Shown: positions 1 to 64,000 of the stretch, piece after piece
Layout of the letters: each line of letters starts with the position of its first letter
Numbering within the stretch: the first letter of the stretch is position 1
Origin: Methanorbis furvi
GTDB lineage: Archaea > Halobacteriota > Methanomicrobia > Methanomicrobiales > Methanocorpusculaceae
Assembly (NCBI RefSeq): GCF_032714615.1
Contig: NZ_JAWDKA010000002.1
Location: forward strand, 62,001 to 126,000
Direction of reading: 5' to 3'
Length of the DNA stretch: 64,000 bases
The notes under the pieces: model-generated
The model's database searches: none
What the model saw: only the letters and a program-made list of their open reading frames with translations
Told to the model about the DNA's origin: nothing
Translations under genes and position numbers: made by a program

Positions 1-1445
1 ATATAGTAGCCGAAGATGTTGTTGTAGGCGATCTTCAAAGATTTGATGCCGGTCCGGTCACGTTCGGTCTGCTGCAACTCGGCGATCCAGCCGCGTCCGT
101 TTGCCAGCACGTCACGAAGCTCGTCGAGGTCGGCGTTGTAGCCTGCACGAATCACGTTGCCGTTTCTGTATACTGCCGGCGGGTCGTCGATGATTGCGGC
201 ATTGATCAGATCCGCGACACCGGTGAAGTCAGGAATTTTTGCAATTTGTTCTGCGAGAAGTCCTGATGCTTCTCCAACCGATTCTCCGATCTCCGGCAGT
301 CTGACAACGGTTGATGCAAGCGACAGAAGATCGCGTGGAGATGCATTGCCGTAGGCGATGCGGCCAGCGATCCGCTCAATGTCGGCAACTTTTGCAAGTA
401 CTGTTCCAAGCGTTCCGCAGAGCACGGGACGGTTGTTGAAAAATTCCACAGCATCAAGTCTGCGGTTGATGGCTGCCGGGTCCACAAGGGGGACGGTGAC
501 AACCGAGCGGAGTGTTCTGCTTCCCATCGGTGTTTTGGTCCGGTTCAAAAATCCGAACAGGGTGGTGTCGTTCCGGTCCCCACGGAGCGGTGAGAGGATC
601 TCCAGATTTCGCAGCGTTATTGCGTCCAGCACCATTGCGTTGTTTGCATGTCTGCGGGAAAATCCGCTGATGTGCGGGAGTGCGGTCTTCTGGGTCTCCT
701 TTGCGTATCTGAGTGCGGCTCCTGCGGCGCTGATGCAAAGGGGAGAGTCCGCACAGTCAAATCCTTCCAGTGTTGCAACACCGAATGCTTCAGAGAGCAC
801 TGTTTCACCATCAGCGAAAAGGCCTGACCGTCCGGGGGTGAGGACCCGGCCAGTGCCTGCAAGAAAACTGATGAGGTCGCTCGAGACTCCCTGCGGCACT
901 AAAATTTCTGCGGGAGTGTAGCGTTCGATCTCGGTTGCAAGAGAGGCATGATTTTCTTCTGACGCAATGTCTTTGACAAAAAATTCGCCGGTGGTGATGT
1001 CAAGAAAGGCAAGTCCGCATGATTTTTTTTTGGCGTCAACTGATAATGCCATCAGATAATGCGCCGCACTGCCGTCCACAATGCCGGTGTCAATAGCGGT
1101 TCCGGGAGTTACCACGCGGACGACATCACGCTTTACACAGCCTTTGGCGGTTTTTGGGTCCTCGACCTGTTCGCAGATTGCCACTTTGTAGCCTTTGCGG
1201 ATCATCCGCGGCAGATACAGGTCCAGTGCATGATAAGGGATGCCGGCAAGCGGTATCTGGTTGCCGTCAGGATCTTTGGATCGTGTGGTCTGCACGATGT
1301 CAAGTTCCCTGGCACATATCTCTGCGTCCTCCCAGAAGGTTTCGTAAAAGTCCCCCATCCGCATGAAAAGAACGCAGTCAGGATACTGTTCCTTGAACGT
1401 CCTGACCTGTTCCATCGCAGGGGTGAGTTTCTTTGGAGGGACCAT
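1..1445 (-). CDS. mutS: DNA mismatch repair protein MutS (N-terminal part, runs off the left edge)
   Basis: MutS binds mismatched bases and starts mismatch repair. Reading down from an ATG at 1445-1443 gives about 481 residues without a stop. Residues 31-35 read GDFYE, which contains the Phe-x-Glu pair that inserts at the mismatch in MutS1 proteins, so this is the repair type rather than an MSH4/5 or MutS2 form. The visible part covers the mismatch-binding, connector and part of the core/clamp domains; the ATPase domain lies beyond base 1. Bacterial-type MutS occurs in some methanogens and is thought to have been acquired from bacteria. No mutL is visible, but it could lie to the left of the window. 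Confidence 0.95.
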   Translation of the reverse strand, partial: MVPPKKLTPAMEQVRTFKEQYPDCVLFMRMGDFYETFWEDAEICARELDIVQTTRSKDPDGNQIPLAGIPYHALDLYLPRMIRKGYKVAICEQVEDPKTAKGCVKRDVVRVVTPGTAIDTGIVDGSAAHYLMALSVDAKKKSCGLAFLDITTGEFFVKDIASEENHASLATEIERYTPAEILVPQGVSSDLISFLAGTGRVLTPGRSGLFADGETVLSEAFGVATLEGFDCADSPLCISAAGAALRYAKETQKTALPHISGFSRRHANNAMVLDAITLRNLEILSPLRGDRNDTTLFGFLNRTKTPMGSRTLRSVVTVPLVDPAAINRRLDAVEFFNNRPVLCGTLGTVLAKVADIERIAGRIAYGNASPRDLLSLASTVVRLPEIGESVGEASGLLAEQIAKIPDFTGVADLINAAIIDDPPAVYRNGNVIRAGYNADLDELRDVLANGRGWIAELQQTERDRTGIKSLKIAYNNIFGYY

Positions 1446-1486
1446 AGTTAGTGATAGATATATTACTCGGGATTGCTATTTCTAAT

Positions 1487-1523
1487 GTGGGGTTCGCATC
1501 CCCTGCGGGGTAGCGAACCCCAC
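1487..1523. repeat. Perfect 11-bp inverted repeat upstream of mutS
   Basis: The arms GTGGGGTTCGC (1487-1497) and GCGAACCCCAC (1513-1523) are exact reverse complements around a 15-nt GC-rich loop that itself contains CCCC/GGGG. It sits about 40 bp upstream of the mutS start, so it could be a regulatory dyad or a small mobile repeat. Confidence 0.75.
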
Positions 1524-1690
1524 AGAAACACACAATCCCGATGCACTCGACGCTTCGCGTCTCGGAGTTGTGTGCAGGAGTTTTTGTATATTGTTTTTTC
1601 TGATAGAAGTTATGCAGTGTGATGTGAAAAAAATTTAATATGTTTTTTTCTGGAAAATGTAATCGGATAAGTAGTGAGAGGATGTAATGA

Positions 1691-1870
1691 GAAAAAATCA
1701 TCACGGATTCACCGCCCTGAAAATGCGAGTGAGTCTACGCCAGAAAAATTTGCCAGCTGTTATCCAGTGAGGGCGAAAAGGACGTAGGCGATCAGCTGGA
1801 GTCCCGCCCGAACGCAAGATAACAGCGATTGGCAAATTTGGAATCTGTGTGAATCTGTGGTTGATTTTTC
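1691..1870. repeat. Long imperfect palindrome (family C)
   Basis: The outer arms at 1691-1712 and 1849-1870 are near reverse complements, and the inner arms at 1746-1763 and 1819-1839 match except for a 3-nt insertion (AAATTTGCCA against TGGCAAATTT, with AGCTGTTAT/ATAACAGC next to it). The right half resembles 6849-6892, so this is likely a dispersed element. Confidence 0.65.
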
Positions 1871-1965
1871 CTCATCACTCCCACTCACCACTAATTTGTT
1901 TGCATTTTTGTTCGTGTGTCTTGTGTTTCAAAAATCACGCCGCATAATTTCTATTCTGAAAACTT

Positions 1966-2003
1966 GCCATTGGCGATTTTTTCATTCGTGCTATTCGCGT
2001 TTC
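1966..2003. repeat. Half copy of palindromic repeat family B
   Basis: The run GCCATTGGCGATTTTTTC followed by ATTCGTGCTATTCGCGTTTC is the same as the right arms of the larger family-B repeats near 48.4 and 50.5 kb. Only one arm is present here. Confidence 0.7.
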
Positions 2004-2071
2004 AAATTATCATCCAGTCCGCAATTATCTCAACCCTTCGCATTTTTAGCGCTGGAAATGTAAAAAAAAAT

Positions 2072-3349
2072 TTAGGAGTACATCGCGTCCGGCTGCTGCA
2101 TCACAATACCGGTCCTGCCGCTCTTCACCGATGCAAGAGCTTTTGCGAAATCTTCCTGATTGATCATCGTCCGCCGCTTGCGGATCGCATTCATTCCTGC
2201 TTCAACACAGACCGCCATAAGTTCTGAGCCGTTCATTCCTTCGGTCTGGCCTGCGATCTCTTCTAAGGAAACCGTTTTTCTCAGATTCATCTTTTTTGTA
2301 TGAATCTCAAGAATTACTTTTCGTCCTTTCGCATCCGGCAGCGGGAACTCAATGATGCGGTCGAACCGTCCCGGGCGCAGGAGTGCTTTGTCAAGAATGT
2401 CATGACGGTTGGTTGCGCCGATAATTTTCACATCACCACGGTTGTCAAACCCGTCAAGTTCAGCAAGCAGCTGCATAAGTGTCCTGTTCACCTCATGGTC
2501 TCCTGCCGAGTAGGCATCATGCGTCCTTGAAGCCCCTATTGCATCGATCTCATCGATGAAAACAATCGCCGGTGCCCGTTCGCGTGCCATCTGGAACAGC
2601 TCGCGAACGAGTCTCGCACCTTCGCCGATGTACTTCTGCACAAGCTCAGACCCTACCACATGAATGAACGTCGCCTTCGTGTGATGGGCGACAGCTTTAG
2701 CGAGCAGAGTCTTACCGGTTCCGGGCGGCCCGAACATCAGCACTCCTTTTGGCGGTTCAATGCCGACGGCCTCAAACAGACGCGGCGACTTGAGCGGCAG
2801 CTCAATTGATTCGCGGAGCAGCTGCTTCTGCTCATCAAGACCGCCGATGTCGTCATATGTGACCAGCGGGGCATCCAGAATTTCCATCGCCTCCACCTGC
2901 ATATCATACCTTGGCGGCAGAATGTCAACAACAGTAAATGACTGCAGATGCATAGCGCACTGGGCGCCCGGCACCAGACCCTTTGTGGATGTGAGATGCT
3001 CGCTGATCCGTGAAAGGAACTGCGGGCCGGTAGTGCTTCGCACCACCGCATGGTTTTCATCCAAAACCGATTCAATCGTTCCAAGTACCAAAGGCGGACT
3101 GCGGTAGCTGTCAAGCTCATCACGCAGTTTTTTTATCTCGCGCTTGTGCTGATCACGCTGAGATTCTGCTGCCGCGTTCTGGAGCCGGAGCTGGCGGACC
3201 TGTTCGCGAAGTTCGTAGTTTCTGCTTTCCAACGCAACGTTTGTTTTCCGCAGAGCTGCAAGTTCGCCTTCTTCAGACAATGAGATTCTGTTGTCTGCCG
3301 CATTCTGACCGCTGGAGAGAGGCGATACAATATCCGGTGTTTCTGACAT
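2072..3349 (-). CDS. pan: Proteasome-activating nucleotidase (PAN)
   Basis: PAN is the hexameric AAA+ ATPase that unfolds proteins and feeds them to the archaeal 20S proteasome. The 425 residues fit the family. In order: an N-terminal coiled coil (about 26-82), an OB domain (about 85-145), then the AAA+ domain with Walker A GPPGTGKT at 207-214, Walker B IVFIDEID at 262-269, sensor GATN at 311-314 and the arginine finger in RPGRFDR near 325-331. The C-terminal MYS fits the hydrophobic-Tyr-any (HbYX) motif that docks into the proteasome alpha ring. The second AAA+ gene upstream is on the same strand 162 bp away; a shared transcript is possible but not shown. Confidence 0.95.
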   Translation of the reverse strand: MSETPDIVSPLSSGQNAADNRISLSEEGELAALRKTNVALESRNYELREQVRQLRLQNAAAESQRDQHKREIKKLRDELDSYRSPPLVLGTIESVLDENHAVVRSTTGPQFLSRISEHLTSTKGLVPGAQCAMHLQSFTVVDILPPRYDMQVEAMEILDAPLVTYDDIGGLDEQKQLLRESIELPLKSPRLFEAVGIEPPKGVLMFGPPGTGKTLLAKAVAHHTKATFIHVVGSELVQKYIGEGARLVRELFQMARERAPAIVFIDEIDAIGASRTHDAYSAGDHEVNRTLMQLLAELDGFDNRGDVKIIGATNRHDILDKALLRPGRFDRIIEFPLPDAKGRKVILEIHTKKMNLRKTVSLEEIAGQTEGMNGSELMAVCVEAGMNAIRKRRTMINQEDFAKALASVKSGRTGIVMQQPDAMYS

Positions 3350-3511
3350 GGCAACTTATGGGTATATCAGTCTATATCGCTAAAATATCTTCTCATTCGA
3401 GTCTCGGTTTTTTACTTAGTTCATAAATTCGTTTGTTGGAAAGTAACGTTCTTCATAGCTTTGTCCATCTCAAAATCACACCGCATAATATGATAAAAAA
3501 AGAGGTTTTGG

Positions 3512-4687
3512 TTATTTTGTGGTGTTGGCTGCAAGCAGTTCGATGTAGTGTTTTGCGGCACGCGGGGTTCTGCCGCTGCTGCGGAGTGCATGCATTTCCG
3601 CTCCTTTGAAGAGTGTCTCCTGCGGAATGGTGAGTCCGTGCTCCTCAGCAAGTGAGGAGACGATTTCGAGGTATGCGTCACGATCAGGTTTTTGGAAGGT
3701 GATGACGAGACCGAAACGTGCGGAGAGGCTGATGGTTTCCTCGAGGGTTTCGTTTAGATGAATGTCGTCACCCTCGCGGCCGCGAAAGGTGACACGAACA
3801 AGGTGGCGGCGGTTGCTGGTTGCGTAGATGACGATGTTTTTGGTACGGGCGGCGGCACTCCCTTCCAGAATTGCTTTTAGTGCGGCGAAGTCTCCGTCTC
3901 CTTCGGCGAAGGAGAGATCGTCGATGAAGAGGATGAACTTGAGAGGATTTGATGCGAGTTCTTCGATGAGGGTGGGGATGGTTTCAAACTGGGACTTTTT
4001 TATTTCGATCAACCGGAGTCCCAGGGAAGCATATTCGTTGACGATGGCTTTGACGGTGGAGCTTTTGCCGGTTCCTGCATCACCGTAGAGGAGAACATTG
4101 ACTGCGGGTTTTCCGTTGAGGAGGGCGAGGGTGTTGGCGATTACTTTATTCTTTTCTGCTTCGTAGCCGTAGAGATCATCAAGTGTCTGCGGGTCCGGGT
4201 ACCGGAGAGGGAGGATCTGGTTGTCTTTGACAAGGAACATGTGATGTGCGGCAAAAATGCCGTAGCCGGTCCGGTGAATATTTGCCATGCGGTCTGCGTA
4301 GCCACTGACAAGATCGATTGTTGTGGTGTTCCACTGGGGCAGGGATTCGGGACATGGGGAGGGGAGGTCTTGCGGAGTTATGCGGCTGAGTTCTTCGAGG
4401 ATTTTGAGTTCTTCGTTCAGAGCGGATGTGATGTGCGGTGAGGCTGGTTTGTTTTCAACAATCTGGCGGAGGTAGAGGTTGTCACTTTCGTAGACGGTTT
4501 TTTTGATGTATTCGCTGATGTTGTCGGTGTGACTGTAGAGTTCGGCAACAAAGTCGGTGTAATGGTCGATGAACCGGACGGTGTCTGTTCCGTCGTCGGC
4601 AAGTAAGAGGGAGAGTTTTTGATAGACCGGGAGGTCGAGGAGGCCGCGAAACAGTACGAGGCGATGAAGGAGTAAGGAATGCTGCAT
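3512..4687 (-). CDS. DUF815-family AAA+ ATPase
   Basis: This 391-residue ATPase has Walker A GDAGTGKS at 202-209, Walker B ILFIDD at 252-257 and the family-typical YATSNRRHLV segment near residue 300. These are the hallmarks of DUF815, a family best known from bacteria and of unknown biochemical role. The N-terminal 170 residues are helical and less conserved. It starts with ATG at 4687, next to a short AT-rich intergenic region from which the threonine ammonia-lyase gene departs the other way. Its substrate is unknown; the neighbouring PAN gene does not prove a link to the proteasome. Confidence 0.85.
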   Translation of the reverse strand: MQHSLLLHRLVLFRGLLDLPVYQKLSLLLADDGTDTVRFIDHYTDFVAELYSHTDNISEYIKKTVYESDNLYLRQIVENKPASPHITSALNEELKILEELSRITPQDLPSPCPESLPQWNTTTIDLVSGYADRMANIHRTGYGIFAAHHMFLVKDNQILPLRYPDPQTLDDLYGYEAEKNKVIANTLALLNGKPAVNVLLYGDAGTGKSSTVKAIVNEYASLGLRLIEIKKSQFETIPTLIEELASNPLKFILFIDDLSFAEGDGDFAALKAILEGSAAARTKNIVIYATSNRRHLVRVTFRGREGDDIHLNETLEETISLSARFGLVITFQKPDRDAYLEIVSSLAEEHGLTIPQETLFKGAEMHALRSSGRTPRAAKHYIELLAANTTK

Positions 4688-4819
4688 AGTACAACGTTTG
4701 GGGTATATGCTGAATATTAATCTTTTGGCAGGTGACAGACAGCTCAGGAATCATGGAACACCATTTGAGAGTGAACAATTATTCCCTCAGAGTGTGTACA
4801 ATTATAGCGATATTTTCCG

Positions 4820-6013
4820 ATGCTCACACTCGACAAGATCTATCATGCCGCCTACATTCTGCGGCCGGTCATCAGGAAGACCGATATCATCTATGCTCCC
4901 AATCTCAGTAAGGACGGGTTTGTGTATCTGAAGACGGAGAATCTTCAGATTACTGGTTCGTTCAAGGTTCGCGGTGCCTATTATAAGATTTCGCAGCTCA
5001 GTCCGGAGGAAAAATCACGGGGGGTTATTGCGTGTTCGGCAGGAAACCATGCGCAGGGTGTTGCTCTTGCGGCGGCGAAGAATGGCATTCATTCTCTGAT
5101 CTGTATTCCTGACAGTGCGCCGATCTCAAAGATTGAGGCGACGAAGTCGTACGGTGCTGAGGTGGAGCTTGTGGCAGGGGCGTATGATGATGCGTATGCG
5201 AAGGCGTGCGAGCTGCAGAAGGAGCAGAGCATGACGTTTATTCATCCGTTCGATGATGATGATGTGATCGCGGGGCAGGGAACGATTGGTCTTGAGATTT
5301 TGGATCAGTTGCCGAATGTTGATGCGGTTGTTGTTCCGATCGGCGGCGGCGGTCTGATCTCGGGTATTGCGTTTGCGGTGAAGCATCTGAGACCGAATTG
5401 TAAGGTTTACGGTGTGCAGGCGGAGGGGGCTCCTTCGATGAAGCGGTCTGTTGATCAGCAGAAGAAGTCGTCGCTTGCTGCGGTGTCGACGTTTGCGGAC
5501 GGTATTGCGGTGAAGTGTCCGGGCGATATTACGTTTGATATGGTCAGCAGGTATGTTGATGAGATTGTGACGGTCACCGACGATGAGGTTGCGAGCGCTG
5601 TTCTTGAGCTGATTGAGCATCAGAAGCTGATCGCTGAAGGGGCGGGAGCGGTTTCTGTTGCTGCGGTGATGTTTGGAAAAATCGATGTTGCAGGCAAAAA
5701 TGTGGTGTGCGTACTTTCGGGTGGCAATATTGATGTGACGATTTTGAGCCGCGTTATCACCCGCGGTCTTCTGAAGTCGGGACGTGTTGCGAATCTGACG
5801 ATTCCGCTGATCGATAAGCCGGGGCAGCTTCAGGGAATCTCAGAGATTATTGCACAGCTTGGCGGTAATGTGGTGAGCGTGCATCATGATCGCGGGGAGG
5901 CAAACTCTGCGATCAACAGCTGTGTGATTAAGATCGGTATGGAGACACGCGATCAGGAACAGATCGATGAGATCAAGAGTGCTCTGCTGGGTGCCGGTTA
6001 CAAACTTATGTGA
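4820..6013 (+). CDS. ilvA: Threonine ammonia-lyase (threonine dehydratase)
   Basis: This PLP enzyme converts L-threonine to 2-oxobutyrate and ammonia, the entry to isoleucine synthesis or to threonine breakdown. The PLP lysine is K49 in GSFKVRGA, the phosphate-binding glycine loop GGGGLISG is at 175-182, and a single C-terminal ACT domain covers about 322-397. The length (397) fits the short single-ACT type shared by archaeal and TdcB-like enzymes, not the long double-ACT E. coli IlvA. Regulation by isoleucine therefore cannot be assumed. The gene is alone, ending at two oligo-T runs. The ilvBNCD operon is 26 kb away. Confidence 0.9.
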   Translation: MLTLDKIYHAAYILRPVIRKTDIIYAPNLSKDGFVYLKTENLQITGSFKVRGAYYKISQLSPEEKSRGVIACSAGNHAQGVALAAAKNGIHSLICIPDSAPISKIEATKSYGAEVELVAGAYDDAYAKACELQKEQSMTFIHPFDDDDVIAGQGTIGLEILDQLPNVDAVVVPIGGGGLISGIAFAVKHLRPNCKVYGVQAEGAPSMKRSVDQQKKSSLAAVSTFADGIAVKCPGDITFDMVSRYVDEIVTVTDDEVASAVLELIEHQKLIAEGAGAVSVAAVMFGKIDVAGKNVVCVLSGGNIDVTILSRVITRGLLKSGRVANLTIPLIDKPGQLQGISEIIAQLGGNVVSVHHDRGEANSAINSCVIKIGMETRDQEQIDEIKSALLGAGYKLM

Positions 6014-6027
6014 GTTCGTTTGATCAA

Positions 6028-6048
6028 TTTTTTTTTGCGATTTTTTTT
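6028..6048 (+). terminator. Oligo-T terminator after the threonine ammonia-lyase gene
   Basis: Runs of nine and eight T lie 15-35 bases past the stop codon, as expected for archaeal oligo-T termination. Confidence 0.6.
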
Positions 6049-6256
6049 CTGTCCTTGGTTTTGTTTTGAGTAATCACAAAAATCACTGAGAGATATTTTC
6101 ATGGCGTCATCATCCAATTGATTTTGCCAGGTAACTGCACGCGGAAAAATTGCAAAATGCGAGTACAACCGAGTTTAGCGAAGAAAATCGAAATCATCTA
6201 AACACTAATATCAGTGCAGGGTCAATGTAGTACTCTACAGGGAGTTGTAACCCACC

Positions 6257-6775
6257 ATGGCCTCAGAGAAATCAAAAGGCAGCAGTAATGTCATTAAACT
6301 GAACGGCGAGAAGAAGATCGTTATTGTAACTGCTCCGAATAAGGGAAAAAATCAACCAGACAGCGACGGCGGTAAGCAGAAGGCAAAGATGCCGAAGAAG
6401 GCGAACGAGTCGCACAAGAAGCTTGCGAAGCAGACGAAGGCTGCGAAGAAGACGCTGAAGGAGCTGAAGAAGGAGAAGCAGGCGGCAGAGATTCTGATGA
6501 ATTACTGCAATTCGATGGGGAAGTATTTTGCAGATCAGACGGCAATCAATGCGCTGATGGATGTGGCGGTGGATTCGCAGAATGTTGTTGATGAGCAGGC
6601 CGCAGAGATCATTCCAGATCTGACCGAGGAGGCAAGCGCGGTTATGGGGGAGACAACGGATGAGTTCCTGAAAGGGTTCCATGAGTCAGAGGAGTATGCG
6701 GCAGCGCTTGTTGCGTACCGCGACCGCCTGGAGACGGAGAGCCGGATTTTAGGGGAGACGGGCGAGGGGGAGTAG
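6257..6775 (+). CDS. Lysine-rich charge-segregated hypothetical protein
   Basis: I do not recognise this 172-residue protein. Residues 1-80 are very rich in lysine and form a likely coiled coil around 50-80 (KKLAKQTKAAKKTLKELKK). Residues 85-172 are acidic and helical. There is no signal peptide or membrane segment, and the single cysteine is near residue 84. The basic front could bind nucleic acid or membranes, but nothing proves it. It is a lone gene with a GGGAG element about 15 nt before the ATG. Family-C-like repeat sequence lies just beyond its 3' end. Confidence 0.75.
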   Translation: MASEKSKGSSNVIKLNGEKKIVIVTAPNKGKNQPDSDGGKQKAKMPKKANESHKKLAKQTKAAKKTLKELKKEKQAAEILMNYCNSMGKYFADQTAINALMDVAVDSQNVVDEQAAEIIPDLTEEASAVMGETTDEFLKGFHESEEYAAALVAYRDRLETESRILGETGEGE

Positions 6776-6848
6776 GAAACTTGGGAAAGGAATTTATCTT
6801 TTTTTGTCAGGAAAAAATGTTGTTGAATTGAGAGGTCGTCTCGCGCGA

Positions 6849-6892
6849 GCGCAAGATAATGACGATTGATAAATTGAAAATTTGTGTGAATC
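6849..6892. repeat. Partial copy of family-C palindrome (right half)
   Basis: GCAAGATAAT, CGATTG, AAATT and TGTGTGAATC occur in the same order and nearly the same spacing as at 1815-1855. The left half is not clearly present nearby. Confidence 0.45.
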
Positions 6893-6914
6893 CAAACACA
6901 AAAAAATAGAAAAA

Positions 6915-8096
6915 TCAGTATTTTATTTTCTTATACACCGGAGCATGCGTCTTTTCCTCATCCTCCTTATCCTGCCTCATCTTTCGATCAATCCAGGCAA
7001 GTACATACCGCTGCACAAGCGGCCGGTAATAAATACCCGTAAACGCCACAATCAATCCTGCAAGCGTCAGGAGAATAATCGCAATAACACCCTCAGTCGT
7101 CGTAAACGGGAACGGCTCGATCGGTGAAATCGACAGAAAATAAATCACCGCACCATACACAATCATCCCTAAAGCAACGATAAAGAACGGCACCACAAAC
7201 ATCCGTGCAAGAGCAGCCCGCTCATTCTGCACACAGTCCGCAATCTTACCTGCCACCGCAACAAGACCTGCAACAACCATCCAGACAACCGCACCATACA
7301 GGAACGTCATCACATTATAGAGCAGACCAGCATCCCCCGTCACCGGATAGTACGTCACAATACTCATCAGACCCGCGATCACACCGCAAAGCGTCAAAAT
7401 TCCGGCAATCGCATACGCCACGAACGAAATTCGCCCTTTGTGGAATGAATCAACAAACCCGTAATAGATATACCCCACATACTCATCCAGATCAAACCCT
7501 TTAATCAGCAGATACACACCGATAATACCGATCACCACAAGCATCGCAGGAATCTCAGGAGACAGCAAAGACGCTGCCACATACAAAATCATCGCAAGCG
7601 CAATCGGCACCAGAACGCTTCGGGAAATCTTCGGATCATTAAACAGCTTCTTAATAATATAATATGTACCCTCGATATTCGGCAGCTGCTTAATCACCAC
7701 ACGCACAACACCCGCCACCTTCAGATGCGACTGAATAATCGGCAGAACAAACTCATCCTCCGCACCATCCGAGATCAGCACACAACTCTCAACACCAGTC
7801 TGCGCAACCAGATCCTCCAAAAGCTCGGCAATCCGGCGGTCACCCTCCAGCATATTCATATGATTACCGCCGATAACCGCAACCTCCACATCCTCGCCCT
7901 TGCCCTTCAGCTCATCATACGTCTTGATCGCCTGGAAAATCGCATTCGTATCCGAATCCTCAGGATCCGCAATACCAAGACGCGTCGCAGCGTCCAGACA
8001 CGCCTCTCTCCCCACAACAGGACTCGTCACGCCTGCCTTATATCCGATATCATCGTCCCGATCGACGCTGAGAATCAGAATTCGTCCCGCAGTCAT
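6915..8096 (-). CDS. DUF373 family membrane protein
   Basis: The 393 residues match the archaeal DUF373 family: a soluble N-terminal domain of about 150 residues starting RILILSVDRDDDIG, with an internal GGNHMNMLEGDRRIAELLEDL segment cut into family-typical pieces, followed by about seven membrane segments between 155 and 370 and a charged cytoplasmic tail. Function is unknown; the Asp-rich N-terminal segment suggests metal or nucleotide binding (inference). It is a single gene starting at ATG 8096. Confidence 0.85.
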   Translation of the reverse strand: MTAGRILILSVDRDDDIGYKAGVTSPVVGREACLDAATRLGIADPEDSDTNAIFQAIKTYDELKGKGEDVEVAVIGGNHMNMLEGDRRIAELLEDLVAQTGVESCVLISDGAEDEFVLPIIQSHLKVAGVVRVVIKQLPNIEGTYYIIKKLFNDPKISRSVLVPIALAMILYVAASLLSPEIPAMLVVIGIIGVYLLIKGFDLDEYVGYIYYGFVDSFHKGRISFVAYAIAGILTLCGVIAGLMSIVTYYPVTGDAGLLYNVMTFLYGAVVWMVVAGLVAVAGKIADCVQNERAALARMFVVPFFIVALGMIVYGAVIYFLSISPIEPFPFTTTEGVIAIILLTLAGLIVAFTGIYYRPLVQRYVLAWIDRKMRQDKEDEEKTHAPVYKKIKY

Positions 8097-8271
8097 CCAT
8101 TATACCTTGCGAGTTAATCGATAATATACCTGTGGGCAAAAAAGCATTGTATCATTTATTCGTTCATTGACAGGAATCATTCGTCATAACTCCGTCCATG
8201 GCAAACATGCCGCAGACATGCGTTTCTTAAGCAACTCAGAAACAAAATAAAACAGAAAAAAAATATGGAAT

Positions 8272-9153
8272 TTAGATAAGCTTTGACCGCTGGAGCTTTA
8301 ACAGATCCTCGGTCGTCAGCTTCTCACCGCTCTTGAAGGCATTGAAGATAGTCTCTGCCTCTTTGCGTGCGGACTTGTTATCCTTCACAGTCTTGACCTT
8401 CTTCTGCTTGCTGCGCATACCGGTCAGGACCTTATCATAATCGCGGAGATTCTTCTGGCACTCAAGGAATGCCTTGTGCTCAGCATCTGCTGCTTCCTGA
8501 GCCTCAACAAACTGCTTGTGCTTTGCATCTGCACCCTCGCGTGACTTGTCAGCCTTGCGGTAGCACTCGACCATCAGATCATGGTGCTTCTGTGCAAGCT
8601 CTGCCTTCTCGGTCACATCTGCGTGGAGAGCGGATGCCTGCTTGCGGAACTCACGTGCCTCAATTAAGCGGCCGCGGACTTCCTTGTTCTGCTCGTGCTC
8701 AACTTCCTGCTCTTTGACTTCAGCACGGAGCTGCTTGATCTTGTCGACAAGCTCACGCTCCTTTTCCGTAGTCATGACCTCAGTCTGCTGTCTCTCTTCA
8801 AGAGCCTCAATCTGACGGAGAATGTCCTTTGCGGATGCCTTCTTCTCATGGCTTGCAGCGGCTGCGCCGGAACCTGCATCGCCTCTGAGTGCGTCAATCT
8901 CCTCGAAAAGCGCATTTGCCTTATCGTTTAATTCATTGCGCTGTTCCTTAAGAGCCTGAACCTCGTTGTTGTTCTGATCACGAAGCTCTTTATTCTTCTG
9001 TGCATCCTCAACATACTGACGGGTTGCATTGTTCAACTCGTTTCTCTCGCGGGCAAACTGGCTTGCCTGCGCGTTCAACTCATTGCGCTTTGTTTTGTGT
9101 TCTTCAGACTCTTCGAGGAGTGTTTTTCTCTTTGCGACAAGATCTTCGGTCAA
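8272..9153 (-). CDS. Coiled-coil protein of the archaeal COG1340 type
   Basis: Almost the whole 293-residue chain is a charged heptad coiled coil with repeated E/K/R-rich RNELN-type blocks. The pattern is that of the archaeal COG1340 coiled-coil proteins, which are often misannotated as phosphoserine phosphatase; no phosphatase motif is present. The frame upstream is closed by a stop, so the start is a TTG at 9153, with AGGT about nine nt before it. A role in chromosome or cell structure is possible but unproven. Confidence 0.8.
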   Translation of the reverse strand: MTEDLVAKRKTLLEESEEHKTKRNELNAQASQFARERNELNNATRQYVEDAQKNKELRDQNNNEVQALKEQRNELNDKANALFEEIDALRGDAGSGAAAASHEKKASAKDILRQIEALEERQQTEVMTTEKERELVDKIKQLRAEVKEQEVEHEQNKEVRGRLIEAREFRKQASALHADVTEKAELAQKHHDLMVECYRKADKSREGADAKHKQFVEAQEAADAEHKAFLECQKNLRDYDKVLTGMRSKQKKVKTVKDNKSARKEAETIFNAFKSGEKLTTEDLLKLQRSKLI

Positions 9154-9696
9154 CGTTCTTACCTATCCTGAGTAGCCGCCTGATTGACTCGAGTGGAAAA
9201 CATAACCGGAAAAAGACGGGAATCAAATACAAAATTGCATGAAAAATGACACAAAAACGAATCTAAGATCTCAAGCGAACGAATGGTATTCAACCTCCTG
9301 TACTTTCTGCCGTCTGTCTTCAGGCACTCTGCCTTTCAGATATACGACTTTCCTATAATAAATGGAGAGATTAACATTTATACCTGTCGGAGGGGATGAA
9401 TTTACATGCGTCCTGTGTGCTCCGTGGGCGAAACGGAAAAAAATACACGATACCAAAAAACAACAAAAAACAAAAGAGGCTGACCAACCCCGAATCGGGT
9501 TGGGGTATTCGGGGCAGTTGAGTGTGAATCCTGCCCCGCGTGAATTATAGTATTTTATTTCGTTGGAATATCTGAGTCCTTTGTACTCCGTGGGATGGCA
9601 CCGGGAATCTGAGTGTGGGTTGGTGTGGGTTTTTTTTTCCCGGGCCGTTTGGTGTAATGTATGGAAACCTTGTGTAACTATGGTAGCTGTCCTGGT
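9154..9696. other. 543-bp stretch without a recognisable gene
   Basis: It separates the start of the coiled-coil gene from the 3' end of ftsZ. It contains the inverted repeat CCCCGAAT (9488-9495) / ATTCGGGG (9507-9514) and A-rich tracts near 9425-9475 that would be oligo-U in an ftsZ transcript. Short ORFs here show no ribosome site or familiar protein pattern. Confidence 0.6.
9488..9514 (-). terminator. Hairpin and T-rich tract downstream of ftsZ
   Basis: An 8-bp perfect stem (CCCCGAAT/ATTCGGGG) is followed, on the minus strand, by T-rich DNA at 9430-9475. This is a plausible end for the cdrS-ftsZ transcript, although it is about 180 bp past the ftsZ stop. Confidence 0.4.
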
Positions 9697-10866
9697 TCAC
9701 ATGATCCAGTCAAAGCTTGAACCGCTGCGTGCAGTTGCAGCATTGCCTGACGAAGAGTGTGATGCGGGGGACGAAGACTGGGCATAGTTGAAGCCGCTGC
9801 CGCTTGACTGAGAGGGTTTGGATGCCAGGTTCACTGAGTGGCCGCCGAGAATCTGCGGGCTCTGGATACCGGTCATGATTGCCATAACAGACACCTTGCC
9901 CTCAAAGTCCTTGCGGACACGTGCGCCCCAGATAACATCTGCGTGCGGATCAAGCTCATACGTCAGCTGCTGGGCAATCTCCTCAGCATCATGGAGCGTA
10001 AGATCATTACCGCCCGTGATGTGGATCAGACCGCCGGTTGCGCCTCTGAAGTCGATGTCAAGAAGCGGGTGTGCAAGACAGTCGCGGATAACACTCTCAG
10101 CCTTGTTCTGCTGCTTGGACTCGCCGACCAGCATAACTGCAAGACCGCCCTTGCTCATGATTGCACGGACATCTGCGTAGTCGATGTTGATTAAGGACGG
10201 CTCAGTGATCGTCTCAGAGATTCCTTTTACAGTCTCTGCAATGATCTGGTCCATCACGGAGAAGGCCTGACCGAGCGGAAGGTTTGGAACAAAGTTCTTC
10301 AGTCTGTTGTTGTCGAGAACAATGACTGAGTCTGCTGCCTGACGCATTGCCTCAAGACCATCCTCTGCCTTCAGCATTCTCGCACGCTCAACCTGGAACG
10401 GGTAGCTGACCATTGCAATAACAATAGCTCCGTGTTCCTTTGCAATCTGTGCAACAACCGGTGCAGATCCAGTACCAGTTCCACCGCCCATACCGGCAGT
10501 GACGAACACAAGGTCTGCATCCTTTAAGATCTCTTCAAGCGTCGGTCTGGCCATCTCTGCGGCACGGCGACCAACATCAGGGAAACCTCCGGCACCAAGA
10601 CCGCGGGTCAGGGACTTGCCGATAAGGACACGCTTGTCTGCCTGAATCATGTCCAGGTGCTGCTTGTCGGTGTTGATTGCAATTGTTTCAGCACCGGCAA
10701 CCTTCATGTTGTGCAGACGGTTGATGGTGTTGTTTCCTGCGCCACCGCATCCGACGATCACAATTCTTGGCTGTCCAAGCATGTCGTCATCGTCAACGAT
10801 GGAGGTCTTCTGCATTCCCTTTTCAAGTTCTGAATTTTTTAATGCCTCATTAATAATACTCTGCAT
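9697..10866 (-). CDS. ftsZ: Cell division protein FtsZ
   Basis: FtsZ is the tubulin-like GTPase of the division ring. The 389 residues include the GTP-binding signature GMGGGTGTG at 125-133, an upstream VGCGGAGNN loop at 38-46, and the T7 region [11 protein letters not shown] near 230 that activates GTP hydrolysis. A Ser/Ala/Gly-rich linker follows, ending in FDWIM, the conserved tip used by archaeal FtsZ proteins to bind partners. A ribbon-helix-helix gene of the CdrS type lies 29 bp upstream on the same strand, the arrangement known from other euryarchaea. Confidence 0.97.
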
Positions 10867-10895
10867 GTTTTTTCACACCCCAATAAATTTTAACA

Positions 10896-11084
10896 TTAAA
10901 GTCGTACGTCGAATGTGGATACCTGGTCACTCTCACGAATAATCCGTTCACTTCTGCCTGCGAGAAACTCCCTTACGGCGTATCTGACGGCTTCAGATAC
11001 CGTAGGAAACTCCCCAGTTTCTACAAGTTTCTCCAGTAGTTCCACCTGCTGCGGCGGTAAACGAATTGTGATTCTGTCCATCAT
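10896..11084 (-). CDS. cdrS: CdrS-like ribbon-helix-helix regulator of cell division
   Basis: A short ribbon-helix-helix DNA-binding protein of 62 residues: strand [11 protein letters not shown], then two helices with the [14 protein letters not shown] signature. The frame stays open upstream, but GGAG five nt before ATG 11084 fixes that start. In haloarchaea the RHH factor CdrS lies directly upstream of ftsZ2, controls division genes, and is conserved widely in Euryarchaeota. Here it sits 29 bp before ftsZ in the same direction, so the assignment rests on family plus synteny. An array of 11-bp-spaced repeats lies just upstream of its start and may be its own operator. Confidence 0.85.
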
Positions 11085-11091
11085 AACTCCA

Positions 11092-11153
11092 TTCAGACAA
11101 TTGTCAGTCATTCGTCTGACATTTGTCTGACGTTTGTAAGACACTCGACTGAC
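11092..11153 (-). promoter_or_regulatory. Six-copy 11-bp-phased operator array before cdrS-ftsZ
   Basis: Seven-mers related to GTCTGAC begin at 11092 (TTCAGAC), 11103 (GTCAGTC), 11114 (GTCTGAC), 11125 (GTCTGAC), 11136 (GTAAGAC) and 11147 (GACTGAC), exactly 11 bp apart, separated by 4-nt A/T-rich spacers. The palindrome GACAATTGTC lies at 11096-11105. One-helical-turn spacing is what cooperative ribbon-helix-helix dimers use, so CdrS autoregulation is the leading inference. Confidence 0.7.
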
Positions 11154-11189
11154 GTCCTGTTTTGGACAAATCATAATTGAATCTCTTCC

Positions 11190-11203
11190 CATATATAGAT
11201 ATG
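11190..11203 (-). promoter_or_regulatory. TATA-like box for cdrS-ftsZ
   Basis: On the minus strand the sequence reads ATCTATATATGG. A start about 25 nt downstream would be near 11170, placing the repeat array within the first part of the leader. Confidence 0.45.
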
Positions 11204-11296
11204 GATGCCTGACCAGAAAGATCAACTAAGAAATATTGCCTTTCTGCAGTGTATTTATGCCCGTGCGTTGATAGTAGTAAGCAGGAATTTAAGAGT

Positions 11297-12307
11297 ATGG
11301 AGAGAAATTTTCCAAAAAAAGCTGTGCATGGAGGAAAAGCCCAGGAACTACGGCGTACGTTCGGCCACGAATTTCTTGACGTGAGCGCAAGTATGAACCC
11401 CTATGTTCCGGCATTTTCCGTCGATTACTCTTGCGCGGACCTCTCTATCTACCCTGACGACAGCTACATTGAACTAAAAGAAAGCATCTCACGCGTATTC
11501 TCAAGAAATACGGATGAAATTTGCGTCGGCAACGGATCTGCGGAGCTCATACGCGTGTACTGCCACACCCTACTCAAAACCGGTGACATTGCAAGAATTG
11601 ATCCTCCGACATTTTCCGAGTATGGCCTCTCGGCAGAACTTGCCGGAGCAGATGTCCGTTCCTGCGGACAGTTGCACGGCCAAAAGCCAAAGGTCAGATT
11701 CATCTGCAACCCGAACAATCCCACCGGAACACTCCTGTCAAGAGATCAGATGCAGACCGAACTCGAGCTCTGCACACACGATGGAACAAAACTTTTCGTG
11801 GATGAAGCGTTCATGGACCTCTCCGAGCCCGAAGACTCGATCACGGACCTGCGGTCTCCGGATCTTTTCGTGATGCGGTCGCTGACCAAATCCTTCTCGG
11901 TGCCTGGCATCAGATTCGGGTTCGGGTTCGGCGATCCGGATCTTATCGCAAAAATTGAAACCGCCCGCACGCCGTGGACGGTGAACGCATTCGCCGAGTA
12001 TTATGCCAAACTTGCGTTCGCTCACTATCATGAACTACGGGAATCTGCGCGCAGACTTGCGGAGGAGCGTGACTGGTATTATGCCCGTCTGAGGGACCTC
12101 GGGCTGAAGTATGAAGAGTCAACAGTCAATTATATTCTCATCCATCTTGACCGTGACGCAGCTCACTTCACCAGAGCGATGATCGACAAAGGCATTCTTG
12201 TCCGCGACTGCACCTCGTTTGGTCTTCCAGGAAGCATCCGGGTGTCGGTTGAGACGAGGGAGAAAAATCTCCGGGTGCTGGAGGCAGTTGAGGAATGCTT
12301 GCGCTGA
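11297..12307 (+). CDS. cobD: L-threonine-O-3-phosphate decarboxylase-like aminotransferase-fold enzyme
   Basis: CobD makes (R)-1-aminopropanol phosphate, the linker of the cobamide nucleotide loop. The 336-residue PLP protein has the histidinol-phosphate aminotransferase fold with CobD-like features: the early AVHGGKAQEL and LDVSASMNPY segments and the PLP lysine in RSLTKSFSVPGIRFGF. I start at ATG 11297 because the CobD family begins about here; the frame stays open upstream to 11249. It overlaps cobY by 13 bp, which favours cobamide synthesis over histidine synthesis. Confidence 0.85.
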   Translation: MERNFPKKAVHGGKAQELRRTFGHEFLDVSASMNPYVPAFSVDYSCADLSIYPDDSYIELKESISRVFSRNTDEICVGNGSAELIRVYCHTLLKTGDIARIDPPTFSEYGLSAELAGADVRSCGQLHGQKPKVRFICNPNNPTGTLLSRDQMQTELELCTHDGTKLFVDEAFMDLSEPEDSITDLRSPDLFVMRSLTKSFSVPGIRFGFGFGDPDLIAKIETARTPWTVNAFAEYYAKLAFAHYHELRESARRLAEERDWYYARLRDLGLKYEESTVNYILIHLDRDAAHFTRAMIDKGILVRDCTSFGLPGSIRVSVETREKNLRVLEAVEECLR

Positions 12308-12897
12308 TTCTTGCCGGCGGCGAAGGGTCGCGCCTGCGGCTTGGGGAAAAAGCGCTGGTGATGGTGCATGACCGGCCGATGATCTCCTGGGTGCTGGATG
12401 CGTTTGCCGCGGCTGACTGTGAACCGCTTGTGATCACTTCGCACAAAACACCGTTCACGAGAAACTGGTGCCGGGCAAACGGTATCGACTTCCTTGACAC
12501 AGCCGGAACCGGCTATGTGGAGGATCTCATTGAGGCGGTGGAGATGACCGATGAAGAGGGCCCGCTCTTTACCTCGGCAGCAGACATCCCCTGTCTCACC
12601 GAGAGCATTATCTGCCGCATCCGTGCGGCACATGCCGAGCACGGGCTTCCTGCATGCTCAGCCTGGGTACCGGTCAGCAGGTGCGAGGCCTATGGCATGC
12701 AGCCCCGCTACTGTGAAACAGTCTGCGGTGTTGCGGCAACACCCTGCGCTGTAAACATACTGACCGGCAGTCTGATTGGTGAGGCGCAGGAGGAGTTCTG
12801 TCTCCTGCTTGACGAGCCGGGTCTTGCATTCAATATCAATACGCGTGAAGAGCTTGCGGTGCTGGAACGTGAGTTCTATACAGTGCGTGGGTTGTGA
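12295..12897 (+). CDS. cobY: Adenosylcobinamide-phosphate guanylyltransferase (archaeal CobY)
   Basis: CobY activates adenosylcobinamide phosphate with GTP before the lower ligand is attached. The 200-residue protein has the nucleotidyltransferase start ALILAGGEGSRL, a conserved Lys in GEKALV, and the TSAADIPCL segment typical of CobY. It is the archaeal non-orthologous replacement of bacterial CobU. Translation is coupled to cobD by a 13-bp overlap. A long family-A palindrome follows. Confidence 0.9.
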   Translation: MLALILAGGEGSRLRLGEKALVMVHDRPMISWVLDAFAAADCEPLVITSHKTPFTRNWCRANGIDFLDTAGTGYVEDLIEAVEMTDEEGPLFTSAADIPCLTESIICRIRAAHAEHGLPACSAWVPVSRCEAYGMQPRYCETVCGVAATPCAVNILTGSLIGEAQEEFCLLLDEPGLAFNINTREELAVLEREFYTVRGL

Positions 12898-13316
12898 AGG
12901 GCACTGTCTGTACTTGATCAGCTCCGCCCACGGAAAACACGAGACGCATGCTTGCGGCCTGCTTACCGCTTCGTGGGAACACACGGAAAAAAACATCACG
13001 GAGCAGACGTGAACAGAACGGAAATGAATTATTGTGGTATCAAAAAAAATTAGTCGATTTCATTCTGAAAATTTTTCAAAAAAAAATTGTCGCAGAAATA
13101 TTTTCATACCATCACTGAAGTAGAGAACACGAATCACATGCCGAAACGACTCCTGAAAGGGACCATATATTTCCATGAAAGGCAGAGCATCATAATAAGA
13201 CAAACCATTCAAAATAATATTTCCGTGATGTTCACGTCTGCTCTGTGATGTTTTTTTTCCGTGGAGTTCAGTGTGTTCCGTTTTTCCGTGGGAGGCAGAG
13301 CCGCCCTAAAAAAAAA
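12898..13316. other. 419-bp convergent intergenic region filled by a family-A palindrome
   Basis: It lies between the 3' ends of cobY and dnaG. Almost all of it is one large inverted repeat (12927-13292) with about 190 bp of AT-rich interior. No gene is seen. Confidence 0.7.
12927..13292. repeat. Palindromic repeat family A, copy 1 (with the 29-bp module)
   Basis: The left arm (12927-13026) and right arm (13219-13292) are reverse complements over CCCACGGAAAA, CGGAACACA-like and ATCACGGAGCAGACGTGAAC blocks. The left arm carries an extra insert at 12945-12973, the shared module in minus orientation. Confidence 0.8.
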
Positions 13317-14897
13317 TTAGAGTAAAACCATCCTGATAGACACAGGACGCCGGACAATGCCGTCAAAGTTTTTCGCCACAACAAACTTCATTCCCTTTTC
13401 CGCTGCCGTATCCACAAACCGCTGGTTCACCACCTCATCAATGATCACACCGGCAAAATTTCCTTTCAGCTTCGGCAGGATATCACGCATCTCGGCAAGA
13501 GAGTAGTCGCCGTAGATAGTACCTTCTGCAGTAAGAACGCGTGCCCTTCCGGTCTGGCGCATCCAGTCAGCATGCTCCCCGACAGTCCTTGGCTCGGCAA
13601 CCAAAATTGGTTGCGGTACCGCAGGCTTCACCTTGGCCGCAGACGCGGCTGGTACAGGTGAAACCTCAATCTCCTTCTGCGGTGAAACAACCATCACAGG
13701 TTCAATGGCAACCCCGGCCTCCTTCTGCTGCAAAGCAGCCTGTTCAGACTCACCGGTGATCACAGCGACCGCTGCAAGCGGGACCTCAACCTCTTTGGGC
13801 TGCAGAACAACCGATTCAGTGGGAGTCACCGTTTTTCTGGAGCGGGTCACCTTCTCAGGAACAGCGGACTCCTTTTGAACCGGTATCGGAACAGATACCA
13901 GCGGTACTGCATCAGGAATAACTACGGGAACCGGCACCACCGGTTCAGACAAAGGGGCCGGAATTATCTCGGGCACTTCCGGCTCTGAGACAGCCTGCAC
14001 CATCCCAAGCTCCGCAGCCGCATCATGAATCTGAATCAGTTCAGGAATGATATCTGCAATCGGCTCATCCCGTGTAATCTGTGCACGCAGCGTATCAGCA
14101 GGAATCTTGTTGCGCAGAGACTTCACAATCTCCTTACGCGACATATCCTCCACGCTTCGACCGCGGGGAGAAAATGCCACAAAATCAATCTCTGCAACCT
14201 GCAAAAGTTCACGCAGAATCAGATCTCCTCCGCGGTCGCCGTCCACAAACACTGTCGTGTTTTTCTTGATGCTCAGATCAATGACTGTTTGGGGAACCTT
14301 CGTCCCCTCAACAGCCACCGTGTTTTTGATGCCGCATTTGAGAAGGTTCAGCACGTCGGCCCTTCCCTCCACAATAATTATGGCATCCGAGTCCATGACA
14401 TTGGGGCCTGCGGGGAGGCGTTCCTCGCCAATCGAAGAAACCTTCTCCACTCTGATGGACTCGCGGACCTCCGCAAGAATATCATTGGTGGAAATGCCGA
14501 CATCATCGAATGCCTCAAGCAACAGCTCCTTTGCACGATCCACAATCTGCCGGCGTTTGATCGCCCGCAGATCCTCGATTCCCTGCACCTTGATCACTGA
14601 AACGCACGGGCCAACCCGTTCGATGGTTTCAAGGGACGCAGCAAGAATTGCCGTTTCCGCACGGTCGAGAGATGATGCAATATAGAGTTCGCCGGTGGTT
14701 TTTCCGTGCTTGCTCATGATCTGCACATCGATTCTGCCGACACGACCGCTTCGCTGCAGGTCGCGTAAATCCAGATCTTCGCCTAATAATCCTTCGGTCT
14801 GGCCGAAAACAGCCCCGACTACGTCGGGTTTTTCGACCACCCCCTCTGCTTCAATATGAATATGAATGAGATACTTGGTAGTGTCAGGTGAGTACAT
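13317..14897 (-). CDS. dnaG: Archaeal DnaG-type primase (TopRIM protein)
   Basis: Archaeal DnaG is a TopRIM protein associated with RNA synthesis and, in several species, with the exosome. The TopRIM domain spans about 168-245, with the catalytic glutamate in VEGRAD (177) and the DGD metal site at 219-221. The N-terminal 165 residues match the archaeal DnaG domain. Residues about 300-437 form an unusually long low-complexity Pro/Val/Ala/Glu-rich linker, followed by the conserved C-terminal block (about 438-526). The total of 526 is long for the family (usually about 400-450), and the linker explains the excess. Confidence 0.93.
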   Translation of the reverse strand: MYSPDTTKYLIHIHIEAEGVVEKPDVVGAVFGQTEGLLGEDLDLRDLQRSGRVGRIDVQIMSKHGKTTGELYIASSLDRAETAILAASLETIERVGPCVSVIKVQGIEDLRAIKRRQIVDRAKELLLEAFDDVGISTNDILAEVRESIRVEKVSSIGEERLPAGPNVMDSDAIIIVEGRADVLNLLKCGIKNTVAVEGTKVPQTVIDLSIKKNTTVFVDGDRGGDLILRELLQVAEIDFVAFSPRGRSVEDMSRKEIVKSLRNKIPADTLRAQITRDEPIADIIPELIQIHDAAAELGMVQAVSEPEVPEIIPAPLSEPVVPVPVVIPDAVPLVSVPIPVQKESAVPEKVTRSRKTVTPTESVVLQPKEVEVPLAAVAVITGESEQAALQQKEAGVAIEPVMVVSPQKEIEVSPVPAASAAKVKPAVPQPILVAEPRTVGEHADWMRQTGRARVLTAEGTIYGDYSLAEMRDILPKLKGNFAGVIIDEVVNQRFVDTAAEKGMKFVVAKNFDGIVRRPVSIRMVLL

Positions 14898-15010
14898 GTA
14901 AGTAAGCCTCCATGGTTGAAATGAGTAATGTAAGAAGTAACCATAGATGAATAGGATATGTACTCTTGACGCATATAAATTGTCTGACCGAAAAGTATTA
15001 GGTGGGGAGG

Positions 15011-15619
15011 TTATGATCTGACAATTTCCGGTGCGGTTTCCGTGGATCTGGAAACAACTTTTCCATCGGATTTTCTGATGATTTCAAGCGTGACGACATC
15101 TCCTTCAGATATCATCTGATCTTTAAGATCAATCCATGCCCACTGTCCGGACGACCACTCGGTACCTCGAACTCCTGTACCGCCAAGCAGCTTGACACCA
15201 TAGTGGCTGGTAGGAATAAAATCACTGCCCTGAAGCGTTGAGATGAAGACATTCTTCTTAACACCGTTCACGTAAATTTCCGCACGATAATCTGAAAGAA
15301 TAATCGGGCCGTACTCTTTGATAACATAAGAAAAACGACCATTCTGCATCTGAAACACGGGCTCAGGCTCACGACCTTTGTGCACTACATACAATCTGCT
15401 GGCAAGAGTGAGTTGTCCCAGATGATTTTCATGATGAATGCTTTGAATATCCAGTATCTCCGGAACCGGTTCAGGGGAGGACAGGGATATGTTCGTCATA
15501 CCTGAACAGAGAATCAAAAGAATAGCAGCAATAAGCACTGTAAGAAAAACAAGAAGAAGAGTTGCGATTACCGGAGACACTGCGGGGTTACGTTTGCACA
15601 CAATATGAAGTTTCCACAC
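15011..15619 (-). CDS. Archaeal type IV pilin-like protein
   Basis: The segment KRNPAVSPVIATLLLVFLTV is the class III signal of archaeal pilins (PF07790 type): charged residues, a prepilin peptidase site before VSPVI, then a hydrophobic helix that packs the filament core. The C-terminal domain is beta-rich. The frame is open to a TTG at 15685, but the TATA-like box at 15690-15699 would place transcription start near 15668, so a GTG at 15619 or 15604 is more likely. No pilus assembly genes are nearby, so it may be a minor pilin or adhesin. Confidence 0.75.
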   Translation of the reverse strand: MWKLHIVCKRNPAVSPVIATLLLVFLTVLIAAILLILCSGMTNISLSSPEPVPEILDIQSIHHENHLGQLTLASRLYVVHKGREPEPVFQMQNGRFSYVIKEYGPIILSDYRAEIYVNGVKKNVFISTLQGSDFIPTSHYGVKLLGGTGVRGTEWSSGQWAWIDLKDQMISEGDVVTLEIIRKSDGKVVSRSTETAPEIVRS

Positions 15620-15873
15620 AATAAAAAAACAGTACCGTTTCAGAAATGATAGAGTTTTGGCTACCAAATGACTATGAAATGTCAATGCAAAAGGGATATA
15701 TGTCCCCCGTCGTTAACCGATCACACTCATTGGTGGCTGCTGCCGTCCCTTGTGGATCTTTGACCGGACGGGGGGTGCCTGTAGCATGTCATGTTGTCCC
15801 GTGGATCATTCTCCGCGACTGCGTATGCGTCACCCGGGGGCCTAACACATGCCGAAGTATCGACACAGTATAC
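15620..15873. other. Unassigned GC-rich stretch between the pilin gene and pyrC
   Basis: About 175 bp (15700-15873) is richer in G and C than other intergenic regions here and has local pairing, for example CCGTCC near 15745-15755 with GGACGG near 15765-15775. Candidate non-coding RNA or a degraded gene; no family recognised. Confidence 0.35.
15690..15699 (-). promoter_or_regulatory. TATA-like box for the pilin gene
   Basis: The near-palindrome GGGATATATGTCCC spans this site, so it could serve either strand; on the minus strand it is well placed for the pilin gene. Confidence 0.4.
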
Positions 15874-17142
15874 TTATGGGGCAGTGAATGATTTACCCTT
15901 TCCGGCAAACCAGAGAGCCTCACCGCGGGAAAACTCACCATTATGCCAGGCAGGAACTCCGCCAACAACAGTCGTCACCGGAAAAACTCCTGCCATTCCC
16001 TCATACGGCGTCCAGCCGCATCTGCTGTGGAGACGCTCTGGAAGAATTTTCTCAGGCTGCTTTGCATACACAGCAATGTCCGCACGACTGCCTACTGCAA
16101 TCTTTGGTGCGGCAAGTCCGAGAATATGGTACGGGTTGGTGACCGTCTTTGCAACAACTGCATCAAGGGAAATTTTTCCCTCAAACACCGCATTCATCAG
16201 AAGCGGCATCATCGTCTCAACACCCGGAACACCGGATGGCGCAGTCGAAAACGGCTGGGCCTTTTCAAGAGTAGTGTGCGGAGCATGATCTGAGGCAATG
16301 ACCGGAATAGATTCAAACATCCGCCACAACTCCATCCGTTCAGCCTTCGTCCGCAGAGGCGGATTCATTCGGAAATGTGTGTTGGAAGGATCCTGTTCCT
16401 CAAAAGAGAGAAACAGATGATGCGGCGTAACCTCATAACTGTTCCCTGGCCGCGTCACAACGCGGGCGATGGATGCGGCCCCACTCATATGACAGTAGTG
16501 AAGCCGTGCGTTTGCAGGAGCAAGAGAGTTCACCAGATCAACCGCCGCCGCCTCCCCGCTAACTGGCCGCAACATCGCATGCTCGACAAGACTGTGCACC
16601 TCGCCAGGCCGAACCTCTTCAGCATGTACCGTTGTCAGAGCACCTGCATTTCCGAGGACAACAAGGGACGAGCGGATTACCTCGGGGGACAGTGCTGACC
16701 CATAACTTGACGGAGCAGCAAACATCTCTCCAAACGCAAGAGCGCCTGCTTCCCAAAGACCGGTCAGATCAGCAGTCTCCGTAACCGAACCATTGATTGC
16801 AAAATGGCAGAAACTTGTTTCGTGTGCATGAGCGACGCGGGCGGAAAAGTTTTCCACAGACTCCATCGGCGGCATCGTGTTCGGCTGGTCAACAACCGCC
16901 GCAACACCGCCCGCAACAGCAGACTGCGTTCCCGTCCCCCAGTCCTCCTTCGCAGACTGCGGCCCGTCCCGCATATGCACATGCATATCAATCGCCGCTG
17001 GAATACACAGACAGCTGCGGCAGTCGATCGTCGTATCGACTGGCCCCGAGCTTCCAATATGAGTGATTACCCCACGGTCGATTGAAATATCTGCAATCCT
17101 GCCGTCCGGCAGCCGTGCAGACTTCAGCACCAGATCAGTCAT
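15874..17142 (-). CDS. pyrC: Dihydroorotase
   Basis: Dihydroorotase closes carbamoyl-aspartate to dihydroorotate in pyrimidine synthesis. The 422-residue amidohydrolase has the metal-binding DMHVHMRDG motif near 51-59, the HAEE segment near 173, the SDHAPHT metal/catalytic motif near residue 287 and the typical C-terminal GSRADIAVY. The length fits class I enzymes. Its ATG follows the hypE stop directly (TGAATG), so it is translationally coupled to the hydrogenase maturation operon, an unexpected partner for a pyrimidine gene. Confidence 0.93.
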   Translation of the reverse strand: MTDLVLKSARLPDGRIADISIDRGVITHIGSSGPVDTTIDCRSCLCIPAAIDMHVHMRDGPQSAKEDWGTGTQSAVAGGVAAVVDQPNTMPPMESVENFSARVAHAHETSFCHFAINGSVTETADLTGLWEAGALAFGEMFAAPSSYGSALSPEVIRSSLVVLGNAGALTTVHAEEVRPGEVHSLVEHAMLRPVSGEAAAVDLVNSLAPANARLHYCHMSGAASIARVVTRPGNSYEVTPHHLFLSFEEQDPSNTHFRMNPPLRTKAERMELWRMFESIPVIASDHAPHTTLEKAQPFSTAPSGVPGVETMMPLLMNAVFEGKISLDAVVAKTVTNPYHILGLAAPKIAVGSRADIAVYAKQPEKILPERLHSRCGWTPYEGMAGVFPVTTVVGGVPAWHNGEFSRGEALWFAGKGKSFTAP

Positions 17143-18168
17143 TCAGCAGACCCTTGGAACCGGATCACCCATCGGCGGCTCGATAAATCTCTCGCCTCCG
17201 ATACGTGTCCGCATTACTACACCTGATCCTTCCACAACCTCTCCGACGATCACTGCATTTTTGCCGTACGGATGCTTCTTCAGAGCAGCAAGCACCGCGT
17301 CAGCAGCATCTGCTGAAACACCCATCACACACTTGCCCTCGTTTGCCACCTGCAGCGGATCAATTCCAAGGAGACTGCCGGCGGACGCAACGCTCTCGCG
17401 AACAGGCATAGCATCCTGCTCCACCACAACCTTTACTCCTGCTTTTCGTGCCATCTCATTGATGCATGCCGCAAACCCACCGCGGGTCGGATCCTTCATC
17501 GCATGAACAGCACCTTTTGGTGCAGCTGTCACTGCGCCATGGATCATCGCGTACAGAGGAGCCACATCAGACTTCAGCTGATCGCCGAGATCAAATCCTT
17601 CGCGGTAGGCAACAATTGCCATACCGTGATCACCAAGAGTTCCGGACACAATGATCTTGTCGCCAATGGCAAGAGCACGATCACGGATCAGGTACGAGTC
17701 CGCGTCCACCACGCCAACACCGGCGGTGTTGATCACAATACCGTCAAGGCTCCCCTTCTCCACAACTTTTGTGTCGCCGGTGATGATCGAAGCCCCGCAC
17801 TCTCCGAGAGCCTCGTCCATCGATGCAACAATTTTTTCCAGATCTGCAATCGGGAACCCTTCCTCAATCACCATCGCACACGTCAGGGCAACAGGTCTTG
17901 CACCCATCACGGAAAGATCATTAATCGTTCCTGAAACCGCAACACGACCGATGTCGCCGCCCGGGAAAAAGATCGGCTTCACCACGTGCGAGTCGGTGGT
18001 CAGCACAACAGTTTTTCCGCCGATATCAAATGTTGAACCGTCGTCAAGCGACTCAAGACCGATGCCGCCTGCATTATTGTGTTTGAATGCGGTCAGAGTC
18101 TGGAGAAGTTCTCCCATGACCTCCCCTCCCGCACCATGCATCATGTTGACCTCAGTATCCTTTTTCAT
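17143..18168 (-). CDS. hypE: [NiFe]-hydrogenase maturation protein HypE
   Basis: HypE dehydrates a carbamoyl group on its C-terminal cysteine to make the cyanide ligands of the NiFe centre. The 341-residue protein belongs to the PurM/SelD fold (HGAGGEVMGELL near the start, GDTKVV in the middle) and ends in PRVC, which supplies the thiocarbamate cysteine. Three of the genes here, hypC-hypA-hypE, form a tight operon that ends with pyrC. Confidence 0.96.
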   Translation of the reverse strand: MKKDTEVNMMHGAGGEVMGELLQTLTAFKHNNAGGIGLESLDDGSTFDIGGKTVVLTTDSHVVKPIFFPGGDIGRVAVSGTINDLSVMGARPVALTCAMVIEEGFPIADLEKIVASMDEALGECGASIITGDTKVVEKGSLDGIVINTAGVGVVDADSYLIRDRALAIGDKIIVSGTLGDHGMAIVAYREGFDLGDQLKSDVAPLYAMIHGAVTAAPKGAVHAMKDPTRGGFAACINEMARKAGVKVVVEQDAMPVRESVASAGSLLGIDPLQVANEGKCVMGVSADAADAVLAALKKHPYGKNAVIVGEVVEGSGVVMRTRIGGERFIEPPMGDPVPRVC

Positions 18169-18170
18169 TG

Positions 18171-18509
18171 TTACTCCTCGGTATCGATCTCAATATTTTT
18201 CACTAAAATTTCGCGGCCCTGCACCAGACGCGGCAGTTTTCCGCAGGTGGGACAGACAAATATCTCAGAGCCACAGTAACCGCACTCGCACTCGGCGATT
18301 GGGGGAATGGTAGTAAACACCAGTTTTGTTCCGGCAAACAGGGGGTCATCGGTGATGAATGTTCCAAACATAAACTCAACCTGATCAGGGTTGACCATCG
18401 CCATCGAGCCAACATCCACATAAATTGTTTTGACCTTTACTGCGCCGTTATCCTCGGCTGCACGTTTCGAGGTCGCATAAATATCATATGCGATGCCGGA
18501 CTCATGCAT
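18171..18509 (-). CDS. hypA: Hydrogenase nickel-insertion protein HypA
   Basis: HypA delivers nickel to [NiFe] hydrogenase. The 112-residue protein begins MHESG, whose His2 binds nickel, and has the zinc site built by CECGYC and CPTCG near residues 73-92. The correct start is ATG 18509, overlapping the end of hypC by 8 bp (ATGCATGA); the longer open frame upstream is not coding. It is separated from hypE by two bases. Confidence 0.95.
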   Translation of the reverse strand: MHESGIAYDIYATSKRAAEDNGAVKVKTIYVDVGSMAMVNPDQVEFMFGTFITDDPLFAGTKLVFTTIPPIAECECGYCGSEIFVCPTCGKLPRLVQGREILVKNIEIDTEE

Positions 18510-18744
18510 GGTGCTGCGGCCCCTCTTCCATTGCTTTGTAGACTTCTTTGAACAGTTCGCGGGTCTCAAGACCCTCCTCACGGGAAAGGCGCTGAATAGC
18601 AAAACCTACGTGGACGAGAACGAACTCACCGACCGCTACATCAACGAGATCAATTCTGACCTCCTGCTGAAGGTCTCCGTAGTCAACGAGAGCCACATTT
18701 CCATCGCGTATTTCCAGTATTTCTGCGGGAACTGCTATGCACAT
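18502..18744 (-). CDS. hypC: Hydrogenase assembly chaperone HypC
   Basis: HypC/HupF proteins carry the Fe(CN)2CO unit between HypD and the hydrogenase large subunit. The 80-residue protein begins MCIAVPAEI, giving the essential N-terminal Met-Cys, and has the VGEFVLVHVGFAI core. It is first in the hypC-hypA-hypE-pyrC operon and starts 60 bp downstream of tRNA-Ser on the same strand. Confidence 0.96.
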   Translation of the reverse strand: MCIAVPAEILEIRDGNVALVDYGDLQQEVRIDLVDVAVGEFVLVHVGFAIQRLSREEGLETRELFKEVYKAMEEGPQHHA

Positions 18745-18803
18745 ATACCGGTATATTGGTGAAGAAGAGTGATAAAGACAACGATAAAGAAAAACAGTAA
18801 AAG

Positions 18804-18887
18804 CGCCGAGAGGGAGATTTGAACTCCCGAGGTGTCACCACCAGAGGCTTTCAAGGCCACCGCCTTTCCGGACTAGACTATCTCGGC
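18804..18887 (-). tRNA. tRNA-Ser (anticodon TGA)
   Basis: An 84-nt type II tRNA. The acceptor arms GCCGAGA and TCTCGGC pair perfectly, the T arm is GGGAG-TTCAAAT-CTCCC, and a long variable arm (GGTG/CACC) is present. The anticodon loop CTTGAAA gives TGA. One T-T mismatch is seen in the anticodon stem (GTGGC/GCCTC). No CCA is encoded; the discriminator base is G. Confidence 0.95.
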
Positions 18888-18949
18888 ATCGAAGTCCACA
18901 CATAGTATGCATGCTGCCTAAAAAAAGATTTGTGTTCTGATTTGTCGTT

Positions 18950-20101
18950 TCACGTGCGTCGCATGCGAACAATGCCGGCCGCTGCAAGTACTCCAAGGAA
19001 CGGAAGGATGATTCCTACCGGGCTTTCGGTTGCGGACGGGTCAGCACCTGGTTTGCCGAAGGTGTTCGCAAGGTTTGGATCTGCGGCAAGCGAGACCACA
19101 TTCTTCGCACTGATATAGACTGTTGCTGACGCATCGCCGCTGGACGGATATACCATCAGATTCACGTTTGCATCACTGGTCGTGACCGTGAAGGACTCGT
19201 CAGAGTTTTCATCTTTTTCGTTGACTTTGATCGGGGTTCCGCCGTTGACCGTGTACTCAAGAGTCCAGTCGGTTCCGCGGAACGCGGTGATGGTCGAAGT
19301 TCCGGTTCCGGTTTTGATGGCAAAGTAAGCAGGTTTTGCTTTGGATGCAACTGCATTTGCCGTCAGCGTCTGACCGGAGGATGTCTGGGTTGCTGTGGCC
19401 GTTACCGAGCTGGTCGGGCTTCCGCTCATCAGGGTGTAGGTTAAAAGACCAATGTAGCCGTCTTTATCTCTGACTGCTACCTGATACATGCCTGCACCGG
19501 TTGCCGGGAGCACTTCAGAGAACTGGCCGTTTGCATCAGTTCCCACCCAGTAAGGGCCGTAAACAACGCGGCCGTCAACAACACTGCCTTCGTACATCGT
19601 CAGCTCAACACCTTTTGCACCGGTTTCACTCGCCTTGCCGGAGACCTCAACATCAGTGGTAGAGTACTGGACTCTTGGTGACGTGCTGGTCAGCTCACTG
19701 GTACGATCGACCAGCTGGACGGTGAAGAAAGTACGTTTGCTGCCAAAGTCCTCCCCTGGATCTTCAACGGTCACTGTATACATGCCGCCTTTGAGATCCC
19801 ATGTGTCAAAGGTTGTACCAAAGTGACCATTGGACTGGATGACAACTGATTTGGAGTCAACAGTTCCCGATGATGTCCCGGATTTTTTGAGCACAATTCG
19901 CTTTGTCGTTCCAGCAAGACTCGCATCCGTTACACACTCAACAACAATTTGGGATCCGACCCCCATCTTCAGAGTGGCGGTCTGCGGGTCAGGCGTGATG
20001 AAATCAAACGAGTACGCTGACACAGTTCCTGCGCAACACAACAGAACCAGCAGACCGGCAGCGAGAAGGAGAATACGGGTTTTTCTCGTACCATTAATCA
20101 T
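18950..20101 (-). CDS. Secreted surface protein with C-terminal membrane anchor
   Basis: The 383-residue protein has a signal peptide (hydrophobic 10-25, cleavage near VSA-YSF), a beta-rich, Ser/Thr-rich ectodomain like S-layer or DUF3821-type proteins of Methanomicrobiales, and a C-terminal tripartite tail: ESPVGI, a hydrophobic helix, then RMRRT. That tail resembles archaeosortase-type sorting signals and matches the tail of the PEGA protein at 52.3 kb. Likely exported and anchored at the cell surface. No ribosome site is clear at the ATG. Confidence 0.75.
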   Translation of the reverse strand: MINGTRKTRILLLAAGLLVLLCCAGTVSAYSFDFITPDPQTATLKMGVGSQIVVECVTDASLAGTTKRIVLKKSGTSSGTVDSKSVVIQSNGHFGTTFDTWDLKGGMYTVTVEDPGEDFGSKRTFFTVQLVDRTSELTSTSPRVQYSTTDVEVSGKASETGAKGVELTMYEGSVVDGRVVYGPYWVGTDANGQFSEVLPATGAGMYQVAVRDKDGYIGLLTYTLMSGSPTSSVTATATQTSSGQTLTANAVASKAKPAYFAIKTGTGTSTITAFRGTDWTLEYTVNGGTPIKVNEKDENSDESFTVTTSDANVNLMVYPSSGDASATVYISAKNVVSLAADPNLANTFGKPGADPSATESPVGIILPFLGVLAAAGIVRMRRT

Positions 20102-20175
20102 AATTTAGTTAGTTAATTTCTTTACAGATAGTCTTTGCCGTTGACACTGCCAACCAAACTAAGATAACCACTGCA

Positions 20176-21171
20176 ATGCCATTATATCAGAGAATGTTGG
20201 CATCCGTAAAACCGCTCGCGTCCTGGAAGGGACAGGACAGATATTTCGGCGAAGTCCTGCCGTCGCTCACCGGAATTTTTCTTTCCGGCGGGTGCAGCTG
20301 GAACCGCTGCAGGATGTGCGGGTACAAAAATGACCGCAACAGCTGCGCGTCGCGTGATGAACTTATCACCCACATGAATGCCCAGATTGCCTGGATTTCT
20401 GAAAATTTTTCGGCCGGGGAGTATGGCCTTGGAAAGATCTTTACCTCAGGCAGTGTGTTCGACCCAAATGAGGTGCCGCTTGAGGTCCTGGACTCGTTTG
20501 GAAATCTGTTTGCCGGAAAACCGGTGATTGCCGAGTCACGCGCTGAGTATGTAACCGAGGAGGCCTTATCACGTTTTCTCAAAACGCTGGATCAGGGTCA
20601 GGCACATCCGCTGACCGTTGCGATCGGTCTTGAGACAACAAACGATGCCATCCGGGAAAAGTCAATCGACAAAGGATTTTCCTTCGCAGACTTCATCCGC
20701 GCTGCAGATGTGTGTCATGAAGCAGGTGTCGGCGTGAAAGCATATCTGATGATGAAGCCGTTGTTTTTAACCGAGAACGAGGCACTTTTAGATATGCAGA
20801 CATCGATTGCCGAGGCAGCGCCCTATGCAGATATGATCTCGATGAACCTGTGCACGGTGCAGGGACGAACAGAGGTTGAGCAGTACTGGCAGCGCGGATC
20901 GTTCCGGCCGCCGTATCTGTGGTCTGCGGTCAAAGTTCTGCTGGAGGCAAACGTGCCGGTTGCATGCGATCCGGTCGGTGGAGGATTCCGCCGCGGACCG
21001 CACAACTGCGGAACCTGCGACAAGGAGATCGTTGCGGCAATCAATGCCTACTCACTGTCTGCGGACAAGTCCGAGCTGCAGAAGGTGTGGGACGAAGGCT
21101 GTTCCTGCAGAGAAGAGTGGGAGTATGTTCTGGAAAACGAGTTTTCCTGGAACATGCCTTTAACACAATAA
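20176..21171 (+). CDS. Archaeosine synthesis radical SAM enzyme RaSEA
   Basis: RaSEA, with ArcS, turns lysine-modified preQ0 into archaeosine at position 15 of archaeal tRNA. The 331-residue protein has a radical SAM cluster motif of the form C40-x4-C45-x2-C48 (GCSWNRCRMCGY) and the conserved downstream GLETTND and MMKPLF segments of the family. Extra C-terminal cysteines (NCGTC, GCSC) may bind a second metal. Its 3' end meets the metallophosphoesterase gene with one base between them. Confidence 0.85.
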   Translation: MPLYQRMLASVKPLASWKGQDRYFGEVLPSLTGIFLSGGCSWNRCRMCGYKNDRNSCASRDELITHMNAQIAWISENFSAGEYGLGKIFTSGSVFDPNEVPLEVLDSFGNLFAGKPVIAESRAEYVTEEALSRFLKTLDQGQAHPLTVAIGLETTNDAIREKSIDKGFSFADFIRAADVCHEAGVGVKAYLMMKPLFLTENEALLDMQTSIAEAAPYADMISMNLCTVQGRTEVEQYWQRGSFRPPYLWSAVKVLLEANVPVACDPVGGGFRRGPHNCGTCDKEIVAAINAYSLSADKSELQKVWDEGCSCREEWEYVLENEFSWNMPLTQ

Positions 21172-21172
21172 T

Positions 21173-22372
21173 CTATTTTTTCTGCCATGCGGCAAAAATT
21201 GTCGCAAAAGGGTTTCCGACACGGTATTTTTCTGCGACTGCTGACTGATAGATCTTCAGGACATCCTGATTGTCAGGGCTGATGTCTGCTGCGATAAGCC
21301 GTTTGCCGGTGATTGAATCAGAGGTTGCTTCAAACAGCTGCCAGCCGAGGGTGTGATACTGGGAGTTTTTCAACTCGCGTGCGGGTGCGATTCCCTGCGG
21401 TATCATGGCAGCACCGCTGGTTCCTGCGATGATGTGATGAGTACCATTCATCAGATAATGCTCATACCAGTGTTCGTGCCCGCCGAAGACGAAGTCCACG
21501 TTGTAGCAATCGAAAAGCTCCAGCATTTTTTCGCGCTGTGCATCGGTTACCTGCTGGCGGTAAGGGTCGTTTGAGCTGAAGAGCGGCTGGTGGAAAATGA
21601 CAATTTTTCTGCCTTCAGATGTGCCGAGCTCACTCTCAAGATAGACGAGCTGGGTATCGATGTCGGGGAGGACAACGACGTCGTCTGGGTAGTAGTTGGG
21701 ACGGATTTTCACGCTGGTGTCAAGGATGATGAAGGTGACGGGACCAGCGTCAGCGGTGTAATACCGGTCGCCGAAGAGATCATGCCAGAGGCTGTAGGTG
21801 ATGTAGGGGATGTCATGGTTTCCGGGCGCTGCGATGAAGGTGACGTTGTGGATGTAAGGGTCGGCTGCTGCAAAAAAGTCGGTCCAGTACTCATATACGG
21901 ATCCGTCGTAGACGAGGTCTCCTGTGTGAATAACGATGTCTGGATGTGCTGAGGCGATCTCTGATGCAATAAGGCCGTGTCGTTTTGTTTCTGAAAACTC
22001 AAGGATGTTGGTGGTTTCGTTGACAATCTGCTGGGTGTCGCCGACGACGGCAAAGGTGATTTTGTCGCTGCCAAATGTTTTGAACTGGTACCAGGGAGTG
22101 GTTTCTCCGTCAGCGGTGACACGGTAAAGGTACTGAGTATCTTTTTTGAGATTTTCAATCTGCACATGATGATACCGTGCAGGCTGACTGCTGACTGCAT
22201 CACAACCCTGAATCTCAATGATGCTTTCAGAGATGTTGTCGGTTACAAAACTGATGACGTTCGAATTTTCGGTTGTCTGGGTAATATAGGGACCCATGGC
22301 AACTCCTGCACAGGCCGGACCGCAGAAAAGAAGGAGGAGAGTTATTGAGAGCACCACCGTTCGAGGATTCAT
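21173..22372 (-). CDS. Secreted purple-acid-phosphatase-like metallophosphoesterase
   Basis: The 399-residue protein has a signal peptide (residues 1-22), a fibronectin-type N-terminal domain, and a calcineurin-like phosphoesterase domain with the metal motifs GDTQQ, GDLVYDG, GNHD and GHEHWYEH in order. It probably acts outside the membrane on phosphate esters; the substrate is unknown. It is a single gene, convergent with RaSEA. Confidence 0.87.
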   Translation of the reverse strand: MNPRTVVLSITLLLLFCGPACAGVAMGPYITQTTENSNVISFVTDNISESIIEIQGCDAVSSQPARYHHVQIENLKKDTQYLYRVTADGETTPWYQFKTFGSDKITFAVVGDTQQIVNETTNILEFSETKRHGLIASEIASAHPDIVIHTGDLVYDGSVYEYWTDFFAAADPYIHNVTFIAAPGNHDIPYITYSLWHDLFGDRYYTADAGPVTFIILDTSVKIRPNYYPDDVVVLPDIDTQLVYLESELGTSEGRKIVIFHQPLFSSNDPYRQQVTDAQREKMLELFDCYNVDFVFGGHEHWYEHYLMNGTHHIIAGTSGAAMIPQGIAPARELKNSQYHTLGWQLFEATSDSITGKRLIAADISPDNQDVLKIYQSAVAEKYRVGNPFATIFAAWQKK

Positions 22373-22460
22373 ACAGATATGAGTTGATACTCATTGCTGA
22401 TAAATGTGGTGAGTTATGCGGTAGTATCGATGGGGCGGCTGCGGCATTATCGTTGAGTCT

Positions 22461-22612
22461 CCCACGGAAAAACGGAACACACATAAATTTCGCGGAAAAA
22501 AAACATCACGGAGCAGACGTGAACATCACGGAAATGAATTGTTTTCGGATTCCGTGATGTTCACGTCTGCTCCGTGATGTTGATATTTCCGTGTGTTCTG
22601 TTTTTCCGTGGG
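22461..22612. repeat. Palindromic repeat family A, copy 2
   Basis: A 152-bp near-perfect hairpin element from CCCACGG to CCGTGGG. Both arms carry ATCACGGAGCAGACGTGAAC or its complement, separated by only about 20 bp. It lies between two genes transcribed in the same direction. Confidence 0.85.
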
Positions 22613-22626
22613 CTGCTGCATTTAAA

Positions 22627-23856
22627 TTATGCAGAGGAGAGAGCACGCAGCTCCTCAAGGAGGAGGGGCATGAACGTTCCTGCATCACTGACCATACCGA
22701 TCGCCTGGGATGTCCCGCGGTCCATGAGTTTCGTGACAGACGCCGGATTGATATCGACGCAGATGGTTTTGACGTGGGAGGGGAGAAGGTTACCGACCGC
22801 AATCGAGTGCAGGAGGGTTGCAACCATTAAAACCATACCAAGCTCAGGGATGTGTTTTCGCATCGCATCCTGTGCATCAATCACATTCTGGATGACGTCA
22901 GGCAGAGGGCCGTCATCACGAATGGACCCTGCGAGGACAAACGGAACATTATTTTTGATGCACTCATGCATGATGCCGCTTGTTACAATGCCGGTTTTGA
23001 CCGCCGCATAGATGGAACCTGCGTCCATGATTTTGTTGATAGCATACAGGTGATGGCGGTGGCCGCCGCTGACAAGCTCGCCGGTGCGGAGGTCCATCCC
23101 AAGCGAAGTTCCAAAGATGCTGTACTCAAGATCGTGCGCTGCAAGAGCGTTGCCGGCGAAGAGAACATTGATGTATCCTTCGCGAATCATAGCAGATACG
23201 GCCTCCGCAGCTCCGGTGTGAATGATCGCAGGCCCTCCGACGAGTGCGATTTTTTTGCCTGACTGTTTGATCTGCAGAAGTTCCTTTGCGATCTGGCGGA
23301 TCATGGTTTTGCTGGGCCGCTCTGACGAGACCTCGCCTCCCATAAACTCGAAGACACCGATCTCACGGGGACGTTCGGGGAAATCGACGCGGACACCTTC
23401 TTCACCGACAACGACATTGTCCCCTGGAAGAAGTTTTCCCTGTACAACACAGGACGCAGTTTTCGTTGCGGCATCAACGCGGATGAGTGCATCCATCTTC
23501 ATATTGGCAACAGCGATCCATTCACCATCATGATGAATGTAGGTCGGGTGGTTGGTGGTGGAGTAAAAGCCTTCGGGAGCTACTTTTGCTTTGATGACGT
23601 TCTGGAGAGTGACCTCTTCTTCTCCGGTGACGAGTACACCAAGCCTGCGGAGTTCGCTGATGATCTGGGTGAGCTCTTCGGGAGTTTTTGCGGAGATCTG
23701 CATGCGGGCGTAACTCGGGTCGGTCTTCTGCCGACCGAGGCTGAACTCCTCGGTTTCAAAGTCTCCGTTGTACTCAACAACGCAGTCCATTACTTTGGCA
23801 AGAATGCCTGAGTCAACGATGTGACCCCTGAGTTCGATCTCCCGCGAGAATTTCAT
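22627..23856 (-). CDS. TIGR00300 protein, archaeal-type ornithine cyclodeaminase
   Basis: The 409-residue protein begins MKFSREIELRGHIVDSGIL and contains the N-terminal LOR/SDH-type domain followed by a Rossmann-like half (VGGPAIIHTGAAEAV, LFAGNALAAHDLE, GHRHHLYAIN). The family was shown in Methanococcus to convert ornithine to proline with NAD. The frame is open to 23982, but homologues begin near ATG 23856, so I use that start. No arginine or proline genes are adjacent. Confidence 0.8.
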   Translation of the reverse strand: MKFSREIELRGHIVDSGILAKVMDCVVEYNGDFETEEFSLGRQKTDPSYARMQISAKTPEELTQIISELRRLGVLVTGEEEVTLQNVIKAKVAPEGFYSTTNHPTYIHHDGEWIAVANMKMDALIRVDAATKTASCVVQGKLLPGDNVVVGEEGVRVDFPERPREIGVFEFMGGEVSSERPSKTMIRQIAKELLQIKQSGKKIALVGGPAIIHTGAAEAVSAMIREGYINVLFAGNALAAHDLEYSIFGTSLGMDLRTGELVSGGHRHHLYAINKIMDAGSIYAAVKTGIVTSGIMHECIKNNVPFVLAGSIRDDGPLPDVIQNVIDAQDAMRKHIPELGMVLMVATLLHSIAVGNLLPSHVKTICVDINPASVTKLMDRGTSQAIGMVSDAGTFMPLLLEELRALSSA

Positions 23857-24094
23857 GTGTATGTATGGGTCGTGAAAAGAGATGAATATTCTCGGCCCTC
23901 GAACAGAGTCACCGTACTTTTCCTGATTTCTGTTGTTCAATGTTTCGCGCATGTTTTTTTCAGAAGAGATGTCCTCATGCACACTGCGTTATTTTTGATT
24001 TTATCGATTCAAATGAGGTTGAATTTTGATATTGATATACTATTGTGCTGAAATATTTTGGAAAAAGCCATGCGAACTCTGAATATTTCATAAG

Positions 24095-24110
24095 AACTAC
24101 TATATACCCC
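24095..24110 (+). promoter_or_regulatory. TATA-like box for the lipoprotein gene
   Basis: ACTATATACCCC lies about 30 bp before ATG 24132, so the transcript would be nearly leaderless. Confidence 0.4.
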
Positions 24111-24131
24111 ATAGCAAGAAGATACTCATGT

Positions 24132-24581
24132 ATGAAGCGATTGCTGATTGTTTTGATAGTGTGTATTGTTCTGCTGGTTGCCTCCGCTGGTTGTGTGGGA
24201 ACTCCTTCTGTGGGGACTCCGGTATACACTGAGGACGGGACTACGGTCTACCAGAATGTTGACGGATCCCATTACGCTGTTGACGAGGAAGGAAATGAAG
24301 CATGGGTCAACCCTGACGGTTCCTATTCAGGAAAAACAACCGACGGCTCTACTGTCACCGGAAGTAAGGGCGGTGATGTCAACTATCAGGGAACTGACGG
24401 TTCCAGTGTTGTTGGAAACCAACAGTCAGGAACTGCGGTCACTGAAGACGGCAGTACCATGACCTGGACCACTGATGCAAACGGGGTAGTTCACTACACG
24501 ATTGTTGACAAGCAAACCGGTGAGACGCACACCTACTCTTCAGCGGGGGGTATGTACATGCCGTCCGGATTTACGTATTAG
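24132..24581 (+). CDS. Small predicted lipoprotein
   Basis: The 149-residue protein has a hydrophobic signal ending in a lipobox (VASAGC) and then a hydrophilic, Gly/Ser/Thr-rich domain with repeated DGT/DGS turns, as in beta-solenoid or repeat-type surface proteins. I do not recognise a family. I start at ATG 24132, which begins the signal; the longer open frame upstream is not plausible. Confidence 0.7.
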   Translation: MKRLLIVLIVCIVLLVASAGCVGTPSVGTPVYTEDGTTVYQNVDGSHYAVDEEGNEAWVNPDGSYSGKTTDGSTVTGSKGGDVNYQGTDGSSVVGNQQSGTAVTEDGSTMTWTTDANGVVHYTIVDKQTGETHTYSSAGGMYMPSGFTY

Positions 24582-24702
24582 CTGCGTGATAATCTCATGC
24601 GAAAAAATTGATGCATGTCTTATGCATCACTCATTTTTACCAATCTGGTAAGACCAGACTTTCAAGAAAGTTTATCTCATCTCACTACGACGTATCCCTA
24701 TA

Positions 24703-25308
24703 ATGATTCAACTTGGAGAAGACTTCAAACCTTCACTGAAGTACAAGCCCTACCTCGCAATCGCCACGATCTTACTTATAGCCTTCATCTGGGCTCTCTG
24801 TTTGGGATGGGTGTTCATTGGCGACGTATTCGGTCTTGGCGCATCCATTGCCATTGCCGCAGCAGTAATTCTCATCGCATGTCTGATCTTCGGACTTGTA
24901 TGGGTTGTTCTCTACTACAAGTCGGTCGTCTATCATCTCAACGAGACCGAGATGACCTGGAAGCGTGGTGTCTGGTTCCGCAAAACCGGTATTGTTCCCT
25001 ACAACAGAATCACCAATGTTGACATTGTCCAGGGCCCGGTTATGAGAATTTTCGGGATCTCAAATCTTAAAATCCAGACTGCCGGATACTCGGGAACGAA
25101 CGGGTCTGCGGAGATCTCGCTTGAAGGTATCGAAGAGCCGGAACCCCTGCGGGCACTCATCATGGACTTCGTCCGCGGCACTGCCCCAAGCCCTGCGGCA
25201 ACCGGTGGTGCACCGGTGGTGACGGCACAACCAGCGGCCAACGCCGATATGGCTTCACTCATTGCTGAAGTTGCGGCAATCCGTAAACTCCTCGAAGAGA
25301 GGAAATAA
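24703..25308 (+). CDS. Membrane protein with bacterial PH (bPH2/YdbS-like) domain
   Basis: The 201-residue protein has two membrane helices (about 18-38 and 44-68) followed by the bPH2 domain (YHLNETEMTWKRGVWF through GNAEISLEG-like segments, about 75-150). The tail (160-201) is Ala/Pro-rich and ends in a short helix. bPH2 proteins are membrane associated and of unclear function. It stands alone with a nine-T terminator. Confidence 0.82.
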   Translation: MIQLGEDFKPSLKYKPYLAIATILLIAFIWALCLGWVFIGDVFGLGASIAIAAAVILIACLIFGLVWVVLYYKSVVYHLNETEMTWKRGVWFRKTGIVPYNRITNVDIVQGPVMRIFGISNLKIQTAGYSGTNGSAEISLEGIEEPEPLRALIMDFVRGTAPSPAATGGAPVVTAQPAANADMASLIAEVAAIRKLLEERK

Positions 25309-25317
25309 TTTTTTTTT
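25309..25317 (+). terminator. Nine-T terminator after the bPH2 gene
   Basis: The T run starts directly after the TAA stop. Confidence 0.6.
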
Positions 25318-25373
25318 GAATTCTGTTTTTCTCATAAGTTCGATTTTCGTTTATGGGGATTTTTTTATGTGGC

Positions 25374-25397
25374 TTTGTTTGGGGTAACCCAAACAAA
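25374..25397 (+). promoter_or_regulatory. Perfect 10-bp dyad upstream of cbiP
   Basis: TTTGTTTGGG and CCCAAACAAA are exact complements around a GTAA loop. Related CAAACC motifs follow at 25404-25418. It lies 55 bp before the cbiP start and has no T run after it, which favours an operator over a terminator. Confidence 0.5.
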
Positions 25398-25452
25398 CCT
25401 GTGTCAAACCCAAACCAAATAATTATTTTTCCGCACCGCAAACGAGTATCTC

Positions 25453-26895
25453 ATGTCTCTGATGGTCCTCGGAACCTCCTCCCATGCAGGTAAAAGCTCA
25501 ATAACCGCAGGAATTTGCCGCATACTCAGCGACCGGGGCATCCCTGTAGCACCGTTCAAGGCGCAGAACATGAGCCTGAACTCCTATATCACCGAAGAAG
25601 GAGCAGAGATCGGCATCGCCCAGGCAACCCAGGCATTCGCAGCCCGCGCCCGTCCGGTCGCAGACATGAATCCGGTACTCTTAAAACCCAAAGGAAATGC
25701 AGTCTCGCAGGTTGTGCTCCTTGGAAAACCCTGGAAGGACACCAAAATCACCGACTATTACACAGAGACCGAATACCTGCTTGGTGAAGCAGTCCAGGCA
25801 TACGACCGGCTGAAACGCGAGTACACCAACATCATCGTCGAAGGAGCAGGAGGAGCTGCCGAAGTAAACCTCTACGACCGCGACATCGCCAACATCCAGC
25901 TCGCAAAACGTTTGCAGATACCAATCATCCTTGTCGGTGACATCGAACGCGGAGGAGTATTCGCACAGATATATGGAACGATCGCCCTTCTGCCCGACGA
26001 TGTCCGCCCTCTCGTGAAAGGAATCATTGTCAACAAATTCCGTGGTGATGCCCAGCTCTTTGAATCAGGAAAAAAAATTCTCGAAGAGCTCACCGGAGTA
26101 CCGGTGCTTGGTGTCGTGCCATGGATAAAACTCGCACTCCCGGAAGAGGACTCACTCTCACTTGCAGACAAAACACCTGCTGAAAAAAATATCAGAATCG
26201 CCATCATCCGCTACCCTCACATTGCAAACTTCACCGACTTCTCCTTACTTGAAGAAGCAGCAGCAGTTGAGTACGTTGAGCCGGGAACACTGCTCAACGC
26301 ATATGACGCGGTCATCCTGCCCGGAACAAAAAACACGGTCAGCGACCTTGCAGTGCTCAGAGAATCTGGCGCTGCAGATCAGATAGTCGCCTATGCAAAA
26401 ACCGGAAAACCGGTGATCGGTATCTGCGGCGGATATCAGATGATGGGGACGTCCATCTTCGACAACGCGATCGAGGGTGAGATCATTGCAGACTACGAAG
26501 GGCTGAACCTCCTTCCTGTGCACACCATCTTTGATCACTATGACAAGATCACCCGTCAGGTGAAAAGGGTCTCAAAAGGGCAGGGGCCAATCCTTTCCCG
26601 AATGAACATTGCCGCAGGTTACGAGATACACTCAGGCAAAAGCAGTGTTGCAGGAACTCCCGCGTTCACGGATGAGGGATGCGTTGATGATACCGGACTC
26701 ATATTCGGCACCTACATGCACGGACTGTTTGCAAATGCCGGAGCGGTTGATGCGCTTGTCGGCTATCTTGCCGGGAAAAAGAATGTTTCTTACACTCCTG
26801 CCGGAGATGCCGGTGATCCGTATGCGGTCCTTGCACGGCATCTGGAAGGCTGTCTTGATGTGGAGCGGATTGTTGCGCTCTCAACGGTTAACTAA
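25453..26895 (+). CDS. cbiP: Cobyric acid synthase (CbiP/CobQ)
   Basis: CbiP amidates four side chains of adenosylcobyrinic acid diamide using glutamine and ATP. The 480-residue protein has the N-terminal P-loop-like GTSSHAGKSS, the QNMSLNSY segment, and a C-terminal glutamine amidotransferase domain with nucleophile Cys in GICGGYQMMG. It acts just before the CobD/CobY steps encoded 13 kb upstream. The gene is preceded by a 10-bp dyad. Confidence 0.95.
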   Translation: MSLMVLGTSSHAGKSSITAGICRILSDRGIPVAPFKAQNMSLNSYITEEGAEIGIAQATQAFAARARPVADMNPVLLKPKGNAVSQVVLLGKPWKDTKITDYYTETEYLLGEAVQAYDRLKREYTNIIVEGAGGAAEVNLYDRDIANIQLAKRLQIPIILVGDIERGGVFAQIYGTIALLPDDVRPLVKGIIVNKFRGDAQLFESGKKILEELTGVPVLGVVPWIKLALPEEDSLSLADKTPAEKNIRIAIIRYPHIANFTDFSLLEEAAAVEYVEPGTLLNAYDAVILPGTKNTVSDLAVLRESGAADQIVAYAKTGKPVIGICGGYQMMGTSIFDNAIEGEIIADYEGLNLLPVHTIFDHYDKITRQVKRVSKGQGPILSRMNIAAGYEIHSGKSSVAGTPAFTDEGCVDDTGLIFGTYMHGLFANAGAVDALVGYLAGKKNVSYTPAGDAGDPYAVLARHLEGCLDVERIVALSTVN

Positions 26896-26931
26896 ATCAG
26901 TGTCCGGCACCCAACCACTATGTGAGGAGAG

Positions 26932-27285
26932 ATGGCGCTCAGGTTATCATTCACACTGGATACTGAACTGTCGGAACGAATCGATCTGTTTGCAAAAAAA
27001 CAGGAGATCGACCGCAATGAGGCAGTACTCAGGCTGATCGAGGCCGGCCTCTTTCAGGCCGAGCAGAAAGGGGAAATGCCGCCCGCACCAAAACGTGACT
27101 TCAAGGAGTTTGCTAAGATGCAGAAGAATGTGGATCTGCTTCTGCGGAGTATGGACGAGCTGAAAAAAGAGGTGCGGGTCATGCATCATGTGATCGATCT
27201 TGAGGAGAAGCGGGAAGCAGAGGAGAAAACCGCCGGTAAACCTGCTACGAAGTGGTGGGACCGGCTGGACTTCAGCACGAAATAA
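26932..27285 (+). CDS. Ribbon-helix-helix-like protein with coiled-coil tail
   Basis: The 117-residue protein starts with a CopG/RHH-like segment (LRLSFTLDTELSERIDLF, then a helix containing NEAVLRLIEAGL), followed by a coiled coil (about 60-100) and a basic Trp-containing tail. GAGGAG precedes the ATG. A DNA-binding regulator is the likeliest role; the target is unknown. It follows cbiP by 36 bp on the same strand and may share its transcript. Confidence 0.65.
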   Translation: MALRLSFTLDTELSERIDLFAKKQEIDRNEAVLRLIEAGLFQAEQKGEMPPAPKRDFKEFAKMQKNVDLLLRSMDELKKEVRVMHHVIDLEEKREAEEKTAGKPATKWWDRLDFSTK

Positions 27286-27286
27286 A

Positions 27287-27342
27287 CGCGAATAGCACGA
27301 ATAGCGCGAATCGGTGAGCAGACCGCAGGCATGCGATTCGCG
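27287..27342. repeat. Palindromic repeat family B, copy 2
   Basis: Direct repeats of CGAATAGCG-type 9-mers are followed by a truncated shared module (27312-27335) and ATTCGCG. The pattern matches the arms at 48.4 and 50.3 kb. Confidence 0.7.
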
Positions 27343-27366
27343 TTTTAATTATTTTGAAGCTGATAC

Positions 27367-28131
27367 TCACTCGCGAACAACCACATCGCATTGAGGCGTG
27401 AACGGACTTTTTCGGATCGAAAGCGACAACAGATACGGATAGTTTGCCGCAAGATACTCCATGTGATCGAGCCAGACAAAGGTCAGCTGCGGATAGACGC
27501 GGTTCACATCACCCGCAAGATGTGCAATATCGGTCTTTGGAAGATCAGCAATATTTCCGCGGCTTGCAAGCTCCTCACCAAGGTGGAAAAGATCCTGTAA
27601 AAGTTTTGAGATACTGTTGTGTTCAAGAAGAACAGGATTTTCAATCAATCTGAGCAGAAACTCATGATGCTTTTCAAGAAGACCGCGGATCTCAATAAGA
27701 TCTGCAGCAGAAGGTGACGCAGTAAACCGGCAGGAGGCAAGCTGCTGCTTTGCCTGGGAAAAGTCCCCGGGCGTCCATGCCTTGTGCACCGCCAGGATGT
27801 TTCGGATCTCCTCTGCGTTGGAATCTGACGCAGTAATCAGTCTGAGCAGCCGCACTCCCATCTCTGAGAAAAAAAGACCGATAACCATCTTCATCTTCTC
27901 CTGTTGCTGCTGTTTTGCCCGCATTGAAAGAAGCCGGTTGATGATGATCGTTACAATCAGAATATTGATCGGCAGAAACCCGAGGCTGTTGAAGATGTAG
28001 GAGAGCGTGTTGCTCTCGCCGTCGTCGCCGAACACGAGAAGTTTTACTATATAGACGATGACGGATATGCAGATAAGCGCAATAATCAGCCGCTGTTCCC
28101 AGGTAAGTTTTACCATGTGTTTAGGATCCAT
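27367..28131 (-). CDS. Hypothetical protein with two N-terminal membrane helices
   Basis: I do not recognise the family. The 254-residue protein has two membrane segments (about 12-33 and 46-67) and then a helical cytoplasmic domain with conserved-looking His and Leu runs. The ATG at 28131 overlaps the stop of the upstream TIM-barrel gene (ATGGATCCTAA), which suggests translational coupling; an alternative start is ATG 28116. Confidence 0.7.
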   Translation of the reverse strand: MDPKHMVKLTWEQRLIIALICISVIVYIVKLLVFGDDGESNTLSYIFNSLGFLPINILIVTIIINRLLSMRAKQQQQEKMKMVIGLFFSEMGVRLLRLITASDSNAEEIRNILAVHKAWTPGDFSQAKQQLASCRFTASPSAADLIEIRGLLEKHHEFLLRLIENPVLLEHNSISKLLQDLFHLGEELASRGNIADLPKTDIAHLAGDVNRVYPQLTFVWLDHMEYLAANYPYLLSLSIRKSPFTPQCDVVVRE

Positions 28132-28843
28132 AACGTTTTGTGAGGATGTCGAGGGTTTCAAGTGCTCCGTCAAAGGACTCAACCTCGATGACCGGAGTCT
28201 TGACATTGTTTTCAGCGACACGTTTCATTACCGCGTCAAAGTCAATGGTTCCTTTACCAACTGACTCATGGCTGTCGCTTTTGCCGTCGTTGTCATGGAG
28301 ATGCACGTGGGCGAAGGAGGACGGGAGGAACCGGTCAAGGTTGCCGCACTCATTTGCATGGCCGACGTCAAGGCAGAAGAGGGCACCGTCAAGCAGGGGG
28401 AGGTCCTTTGGCTCTTTGAGGAAAAAGTAGCCCCAGTTGCCCATGTTTTCAATAAAGTAGGTCACGCCGTACTGAATGGACTCGGCACGAATCTGTGCGA
28501 GGGAGGCGCGAAGGTGCTGTTCGGCAAGTTCATACTCGTACTCCCAGGCAAAGTAGCCGGGATGGACAACAACCGGTGCGTCAACTTCTGCGGCAAGGGC
28601 AAAGGTGTCGGCGATCACCTCGACTGATGCACGGCGGATGGGTTCAAGAACGGATGCAATGTTCACGCCGCGTGAGGGAGCGTGAATGCTGTACCTGAAG
28701 CTGTAGGATTCGAGGAGTTTGGTATCGGTTAACAGATGCGGGCCGTCGCTCATGATCTCGACGTTTTTGGTATAGGGGACAAGTTTGTCGAGGGCTGAGT
28801 GAAGGGACTCTGCATGGAGACAGTGGGTGGATATTGAGTACAT
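28121..28843 (-). CDS. Sugar-phosphate isomerase/epimerase-like TIM barrel protein
   Basis: The 240-residue protein is of the AP endonuclease family 2 / xylose isomerase-like barrel type, with metal-site motifs VVHPGY, ENMG, LDVGHANECG and HVHLHDNDG followed by the GKGTIDF signature. The exact reaction cannot be told from sequence. It is co-oriented with and overlaps the membrane protein downstream. Confidence 0.8.
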   Translation of the reverse strand: MYSISTHCLHAESLHSALDKLVPYTKNVEIMSDGPHLLTDTKLLESYSFRYSIHAPSRGVNIASVLEPIRRASVEVIADTFALAAEVDAPVVVHPGYFAWEYEYELAEQHLRASLAQIRAESIQYGVTYFIENMGNWGYFFLKEPKDLPLLDGALFCLDVGHANECGNLDRFLPSSFAHVHLHDNDGKSDSHESVGKGTIDFDAVMKRVAENNVKTPVIEVESFDGALETLDILTKRYGS

Positions 28844-29246
28844 GTCTATTATAGTAGTAGTGTGCGCTGTGAGAAAAAAATGGCTTTGGCGGTTGTCCGG
28901 TGTTTGAGAAGGTTTGTGATCGTAACTCGCAAATCAACACTCGCAACTCGTATCCTGATAACAGTTTCAAAAAGAGCGGGCTCATGTCCACATTTCGCAA
29001 CGAAATATGACAACAACTCAGTCCTGTTGTTATTTTATCTCACTAAACATCAATACAGCTGAGTAATTGCAGAGGGGAAAAAGTAGGGGCAGTTGGAAAA
29101 ATTATTGATCCTTCTTTTTCCTGGTAGTTAGTTTACGAGTTGCGACTTACGACTCAGGATGAAAATCCTCTGAATGCATGCGGAGCAAAATCCCTCTGTA
29201 ATATTGTGGCGGATTGATAATCCCAAAAACACAACAAGTACTCATA
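28844..29246. other. 403-bp divergent intergenic region with a distant inverted repeat
   Basis: No gene seen. TCGCAACTCG (28941-28950) and CGAGTTGCGA (29136-29145) are exact complements about 185 bp apart, and related ACTCGCAA, TCCTGA and CAGGAT motifs flank them. It may be a further small repeat element or a divergent regulatory region. Confidence 0.5.
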
Positions 29247-29816
29247 ATGGCAGACGTAGTTTTAATCTCAGGAAGTCCGCGTGCAGACAGCAACACGGAG
29301 TTTTTGCTGAATGTATGCAAAGAGGAGCTGGAAGCGGCAGGCCTCACCGCAAAAATTCTCTCGCTCCGCGGAAATCCGATTCAGTCCTGCATCGCTTGCG
29401 GTCAGTGTGCAAAGCTTGGCAAATGTTCCTTGCAGGACGGTTTAAACGAGATGCTCCCTGATATTCGCGAAGCTGACGGTTTTATTGTCGGTGCTCCGGT
29501 CTACTTTGGAACCGCACGCGGGGATGTGATGAATCTCCTGCAGCGCGTTGCGATGGTTGCCCGGGTAAATGGCAACTGGCTGTCTCGAAAAGTCGGCGGC
29601 CCGGTTGTTGTCGCACGCCGCGGCGGTCACTCGGCAACATTACAGGAGATGCTGATGATGTTTTTCATCTCTGATATGATTGTTCCGGGTTCGAGCTACT
29701 GGAATATTGCATTCGGCCATGCAGCAGGAACGGTTGCTGACGACGCAGAAGGCATCGCAACGATGCGGAAATTTGCGCAGAACACAGCGTATCTGATTGT
29801 ACAGATGCGCAAATAA
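29247..29816 (+). CDS. Iron-sulfur flavoprotein (NADPH-dependent FMN reductase fold)
   Basis: The 189-residue protein begins MADVVLISGSPRADSNTE, an FMN-phosphate-binding start, and has the compact cysteine cluster C-x2-C-x2-C-x5-C (CIACGQCAKLGKC) found in archaeal iron-sulfur flavoproteins, which shuttle electrons between ferredoxin and other acceptors. APVYFGTARGD is the flavin-binding loop. The start is ATG 29247; the longer frame begins inside an uncharacteristic leader. Confidence 0.87.
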   Translation: MADVVLISGSPRADSNTEFLLNVCKEELEAAGLTAKILSLRGNPIQSCIACGQCAKLGKCSLQDGLNEMLPDIREADGFIVGAPVYFGTARGDVMNLLQRVAMVARVNGNWLSRKVGGPVVVARRGGHSATLQEMLMMFFISDMIVPGSSYWNIAFGHAAGTVADDAEGIATMRKFAQNTAYLIVQMRK

Positions 29817-29826
29817 TTTTTTTTTT
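29817..29826 (+). terminator. Ten-T terminator after the flavoprotein gene
   Basis: The T run follows the TAA stop directly and precedes the family-A palindrome. Confidence 0.6.
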
Positions 29827-29844
29827 GCTGTTTGAGTTCGACAG

Positions 29845-29993
29845 CCCACGGAAAAACGGAACACACGGAAAAACATCACGGAGCAGACGTGAACATCACA
29901 GAAATATTATTTCAAATGTGAATTCCGTGATGTTCACGTCTGCTCCGTGATGTTTTTCCGTGAAATTTCCGTGTGGTCTGTGTGTTCCGTGGG
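29845..29993. repeat. Palindromic repeat family A, copy 3
   Basis: A 149-bp palindrome from CCCACGG to CCGTGGG between two convergent genes, with full-length arms, a short AT-rich loop and no 29-bp module. Confidence 0.85.
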
Positions 29994-30068
29994 CTGAAAT
30001 ACGATAACTGACGAACATTACCAAAAAAAAGTATTCGAGGGGAAATCCCCAATAAAATCATGCAAACA

Positions 30069-30734
30069 TTAGATCTTTGAAATTAAATCGCGCAGGACAG
30101 CCTCGGGATCCTTCGCCTTCACCACGCTCGACGCAAGGAGCACACCGTCCGCTCCAAGAGACAACGCCTTTTTCACGCACTCGCCTGACTGAATACCTGC
30201 CCCGCACAAAACCTTCACCTCAGGATTCACCCGGTGCACCCCTGCAACCGAGCTCTCAATAATCTCAGGATTTGCCGTAGCAACCGAAATGCCTGAACCG
30301 ATCAGCTCCGGAGGCTCGATTGCAACATACGTCGGCGCAAACGCTGCCGCTGCCGCCGACACCGCCGCATTATTCGTGCAGACCACCGACTCCAGATGAT
30401 GAAACTTTGCCGCAGCAACCGTTGCCTCAATATCAGCAATCGTTAACCTGCGCTCCGAATGATTAATCAGCGACCCGACACAACCTGCCGCACGAACCGT
30501 AAACGCAGGAACACGTCCCGTAAACGCACCCTCAACAGGATCAATATGCTGGGCATACACCGGAATCTCATAATGCTTACAGAACGGATGAAGCTCCGTA
30601 AACTGCGGCGCAACCCCGATCGTCACTCCCGACTCCTGCATCACAAGCTCTGCCGCAGTCCCTATCTGACCGGCATTATTTCCCGCACCCTCGCGGTACG
30701 ACTTAAAATTAATAAGAATAAGTGGAGATGCCAT
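30069..30734 (-). CDS. tpiA: Triosephosphate isomerase (archaeal type)
   Basis: It interconverts dihydroxyacetone phosphate and glyceraldehyde 3-phosphate. The 221 residues fit the short archaeal form. NFKSY carries the catalytic Lys (about 11), NHSERR the catalytic His (about 92), and [11 protein letters not shown] the catalytic Glu with the flexible lid. It follows the MBF1 gene by 14 bp in the same operon, a linkage of metabolism with transcription. Confidence 0.95.
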
Positions 30735-30748
30735 TTGAAACAGTCCGC

Positions 30749-31264
30749 TTATTTCTTCTTAACCTGCAGCACATCGCCCAGCGTCGTTGCAGGAACACCG
30801 CCCTGCTGAAGCGCGTCTGCATCACTGCCTGAATCAAGAAGCTGGATACCAAGTTCATTCTCAAGCTTGGTACGCTCCGCCTCGGTCGGCGCACGGTCTC
30901 CGCGCTCAAGCTTCTTGATATCGCCCTCCTGCATTTTCAGAATAAAAGCGAGATCCTTCTGGGAATACCCCTTGTCCTGACGTGCCGCAGTGATCCGCTT
31001 TGCGAAATCCTCCACCACATCCCCTTCAATATAATCAAACATATCACGTTTGCGACTGGGTGACGGAGCGGAACCGGCGGCCGCAGGTTTCCTCGTCAGC
31101 GTCGGTCTCCCGTATCCGGCGCCTGCAGGCTTTGGTGCCTGGACCTCTGTGCCAAGCTTGGCACATTTATCGCAAACCTTCATTGGTTTGGCACCCTCAA
31201 TCTGCACCAGTCTGCCCTTCTTGGTGAGAGGTGCACCACATAACTCACAGTATTCTGTTTGCAT
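30749..31264 (-). CDS. Archaeal multiprotein bridging factor 1 (MBF1)
   Basis: The 171-residue protein has an N-terminal zinc ribbon (CELCGAP and CDKCAKLG), a linker, and a C-terminal Cro-like helix-turn-helix ([25 protein letters not shown]). In eukaryotes MBF1 joins activators to TBP; the archaeal protein is linked to translation and stress. It opens an operon with tpiA. Confidence 0.93.
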
Positions 31265-31381
31265 GATAAATTCGCCGTTATCTATTTTTTATTTCTAACA
31301 CATTAACAATTCGGATACCGATACATTTCAGAGAGGAAAAAAACCAAAAAAACCAAAAAAATTTGGTGGTGCACTTTGCGT

Positions 31382-31402
31382 CCTGTCTCTCACAAAGACA
31401 GG
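31382..31402 (+). promoter_or_regulatory. Hairpin holding the leader-ORF ribosome site
   Basis: CCTGTCT (31382-31388) pairs with AGACAGG (31396-31402). The right arm overlaps the AGGTGATC ribosome site of the leader ORF, so folding would hide it. Confidence 0.45.
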
Positions 31403-31408
31403 TGATCC

Positions 31409-31606
31409 ATGGTTATTTCAATAGAAGTTCTGTGGTTACTCCAAGCGAGACAACCCGTCTCAAAATCACACCAGAGAACCACTATTATCCGATTATTTCA
31501 ACAGATTTATCTGGATATTTTCCCTGTTTCCCTACCATCTTCCAAAGCTATTTCAACACACACGCACATATCTATAAGGATTAACGTCTTAGGCCATTTG
31601 CGTTAA
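31409..31606 (+). CDS. Possible leader ORF of the ilv operon (65 codons)
   Basis: AGGTGATCC, a strong match to the 16S anti-SD, ends directly before ATG 31409. The product starts MVISIEVLWLL and about 35% of its 65 residues are Ile, Val or Leu. Its stop falls inside the right arm of the 31580-31607 dyad, about 50 nt before ilvB. Codon use is unlike that of neighbouring genes (frequent AGA, CTA, TTA), so it may be a regulatory leader or chance. Leader-peptide attenuation is not established in archaea. Confidence 0.3.
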   Translation: MVISIEVLWLLQARQPVSKSHQRTTIIRLFQQIYLDIFPVSLPSSKAISTHTHISIRINVLGHLR

Positions 31607-31607
31607 T
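31567..31607 (+). promoter_or_regulatory. TATA-like box and dyad in front of ilvB
   Basis: CATATCTATAAGG (about 31567-31579) resembles a TATA element, and ATTAACG (31580-31586) with CGTTAAT (31601-31607) forms a perfect 7-bp dyad across the expected start site. If this is the promoter, the leader ORF upstream would not be in the ilv mRNA. Confidence 0.45.
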
Positions 31608-31615
31608 GGAAAGAT

Positions 31616-31642
31616 TAGTCCGGGACGGTACCCGGAACTAAA
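31616..31642 (+). promoter_or_regulatory. Hairpin directly before ilvB
   Basis: TAGTCCGGG pairs with CCCGGAACTA around a 6-nt loop with a single bulged base. It lies immediately upstream of the candidate GTG (31645) and ATG (31657) starts. Confidence 0.45.
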
Positions 31643-31656
31643 CAGTGGAAAAGAAC

Positions 31657-33318
31657 ATGTTACTAACTGGTGCAGAGATCATCGCAGAAGTTCTCATCGA
31701 ACAGGGAGCCACCACCATCTTCGGATACCCCGGAGGAGCGGTTCTCAACATCTACGATGCCCTCTACGAATACCGTGACAAAATCCGTCACATCATGACA
31801 GCCCACGAGGAGGGAGCCTCTCACGCGGCTGACGGATACGCACGTTCAACCGGCAAAACCGGCGTCGTACTTGCAACATCCGGGCCCGGAGCAACCAACC
31901 TTGTTACAGGAATTGCTACCGCCTACATGGACAGCGTCCCCCTCGTTGCACTAACCGGCAATGTTGGAACCAGTCTCATCGGGCGCGACAGTTTCCAGGA
32001 GGTATATATCGCCGGAATCACCATGCCCATAACCAAACACAACTTCGTTGTGCGGGACGTAACACAGTTGGCAGACGTTCTACGGGATGCATTCAGAATC
32101 GCCCAGACCGGACGGTGTGGTCCGGTTCTCGTTGACATCCCCAAAGACGTCACCGCAGCCAAAACCGAGTTCGAACCGCTTGGTCCGGTGGTAATTCCGC
32201 AGCCTGCCCTGCCGGCAGCAGACGACATCCGTCGCGCAGCAAACGACATCAACCAAGCTGCCCGGCCGATCATCTACTTCGGCGGCGGCGTAGTCAGCAG
32301 CGGCGCTGAAGTCGTCCTCGCCGACCTCATTCATACCGCAAACATTCCCGCATGCCACACAATTATGGGAACCGGCGTCATCGGAGACTCCGATCCCCTG
32401 AACCTCGGCATGGTTGGAATGCACGGCTGCTTTACAACCAACAAAGCCATTGACGAAAGTGACCTCGTGATTGCGATCGGCACACGATTCAGCGACCGCG
32501 TCGCCCTCAACACAACTGCGTTTGCAAAGCATGCAAAGATCATCCACATCGACATCGACCCAAGCGAAATCAGCAAAAACGTGATCGCCCACGCAAGCCT
32601 CATCGGCGACGTCGGCGCAATCCTCGCAGCCATGCTGCCGATGATTGCACCAGCAGAACACACCGAGTGGCGGGAACGGATTACCAAATGGCAGACCGAG
32701 GACTATGTCCCTGAAGACAGCAGCGAAGTTCTTCGTCCGCATCAGATCGTATCAACCATCGCACGACTCGCAGGAGAAGACGCCATCATCGCCACCGACG
32801 TCGGCCAGCATCAGATGTGGGCCGCTCAGTACTGCGAACGCACCCAGCCACGCTCGTTCTTAACCAGCGGCGGACTGGGAACCATGGGATTTGGATACGG
32901 TGCTGCAATCGGCGCAAAAATTGCGAACCCCGACCGCCGTGTGGTCCACATCACCGGCGACGGCAGTTTCCATATGAATCTGAACGAAGCATGTACGGTA
33001 GTGAGCTATGACCTGCCGATCATTACCGTGATCGTCAATAACACCGTTCTCGGCATGGTCAGGCAGTGGCAGACCGTCTTCTACGGCGGCCGCTACTCCA
33101 GCACCTCGCCCGAGCGTAAGACTGACTTCGCCAAAGTTGCCGAAGGCTTCGGACTCTCCGGCGTTTGCGTCAGAACCCCTGCCGAGTTTGAAAAAGCGTT
33201 TACGCAAGCGCTTGCCGACAACAAACCGATCTGGATAGAATGCCTGATTGACAAAGATGAAAAAGTCCTGCCCATGATTCCTGCCGGCGGCACTGTCCGG
33301 GACATGATAACGAAGTGA
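31657..33318 (+). CDS. ilvB: Acetolactate synthase, large (catalytic) subunit
   Basis: It joins pyruvate with pyruvate or 2-oxobutyrate, the first common step to valine, leucine and isoleucine. The 553-residue ThDP enzyme has the catalytic Glu near 51 (AHEEGASHAADGYAR), the FAD/domain linker, and the ThDP-Mg motif GDGSFHMN...VNN in the C-terminal third. Start is ATG 31657; a GTG at 31645 would add four residues. It opens the ilvB-ilvN-ilvC-ilvD operon. Confidence 0.96.
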   Translation: MLLTGAEIIAEVLIEQGATTIFGYPGGAVLNIYDALYEYRDKIRHIMTAHEEGASHAADGYARSTGKTGVVLATSGPGATNLVTGIATAYMDSVPLVALTGNVGTSLIGRDSFQEVYIAGITMPITKHNFVVRDVTQLADVLRDAFRIAQTGRCGPVLVDIPKDVTAAKTEFEPLGPVVIPQPALPAADDIRRAANDINQAARPIIYFGGGVVSSGAEVVLADLIHTANIPACHTIMGTGVIGDSDPLNLGMVGMHGCFTTNKAIDESDLVIAIGTRFSDRVALNTTAFAKHAKIIHIDIDPSEISKNVIAHASLIGDVGAILAAMLPMIAPAEHTEWRERITKWQTEDYVPEDSSEVLRPHQIVSTIARLAGEDAIIATDVGQHQMWAAQYCERTQPRSFLTSGGLGTMGFGYGAAIGAKIANPDRRVVHITGDGSFHMNLNEACTVVSYDLPIITVIVNNTVLGMVRQWQTVFYGGRYSSTSPERKTDFAKVAEGFGLSGVCVRTPAEFEKAFTQALADNKPIWIECLIDKDEKVLPMIPAGGTVRDMITK

Positions 33319-33324
33319 TTGCAG

Positions 33325-34819
<1,495 letters not shown>

Positions 34820-34824
34820 GTGCG

Positions 34825-36489
34825 ATGGAGCTTCGAAGCCATACGGTGACCCGCGGTGTTGAGCGGGCACCGAACCGCTCATTGTTTTACGCAATGGGAT
34901 ATACGGAGGAGGAACTGTCCCGTCCGCTGATCGGTGTGGTCTCTGCGTACAGCGAGATTGTGCCGGGTCACATTCATCTGGACAAAATTGCTGAAGCGGT
35001 GAAGGCCGGTGTCCGCATGGCAGGCGGAACACCTGTTCTGATTCCGTCAATCGGCGTCTGCGATGGTATTGCGATGGGACACTCCGGCATGAAGTACTCG
35101 CTTGCAAGCCGCGAACTGATTGCTGACAGTGTTGAGACGATGACGATGGCGCACTGCTTTGATGGTCTTGTGCTTGTTCCCAACTGCGACAAGATTGTGC
35201 CGGGCATGATTATGGCTGCGGCACGTCTTGACATTCCTGCGGTGATGTGCAGCGGCGGTCCGATGCTTGCGGGTGTTGAAGGCGGGGATGAGATCAGTCT
35301 GTCGAAACTTTTCGAGGCGGTCGGCGCACGCAAAGTGAATGCTATCACGGACGCTGATCTGAACCGGATTGAGCACAATGCATGTCCGGGCTGCGGGTCG
35401 TGTGCAGGGATGTACACGGCGAACAGTATGAACTGTCTTGCTGAGGCGATCGGTATTGCTCTCCCCGGCAATGGTACGATTCCTGCGGTGATGGCTGCAC
35501 GAGTTCAGCTGGCAAAGCATGCGGGTATGCGGGTCATGGAGCTTGTGGAGAAAAATATCACGGCACGAAAAATCCTGACTCCTGCGGCGTTCAAGAATGC
35601 TCTTGCGAGTGATATGGCGCTTGGATGCAGTACGAACAGTGTGCTGCACCTCTTGGCAATTGCTCATGAGGCGAATGTTTCGCTGGACCTTTCGGTTATC
35701 AGTTCCGTGAGTGCGGTAACGCCGAATCTCTGTCATTTGGCTCCGGCAGGACCGACGCATATTCAGGATCTGGATGCTGCGGGCGGTATTCCTGCGGTGA
35801 TGGCTGAGCTTGCGAGAGGCGGGTTTATCGATACGTCGGTTATGACTGCGACCGGCAAGACGCTTGGCGAGAATATTGCCGGAGTCACAAACAGGAATCC
35901 AAACGTTATCCGGCCGATCGAAAATCCGTACAGCAGTACAGGCGGTATTGCGGTTCTCTGGGGCAACATTGCAAAGGAAGGCTGCGTGGTGAAGCGCAGT
36001 GCTGTTGCTGATGAGATGCTTGTTCACAGCGGTCCTGCACGGGTGTTTGATTCAGAGGACTCAGCGATTGCTGCGATTTATGCTGGTACGATTGTGTCTG
36101 GCGATGTGGTTGTTATCCGGTACGAGGGTCCGAAAGGCGGACCCGGTATGCGGGAAATGCTGAATCCGACGTCTGCTCTTGCGGGTATGGGTCTTGACCG
36201 GTCTGTTGCGCTGATTACGGACGGTCGGTTCAGCGGTGCAAGCCGCGGAGCTTCGATCGGTCATGTGTGCCCTGAGGCTGCGGCAGGCGGAGAGATTGGT
36301 CTTGTTGCGGAAGGAGATACGATTCTGATCGATATCCCCTCCGGTAAGATCAATGTTCTTGTGAGCGATGAGGAGTTTGCGAAGCGTCGTCAGGCTCAGG
36401 TAATGCCAAAACCTACGATCACCAGCGGCTGGCTGGCACGGTACGCCCGGGGCGTGGACGGTGCCAATGTCGGTGCGGTGATGAAATAA
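34825..36489 (+). CDS. ilvD: Dihydroxy-acid dehydratase
   Basis: It removes water from dihydroxy acids to give the branched-chain keto acids. The 554-residue iron-sulfur protein has cluster cysteines in [11 protein letters not shown] and [13 protein letters not shown] and the C-terminal [10 protein letters not shown] signature. The ATG at 34825 follows the ilvC stop by five nt with GTGAG before it. Last gene of the operon, ended by a T8 run. Confidence 0.97.
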
Positions 36490-36491
36490 TC

Positions 36492-36499
36492 TTTTTTTT
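36492..36499 (+). terminator. Eight-T terminator of the ilv operon
   Basis: Directly behind the ilvD stop codon. Confidence 0.6.
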
Positions 36500-36550
36500 C
36501 ATCGATTGTTGATCCTGTGGTTTGTGATCCGCGGTGTTATTGCAGAGCCG

Positions 36551-37053
36551 CCCACGGGAATTTCACGGAAATGAGTTGTTTTCTGATTTCGTCTATGTTT
36601 TTCACTGAGTTGTGCGTGAGTCAATGATCATGAATCATGAATCATGATCATGAATCATGAATCATGAGTTGATCACTGCTCCAGAGGATGAGTGAGACCG
36701 GTATTTTTTTCTTTTTTTCTTTTCTGAATCAGGAAATTGTGCAGGTTTATATTATATTAGTTCCATAAATAAACAACAAGACAGCGGGAGAGCGTCACTT
36801 CTCGTGCGAGAGGAGGGACGCGGGCGGTCAATCTGATTTTTTGATATGGTGTGATCAATTCATGATTCATGATTCATGACCACCGATATTACTCAAACGA
36901 AACCAAGGAGAAATAAAATCTAATACGTTGAGGCTCACTGCCGCGATAATTCCTAATTATTTTTAAATTCCGTGATATTTTTTCCGTGTGTTCCCGCGAA
37001 ACTGCGAAGCGGTAAGCAGGCCGGAGGCATGTGAATCGTGGGCGACTCAGCGA
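36551..37053. repeat. Palindromic repeat family A, copy 5 (arms split by about 385 bp)
   Basis: The left arm begins CCCACGGGAATTTCACGGAAAT at 36551 (shortened to the first pieces) and the right arm from 36966 to 37053 carries CCGTGATATTTTTTCCGTG, the shared module at 37004-37032 and CGTGGGC. The interior holds the TGAATCATGA repeats, as though an element had been inserted. Confidence 0.6.
36624..36663. repeat. Two tandem copies of a 20-bp unit with a distant inverted copy
   Basis: ATGATCATGAATCATGAATC occurs at 36624-36643 and again at 36644-36663. Its inverted form CATGATTCATGATTCATGA lies at 36861-36879. The two sides flank about 200 bp. Confidence 0.8.
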
Positions 37054-37140
37054 TAATGCCACGGACGACACTGAAAGAAAAATGACCCCGTTCAAAACCA
37101 TGACTTAAGTAGTCAGAAAACCTCATTATACTAGTAAGGC

Positions 37141-38355
37141 ATGATGGATCGCGACTATCAACCCATCAACCTCAAAGATGTCTTAGTCGAAATGAAGGAC
37201 ATCTCGGAACTGATGGTTGATCTGGCTTACTCAGCGGTGCTGTTTGAAAGCAACGCCATTGCAGACGAAGTCATCGAACTCGAAGAACGGATGAACGACC
37301 TCGTCTATCAGGCGCGTATCACCAGCATGATGAGCGTACGCCGCCTGGAAGAGACCGAACCAATGAGCGGTCTTCTGCAGCTCGCAGAAGCCTCTCAGCG
37401 GATCTCAAACCAGGCCGCGGACATTGCTAAGAGCATCATGCGCAACGTTTCTTTTCCGGCAAACCTTAGAAAAGCCCTGCCGGAAGCAGAAGAAGCCACC
37501 CACCGTGTCGTCGTTGGTGCCGCAAGCGACCTTGACGGCGCACGGCTCGGAGACATCAAACTCCAGTCCGTAACCGGCATCCGGATCATCATGATCCGGC
37601 GCATGCGTCAGAGATTCTATGACCCTGACAAACATGCCGTACTTCGTGCCGGCGACGTCCTCGTCGGCCGCGGACCGGACTATGGCTTCCCAGCTCTCTG
37701 CGAACTGGCCGGTCAGCCTGTCCCTGACGACGAATGCTGCGACTCAGCCGCGATCAGCGATCTCGACCGGGCTGCGGCCCTCATGATCGAGATGAAAAAC
37801 ATCAGCGAACTCTCTGTCGGACTTGCCTATACCGCCCTTCTTCACGAAAACATGGACCTCGCCAACGAAGTCATGGCACTCGAAGAAGAGCTTGATGAAA
37901 TGCGGCTTAAACTGGACCTCTGGACCCTCGAAGCAGCAAAACGTACCGACGATGTTGCAAGCCTTCGCGGCATGCTCTACATGTCCTCGTTTGCCGAATC
38001 CATCTCCGACGCTGCAGGTTCCATCGCCGACGTCATTCTCCGTGAGATTGACGTCCCGCCAATCATCAAGAGAATCGTCCGTGAATCGGACGAAATAATC
38101 TCATGGGTATCTGTTCATGAGGGGTCCCCTCTTGACAAAAAATCCCTCGCTGAATCCCATGTCGGAACCGTTACCGGCATGGTGATCTTTGCCGTCAAAC
38201 ACGGCAACCACTGGACGTACCGTCCGGGACGCAATGTATGCCTGTATGCAGGCGACCTACTCGTTGCCCGGGGCAGACGTGACGGAGAAGAAAAACTGTA
38301 CGGTCTCTGCGGAGCAGACACCGACGAAATAGAAGACTTTGAAGATTCGGAGTAA
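37141..38355 (+). CDS. Duplicated PhoU/TrkA-C protein (COG3273 type)
   Basis: The 404-residue protein is an internal tandem duplication: PhoU-like helices, TrkA-C, then PhoU-like helices and TrkA-C again. Matching parts are VEMKDISELMVDLAYSAVL (unit 1) and IEMKNISELSVGLAYTALL (unit 2), and the TrkA-C turns AGDVLVGRG and AGDLLVARG. Such proteins are soluble and probably sense a small ligand to regulate a potassium or other ion channel; no channel is encoded next to it. It is followed by the RecJ-like gene after seven bases. Confidence 0.85.
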   Translation: MMDRDYQPINLKDVLVEMKDISELMVDLAYSAVLFESNAIADEVIELEERMNDLVYQARITSMMSVRRLEETEPMSGLLQLAEASQRISNQAADIAKSIMRNVSFPANLRKALPEAEEATHRVVVGAASDLDGARLGDIKLQSVTGIRIIMIRRMRQRFYDPDKHAVLRAGDVLVGRGPDYGFPALCELAGQPVPDDECCDSAAISDLDRAAALMIEMKNISELSVGLAYTALLHENMDLANEVMALEEELDEMRLKLDLWTLEAAKRTDDVASLRGMLYMSSFAESISDAAGSIADVILREIDVPPIIKRIVRESDEIISWVSVHEGSPLDKKSLAESHVGTVTGMVIFAVKHGNHWTYRPGRNVCLYAGDLLVARGRRDGEEKLYGLCGADTDEIEDFEDSE

Positions 38356-38362
38356 CCAAAAA

Positions 38363-40201
38363 ATGGATAATAACATGGTATACCGGCTTGGCCCGGGTTG
38401 TGAAGTGGATGATATCGTAGAAGGCCAAATATATCTGGGAAAAGTTCAGGGATTCGCAACGTTTGGCACGTTTGTTCTCTTAAACGACCGCGTCAAAGGA
38501 CTGCTGCATAAAAGCAACATCAAAAGCGACAAAAAAGAACGGGATCAGATCCTCGTACAGGTAAATCAGATCCGCCCGAACGGCAACATTGACCTTCGCG
38601 AGGTTGACATCCCTGAAGGGAGCTATGACACGCAGCTGGTCACCAAAAAGATCACCCTCTCCCGTCTCTCCGACCTCAAAAACAAGGTTGGCAGAAACGT
38701 CACCATCGAAGCAGACGTTGTGCAGATCAAACAGACGTCTGGTCCCACCATCTTCACCGTCTGTGATGACTCAGGCGTTGAAGACGCCGCAGCCTTCACT
38801 GAAGCAGGTGTTCGCTCCTACCCAGAAGTAAACCTCGGCGACATCGTCCGAATCTTCGGCGAGGCAACCCGCAGAAACAACCAGATGCAGATCGAAGTCT
38901 CCGACATGCATGTCCTCAAAGGAGCTGAAGCAGACTCGGTCAGATCCCGCATCAACAAAGCTCTTGAAGCACGCGCTGAACCTCCCGAAGAAGTTGCGCC
39001 GCTCATTGACAGTGACGTTCTCAAAGCCCTGTGGCCTGAGATGCGCAAACTCGCAAAAATTATCCGCCGCGCGGTCCTCACCCAGCAGCCGATCATTCTC
39101 CGTCACCACGCAGACGCTGACGGTATCTGTGCCGCAGTTTCCGTTGAAACCGCAGTCCTCCAGTTCATCCGCGACAACGGAGGCGACCCGGATCAGGACA
39201 ATTTCCTCTTCCGCCGCTCACCGTCCAAAGCACCGTTCTATGAGATTGAGGACGTCACCCGCGACCTTGACATGATGCTGAAGGACAACGTCAGATTCGG
39301 TCAGAAACTCCCGCTGATCCTGCTGATGGACAACGGCTCAACCGAAGAGGACATGCCCTCCTACAAGATGACCGAGGTCTATCAGCTTGACGTCATCGTT
39401 GCCGACCACCACCACCCTGACGACACCATCGACAAGTATCTGCTTGCCCACGTCAACCCGTACCATGTCGGCGGCGACTTTGGGGTGACCGCTGGAATGC
39501 TCGGAACCGAGATTGCCCGCCTGATCAATCCGGCTGTTGAACAGAAAATTCTCCACCTGCCGGGCGTTGCAGGCGTTGCCGACCGCAGCGAGGCTCCTGA
39601 ACTCGGGTCATACCTTGCTTTAATTGAAGGAAAATACACCCGCGACGAATGCAAAGACATGGCTCTTGCGTTAGACTATGAGCAGTACTGGCTCAGATTT
39701 AACGACGGACGCGAGATCGTCAAAGACATTCTGAATCTTAACAACGCTCCCGAACGCCACAACCGTCTCGTGACTCTCCTCGTCACCGAAGCAAACGCAG
39801 CGATCGAGGATCAGATGAGCACTATGATGCCGCATGTCAAGGATCAGAAACTCTCATCCGGTGCAAATCTGTTCCTTGCTGATGTTGAGATGTTTGCCCA
39901 CCGGTTCACGTTCCCGCCGCCGGGCAAATCCTCCGGCGAAGTGCATGATATCCTCTGCAAACGCTATGTGAACCAGCCGGTCGTAACCCTTGGTCTTGGC
40001 CCGGACTTTGCGGTCATCCGTTCCCGCGGCGTGAAAATGAACATCCCTCAGATGGTTCGGTCCATGCGTGACGAGATGCCGGGCGCAGGCATCTCCGGCG
40101 GAGGCCATCTTGTCGTCGGCAGCATCAAGTTTGTCGAAGGCATGCGGTCTGAAGTCATTGCCAAAATGATTGAAAAGATCTCTGAGTTCCCAGTAGATTA
40201 A
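38363..40201 (+). CDS. Archaeal RecJ-like DHH phosphoesterase with RNA/DNA-binding domains
   Basis: The 612-residue protein is built of an S1-like OB domain (about 10-80), a second OB (about 105-190) and a DHH/DHHA1 phosphoesterase. The active site is seen in RHHADADGICAA and ADHHHPDD, and the C-terminal SGGGHLVVGS is the DHHA1 glycine motif. This matches the archaea-specific RecJ-like exonucleases (COG1107), without the zinc finger some members carry. It probably acts in DNA repair or RNA processing. The start may be ATG 38363 or 38375. Confidence 0.87.
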   Translation: MDNNMVYRLGPGCEVDDIVEGQIYLGKVQGFATFGTFVLLNDRVKGLLHKSNIKSDKKERDQILVQVNQIRPNGNIDLREVDIPEGSYDTQLVTKKITLSRLSDLKNKVGRNVTIEADVVQIKQTSGPTIFTVCDDSGVEDAAAFTEAGVRSYPEVNLGDIVRIFGEATRRNNQMQIEVSDMHVLKGAEADSVRSRINKALEARAEPPEEVAPLIDSDVLKALWPEMRKLAKIIRRAVLTQQPIILRHHADADGICAAVSVETAVLQFIRDNGGDPDQDNFLFRRSPSKAPFYEIEDVTRDLDMMLKDNVRFGQKLPLILLMDNGSTEEDMPSYKMTEVYQLDVIVADHHHPDDTIDKYLLAHVNPYHVGGDFGVTAGMLGTEIARLINPAVEQKILHLPGVAGVADRSEAPELGSYLALIEGKYTRDECKDMALALDYEQYWLRFNDGREIVKDILNLNNAPERHNRLVTLLVTEANAAIEDQMSTMMPHVKDQKLSSGANLFLADVEMFAHRFTFPPPGKSSGEVHDILCKRYVNQPVVTLGLGPDFAVIRSRGVKMNIPQMVRSMRDEMPGAGISGGGHLVVGSIKFVEGMRSEVIAKMIEKISEFPVD

Positions 40202-40238
40202 CTCTGAAGAGTTCAGAGACAATAACTGCAATTTTTTT
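40202..40238 (+). terminator. Hairpin plus T7 terminator after the RecJ-like gene
   Basis: CTCTGAA (40202-40208) pairs with TTCAGAG (40212-40218) immediately past the TAA, and a T7 run lies at 40232-40238. It is the best intrinsic-style terminator in the window. Confidence 0.65.
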
Positions 40239-40295
40239 CGTAACTACCTTCGTATGGCGATTTTCCAGAGAAAAATTTGTGTACCAAGCACTACC

Positions 40296-40334
40296 TTTAT
40301 TATGTAAAACATCCTATACTTACATGAGGTAAGT
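40296..40334 (+). promoter_or_regulatory. Promoter and ACTTAC-N5-GTAAGT operator of the first DUF7123 gene
   Basis: A TATA-like TTTATTA lies near 40296-40303. The dyad ACTTAC-ATGAG-GTAAGT spans 40318-40334 and would overlap the start site. GAGGT within the dyad could also serve as the ribosome site, eight nt before ATG 40339. Confidence 0.6.
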
Positions 40335-40338
40335 CACT

Positions 40339-40593
40339 ATGACCGAACCTAAAACAATTCGTGAAAGATATAACGACACCCAGTCTCGGATCCTTGGATA
40401 TCTGATGGCCGGCGTGGCAAAAGGAAGCCGTTTCTTCAAGGCAAAGTACATTGCCAAAGACCTTGGACTCTCCTCCAAGGAGGTCGGAACCAATCTTGCC
40501 ATCCTTTCCGAGATCTGTGATGAACTGGATATTCAGCGCTGGAGCTACTCAAATAGCACCACCTGGATGGTAACGAACAAAATAATAGTCTAA
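40339..40593 (+). CDS. DUF7123 small helix-turn-helix protein, copy 1
   Basis: The 84-residue protein is mostly a winged-helix-like fold: helix RYNDTQSRILGYLMAG, then FFKAKYIAKDLGLSSKEVGTNLAIL and the C-terminal STTWMV. The family is archaeal and found in many methanogens and halophiles; the function is not known, but the SSKEVGTNL part resembles a DNA-recognition helix. About two thirds of it is identical or similar to the next gene, so the two are tandem paralogues. Confidence 0.85.
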   Translation: MTEPKTIRERYNDTQSRILGYLMAGVAKGSRFFKAKYIAKDLGLSSKEVGTNLAILSEICDELDIQRWSYSNSTTWMVTNKIIV

Positions 40594-40726
40594 ATACTTC
40601 CCCACTTTCTTTTTTGATCCTTACGCAAAGTAACGTCTCGCAACTGCCGAAATTTCTGCGGTATTTCTTCATAGCCCAATTTCTGGGGATGCCTGCCTCA
40701 TCATGATTTCCCAATCAACAAGAAGG

Positions 40727-40766
40727 ATTTATATGTATTCAAACCAAAGACTTACTTATGGTAAGT
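40727..40766 (+). promoter_or_regulatory. Promoter and ACTTAC-N5-GTAAGT operator of the second DUF7123 gene
   Basis: A TATA-like TTTATATG is at about 40727-40735 and would place the transcript start at the ATG (leaderless). The dyad ACTTAC-TTATG-GTAAGT at 40750-40766 spans that start codon (40758-40760). Confidence 0.6.
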
Positions 40767-41018
40767 GACTTGGAGCTACAGACAACAGAATACAACTCCA
40801 CACAGCAGCGGATTATCAACTATCTGAAAGCCGGTGTATCCTCAGGCACCAGATTTTTCAAAGCAAAATATATCGCCAAAGAGCTTGGCATCTCATCACG
40901 TGCGGTAGGCACGAACCTTGCCCTTCTTGCAGAGAAGTGCATGGAACTGGAAATTGTTCAGTGGGGCTACTCCACCAGCACCACATGGATGGTCAAGGCG
41001 AGGCAATACCTTAATTAA
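40758..41018 (+). CDS. DUF7123 small helix-turn-helix protein, copy 2
   Basis: The 86-residue paralogue of the preceding gene keeps the FFKAKYIAKELGISS and VGTNLALLAEK blocks and the STTWMV end. The ATG is inside the palindromic operator. It ends 22 bp before a 59-residue protein gene, and the two may be cotranscribed. Confidence 0.87.
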   Translation: MVSDLELQTTEYNSTQQRIINYLKAGVSSGTRFFKAKYIAKELGISSRAVGTNLALLAEKCMELEIVQWGYSTSTTWMVKARQYLN

Positions 41019-41040
41019 GTTTCTCTTCTCATTTTTATCT

Positions 41041-41220
41041 ATGGGAAAAAAGATTGCTGAGATTGTCGAAACCATAGAGTTCGTTGCAGATATTGAAGGA
41101 TCAAAGGACTGCCTGATGTCACAGCAGGGAAAACTCTGGTTCAACATCGACGTCCCCAAAGGTCATGGTCTGAAAACCGGCGATATAATACGGGTCGTCA
41201 TCGAACGCGCCGACGAATAA
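41041..41220 (+). CDS. Small 59-residue hypothetical protein
   Basis: It reads MGKKIAEIVETIEFVADIEG, then a segment with QQGKLWFNIDVPKGHGLKTG, and ends RVVIERADE. The second half looks like a small beta-barrel or TRAM/S1-like fold (GLKTGDIIRVVIE), which is inference. The frame stays open upstream into the DUF7123 gene, but the ATG at 41041 follows that stop and gives the only compact product. Confidence 0.6.
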   Translation: MGKKIAEIVETIEFVADIEGSKDCLMSQQGKLWFNIDVPKGHGLKTGDIIRVVIERADE

Positions 41221-41243
41221 TTTTTGTATCGGATCCAAGAGTT

Positions 41244-41621
41244 ATGAAACAGCTCGTACTGATTCTGACAGGTATAATAGTGTGCTTCCTTGTAGTCATC
41301 ATTATCACGGCAGGGGGAGCTTTGGTGGACGCTGAGGATCCTGTGTATCAGAATGGACATCTGGTAGCAGCGTTTCAGTACAACGGCGAACCAAAGGATG
41401 TCTGGGTTCAGTGTGTAATATTTCGGGTAGATGATCTGCTCTCTTCCGAACAGATCGGTGATGTTCTGTCACTTGCAGAAACCTTCTCCAAAGGTCGCGA
41501 AGTATGTGAGTTTCCCATCGACCTTGCCCCCGGTTCCTACTCGGTCCGGCTCTATGTCAGGGAACGAGATGAAGGATCCGCACGGCTTGCGGCATTTATC
41601 AAAAATTTTGAGGTAGTATGA
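41244..41621 (+). CDS. Membrane-anchored hypothetical protein
   Basis: The 125-residue protein has a single N-terminal hydrophobic segment (about 4-25) and a small beta-rich exported domain with DVWVQCVIFRVDDL and SVRLYVRERDE. No family recognised. It overlaps the adenine deaminase gene by four bases (ATGA), so the two are probably translated together. Confidence 0.65.
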   Translation: MKQLVLILTGIIVCFLVVIIITAGGALVDAEDPVYQNGHLVAAFQYNGEPKDVWVQCVIFRVDDLLSSEQIGDVLSLAETFSKGREVCEFPIDLAPGSYSVRLYVRERDEGSARLAAFIKNFEVV

Positions 41622-43225
41622 TCCATATCTTTGACAACGCTCTCCTGTTCAAACCTTCCACAGGAGAGTGGCAGTCAGTTTCTTTTTCCGTTGAGAACGG
41701 TGTCGTGATCTCAGTTGGCGCACGCAATCAGCTTGCCGGCGATGTGGTTACCGATCTAAAAGGTGCGCGGGTAATTCCCGGACTCATTGATGCGCATGTA
41801 CATATCGAGAGCACGCTGCTTGTTCCCCGTGAGTTTGGGCGTGCGGTTTTGTCCCACGGAGTAACGACCGCTGTTGCCGACCCGCATGAGATCGCAAACG
41901 CCTGCGGTTGTGCCGGCATTGATTTTATGATCCGTGACGCAGATGACGCGCCGAATGATATTTTTTTCATGGTGCCCTCCTGTGTTCCGGCAACTCCTGC
42001 TGATATTGGCGGAGCGGTGGTAACCGCTGATGACCTGAAAAAGTATGTGGGCAATCCCCGCGTTCTCGGGCTTGGGGAGATGATGAATTTCCCCGGTGTT
42101 ATTCATGACGATCCCGAGGTTCTTGCAAAGCTTGAACTCTTCGACCATGTTGACGGTCATGCTCCGGGCGTGACCGGCGAGGATCTGTGTAAGTACATCT
42201 CGCACGGCATCAAAACCGATCATGAGTGTACCGCTGCCGAGGAGGCGCGGGAGAAACTCAGGCACGGCATGTACATTTTCCTGCGTGAGGGTGATGCGGC
42301 AAAGGATGTTGCGGTGCTGTCGTCTGTCGTAACGCCGTTTACGGTGTCCCGCTGCTGTTTCTGTACCGACGACCGTCATGTTGACTCTCTTGTCCGCGAG
42401 GGTTCGATCGATCACTGTATTCGCGTTGCGGTGGCGTCCGGTATGCCGCTTGAGCTGGCGCTTCGTATGGCGACCCTTTCTGCGGCAGAGTGTTTCGGGC
42501 TTCATGATCGCGGTCTGATAGCGCCCGGACGTCTCGCTGATTTCTGTGTCCTTGCTGATTCACCTGAGTTCAGAGTTGTTCAGGTTTACAAGTGCGGTGT
42601 TTTAGCATCAGAAATTTCTACACCATCCGCATCGGCAGCGTTTGTTTCGCCGAAGTTTGACTGCCGGTTCCCGACAGCCGCTGATCTCACTCTGCCGGTT
42701 TCGGGGATTGCTCGGGTTATCGGTCTGATTCTTGGAGAGATTGTGACGCAGAATATTCATGCGCCGGTAGGGATGGATGGTGTTCAAAAGGTCGTCTGTG
42801 TTGACCGGTATGCAGGCCGCGGTTTTTCTGTTGGGCTGGTGAAGGGATTTGAGATTCATGCGGGAGCAATTGCTGCGTCCATCTCGCATGATGCCCACAA
42901 TATTATTGCTGTCGGTGCAACTGATGCAGAGATTCTTGCAGCTGTTCATGCGGTTGCGGATGCCGGCGGCGGGATGGCTGTTGTGATCGGGGATGAGGCG
43001 ACTGTTCTCCCTCTTCCGATTGCGGGACTGATGACAGACGAGCCGGTTGAGGTTCTTCTTGAGAGGTTTGATGCGCTGACTTCGCATCTGAATCGCACGG
43101 GTACGTTCCCTCGTGCTTTTGTGCATCTGTCGTTTCTGTCGCTGACGGTGACTCCTCATCTGAAGATTACGCCGCGTGGTCTGTTCGATGTTGATGCTTT
43201 TGTGGATGTCCCTCTCTTCCTGTGA
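41618..43225 (+). CDS. ade: Adenine deaminase
   Basis: It deaminates adenine to hypoxanthine in purine salvage. The 535-residue amidohydrolase has the metal motif PGLIDAHVHIEST near residue 55, VADPHEIANACG, VDGHAPGVTGEDL with a catalytic His, and FCTDDRH in the C-terminal part. The length fits the AdeC family. It is translationally coupled to a small membrane protein gene. Confidence 0.93.
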   Translation: MIHIFDNALLFKPSTGEWQSVSFSVENGVVISVGARNQLAGDVVTDLKGARVIPGLIDAHVHIESTLLVPREFGRAVLSHGVTTAVADPHEIANACGCAGIDFMIRDADDAPNDIFFMVPSCVPATPADIGGAVVTADDLKKYVGNPRVLGLGEMMNFPGVIHDDPEVLAKLELFDHVDGHAPGVTGEDLCKYISHGIKTDHECTAAEEAREKLRHGMYIFLREGDAAKDVAVLSSVVTPFTVSRCCFCTDDRHVDSLVREGSIDHCIRVAVASGMPLELALRMATLSAAECFGLHDRGLIAPGRLADFCVLADSPEFRVVQVYKCGVLASEISTPSASAAFVSPKFDCRFPTAADLTLPVSGIARVIGLILGEIVTQNIHAPVGMDGVQKVVCVDRYAGRGFSVGLVKGFEIHAGAIAASISHDAHNIIAVGATDAEILAAVHAVADAGGGMAVVIGDEATVLPLPIAGLMTDEPVEVLLERFDALTSHLNRTGTFPRAFVHLSFLSLTVTPHLKITPRGLFDVDAFVDVPLFL

Positions 43226-43308
43226 CTGTTATTGTGCAAGGCAGGACTTCATGACAATACCATTTGCATAGGAAAAGATATTGATAAAGAGTGCAATAAA
43301 GAATTATC

Positions 43309-43842
43309 ATGAAGCTACAGCGTACTGTTGCCATGTGTTTGGTTGCGGCATTTTTGGTTTTGCCGTTGTTTGCAGGCGCTGCAGCTGCGATTGAGAATGA
43401 TACGGCGGATGCGGGGCCAAAACTTATCCTGCTTCAGAATGCCGCTCTCACGAATCACTATGGATACATTACGGTGGACTCGGTTGATGTGGATTTAAGC
43501 AAGGGAGTTGATGCGGTCTACACGATCAACTACTCGATTGATCCATGGATTGCGTTTCTGGTGTTTTTGTTCGGTAAGCAGGATCTCAAAAACCGGCTGC
43601 TTAAAGTTCTGAACCCGCCGCCGTCAGGCAGCGGACAGAGTCAGGAGATTACGTTCCTGTATGTGGATAATGATATGGCAAAGATATCTGTTACGAACGT
43701 TGGTATGAGTTACGGCGATAAGACTTACTGGTATCCTGAGCATGAGTTTGGGGTGACGGTTCCTCAAATCGAGTTCCATTCATCCTTCACCAAGACCTTC
43801 AATGATACCCGCACAATCCAGCGCGGGTTTGGGTATTACTAA
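43309..43842 (+). CDS. Secreted hypothetical protein
   Basis: The 177-residue protein has a signal peptide (about 1-27, ending AAA) and a beta-rich domain containing one hydrophobic segment (WIAFLVFLF near 82). No family recognised. It stands alone and ends at a T8 run at 43846-43853. Confidence 0.65.
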   Translation: MKLQRTVAMCLVAAFLVLPLFAGAAAAIENDTADAGPKLILLQNAALTNHYGYITVDSVDVDLSKGVDAVYTINYSIDPWIAFLVFLFGKQDLKNRLLKVLNPPPSGSGQSQEITFLYVDNDMAKISVTNVGMSYGDKTYWYPEHEFGVTVPQIEFHSSFTKTFNDTRTIQRGFGYY

Positions 43843-43845
43843 TAC

Positions 43846-43853
43846 TTTTTTTT
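43846..43853 (+). terminator. Eight-T terminator after the secreted protein gene
   Basis: Four bases past the stop codon. Confidence 0.5.
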
Positions 43854-43898
43854 GTTTGCCTTGTTTGTGACGTGTTGTTGTTTATTAATTTCTGGTCT

Positions 43899-43958
43899 CC
43901 CACGGAATGCGTGCTTTCCACATGCCGTCCCGTCGTACTCACTGCTTCGCAGGAGCTG
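43899..43958. repeat. Degenerate family-A half repeat
   Basis: It starts with CCCACGGAA and continues into a diverged module (GCGTGCTTTCCACATGCCG to CACTGCTTCGC). No right arm is seen. Confidence 0.4.
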
Positions 43959-44029
43959 TGATACCGCGAAATAATTTAATTATTTTTATCTGAAAAAAAG
44001 CCAACTAAATCTTTTTGTGAGAGTATACT

Positions 44030-44071
44030 TTATCGACAAATCCCATGGGCGGCAATACGATATTTTGCCAT
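44030..44071 (-). CDS. Thirteen-codon ORF with a strong ribosome site (uncertain)
   Basis: GAGGTGATC lies four nt before ATG 44071. The frame reads MAKYRIAAHGICR and stops. It is either the 5' remnant of a lost gene or a very short peptide; it lies head to head with the aldehyde dehydrogenase gene. Confidence 0.25.
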   Translation of the reverse strand: MAKYRIAAHGICR

Positions 44072-44116
44072 GATGATCACCTCTAAACCTCTTTGTCGTA
44101 ATATAATACCTGTACT

Positions 44117-45526
44117 ATGCAGATGTTTGTAGGCGGCAGGGCAGCCGAAAGTCTTTCGGGAAAACGCACTCAGATTGTTAATCCGGCGACGGGAAACGTA
44201 ATTGATACCATCCCTGCCGGAACCGCAGACGATGTTTTGGCAGCAGTTGATGCGGCGGAAGCGGATCAGCCGAAATGGGCAAACATCAGTCCTGCGGATA
44301 AATCCCGCATCCTGATAAACGCAGCAGCACAGATTCGTGCCGAGGCCGACTCGCTTGCGACACTCCTGACAACCGAGCAGGGAAAACCGCTGCGCGAAGC
44401 AAAGGATGAGATTCTTGGAACCGCTCACGTGTTTGAGTATTATGCATCGATGACCGGCAGCATCCGCGGCAACGCTGCATCTCTTCCGAAGTACGGGTAC
44501 ATGAACGTCGTCAGAAAACCCATCGGCATCTGTGGTGCGATCGTTCCCTGGAACATGCCTGCGATGATTTTCGGATGGAAAGCAGGGGCTGCTCTTGCCT
44601 GTGGGAATGCGGTCGTGGCAAAGCCGTCAGACACCGCTCCGCTGACCATTCTCAGACTTGCGGAAATTCTCGTTCATGCCGGAGTTTCCGGCGGCGCAAT
44701 GAATGTGGTGACCGGTTCAGGCTCAGTTGTCGGAGATGCGGTGGTGAGAAATGCTGATATCAGGCATGTTTCCTTTACCGGCTCTGTTGCGACCGGGCGC
44801 TCGGTCGCTCTTGCCGCAGCTCCTGCACTCAAGAGGCTGACATTGGAACTTGGCGGAAATGATGCGTTCATTGTTGCAGCAGATGCTGATATTGATGCAG
44901 CAGTTACCGGAGCTGTTCGCAACCGGTTCTACAACTGCGGTCAGGTCTGTACTTCAGCGAAGCGGATTTTGGTTGATGCAAAAGTTTCAGACGAGTTTGT
45001 GCGGAAAGCAAAAGCAGCAATTGAGAAACTGTCGGTCGGCAACGGTCTTGAGAAGGTGAACATGGGACCGTTAAATAATTCCGACCAGCGTGATACTGTT
45101 GCATCCGCAGTGGACAGGATTGTCGATGAGGGAGCTGGAACGATTGTGTGCGGCGGAAAAAAACTGGAAGGAAAAGGTAACTTCTATGCTCCGACACTGA
45201 TTGCGGATGCAGCACCTGACGCGGTGCGTGAAGAGATCTTTGGTCCTGTGATGCCGGTGATTGTGTTTGAGACACTGGAGAGTGCAATCGAGATTGCCAA
45301 CAGTACTCCCTACGGGCTTGGCGCGTCGATATGGACAAAGGATATTACGACTGCGTATACTGCTGCCGAGGAGATCAGATCCGGTGTTGTCTGGGTGAAC
45401 AAACATCTGGTCCTTCCACCGGAAATTCCTTTTGGAGGCACCAAGGATTCTGGATACGGTCGGGAAAATGGTACTGATTTCATCTATGAGTTTACCGAGC
45501 CGAAGAGTATTCTGATCAGTATCTAA
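44117..45526 (+). CDS. NAD(P)-dependent aldehyde dehydrogenase, lactaldehyde-dehydrogenase-like
   Basis: The 469-residue enzyme has the catalytic Cys278 (GQVCTS), the general base Glu244 (LELGG) and the cofactor loop FTGS near 220. Length and the missing N-terminal extension fit the archaeal lactaldehyde dehydrogenase group (CofA in coenzyme F420 synthesis), but succinate-semialdehyde or another substrate cannot be ruled out. It stands alone. Confidence 0.85.
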   Translation: MQMFVGGRAAESLSGKRTQIVNPATGNVIDTIPAGTADDVLAAVDAAEADQPKWANISPADKSRILINAAAQIRAEADSLATLLTTEQGKPLREAKDEILGTAHVFEYYASMTGSIRGNAASLPKYGYMNVVRKPIGICGAIVPWNMPAMIFGWKAGAALACGNAVVAKPSDTAPLTILRLAEILVHAGVSGGAMNVVTGSGSVVGDAVVRNADIRHVSFTGSVATGRSVALAAAPALKRLTLELGGNDAFIVAADADIDAAVTGAVRNRFYNCGQVCTSAKRILVDAKVSDEFVRKAKAAIEKLSVGNGLEKVNMGPLNNSDQRDTVASAVDRIVDEGAGTIVCGGKKLEGKGNFYAPTLIADAAPDAVREEIFGPVMPVIVFETLESAIEIANSTPYGLGASIWTKDITTAYTAAEEIRSGVVWVNKHLVLPPEIPFGGTKDSGYGRENGTDFIYEFTEPKSILISI

Positions 45527-45562
45527 TTTTTTCACAGAATGGGTTAGAATACGAAACGGTGG

Positions 45563-45595
45563 GTTTATATCACTGCTGCTCTAATGTATTAGAGC
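45563..45595 (+). promoter_or_regulatory. Promoter and perfect dyad in front of tRNA-Arg
   Basis: TTTATAT (about 45564-45570) is a good TATA element. GCTCTAAT-GT-ATTAGAGC at 45578-45595 is a perfect 8-bp dyad that runs up to the expected transcription start near 45596. Confidence 0.5.
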
Positions 45596-45608
45596 ACATA
45601 GGTGTAAT

Positions 45609-45680
45609 GTCCCGGTAGGGTAGAGGATATCCTAGAAGCCTGCGGAGCTTTTGACCTGGGTTCAAGTCCCAGCCGGGACG
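45609..45680 (+). tRNA. tRNA-Arg (anticodon GCG)
   Basis: The 72-nt cloverleaf has acceptor arms GTCCCGG/CCGGGAC, T arm CTGGG-TTCAAGT-CCCAG and anticodon loop CTGCGGA (GCG). The stem GAAGC/GCTTT includes one G-T pair. No CCA is encoded; a T7 run follows at 45687-45693. Confidence 0.95.
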
Positions 45681-45686
45681 TCGTTG

Positions 45687-45693
45687 TTTTTTT
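45687..45693 (+). terminator. Seven-T terminator after tRNA-Arg
   Basis: The run begins seven bases past the tRNA end. Confidence 0.6.
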
Positions 45694-45817
45694 CTTCTGT
45701 TCAGTATGTTTGTTGAGATGTTGTCGCTTTTATCAGTGGTGCCTCTCCACGAAACGTTCCTGGAACAGACCAAACCATTATATTTTTTCAGCCGCTACAT
45801 AACACCCGGAAAAACCT

Positions 45818-46900
45818 ATGACCATCATGAAGATTCGGGGTGGAGATCTCGATCTCGTTGAGTATGAGTTCAGTTCTTTTTATCCGGGCGAATGCCTGCA
45901 CACTGCAGACATAACCGTCGCAAAAGAACCATACCCGACAGGAGACACCATAATAGCCCGTGCCCCGGCACGCATCCACCTCTCCGTTCTTGACATGAAC
46001 CGGTTCAGCCCCGGAACTCCCGGCGGCGGCGGACTCGGGTTTGCCCTCCGGATTTATTCGGAAGCAACCGTCTCCTGCACGGACCAACATGTCATCATCG
46101 ACTCGCCCCGCAAACTTCTCATCGAACACCTCGTCGCAGCATTCAAAGCAGTAACCGGATACACCGGCGGCTTTGTAATCAAAACTGCCGATCAAGGCCG
46201 CGAACATGTAGGCCTTGGTTCGACCTGCACAGTCGCAACTGCGGTTGTCAGCGCCATGAACGAAGCGGTCGGCTGTCCCTTGAGCCTTGAGGATGTCAGA
46301 ATGGTCATCGGCCACAATTATGTGGAAGAGACCGAAGAAGAGGGCAAAGTCGCGTTCGGTTTTGAAACCGGCGTAGGCTCTGCCGCAAGTATTTTTGGCG
46401 GCATGACCTTTGTTGGCGATCGGCTGACCCGTGTTTACAACCACCCGTTCGCCGAGGACAAAAACGTCTTCGTCCTCATTCCAAGAATTCATGCTGAGGA
46501 TGACAACGCAGGTCTCGAAGAGTTCACGCTTCTCATGAATCGTGCGAGAACTCTTGACTACCGCGACCGCGAACTCAAAGCCTACATGCTGATGATGGAC
46601 ATGATCCCTTCTCTTGCCAGAAACAATCTGAAAAAGATGGGTGATACCATGTGGGAGATTGAGTTCCGCGGTTCCAAACGTGCCGAGGTCCAGCACCACA
46701 CCTTTGTTCTCTACAGTCACATGAATGCTCTGCGAAACGCAGGTCTTGAGTTTGTGGCAATGAGTTCGGTTGGTCCGTCGATCTGTGTGGTTACGGAAAA
46801 AACCGCTGCCGAGATGCAGCCGATCGTATCCCAGCTTGGTCTTGAGATAGCGGTTGAAACAAAAGTTGACAACACCGGACTTGTTGTTGCCAGAGTCTGA
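45818..46900 (+). CDS. GHMP-kinase-fold protein, beta-RFAP synthase-like
   Basis: The 360-residue protein resembles beta-ribofuranosylaminobenzene 5'-phosphate synthase, the first committed enzyme of methanopterin synthesis: ARAPARIHLSVLDMNRF and GTPGGGGLGFAL at 48-77, GLGSTCTVA at 132-140. The first 45 residues are extra compared with the usual start at the ARAPARIH strand. A paralogue with a different substrate cannot be excluded, so I leave the gene unnamed. A 109-residue membrane protein gene follows after three bases. Confidence 0.7.
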   Translation: MTIMKIRGGDLDLVEYEFSSFYPGECLHTADITVAKEPYPTGDTIIARAPARIHLSVLDMNRFSPGTPGGGGLGFALRIYSEATVSCTDQHVIIDSPRKLLIEHLVAAFKAVTGYTGGFVIKTADQGREHVGLGSTCTVATAVVSAMNEAVGCPLSLEDVRMVIGHNYVEETEEEGKVAFGFETGVGSAASIFGGMTFVGDRLTRVYNHPFAEDKNVFVLIPRIHAEDDNAGLEEFTLLMNRARTLDYRDRELKAYMLMMDMIPSLARNNLKKMGDTMWEIEFRGSKRAEVQHHTFVLYSHMNALRNAGLEFVAMSSVGPSICVVTEKTAAEMQPIVSQLGLEIAVETKVDNTGLVVARV

Positions 46901-46903
46901 ATC

Positions 46904-47233
46904 ATGAAATTTTTTTCCGCAGTAAAAGAGATGCTTCCGTTTCTGCTTGTCTGCGGAGCTGCGTTTTATGTTCTCCCCACTTTTGGGGGAGACACCGGCT
47001 TTTTTATGGTAATGCTTTTAATTATTCTGCCGCTGATCTGTTTTGCTTCAGGATTTTTTTACGGATTTTTTTCTGCGTTTCATCCGATGTTTTCTCTGCT
47101 GGTGGCGCTGCTGTTTCTGCCGACGGTGTATCTTTACTATAATGTCTCGGCTCTGGTGTATGCGCTGGCGTTTCTGGTTATCGCATTTGTGGGGAATGTG
47201 GCAGGTTGGTTTGCGGGACAATCGCGGAGTTAA
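46904..47233 (+). CDS. Small membrane protein
   Basis: The 109 residues form about four membrane helices with almost no loops. No family recognised. The gene is linked to the GHMP-fold protein gene upstream (three-base gap) and to the epimerase gene downstream (26 bp). Confidence 0.65.
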   Translation: MKFFSAVKEMLPFLLVCGAAFYVLPTFGGDTGFFMVMLLIILPLICFASGFFYGFFSAFHPMFSLLVALLFLPTVYLYYNVSALVYALAFLVIAFVGNVAGWFAGQSRS

Positions 47234-47259
47234 TCTCTGCTGAGCGCGAATAGTTTTGT

Positions 47260-48189
47260 ATGCACTGTATTGTTACCGGTGGGGCGGGTTTTATCGGCTC
47301 GCATCTGGTTGACCTCCTCCTTTCCCGTGGGGATACGGTTACGGTTATCGATTCGATGGTTGCCGGCCGGATGATGAATCTTGAGGAAAATATCGGCGCT
47401 CTGACCGAGTTCCGCCATGCTGATCTTTTGGAAGACGGCTGGCAGGATGCTCTTGCGGGCGCTGACCGTGTGTATCATATTGCGGCTGATCCTGATGTGC
47501 GGGGGTCAGCAAGAAAATCGTTTGAGGTGTATAATAATAATGTGACCGCGACGGTTCGCGTGCTTGAGGCGATGAAGGAGTATGGTGTGAAGGAGATTGT
47601 GTTTACGTCGACTTCAACCGTCTACGGTGAGGCGAGTGTTATTCCAACGCCTGAGAATTATTCGCCGATGGTGCCGATTTCGATATACGGGGCAAGTAAG
47701 CTTGCGTGCGAGGCGATGATTTCTGCGTATGCGGCGACGTATGGGATGAAGGCGTGGGTGTACCGGTTTGCAAATATTATCGGTTCACGGAGTACGCACG
47801 GGGTGATTTATGATTTTGTGCAGAAGCTTCAGCAGAATCCAAAGGAGCTGGAGATTCTCGGCGACGGCAGGCAGAGTAAGTCCTATCTTGCGGTAGAAAA
47901 CTGTGTTGCTGCAATGGTGTATGCGCCAACGGTTTCTTCGGGAACTTTTAATGTGTTTAATATCGGGTCTGAGGACTGGGTGAGTGTGCGGCGGATTGCG
48001 GAGCTGATTGTTGAGGAGATGTGTCTTCGTAATGTTTCGTTCAATTTCACGGGCGGCGACCGCGGATGGGTCGGCGATGTTCCGATGATGCGGCTGTCTG
48101 TTGATCTGCTGAAGGCGACCGGATGGATGCCGGGGATTACTTCGGAAGAGAGTGTCCGCCGTGCGATTCGTGCGACGCTGGATGAATAA
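47260..48189 (+). CDS. NAD-dependent sugar-nucleotide epimerase/dehydratase
   Basis: The 309-residue extended short-chain dehydrogenase has the Rossmann start TGGAGFIGSHL, the Asp that selects NAD in TVIDSM, the catalytic Ser-Tyr-Lys set (STSTVYGE, YGASK) and a C-terminal sugar-binding half. It resembles UDP-glucose 4-epimerase and probably makes sugar nucleotides for surface polysaccharide or glycoprotein. It ends at a T10 run (48190-48199). Confidence 0.85.
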   Translation: MHCIVTGGAGFIGSHLVDLLLSRGDTVTVIDSMVAGRMMNLEENIGALTEFRHADLLEDGWQDALAGADRVYHIAADPDVRGSARKSFEVYNNNVTATVRVLEAMKEYGVKEIVFTSTSTVYGEASVIPTPENYSPMVPISIYGASKLACEAMISAYAATYGMKAWVYRFANIIGSRSTHGVIYDFVQKLQQNPKELEILGDGRQSKSYLAVENCVAAMVYAPTVSSGTFNVFNIGSEDWVSVRRIAELIVEEMCLRNVSFNFTGGDRGWVGDVPMMRLSVDLLKATGWMPGITSEESVRRAIRATLDE

Positions 48190-48199
48190 TTTTTTTTTT
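48190..48199 (+). terminator. Ten-T terminator after the epimerase gene
   Basis: It follows the TAA directly and precedes the family-B palindrome. Confidence 0.6.
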
Positions 48200-48428
48200 G
48201 AAACGCGAATAGCGCGAATAGCGCAAATAAAAAAAATAAATTTCGTTGGTATATTTGAACGAGTAGATCTTTTTCAAAAAAAAAATAAATTTCGTTGGTA
48301 TATTTGAGCGAAGAGATCTTTTTCAAAATAAATAATTTTAATATTTTTTAAAAATCGCCAATGGCGATTTTTTTATTCCGCGAAGCGGTGAGCAGGCCGC
48401 AGGCATGCGATTCGCGTTATTCGCGTTT
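48200..48428. repeat. Palindromic repeat family B, copy 3 with a tandem 49-bp repeat inside
   Basis: The left arm (48200-48234) is complementary to the outer part of the right arm (48349-48428). The right arm has the hairpin AAAATCGCCAATGGCGATTTT, the complete 29-bp module at 48381-48409, and ATTCGCGTTATTCGCGTTTC. The right arm extends about ten bases into the end of the PopT gene. Confidence 0.75.
48236..48328. repeat. Tandem direct repeat, two copies of 44 bp with a 49-bp period
   Basis: Copies at 48236-48279 and 48285-48328 (ATAAATTTCGTTGGTATATT through AGATCTTTTTCAAAA) differ at three positions. Confidence 0.8.
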
Positions 48429-49328
48429 CATATTCACATTTTTCTCAGTACGTTTCTTCAGCAGCTGAAGAGCCGCAAGAATCGCCGCACCGAGAATACA
48501 CAAACCAACATTGAACGTCTGCCAGCTCATCGCAGGCATCGGCTCGGCCAGTGTCGTTGAACCGAGAGCGATTGCATACAACGATCCGATCAAAAGACCG
48601 ATACAGAGATAAATCGTCTGCGGCCGATAGCAGGCAAAGCAGTGACGGATCACCTTCACACTAATGGCAAGACCTGCGATCATACCAAGGCCGAACGCAA
48701 TCAGCATGGGAACATACGCGAAATCCAGATGCATCACCGCACTGACCGCAGAAATCAGCGGAATGTAGAGACCCATGATAAGAAGAAGGGTCGAACCTGA
48801 AATTCCCGGAAGCACGAGGGCGGACACCGCAATAATTGCCGCGATGAAAAGATAGATTGCAAGGCCGATGGACACCTGCGTCAGATCAACCCCGCTCCCT
48901 CCGGTAGCCGGACTCAGCATCATTAAAAGAGGCACAACAGCAATACCGATCGCCGTAAAGATCAGATTCAGATATTTGCCTTTGATGTACTCCTTCTCCT
49001 CTATGATCACAATCGGCACAGCAATCAGCGTGAGACCGATAAAAACTGAACTTATCTCATAGATATACGTGTGAAACAGAGTTGAGAGGATCAGAACACA
49101 GACCGAAAATCCTGCGACCCAGCCGATACCGAGTTTGAAAAGGAAAGGAAATGCAGCTTTTCGTTCTTCGTTTGTTCCCATGAGGAAATTGTGGGCAGAG
49201 TTAATGAACTTCTCATAAAAGCCGAGAAGGAATGCGATCGTTCCACCGGAAACGCCGGGCACGCTGTCGGCAACTGCCATGGCGACTCCGCGGAGAAGAT
49301 CGGTTATGTGTCGTGTGATGGTATGCAT
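48417..49328 (-). CDS. DUF368/PopT-family polyprenyl-phosphate translocase candidate
   Basis: The 303-residue polytopic membrane protein begins MHTITRHITDLLRGVAMAVA and has the DUF368 motif DSVPGVSGGTIAFLLGFYE, followed by a second copy-like VLPGISGSTLLLIMG near residue 180, typical of the inverted-repeat fold. In bacteria DUF368 (PopT) recycles undecaprenyl phosphate. An archaeal member would handle dolichyl or another polyprenyl phosphate, consistent with the sugar-nucleotide gene beside it, but this is inference. Confidence 0.8.
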   Translation of the reverse strand: MHTITRHITDLLRGVAMAVADSVPGVSGGTIAFLLGFYEKFINSAHNFLMGTNEERKAAFPFLFKLGIGWVAGFSVCVLILSTLFHTYIYEISSVFIGLTLIAVPIVIIEEKEYIKGKYLNLIFTAIGIAVVPLLMMLSPATGGSGVDLTQVSIGLAIYLFIAAIIAVSALVLPGISGSTLLLIMGLYIPLISAVSAVMHLDFAYVPMLIAFGLGMIAGLAISVKVIRHCFACYRPQTIYLCIGLLIGSLYAIALGSTTLAEPMPAMSWQTFNVGLCILGAAILAALQLLKKRTEKNVNMKRE

Positions 49329-49480
49329 GGGAGTTCCAAATTGTTTGTGGTATTCATTGGACGGGTTTCCCTAATTACATTTCCGCAGGAGATGGCACGA
49401 AAATTTCACCAAAAAAAATTATTTTTTTCATTTGAAAAATTTCTGCTCACCAAGTCAGAAATTTTTCCGGCGCCAAACGT

Positions 49481-50257
49481 TCAGGAGAGAATGACACCGT
49501 ACTTGTCCAACAGTTCCTGCCATTTGGGTGAAGCCTGAAGATCAGCAATGCCTTTGTTGATCATCTGCAAGGTTTCGTTGTCTCCTTTGCGGACAGCAAC
49601 ACCGTAGAGCTCGTTGACTTCAATCACACCGATTTTTTTTGCAAGTCCTTTTGCAACATACGAGTTCACGGTGACCTCGTCATAGATTATTGCGTCACAT
49701 TTTCCGTCAGCAAGCATGGCAAATGCGTCATCAATGGTTGCCTGCGGCCTGAGGTTTCCCTTGCCAAGGATGCCGGTTTCGTTGAGATTTTTCTCGGTCC
49801 ATGCATGAGAGGTTCCACCGGTCTGTGTGCTGATGGAAACATTGCCGGAGAGGACATCCTCTTTGGTGAGTGAGGAGTTGGGCAGAACAGCGATTGCAAA
49901 GTTCACGATCATGTAGGGGTCGCTGAAGTCAACGATCTCGTTTCGTTCAGGCGTGATGGTGAGGCCGCAGTAGATGATGTCCACTGTTTCGTTGGCGACA
50001 TTGTTGACGATGTTGGTCCAGGGCAGCCCCATGTAGGCAATGTCATAGCCGTTTTGTTGGGCGATCCATTCGATGGACTCAACATCAAGACCGACATAAG
50101 TGCCGTTTTCATCAGGATATCCGTACGGAGGATTATTTTCTCCGATGCCAACGACGATCAGTTTTTTTTCAGCATCAGGAACTCCGATACATCCTGAGAT
50201 CATCACTGCGGCGATCAGACAGAAGCAGAGGATTCCACACACAACATGCTTTTTCAT
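49481..50257 (-). CDS. Amino-acid-type ABC transporter solute-binding lipoprotein
   Basis: The 258-residue protein has a signal with lipobox ISGC (about 18-21) and a periplasmic-binding-protein fold of family 3 (NNPPYGYPDENGTYVGLDVE, DIIYCGLTITPERNEIVDFSDPY). I start at ATG 50257; the longer frame upstream is repeat sequence. No permease or ATPase gene is next to it in this window, so the receptor is either orphan or works with a distant transporter. Confidence 0.83.
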   Translation of the reverse strand: MKKHVVCGILCFCLIAAVMISGCIGVPDAEKKLIVVGIGENNPPYGYPDENGTYVGLDVESIEWIAQQNGYDIAYMGLPWTNIVNNVANETVDIIYCGLTITPERNEIVDFSDPYMIVNFAIAVLPNSSLTKEDVLSGNVSISTQTGGTSHAWTEKNLNETGILGKGNLRPQATIDDAFAMLADGKCDAIIYDEVTVNSYVAKGLAKKIGVIEVNELYGVAVRKGDNETLQMINKGIADLQASPKWQELLDKYGVILS

Positions 50258-50604
50258 GATATCAATTACGGTCCGAGCGGATAAAAAATATTCCGAATAT
50301 TTCGAGACGCGAGTAAACGCGAATAGTGCGAATCGCATGCCTGCGGCCTGCTCACCGCTTCGCGGAATAGCGCGAATAAAAAATCGCCAATGGCGATTTT
50401 TCAAATAATAAAAATAGTCATCATATTTTGGAATGGAAAAATTTTCCAAAAATAATCAAGTCTGAAAATTCTTGAAAATCGCCATTGGCGATTTTTTTAT
50501 TCGCGCTATTCGCGTTATTCGTGCTATTCGCGTTTATTCGCGTTTCAAAAATTATTCAGCAGTACCAACATCCTTTTCTTTTCTCAGCCCATACAAAACC
50601 CCAG
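50258..50604. other. 347-bp divergent region filled by a family-B palindrome
   Basis: No gene. Almost all of it is the repeat at 50315-50546. Open frames read through the repeat into both neighbouring genes and would give artefactual N-terminal extensions (RHWRFF...GEQAAG type). Confidence 0.75.
50315..50546. repeat. Palindromic repeat family B, copy 4
   Basis: The left arm (50315-50401) has CGAATAG 9-mers, the 29-bp module in minus orientation (50334-50362) and AAAATCGCCAATGGCGATTTT. The right arm (50475-50546) has AAAATCGCCATTGGCGATTTT and ATTCGCG repeats. The two arms pair over most of their length except for the module. Confidence 0.85.
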
Positions 50605-51087
50605 ATGAAAGTCATGGTCGGCGGGACATTTGATCCCCTCCACATCGGACACCAGCTGCTGCTGCGGCGGGCATTCACCACTGCGGGCAGCGGAGGCCAT
50701 GTGGTAATCGGTCTTTCTGCTGATCCGTTTGCTGCACGAAAACAGCATCCGGTCAGAAGCTACGAAGTGCGGTTCAATGAACTCACCGCATGGATTGAGA
50801 AGCAGAAGTTTGCCGCAACCTATGAGATTGAACCGCTGTATGATCAGTACGGCAGTGCCTTAACTCAGGACTTTGACGCTCTTGTCGTCAGCTACGAAAC
50901 ATTTCCGGTTGGAAACGAGATCAACCGCAAACGAAAGGAGATGGGAAAACCCATGGTCGATCTGTATCAGATCCAGTGCGTCCTTGCTGATGACGGAAAA
51001 GCTGTATCCTCCACACGGATTTACCGCGGAGAAATAGACCGGTATGGAAAACCGGTTGCCGAAGAAGAGTTCATCACCCGCGACTGA
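50605..51087 (+). CDS. coaD: Phosphopantetheine adenylyltransferase (archaeal type)
   Basis: It adenylates 4'-phosphopantetheine in coenzyme A synthesis. The 160-residue protein has the nucleotidyltransferase motif VGGTFDPLHIGHQLLL and the C-terminal ISSTR-type KAVSSTRI motif. I start at ATG 50605; the upstream frame is repeat-derived. It is archaeal type (COG1019), unlike bacterial CoaD. Confidence 0.92.
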   Translation: MKVMVGGTFDPLHIGHQLLLRRAFTTAGSGGHVVIGLSADPFAARKQHPVRSYEVRFNELTAWIEKQKFAATYEIEPLYDQYGSALTQDFDALVVSYETFPVGNEINRKRKEMGKPMVDLYQIQCVLADDGKAVSSTRIYRGEIDRYGKPVAEEEFITRD

Positions 51088-51141
51088 TCTGATGAGGATT
51101 TGCTCATAAAAAATATATAGAGTTGAAGATTATTATAAAAT

Positions 51142-51699
51142 ATGTCAGACAATCTTCAGGCAAAGATGGGAATTATCCTTGCGTCCCTGATCTGCCTGCC
51201 GCAGTTTGCGATCTTTATCCCGTACTATGACTCATTCGGCAGAGTTTCTCAGACTATTTTCGTCATCCTTTTCTTTCTTCTCCCCTGCCTTGGAGCATAC
51301 CTCTATCTCCGGGACATGAAACCGGCATCGAAATACTTCGTTTACATTTTCATTGGAATAGCAGCAGCATTTGCCGTGTTTGTTCTCCTCAACGCGTCAG
51401 GTTTATCGCTGCTATCCGCAATGATGCTGTGCCTCTTCAGCCCCTTGATCTGTTACCTGCTTCTTGCCGTATTCCCAAAAACGCGTTGTGTCGAACTCAC
51501 CAAGAAACTCTCAATCATCTTCACCATAGCAGCAGTGATCCTCGCGTTTGGCGGAGGCTGGTACGCACGCTACATGCATATGGCCGGCATCAACGCAATG
51601 GCTCTGCTTGGGTGGGGAATATATGCAATGATACTTGCGCCAATATTTGTTCTCATATTTATTTACGCAGGAGTGACAAGCCTTTCCGAAAAAAATTGA
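51142..51699 (+). CDS. Hypothetical membrane protein
   Basis: The 185 residues form about six membrane helices with short loops. No family recognised. The TATA-like AAATATATAG is about 25 bp before the ATG, so the message may be leaderless. The gene converges with the thioesterase gene, with four bases between them. Confidence 0.7.
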   Translation: MSDNLQAKMGIILASLICLPQFAIFIPYYDSFGRVSQTIFVILFFLLPCLGAYLYLRDMKPASKYFVYIFIGIAAAFAVFVLLNASGLSLLSAMMLCLFSPLICYLLLAVFPKTRCVELTKKLSIIFTIAAVILAFGGGWYARYMHMAGINAMALLGWGIYAMILAPIFVLIFIYAGVTSLSEKN

Positions 51700-51703
51700 T
51701 TGG

Positions 51704-52120
51704 TTATGCCTTCGTCATCGTATAGGACACAATCGTCTTTGACAACAGCTCGCCGTCGGGAGATCCCTTCCGCACCTCTCCCTCGGCGAACACAATTCTC
51801 CTTCCTTTCCGAACAACATGTGCAACTCCGTAAATCACACCTTCATTCACGCCGCGGAAAAAGTTCGTCGTCTCTGAAATCGTCGCAGCCCCGCTCTCCG
51901 CATCAAGCTCCGCAAAAATCGCCAGAGCAATTGCCTCGTCAGCAAGAATCACATAAAATCCTCCCTGCATAAACCCTGAACCGTTATGAATAGCAGGAGT
52001 CACGTTCATCTTCAGAACAGCTTTACCGCCCCCCCAGGAAACCGGTTCAATACCAAGAGTCTGAAAAGTCGGATTCGCCTGTGCCCCGACACTTGCAATC
52101 TTTTCAACATACGAATGCAT
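51704..52120 (-). CDS. PaaI-like hotdog thioesterase
   Basis: The 138-residue protein is a single hotdog domain with HNGSGFMQGGFYVILADEA, the acyl-CoA thioesterase signature, and a beta-rich end. It probably hydrolyses acyl-CoA; its substrate is unknown. Start ATG 52120. Confidence 0.85.
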   Translation of the reverse strand: MHSYVEKIASVGAQANPTFQTLGIEPVSWGGGKAVLKMNVTPAIHNGSGFMQGGFYVILADEAIALAIFAELDAESGAATISETTNFFRGVNEGVIYGVAHVVRKGRRIVFAEGEVRKGSPDGELLSKTIVSYTMTKA

Positions 52121-52323
52121 TCCCTAACTCTATCTTGGGAATACGAAATAGAGTTTGTGTTTCATCAGGCATCATTCACCATACCTCGCAAGCGAAAAGC
52201 ATGCGTTTCGTGAGTATTTCAAAAATCATACCACAATGCCGCGAATAGCAAAAGGTTTTAGGAGTATAAAAGAAGATACACTAATTGACTCAAAGTTCCC
52301 AAAGAACTCAGGAGGAAAATATT

Positions 52324-53004
52324 ATGAAAAAGCTCACTATGATCCTTATCGCCGCAGTTGTTCTGGCACTCTTTGCCGGAGCAGTCTCGGCATCCACCGC
52401 TGTTGGCGGCGACCGCGGAGTAATCCAGGTCTCCTGCGACGTTGACGGTGCAACTGTAGTCTTAGTCTCTGTCAATGGCGACGAAAGCGAACCACAGACC
52501 ATTGTCAACGGTCAGACAGAGTTCTCTGTCTACACCACCGGAACTCCGTACACTCAGGTGAAGGTTTCAGCACCTGGCTACCAGACCGCAACAGTCCCGG
52601 TCACCATGCCGGCAAAAGGCGAGACCTCAAGTGTCACCGTTACCCTGACTCCTGAAGAGCCGATGGGAGGCGACCGCGGTGTTATCCAGGTTAAATCCAA
52701 CGTGAACGGCGCAACCGTTGAACTTATCTCTGTCTCCGGCACAGTTGCCGAGACCGGCACCATCAAAGACGGCCAAGCAGAGTTCGCAGTTTACGCTACC
52801 GGAACCCCGATAACGCAGGTCAGAGTCTCAGCAGCTGGTTACCAGACCGCAACCAAGCCACTCGACATGCCCGCAAGCGGCAAGACCACCGTTGTTGATG
52901 TTCCGCTGACGCCAAACCCGACCCCGACCTCCTCCCCGATGGGAATTGCAGTCCTTGGTCTCCTTGGTGCAGTCGCAGCAGTAGTCCTGCTCCGCAGAGA
53001 CTAA
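52324..53004 (+). CDS. Secreted PEGA-repeat surface protein
   Basis: The 226-residue protein has a signal peptide (1-23), two PEGA-like beta repeats each opening with GGDRGVIQV and containing APGYQTA or AAGYQTA, and a tail of SSPMGI, a hydrophobic helix and LLRRD. The tail matches the surface protein at 18.95 kb. AGGAGG eight nt before ATG 52324 sets the start. Likely exported and anchored at the cell surface. Confidence 0.85.
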   Translation: MKKLTMILIAAVVLALFAGAVSASTAVGGDRGVIQVSCDVDGATVVLVSVNGDESEPQTIVNGQTEFSVYTTGTPYTQVKVSAPGYQTATVPVTMPAKGETSSVTVTLTPEEPMGGDRGVIQVKSNVNGATVELISVSGTVAETGTIKDGQAEFAVYATGTPITQVRVSAAGYQTATKPLDMPASGKTTVVDVPLTPNPTPTSSPMGIAVLGLLGAVAAVVLLRRD

Positions 53005-53005
53005 A

Positions 53006-54415
53006 TCAACTCTCTTTTTTTACCGCAGTTTCCGCGTTTCCTCTAAACCAGGAGAAGATTACCCCTACAAACGCAAGTCCTGCACAGAAGAACATCGAGA
53101 CTTTCAGTGCCTGTAAAAATTCTGGATACATGGACGGCCCGAGCATATCGGTTCCTCCAACAAAGATCGAGATCGTCGACATGCAGACTGCCATCGAAAG
53201 AATCATGCCGCCCTGCCGCATCACCGCAACAATACTGGACGCTGTGCTGTACTCGGCTGGCGGAACAGAACTCATGATCGCATTCGTGTTCGGAGCTGAG
53301 AACAGCGCAGAACCAAGCCCGATAAACACCTGCGTCACTGCAATGAAGTGAAGGTCAGTGCCGACAGCAAGACAGGAGAGCAGCAGAACACCGACCGCTG
53401 ACAACAGCATTCCCAGCGTCACAAGATAGCGGGGATCGACTCTGTCGGAAAATTTTCCGGCAATCGGTGTCATGATCGCCTGAATGAGCGGCTGGAAAAA
53501 AACAATGAGGCCTGCCTCTGTTGCGGTGAGATGGCCGACCGACTGGAGGTAGAGACTTACGAAAAATACCGAGCCGTACGTGCAGCCGTAGTTGAGAAGT
53601 GCCGCGTACGAGGATCTGGCAAACCGGTGATTGGTAAAGAACAGCCTGACATGCAGGACTGGTGAGGGCAGCTTGAGCTCGTACCAGACGAATACTGTCA
53701 TCATGGCTGCGCCAATGCCGGCCAGAACGAACGAGAGTGTTTCCGGCAGTGTGGAAAGTCCGTACATCAGACAAAGCATTGCCGCTGCGTAGAGTATGGT
53801 TCCTTTGATGTCGAACGGATCCTTCGACGGAATTTTGATCTCGTCGCGGAAGAATTTCCACATCGGAAGGGCGGCCGCGAATGCGAGAGGCACCATGACG
53901 AGAAACACCGCCCGCCAGCCGAACATGCCGGTAAGAAAACCGCCGAGGATGGGACCTGCAGATGCACCGATATAGACCATTGCGGTGTTGATGCCAAACG
54001 CCGCTCCCCGCTGATGAAGCGGATAGACACTTGAGAGAATGGCCAGGCTTGTGATCATCATAAACGAGGTTCCGCATGCGGCGATGACACGAAGGAGAAG
54101 GAGAATCGGGTAGCTTGGGGCAAACACCGAGAGTCCGCAGGAGAGCGCGACAATTACTGCGCCGATAAGGTAGGAGCGTTTGTAACCTACAGTGTCGGAG
54201 AGGCGGGATGCCGGGACGAGGAAAATGGCGTTCGCAAGAATAAAAATTGTGGACAGCCAGCCAAGGTCGCGTGCCGAGACGGTGAAGACTGTTCCAATCT
54301 CCGGCATTGCAAGAATGATCATCGAGCCTATCAGCGGATTTAAAAATGCGCCAATGGATGCTGCAAGAAGAATCAGCCGTCTGGTTCGTACATCAAACTC
54401 GGGCATGCTGTTCAC
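53006..54415 (-). CDS. MFS transporter (DHA2-like)
   Basis: The 469 residues contain 14 predicted membrane segments and the MFS motif A region (LSDTVGYKRSYLIG) near residue 72. It probably exports a drug or other small molecule; the substrate is unknown. GTG 54415 follows the nth stop directly, so nth and this gene form an operon; ATG 54406 is an alternative. It converges with the PEGA gene. Confidence 0.85.
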   Translation of the reverse strand: MNSMPEFDVRTRRLILLAASIGAFLNPLIGSMIILAMPEIGTVFTVSARDLGWLSTIFILANAIFLVPASRLSDTVGYKRSYLIGAVIVALSCGLSVFAPSYPILLLLRVIAACGTSFMMITSLAILSSVYPLHQRGAAFGINTAMVYIGASAGPILGGFLTGMFGWRAVFLVMVPLAFAAALPMWKFFRDEIKIPSKDPFDIKGTILYAAAMLCLMYGLSTLPETLSFVLAGIGAAMMTVFVWYELKLPSPVLHVRLFFTNHRFARSSYAALLNYGCTYGSVFFVSLYLQSVGHLTATEAGLIVFFQPLIQAIMTPIAGKFSDRVDPRYLVTLGMLLSAVGVLLLSCLAVGTDLHFIAVTQVFIGLGSALFSAPNTNAIMSSVPPAEYSTASSIVAVMRQGGMILSMAVCMSTISIFVGGTDMLGPSMYPEFLQALKVSMFFCAGLAFVGVIFSWFRGNAETAVKKES

Positions 54416-55069
54416 TCAGACTCCGGAGTTTCTGCCGGTCCGGCAGAGATCTCTGATGCAGCAGCGGTCGCAGGCAGGTTTTCGCGCGGTGCAGACTGCC
54501 CGGCCGTGACTGATGAGGAGGTAGTTGAGTTCGCCCCACCATTCTTTGGGGAACAGATGTATGAGATCGATCTCAATTTTGTTCGGGTCGGTGTTGTCAC
54601 TGAAACCTATCCTTTGTGCGAGTCTGCCGACATGGGTGTCAACTGCGATGCCGACAGGATTGCCAAAGGCATGGTTGGTCACAATGTTGGCGGTTTTTCT
54701 GCCGACACCGGGAAGTGTGACAAGTTCCTGAATAGTTTCTGGAACATTGCCGTCGAAGTTTTCACACAGGCATTTTGCGGTGCCGATAATATTTTTTGCT
54801 TTGGTGTGATAGAATCCGGCAGGATGAATAATTCGTTCGACCTCATCCTGACTTGCGGCGGCAAGGGATGTAGGGTCTGGGTAGCAGGAGAAAAGTTCAT
54901 CGCGCAGACCATTGATGGTGACGTCAGTTGTCTGGGCAGACAGAATGGTCATGATAAGAATCTGGTACGGATTTTCAAACCTGAGAAAATTCATCTCTTC
55001 ACGTGTGTGTGGATACAGACGATTGAGTTCTGAGAGGATAGCTACTGCTTCAGGAGTGTTCATTTTCAT
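54416..55069 (-). CDS. nth: Endonuclease III
   Basis: Nth removes oxidised pyrimidines and nicks the abasic site. The 217-residue protein has the helix-hairpin-helix LPGVGRKTA with the catalytic Lys, the catalytic Asp in VDTHVGR, and the C-terminal 4Fe-4S cysteines in C-x6-C-x2-C-x5-C (about 190-210). It follows tRNA-Pro by seven bases; the ATG at 55069 or the one at 55063 may be used. Confidence 0.94.
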   Translation of the reverse strand: MKMNTPEAVAILSELNRLYPHTREEMNFLRFENPYQILIMTILSAQTTDVTINGLRDELFSCYPDPTSLAAASQDEVERIIHPAGFYHTKAKNIIGTAKCLCENFDGNVPETIQELVTLPGVGRKTANIVTNHAFGNPVGIAVDTHVGRLAQRIGFSDNTDPNKIEIDLIHLFPKEWWGELNYLLISHGRAVCTARKPACDRCCIRDLCRTGRNSGV

Positions 55070-55076
55070 AAAAGAA

Positions 55077-55151
55077 TGGGGCAGCCCAGATTCGAACTGG
55101 GGTCAAAGCGTCCCAAACGCTCTAGGATGGACCAGGCTACCCTACTGCCCC
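55077..55151 (-). tRNA. tRNA-Pro (anticodon TGG)
   Basis: The 75-nt cloverleaf has acceptor arms GGGGCAG/CTGCCCC, T arm CCCAG-TTCGAAT-CTGGG and anticodon loop TTTGGGA (TGG). No CCA is encoded. It lies seven bases upstream of nth on the same strand. Confidence 0.95.
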
Positions 55152-55694
55152 GCCTGATGCAATATACATTGGCAGGGCATCCTTAAAAAAGGATAGGAAA
55201 GTGCAGCGCCCGGGTTTTCATTCCTGAGCCGCCCACGAAAAAATGGAACATACGGAGTTTCACGGAAAAAAAATCACGGAGCAGACAAGAACATCACGGA
55301 AGAAGAAAATTGTACTCCTATTTTTTTCCGTGATGTTCTCGTCTGCTCCGTGATTTTTTTCTGTGAGGTTCAGTGTGCTCCCGCGAAGCGGTAAGCAGGC
55401 CGAAGGCATGCGTCCCGCTTTTCCGTGGGCGACTCACAAGCAAAAAATTCCGCGCGAGGTTATAAAAGCCCCTCAAAAACCCTCAAGTTGCAAAAACATC
55501 ATTTTCCATGGAAATTTAACATCCACAGCCCCCTTTCTTGATTTCGACAAATGCAGAAGCGATTGTTAACGATCAAAGAACTCCACATCAGACCACAGGG
55601 TATTTAAGAAATCTACATGATAAATAATGTTAATCCTTCCATCATCATGGAAACAGCGGTTCTGCAAAAACCGCAAAGAACAGGAGATACAAAC
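55152..55694. other. 543-bp divergent region with a family-A palindrome
   Basis: The palindrome occupies 55232-55429. The rest (55430-55694) is an AT-rich leader region of the acyl-CoA synthetase gene, where the in-frame ATG at 55617 is a less likely start. Confidence 0.65.
55232..55429. repeat. Palindromic repeat family A, copy 4 (with the 29-bp module)
   Basis: The arms run from CCCACG to CCGTGGG and contain ATCACGGAGCAGAC with AAGAAC in place of GTGAAC on both sides, so the arms have changed together. The right arm carries the module at 55384-55412 in plus orientation. Confidence 0.8.
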
Positions 55695-57761
55695 ATGTCA
55701 ACACATGCAAACACGAAAATGCTCTCTGAAGCAGACGGATACGACCTTCTGAGGAAGTTCAATGTGCCAGCTCCGGTATTTGAGATCGTGACCAGCCCCG
55801 AAGCCGCTGCAAAGGCCGCAGGAAAGATCGGATACCCGGTTGTCATGAAAATCGTCAGCCCCCAGATCATTCACAAAAGTGATGCGGGCGGTGTCATCGT
55901 TAATATCAAAACAGATGAAGAGGCAAAGGCCGCATACAATAAAATCGTCACCTCGGTCAAAGCCTACAACTCTGCAGCAGAGATCAAAGGAATCATCGTC
56001 GAAGAGATGGCAAAGCCCGGACTTGAACTGATCATCGGTGGAAAAATCGATCCGGCATTCGGCCGCGTCATCACGTTCGGTCTTGGCGGAACACTGGTCG
56101 AGTTCTTCAAAGACGTCGGCATCAGAATCCTTCCATGCTCTGACGACGAACTCCGCAGTCTGATCAAACAGATCAAAGGATACACACTCATCGCAGGATA
56201 CCGCGGAGAAGCACCAAAGGACGAAGAGTTCCTGTTCCAGACCTTAAAGAATGCCTGTGCATTCTTCGAGAAGAACGACAACGTCGTTGAGTTCGACATC
56301 AACCCGCTCCGTCTCTACGAGAAAGGCGGCTGTGCGGTTGACGCACGTGTCATCATTCAGGACGGACCGGTCGAACTCCCGCCGCATTACGACTCGTCAA
56401 AAATTGTCCCAATCGACTACTACAAACCGCGCTCGGTCGCAGTAATCGGAGCATCCGACGACAAAACCAAGATGGGGTACGCAGTGTTCCACAACCTCCT
56501 GCAGTTCCCGGGCAAAGTCTATCCGGTCAACAACAAACGTGATGAAATTCAGGGCGTCAAATGCTACCCGAACCTCTCGGCAATCCCTGGACCGGTCGAT
56601 ATGGTGGTAATCACCGTTCCGGCACAGTTAGTCCCTGGCATCATGGAAGAGTGCGGCCAGAAAGGCGTAAAGATGGCTGTTGTCATCACTGCCGGATTCA
56701 AGGAGATGGACGAAGACGGACGTGCACTGGAAAACCGCATGGTTGAGATTGCAAAGAACTATGGCATCAGAATTGTCGGACCAAACTGTCTCGGCCTGAT
56801 TCTCCCGCCGTACAAACTGGACACAACCTATGTCTCGACCTCCCCGCTGCCGGGAGATCTTGCATTCATCTCCCAGTCAGGAGCAATTGTCAATGCTGTT
56901 GTCGGCATCTCACTTTCCGAAGGATCCGAGATGGGCTACTCCGAGGTCGTGTCGGTCGGCAACCAGTCTGACCTTGACTTCCTGGACTACATGAGTTACG
57001 CCCAGCGCGATCCGCACACCAAAGCGATCATTCTCTACGTTGAAGAGATCAAAAACGGTGTCGCCTTCATGGAGATGGCAAAAGAGATCACTAAGACCAA
57101 ACCGATCGTGGCAATTAAGGCAGGTTCATCCAAACGCGGACAGGCCGCCGCAGCTTCGCATACCGGATCTCTTTCCGGTGCGTACGAAGTCTACATGGAA
57201 GCATTCCGCAAGTGCGGCGTAACTCCGGTCAAGACTCTGCCGGGAGCGTTTAAGGTTGCAAAGATTCTCTCTGACGAGCACCGCGCTCCTAAAGGACGCC
57301 GTGCAGTAGTGATAACGAATGCCGGAGGATTTGCTGTTCTTTCCAACGATTATGCAGAGACCTGGGGCATTGAGATCGTGGATCTCCCGAAAGAACTCAT
57401 CGATGAGATGAACACTTTCCTGCCGCCGTTCTGGAACAAAAATAATCCGATCGATCTGCTCGGAGATGCGGATGAAGAGCGGTTCCGCAACGTCTTTGAT
57501 GTGCTCTGCCGCAACTCAAAGCTCTGGGACATGGCAATTCTTGTCAACTTCCCGAACAAAGTGCTCAGCCCGGTTCAGGTTGCAAACGTTTTAATCGATT
57601 ACTCCAAGAAGACCGACAATCTGCTCGTTGGAACGCTTGTTGGTGGCGACTGCATGAAGTCGGGAGTTTCGCTTCTGACACAGCACAACATTCCGGTCTT
57701 TGAGGAGCTTGAGTTCACCTACAGAACGCTCGGCCACCTCAGCTGGACTGCTGACCGTTAA
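55695..57761 (+). CDS. ADP-forming acetate/acyl-CoA synthetase
   Basis: It makes ATP from acyl-CoA, ADP and phosphate, or acts in reverse. The 688-residue protein is a fusion: ATP-grasp beta part first (about 10-230), then the CoA-binding and ligase alpha part (SVAVIGASDDKTKMGY, ISQSGAIV, and the phosphorylated His in ASHTGSLSG). AGGAGAT precedes ATG 55695, so I use that start over 55617. Oligo-T runs follow. Confidence 0.92.
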   Translation: MSTHANTKMLSEADGYDLLRKFNVPAPVFEIVTSPEAAAKAAGKIGYPVVMKIVSPQIIHKSDAGGVIVNIKTDEEAKAAYNKIVTSVKAYNSAAEIKGIIVEEMAKPGLELIIGGKIDPAFGRVITFGLGGTLVEFFKDVGIRILPCSDDELRSLIKQIKGYTLIAGYRGEAPKDEEFLFQTLKNACAFFEKNDNVVEFDINPLRLYEKGGCAVDARVIIQDGPVELPPHYDSSKIVPIDYYKPRSVAVIGASDDKTKMGYAVFHNLLQFPGKVYPVNNKRDEIQGVKCYPNLSAIPGPVDMVVITVPAQLVPGIMEECGQKGVKMAVVITAGFKEMDEDGRALENRMVEIAKNYGIRIVGPNCLGLILPPYKLDTTYVSTSPLPGDLAFISQSGAIVNAVVGISLSEGSEMGYSEVVSVGNQSDLDFLDYMSYAQRDPHTKAIILYVEEIKNGVAFMEMAKEITKTKPIVAIKAGSSKRGQAAAASHTGSLSGAYEVYMEAFRKCGVTPVKTLPGAFKVAKILSDEHRAPKGRRAVVITNAGGFAVLSNDYAETWGIEIVDLPKELIDEMNTFLPPFWNKNNPIDLLGDADEERFRNVFDVLCRNSKLWDMAILVNFPNKVLSPVQVANVLIDYSKKTDNLLVGTLVGGDCMKSGVSLLTQHNIPVFEELEFTYRTLGHLSWTADR

Positions 57762-57784
57762 TTTTTATTTTTTTTATTTTTTTT
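57762..57784 (+). terminator. Oligo-T terminator of the acyl-CoA synthetase gene
   Basis: Three T runs (5, 8 and 8) follow the stop directly. Confidence 0.65.
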
Positions 57785-57953
57785 CAAACAGTTTTTTGTA
57801 ATCGAAAGATCCCGAAAAAATTTCGGAAAATATTTTGCGAAACATGTGACTGAAGTTTCAGGAGTTCTCAAAAGATCATGAGACAATAATTATTCCAGTG
57901 TCACACACTCATCATTATAACTGATCAATGATTTGATACATATGCACGATCAT

Positions 57954-57999
57954 TTTATTGTAGTGTCATTACAATAAATCTGTAAGTACAACACTACAA
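57954..57999 (+). promoter_or_regulatory. Two overlapping dyads before the zinc-ribbon gene
   Basis: TTTATTGTA (57954-57962) is exactly complementary to TACAATAAA (57970-57978). TTGTAGTGT (57958-57966) is exactly complementary to ACACTACAA (57991-57999). The two share TTGTA, so only one hairpin can form at a time. Confidence 0.6.
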
Positions 58000-58004
58000 G
58001 GGAG

Positions 58005-58505
58005 GTGATTTTCATAGGATTCGGTTATTTATTTCACTGTCCTCACTGCGGAGAGGCAACATATCTTGCTCTTGGAACCGGCAACGAGTACACGGTGCAG
58101 AACGTATTTTATGGAAATCCCGCAGACCCGCCGCTCATCAAAGACTTCACCACCAGACAAACATACCAGAAAGCTCTCGAATACTTAAACCAGAACGGCG
58201 TGCCTGACACAAAGCTGCCCGGAAGCTACGGCCATAAAATCTACTACTGCCCGGAGTGCCGGACACTGAAAGTCCATTTTTACTTTTCAATCGCAACCGA
58301 GGAAAAACCCTGGCACCCCAAATACAAATGCGAACTGTGCAAAGAACAGCTCATTCTCGCCCCGGGCCAGAGACCGGGCGATGATCCGGAGAAGTTCAAA
58401 CTTATCGGAGAGGACAGAGAAGTGCTTCGAATCCACTGCGACAAATGCGGAAAAATATATTTTGCAACCGAAAGCGGCTGCACCTCAAAGATACACTGGG
58501 AGTAA
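58005..58505 (+). CDS. CpxC-type zinc-ribbon hypothetical protein with unusual start
   Basis: The protein has four Cys-x2-Cys pairs (CPHC, CPEC, CELC, CDKC), so it probably binds two zinc ions. No family recognised. The only standard start is a GTG at 58005 inside GGAGGTGATT (58001-58010), the very ribosome site of this gene. A codon at the best spacing, 58014, is ATA, a non-standard start, and would give 163 residues beginning IGFGYLFHCPHC. Overlapping dyads lie upstream. Confidence 0.8.
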   Translation: MIFIGFGYLFHCPHCGEATYLALGTGNEYTVQNVFYGNPADPPLIKDFTTRQTYQKALEYLNQNGVPDTKLPGSYGHKIYYCPECRTLKVHFYFSIATEEKPWHPKYKCELCKEQLILAPGQRPGDDPEKFKLIGEDREVLRIHCDKCGKIYFATESGCTSKIHWE

Positions 58506-58510
58506 AAAAA

Positions 58511-59875
58511 TTAGTTTTTGAAGCTGTGAATCGGTGCAGGAATTCTGCCGCCGCGGTTCACAAACGCTTCGCAGGAGAAACGGTTGATCGGCTGCACGGG
58601 GGCGTAACCCCACAGACCGCCAAACTCCACAATGTCGCCGACATCTTTGCCGTACGCAGGGATAAGCCGGACTGCGGTCGTCTTCTGGTTGATCATACCA
58701 ATCGCCGCTTCATCAGCAATCACACCTGCAATAGTGGTCGCAGGAGTGTTCCCGGGAATTGCGATCATGTCAAGACCGACCGAACAGACGCAGGTCATGG
58801 CCTCCAGCTTCTCAAGCGTCAGAGCGCCGCGAAGCACCGCATCAATCATGCCCTGATCCTCACTGACCGGAATGAATGCGCCGGAAAGTCCACCGACAAA
58901 GGAACTTGCCATAACGCCGCCCTTCTTCACCTGATCATTTAACAGAGCAAGAGCTGCTGTTGTTCCGGGAGCTCCGACCGACTCAAGACCCATCTCTTCT
59001 AAAATTCCTGCAACACTGTCGCCCACCGCAGGAGTCGGGGCAAGCGAGAGATCCACAATACCGAACGGAACACCGAGACGCTCGGATGCTTCCTGGGCAA
59101 CAAGCTGCCCCACACGCGTCACTTTGAATGCGGTCCTCTTGACCGTCTCACAGAGAATCTCAAAGTTCTGGCCGCGGACCGACTCAAGAGCACGCTTGAC
59201 AACGCCCGGACCGCTGACACCAACGTTTACGACCGCGTCAGCTTCGGTCACGCCATGGAACGCGCCTGCCATAAACGGATTGTCATCAGGCGCATTGCAG
59301 AACACCACAAGCTTTGCGCATCCAAAACTTCCTGAGTCTTTGGTTGCGGCGGCAGTCTCCAGAATGATCTCTCCCATCAGCTTCACTGCATCCATGTTGA
59401 TACCGGTTCTGGTGGAACCGATATTCACCGAGCTGCAGACGCGTTCGGTTGCAGCAAGAGCCGCCGGAATTGATCGGATCAGATTTTCATCGGCAGGCGT
59501 CATGCCTTTGGAGACGAGGGCAGAGTATCCGCCAAGGAAGTTCACGCCCATATCCTTTGCCGCACGGTCGAGAGTTTTTGCAATCGTTACAAAATCTTCA
59601 GGGCTCTTGCATGCCTGACCGCCCACCAGAGCGATCGGTGTGACCGAGATGCGTTTGTTCACAATTGGGATACCAAACTCAAGCTCGATGTCTCTGCCGG
59701 TAGAGACAAGATTTTTTGCAACACGCGTGATCTTTTCATAGATCTTTTCGTTCAGCCGATCCAAATCAGCATCGCAGCAGTCAAGCAGACTGATACCGAG
59801 CGTGATCGTCCGGACATCAAGCATCTCCTGCTCGATCATCTTGTTGGTCTCATTGACCTCGAAAATATTGATCAT
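58511..59875 (-). CDS. UPF0210 (DUF711) family protein
   Basis: The 454-residue protein matches the UPF0210 family ([59 protein letters not shown]). It has a PFL-like fold but no known activity. Its ACT-domain partner lies eight bp upstream, the same pairing found in many bacteria, so the two most likely work together. Confidence 0.92.
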
Positions 59876-59883
59876 GAAAAACC

Positions 59884-60156
59884 TCAGAGACGGTGCATCT
59901 TCGTAAAGATATCTTCACGCTGACAGCGAATCTTTACACCGATCTCATCGCCGATTGTATCAAGGTCCTGCACCATCTCGCCGAACGGTTTCTGCGATGC
60001 ACTCGCGTCAGCGATCATCATCATATTGAAGTAGCCCTGCACGATCGTCTGGGAGATGTCCTCTACGTTCACATTGTTTGCTGCAAGGTATGTACATACT
60101 TTTGCAATAATCCCCACAGTGTCCTTTCCTACTACGGTAATAATGGTCTTTGTCAT
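59884..60156 (-). CDS. ACT-domain protein UPF0237
   Basis: The 90-residue protein is one ACT domain ([35 protein letters not shown]), the type that binds amino acids. It is always found next to UPF0210 and is probably its regulatory subunit. It resembles GcvR-like proteins. Confidence 0.92.
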
Positions 60157-60435
60157 CCTAAGTTGTCCTCGCCAGTGAAATGCTACCTATTCATTCTCTT
60201 TTCTGCATCAAATATGTTGTTCTCTTTAGGGCTAATTAAATTTGAGATGCAGATCCTCCCATGCAATGATGGCGCGTTCAGAAAATCTGAAGAGATGCCC
60301 TAACTCGAAGTTGTAGGCGGTGATTTTAGGGATATCAATTAGTAACCTGATGTAAAGTAGAGTCGTGGAGAACGGTAGAGGATTTGCCTACACCAAAAAA
60401 ATTGGTAGATGGATAAAAAGAGGGAGGTATAGATA

Positions 60436-60864
60436 TTAGAATATATTAGAGAGGAACCACCACAGAACACATGTTATTGCAAATATGCAACAGGCGAGAA
60501 TTGTTATGGAGATTATTAAGGTAAGTGGTACTGACGTGACGACAAGTAATCCTATTACTACGATTAATGCTATCGTGTAAGCCACGACAAGGAGGAATAA
60601 TGAATTCACTTTTCTGATTTTATCGGATTGATGAACATTTTTTTGCTTATAAATATCTGATAATAATGCCAGAAAAAGGATGAGTATGGTTCCAATGACG
60701 ATTGTATAAAGAATCCATCCCTCAGCACCATCAATATCCTTGAGACAGATTTTATACACCGTGGGTAAGTTAGTCATTAAAATGGCCAGGGAAAGGATAA
60801 TACCAATTCTCTCCCAATTTGCAGATTTTTCATCAATTGACACGATTGGTACATAGACATTCAT
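60436..60864 (-). CDS. AT-rich hypothetical membrane protein
   Basis: The 142-residue protein has four predicted membrane helices and no known family. Its coding DNA is clearly richer in A and T than its neighbours (many ATA, TTA and AGA codons), which may mean recent acquisition. The start is probably ATG 60864 (an upstream ATG at 60885 adds seven residues). Confidence 0.6.
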   Translation of the reverse strand: MNVYVPIVSIDEKSANWERIGIILSLAILMTNLPTVYKICLKDIDGAEGWILYTIVIGTILILFLALLSDIYKQKNVHQSDKIRKVNSLFLLVVAYTIALIVVIGLLVVTSVPLTLIISITILACCIFAITCVLWWFLSNIF

Positions 60865-60949
60865 ATATTTAAAAATAACCATCACAAAGATCTTTGCCCA
60901 TAGATTCGGTCAGTACATTTTTTCTCTTCCGCATACCAATAACAGAGGT

Positions 60950-61960
60950 ATGAGCACACCCTCAGTACAGACAGCCGAACACCTTGCAGCGGAACGAAAA
61001 TTCCGTGAAGCCGCAGAACTTTACCGCGAACTCCTCAAACTTGAGGAAAATGCCAAAAACACCGACCTCTGGTGCGCCCTTGGAAAGGCGCTGATGCAGG
61101 ACCAACAGTTTTACGATGCAATCGATGCGTTCGGTACTGCGACCGACCTTGAACCGGAAAATCCTGCGTTCATGGCAGCTCTCGGAAACGCCCTCGCCGA
61201 AGTTCACCAGTATGAAGAGGCAAAACTCTGGTTTGAAAAAGCCGCAGGCCTTGAAGACAATATCACATACCTTCTCAAAGCCGGAGATATGCTTGCCTAC
61301 CTTGGAAAACATGACGAGGCGCTGGTATACTACACGCTCCTCTCCTCAAAATATCCGGAGAATGCAGACCTTCTCCACAGAAAAGCAAAAATTCTCCGTC
61401 ATCTCAAACGCGAATCTGACTCAATGGAAACAATCGTCGAAGAGATTCGCCTCCGAAAAGAAGAGGTACAACGTTCTCCTACTGCTGTATCCTACGCAAA
61501 ACTTGCCGCGGCCTACAAACGCATCTCGCTCTGGCAGGAGGCTGCCGAGATGTATGCACAGGCAGTAACTCTTGACCCGACAAACCCCGGGTATCACATG
61601 TTTCTGGGCTCTGCACTGATCACCAACGGCAAAACAGACGAAGGTGTCGCTGAGTACGAAAAAGCTGCGAATCTGAGCTATGAAGATTTCCCGAGCCTAA
61701 TGAGAGTTGCAGAGTCAGCAACAAAGTTTGGTCAGTACGACGAAGCAATCCGTCTCTACACCAGAGCACTCGCAGTCCGCAACATCAATGGCGATGCTTG
61801 GGTGGGTATTGCGTATGCTCTTCTGATGATGAAGAACGCAGCAGATGCTCAGGCATTTTTCGAGATGGCAAAAGCTACCGGTTCCATGCGGGAGATTCCC
61901 TGGGCAGACAAGCTGCACAAAAGCTACAAGACCGAGGCGCTGGATAAGGCATTTCCCTGA
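60950..61960 (+). CDS. TPR-repeat protein
   Basis: The 336-residue protein is made of about eight tetratricopeptide repeats (AAERKFREAAELYRELLKLEE, WCALGKALMQDQQFYDAIDAF and others), a scaffold for protein contacts. No signal peptide or catalytic domain. It is followed by the MFS transporter gene after six bases, so the two may form an operon. Confidence 0.85.
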   Translation: MSTPSVQTAEHLAAERKFREAAELYRELLKLEENAKNTDLWCALGKALMQDQQFYDAIDAFGTATDLEPENPAFMAALGNALAEVHQYEEAKLWFEKAAGLEDNITYLLKAGDMLAYLGKHDEALVYYTLLSSKYPENADLLHRKAKILRHLKRESDSMETIVEEIRLRKEEVQRSPTAVSYAKLAAAYKRISLWQEAAEMYAQAVTLDPTNPGYHMFLGSALITNGKTDEGVAEYEKAANLSYEDFPSLMRVAESATKFGQYDEAIRLYTRALAVRNINGDAWVGIAYALLMMKNAADAQAFFEMAKATGSMREIPWADKLHKSYKTEALDKAFP

Positions 61961-61966
61961 GAATTC

Positions 61967-63380
61967 ATGTATCAGGTGGTTACGGACAGCTCACATCTGA
62001 AAAAACTCCTGGCAGTGATAGCTCTCGCAGTCTTCATCGACTCACTTGACGGCTCGATTGTAAATATTGCGCTGCCAACAATCGCAACAGGTTTTTCCGT
62101 GGATCTCTCAACAGCAGCCTGGGTGATCATGGCCTACTTTTTGTTTCTCGTTGGCCTTATTCCGCTGTTCGGACAGATTGCGGATCACGGGAGACTCCAG
62201 GAGATCTTCTGCCTCGGGTTTGTGGTGTTCACGGCAGGTTCGGTTGCCTGTGGTCTTTCGCCTGATCTGAACATTTTAATCGCTTCACGTGCAGCGCAGG
62301 GTGTTGGTGCTTCGATGATTGCGGTGACCGCACCGCTTCTGGTCGTGAGGCTGATGCCGAAACGTCACTGGGGAATGGGGATGGGCATGACGGCAACTGC
62401 CGGTGCGATCGTTCTGGTGTTTGGTCCGGTACTTGGCGGAATTTTAACTGAGTACCTCTCCTGGCACTGGTGTTTTTTCATCAATATCCCTGTCGGCATT
62501 GCGGCGGTTATTCTCGGATTGCGCATTATTCCAAAAGCTGTCCGTCAGCCGAGGATCAAGTTCGATCTCGCGGGGGCTGTTCTCATCTTTACTGCAATGG
62601 CGTCGCTGATCTATCTCTTGGAGCGGGGAGCGCCGCTTGGCTGGACGAGTCCTGAGATTTTGTTCTGTGCTGCAGTGTTTGTAATTTCTGCAGTGGTGTT
62701 TGTTGTTCGGGAACTCAGAATCAAGGAGCCGATCCTGCGGGTGAAAATTTTCCGGTCTGTGCCCTTCACGCTCGTGACCGCGTCGTATTTTCTGATCAGT
62801 ATCATCTACGCAGGATTTTTGTACATCATTCCGTTCTATATGTCAATCGTTCTCGGACTTTCCCCGGCGGCTTCGGGAATGGTTCTTTTGATCAGTTCCG
62901 TACTTACCGCGATAACTGGCTTGCCGTCCGGCGCACTTTCCGATAAAATCGGTCCGCGCTGGCTGGTGACTGGGGCAGGAGTTGTTCGTGTGGCATTTTG
63001 TCTGGTGATGGCAGTGATGATGCCGGAGAATGGGTTGTTCTGGATTCTTTTACTGATGGTGCTTTCCGGTCTGACGTTTGGTATTTCCGGCGGCCCGTCG
63101 AGTGCGAGACCGATTGAGCATGCGCCGGAAGGGGAAGGCGGAACAGGTTCGGTTGTTCTGATGCTTGCCCAGTACAGCGGTATGGTTGTGGGGGTTGCCC
63201 TCTACCGCTCTGGTGTTTAATCTGGCGGTTCCGGAAGCGGCGAATGTTGCTGTGGGACTGCTTACTGCTGATGAGTTTCTGCCCGGCTTTCACATGACCG
63301 GTGTGTTTGGTGCGGTTTGTGCGATAGCGGTGGTGATCTTTTCTGTGGTGGTGAAGGATAAGATCGTGGGGAAGGAGTGA
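61967..63380 (+). pseudogene. MFS transporter (DHA2 type) split by a frameshift
   Basis: The first frame gives 417 residues with most of 14 membrane helices (FIDSLDGSIVNIALP and DHGRLQ motif A-like segments) and ends abruptly at GVALYRSGV. From about 63200-63204 a frame one base ahead continues with TALVFNLAVPEAANVAVGLL and the final helix to a stop at 63380. Dropping one T in CTCTACC restores a continuous protein of about 470 residues. This is either a natural break or a sequencing error. Confidence 0.75.
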
Positions 63381-63620
63381 GATACTTGGGGATGGGGAAA
63401 GTACTGAATTATTTATAGATATTTTTGCGATGTGAAATAGCATAAGGAAAGAAAATTTTCTGATTTTGGTTTTATTTGGAGTAACCACATTCGCCACTGC
63501 ATAACTCCTATTTTAAGAGACTCAATTTGATGAAGATCACCAAGAAAAACTACGGAGAAAAAAATAGTCAGGATATTTTATTGTCTGATGTGTGTGAGTG
63601 ATACATCATGCTCACTCATG

Positions 63621-63824
63621 TTAGTCTGGAGCATTGGCGTCAAGCTCTGCCAATGCAGAAAAAATTTTCTGCAGCTCTTTGTCGGTGATCTTGGTGTCTG
63701 CATCCGTGAGGTACTCAAGGACCCGTGAGATGATGTCCTCATAACCGGAGTCCTCTTCCTCCCTGAACACGTCAAGCATGCGCACAAGTTCCGGGCTGAG
63801 GGTAACGGTGACAGGTTCAGTCAT
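63621..63824 (-). CDS. Small ribbon-helix-helix-like protein
   Basis: The 67-residue protein starts MTEPVTVTLSPELVRMLDVF and has the helix-turn-helix-like EDIISRVLEYLTD, as in CopG/antitoxin-type RHH proteins. No toxin gene is adjacent. The ATG at 63842 adds six residues; I use 63824. Confidence 0.6.
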   Translation of the reverse strand: MTEPVTVTLSPELVRMLDVFREEEDSGYEDIISRVLEYLTDADTKITDKELQKIFSALAELDANAPD

Positions 63825-63923
63825 GATGATTGTATCTTTCAATCTCTGAAATCAAATATATTGCGACAGTCGGAATACAATCTGATCTATGCGCGGGAAC
63901 GTTGAAATACCAAAAAGAAAATA

Positions 63924-63995
63924 CGCACCTGCCGGGATTTGAACCCGGGTCGAAAGCTCCGGAGGCTTCCAGGATGTCCGCTACCCTACAAGTGC
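63924..63995 (-). tRNA. tRNA-Arg (anticodon CCG)
   Basis: The 72-nt cloverleaf has acceptor arms GCACTTG/CAGGTGC (one G-T pair), T arm CCGGG-TTCAAAT-CCCGG and anticodon loop CTCCGGA (CCG). No CCA is encoded. Its anticodon stem is the same as in the other tRNA-Arg. Confidence 0.95.
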
Positions 63996-64000
63996 ATGAA

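Follow-up and report, generated by a model that had tools for sequence, protein, structure and literature searches.

The window, by which we mean the whole 64,000-nucleotide stretch of Methanorbis furvi DNA that was analysed, carries on its minus strand a cdrS-ftsZ operon in which a TATA box, six slots of a repeated 7-mer, a GGAG sequence and the cdrS start codon follow one another in this order. The initial annotation had regarded the first gene of this operon as encoding a CdrS-like ribbon-helix-helix (RHH) protein and had placed the repeats between a TATA-like box and the cdrS ATG. Both assignments hold: CdrS is here a single-domain RHH_1 protein (E = 2.7e-8) encoded directly upstream of an FtsZ2-type gene on the same strand, and the array lies between a TATA box at 11190-11204 and an ATG at 11081 or 11084. 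The features are as follows, with the promoter, the ribosome-binding site and the slots read from the sequence, and the genes identified from an open reading frame and Pfam matches.

11190-11204, minus strand: TATA-box region of the cdrS-ftsZ promoter, CCATATCTATATATG
11147-11153, minus strand: slot 1, GTCAGTC, promoter-proximal, strongly conserved in the order
11136-11142, minus strand: slot 2, GTCTTAC, degenerate in most other genera
11125-11131, minus strand: slot 3, GTCAGAC, a full match and among the most constant slots
11114-11120, minus strand: slot 4, GTCAGAC, a full match that covaries with slot 5 across the order
11103-11109, minus strand: slot 5, GACTGAC, covarying with slot 4
11092-11098, minus strand: slot 6, GTCTGAA, adjoining the ribosome-binding site, with the first half GTC in 95 of 95 six-slot leaders
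11087-11090, minus strand: ribosome-binding site GGAG of cdrS
10896-11084, minus strand: cdrS, small RHH_1 protein (open reading frame; Pfam RHH_1, E = 2.7e-8)
9697-10866, minus strand: ftsZ, FtsZ2 type (Pfam Tubulin and FtsZ_C)

The start codon of cdrS is ATG 11081 or ATG 11084, likely the former, which give proteins of 61 and 62 amino acids, respectively. In the beta-strand of CdrS, residues R3, T5 and R7 (R-x-T-x-R, the DNA-reading strand) are nearly invariant among 146 CdrS proteins. The FtsZ protein of the window shares 67-69% identity with the FtsZ2 proteins linked to cdrS in haloarchaea and 45-47% with haloarchaeal FtsZ1, and the closest named FtsZ loci are mostly those of Methanocorpusculum. 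A GC-rich inverted repeat (CCAACCCCGAATCGGGTTGGGG) is located downstream of ftsZ, at about 9481-9510. In three Methanomicrobiales genomes (G001, G140 and G153), we found no CdrS match and no full FtsZ2 match, only FtsZ1-like genes. A joint loss of cdrS and ftsZ2 is possible in these genomes, and because G153 has an FtsZ2 fragment, an assembly gap may explain that one.

At 11298-12897 of the window, an aminotransferase gene, divergent from cdrS, is followed by a nucleotidyltransferase-like gene. The idea that the array is the operator of the aminotransferase gene was rejected: a homologue of this gene is found upstream of cdrS in 8 of the 63 long loci, only in the Methanocorpusculum group among the loci examined, and the array is present throughout. 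It remains with cdrS where the divergent neighbour differs or the aminotransferase gene is missing.

The six 7-mers occupy positions 11092-11153 and begin at 11092, 11103, 11114, 11125, 11136 and 11147, the same six starts and the same exact 11-bp step that had been claimed for GTCTGAC-related sites from a first reading. On the plus strand, they read TTCAGAC, GTCAGTC, GTCTGAC, GTCTGAC, GTAAGAC and GACTGAC, matching GTCNGAC at 5, 5, 6, 6, 5 and 5 of six positions, which gives a sum of 32/36. The runner-up set of six slots at an 11-bp step in the remaining window summed to 21, the maximum in 60 Markov-simulated windows was 24, and no period from 8 to 15 other than 11 gave a six-slot sum above 24. 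Each site is a near-palindrome, GTC-N-GAC, and GTCTGAC and GTCAGAC are therefore one site seen on opposite strands. Because the operon lies on the minus strand, the numbering runs from the promoter-proximal slot 1 (11147-11153) to slot 6 (11092-11098). With six conserved, near-palindromic boxes that are helically phased at 11 bp in the promoter of an RHH gene itself, the array conforms to the pattern of an RHH operator. A coding repeat was ruled out, since an 11-bp step is no multiple of a codon; furthermore, an in-frame stop codon occurs at most 87 nt upstream in 112 of 128 leaders. When a wider regulon was sought in this genome and its genus, the patterns occurred at about the control rate except for the cdrS array.

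Is this arrangement retained in related organisms? Counting pairs of sites that match GTCNGAC at five or more of six positions, we found that 667 of the 717 pairs in 89 distinct Methanomicrobiales cdrS leaders were spaced at multiples of 11 bp, compared with 0.05 site pairs per distance in shuffled leaders. Further genomes enlarged the set to 128 leaders, and 95 of these extend over six slots; the leader sequences are related, and these counts do not represent independent events. The spacers between the slots diverge, the 11-bp register being kept. Constancy is highest in slots 1, 3 and 6, and slot 2 resembles the site chiefly in Methanocorpusculum and is degenerate in other genera. Arrays of similar or greater length also occur in other families of Halobacteriota methanogens (e.g., loci L137 and L144), and some other Halobacteriota methanogens have a partial array only (e.g., loci L139 and L143), so that the periodicity upstream of cdrS-ftsZ is conserved through the Methanomicrobiales and beyond. 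The missing conservation among close relatives that the initial annotation had named as refuting its reading was not observed. A strict 20-mer pattern proved too narrow for the order, matching 10 genomes only, and no 11-bp dyad was found upstream of the methanogen FtsZ1 genes.

The TATA box of the window lies about 37-41 bp before slot 1. A TATA-like match 34-40 bp ahead of slot 1 is present in 96 of 126 leaders from its relatives, and the median distance from the TATA-like match to the start codon is 113 bp. In Archaea, the distance from the TATA box to the transcript start is usually ~26 bp, which would place slot 1 near +10 and let the array fill the predicted 5′ leader. An array downstream of the TATA box had been considered suitable for roadblock repression, and this geometry holds across the 126 leaders.

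We propose, from these sequence features, that the array is very probably the place where CdrS binds to control itself and FtsZ, and that it is probably an ancestral autoregulatory operator through which CdrS exerts negative feedback on the supply of FtsZ2, with CdrS probably acting as a roadblock repressor. Each GTCNGAC near-palindrome would accommodate a single CdrS dimer, and with sites 11 bp apart, neighbouring dimers would be aligned along the same side of the helix. The row of dimers, which would cover the leader between about +10 and the ribosome-binding site, would then block RNA polymerase, such that more CdrS would mean less cdrS-ftsZ transcription, and this feedback would set the supply of FtsZ2. 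CdrS binding in this organism, its cooperativity, and repression rather than activation are what we infer, the latter two from the spacing and the position of the sites. As a model, the complete autoregulatory switch suggested by the initial annotation is supported.

The direction of this control deserves caution. In Halobacterium, the activation of ftsZ2 during early log phase is weaker when CdrS is lost (PMC7439475). This does not point to simple repression and constitutes our main doubt; in Haloferax, ftsZ1 falls upon repression of cdrS-ftsZ2 (PMC8406309). CdrS might thus activate or time cdrS-ftsZ expression from the same array, with no repression. We consider this unlikely, in that both the TATA box and the predicted start precede the array. 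In Haloferax, activating CdrS sites are found upstream of promoters, and repression is the usual effect of archaeal regulators that bind downstream (PMC8406309).

The link to CdrS is supported, if indirectly, by more than the proximity of its gene, because a motif and a spacing are shared, at the sequence level, with genes bound by CdrS in ChIP experiments. In Haloferax, ChIP-seq identified 18 CdrS sites, including sites upstream of ftsZ1 and dacZ (PMC8406309). Upstream of haloarchaeal ftsZ1 (10 genomes), we found, in nearly all cases, two GTCNGAC-type 7-mers at an 11-bp step; the pair precedes the start codon by 45-50 bp and is followed by an AT-rich stretch that resembles a promoter. When 20 whole haloarchaeal genomes were searched for GTCWGAC-N4-GTCWGAC without regard to genes, 36 sites were obtained, compared with 0 for the reversed pattern, and several of the 36 are at ftsZ1 and dacZ, both of which are CdrS ChIP targets in Haloferax. 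The published MEME motif of Haloferax CdrS is given in figure 4C of PMC8406309; our dyad was matched to CdrS via the target genes. In 40 non-haloarchaeal genomes, there were 8 exact sites of the same dyad, 7 at cdrS and 1 inside an epimerase-like gene. According to these counts, haloarchaea have the dyad at several genes, and in methanogens it is almost confined to cdrS. Two of the haloarchaeal dyads (L257 and L271) precede genes that, judged from their translations, seem to encode an actin-family and a ParA-type protein; we predict, from the motif, that both genes are new CdrS targets.

The order of iterons, a gene for a small DNA-binding protein and a tubulin-family gene is reminiscent of tubC-TubR-TubZ and parC-ParR-ParM. 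The array might by analogy be a centromere-like element, on whose iterons CdrS is bound and contacts the tubulin in a partition-type apparatus. The chance of this seems to us almost negligible: the FtsZ of the window is an ordinary chromosomal FtsZ2 with an FtsZ_C domain, not a partition tubulin, the haloarchaeal dyads are located at ordinary promoters, and we know of no contact between CdrS and FtsZ.

The cdrS leaders of haloarchaea carry a variant, GTAAGAC-N4-GTCTTAC, near the predicted transcript start (with N5 in some, e.g., L314), and further copies of GTAAGAC and GTCTTAC precede the cdrS start codon. The variant was found in leaders L145, L148, L150-L152, L154-L156, L196-L205 and L314-L321. 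With at most one mismatch, it occurs at cdrS in 10 of 12 haloarchaeal genomes, two of the 12 having one extra site elsewhere, with one mismatch. The cdrS promoter is not among the entries of the Haloferax CdrS ChIP table (PMC8406309), which counts against the reading of the array as a CdrS operator, although the sites in that leader are of the variant type. In Halobacterium, by comparison, the cdrS promoter is the sole reproducible ChIP peak of CdrL, a further RHH protein for which the only reports are from Halobacteria (PMC7439475), and we infer that the GTAAGAC/GTCTTAC variant likely belongs to CdrL.

Could the methanogen array also be bound by a protein other than CdrS, either another RHH protein or an unrelated factor, as CdrL appears to bind in haloarchaea? 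The CdrL peak at the haloarchaeal cdrS promoter (PMC7439475) and the similarity of the CdrL strand, K-x-T-x-R, to that of CdrS would speak for this; however, CdrL is reported from Halobacteria only, and the methanogen GTCNGAC is the motif found at CdrS targets, from which the haloarchaeal leader differs. Such a binder is therefore improbable in our opinion. Keeping to CdrS, we tentatively speculate, at somewhat less than even odds, that the array is the ancestral operator by which FtsZ-based division in Halobacteriota was autoregulated, and that upon the acquisition of CdrL by haloarchaea the leader shifted from GTCNGAC to GTAAGAC/GTCTTAC and its operator went over to CdrL, with CdrS keeping the old motif and coming to act at ftsZ1, dacZ and other promoters. 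If true, this would mean that a division circuit was rewired by the hand-over of an operator between two RHH proteins.

A further complication concerns slots 4 and 5 (11103-11120 in the window and the equivalent columns), which often read AGCAGAC-N4-GTCTGCT and covary across the order: 82% of cells are paired, versus 77% in shuffles, and there are 46 double changes, versus 27, the shuffles ignoring kinship in both cases. This covariation is not predicted by independent sites and counts against a simple CdrS-operator reading; both a symmetric DNA dyad and a small RNA hairpin would fit. In locus L166, the GTC/GAC consensus is absent, and slots 4 and 5 together make up a long, perfect inverted repeat.

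The covariation, together with the observation that the folds of individual leaders are better than those of shuffled sequences (z -1.9 to -6.7), would be consistent with repeats that act in the leader RNA, as hairpins controlling translation or stability. This we judge to be highly improbable, in that the exact 11-bp register includes non-pairing slots, the centre base is freely A or T in several slots, and the haloarchaeal motif is located upstream of promoters and thus outside the transcript; moreover, RNAalifold gave no consensus fold on the aligned leaders, and comparison of the leader with Rfam gave no match to a known RNA family. The strong single fold of a Methanoculleus-type leader (z -6.7) had also raised the idea that slot 2 pairs with the ribosome-binding site and thereby controls translation. 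This idea was rejected, because, over 26 lineages, pairings within a lineage were no better than pairings across lineages (p = 0.57), which indicates no coevolution of the two elements.

CdrS, the cdrS-ftsZ2 operon and RHH autoregulation in general are already known. The leader array, its conservation and the contrast between methanogen and haloarchaeal leaders were not found in any report within the open-access literature searched, which is an incomplete set, and a literature search for the 7-mer returned nothing relevant. The array is a precise candidate operator, conserved from methanogens towards haloarchaea, and bears on how archaea set the amount of FtsZ. It yields a predicted CdrS motif and a list of targets for haloarchaea, and offers a case, open to test, in which a cis-regulatory site may have passed from one regulator to another.

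How does this putative operator compare with known systems? The bacterial and phage RHH repressors Arc, MetJ, CopG and omega are small dimers that bind phased near-palindromic boxes, tandem or paired, at their own promoters, often cooperatively; the operator predicted here is longer, lies downstream of the TATA box and belongs to a cell-division operon. SegB and aCcr1 of the Sulfolobales are, like CdrS, archaeal RHH proteins tied to the cell cycle, and SegB has sites at its own promoter; unlike CdrS, SegB reads TCTAGA-S-TCTAGA, and the two proteins act on segregation or CdvA-based division, not on FtsZ (PMC12284271). CdrL comes closer, being an RHH regulator found exclusively at the cdrS-ftsZ2 promoter, where the leader 7-mers are of related sequence and spaced at 11 bp, but it differs from CdrS in having a zinc-ribbon domain, in being reported from Halobacteria alone and in its presumed sites, GTAAGAC/GTCTTAC (PMC7439475). 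The closest counterparts are the CdrS proteins of Haloferax volcanii and Halobacterium salinarum, which are likewise small RHH proteins encoded directly upstream of ftsZ2 (PMC8406309, PMC7439475), and the dyad of this array is also present at haloarchaeal ftsZ1 and dacZ, both CdrS ChIP targets in Haloferax (PMC8406309). Whereas the targets of CdrS in haloarchaea are numerous and have one dyad each, placed upstream of the promoter, the organism studied here has a six-site array within the leader of cdrS and hardly any dyads elsewhere.
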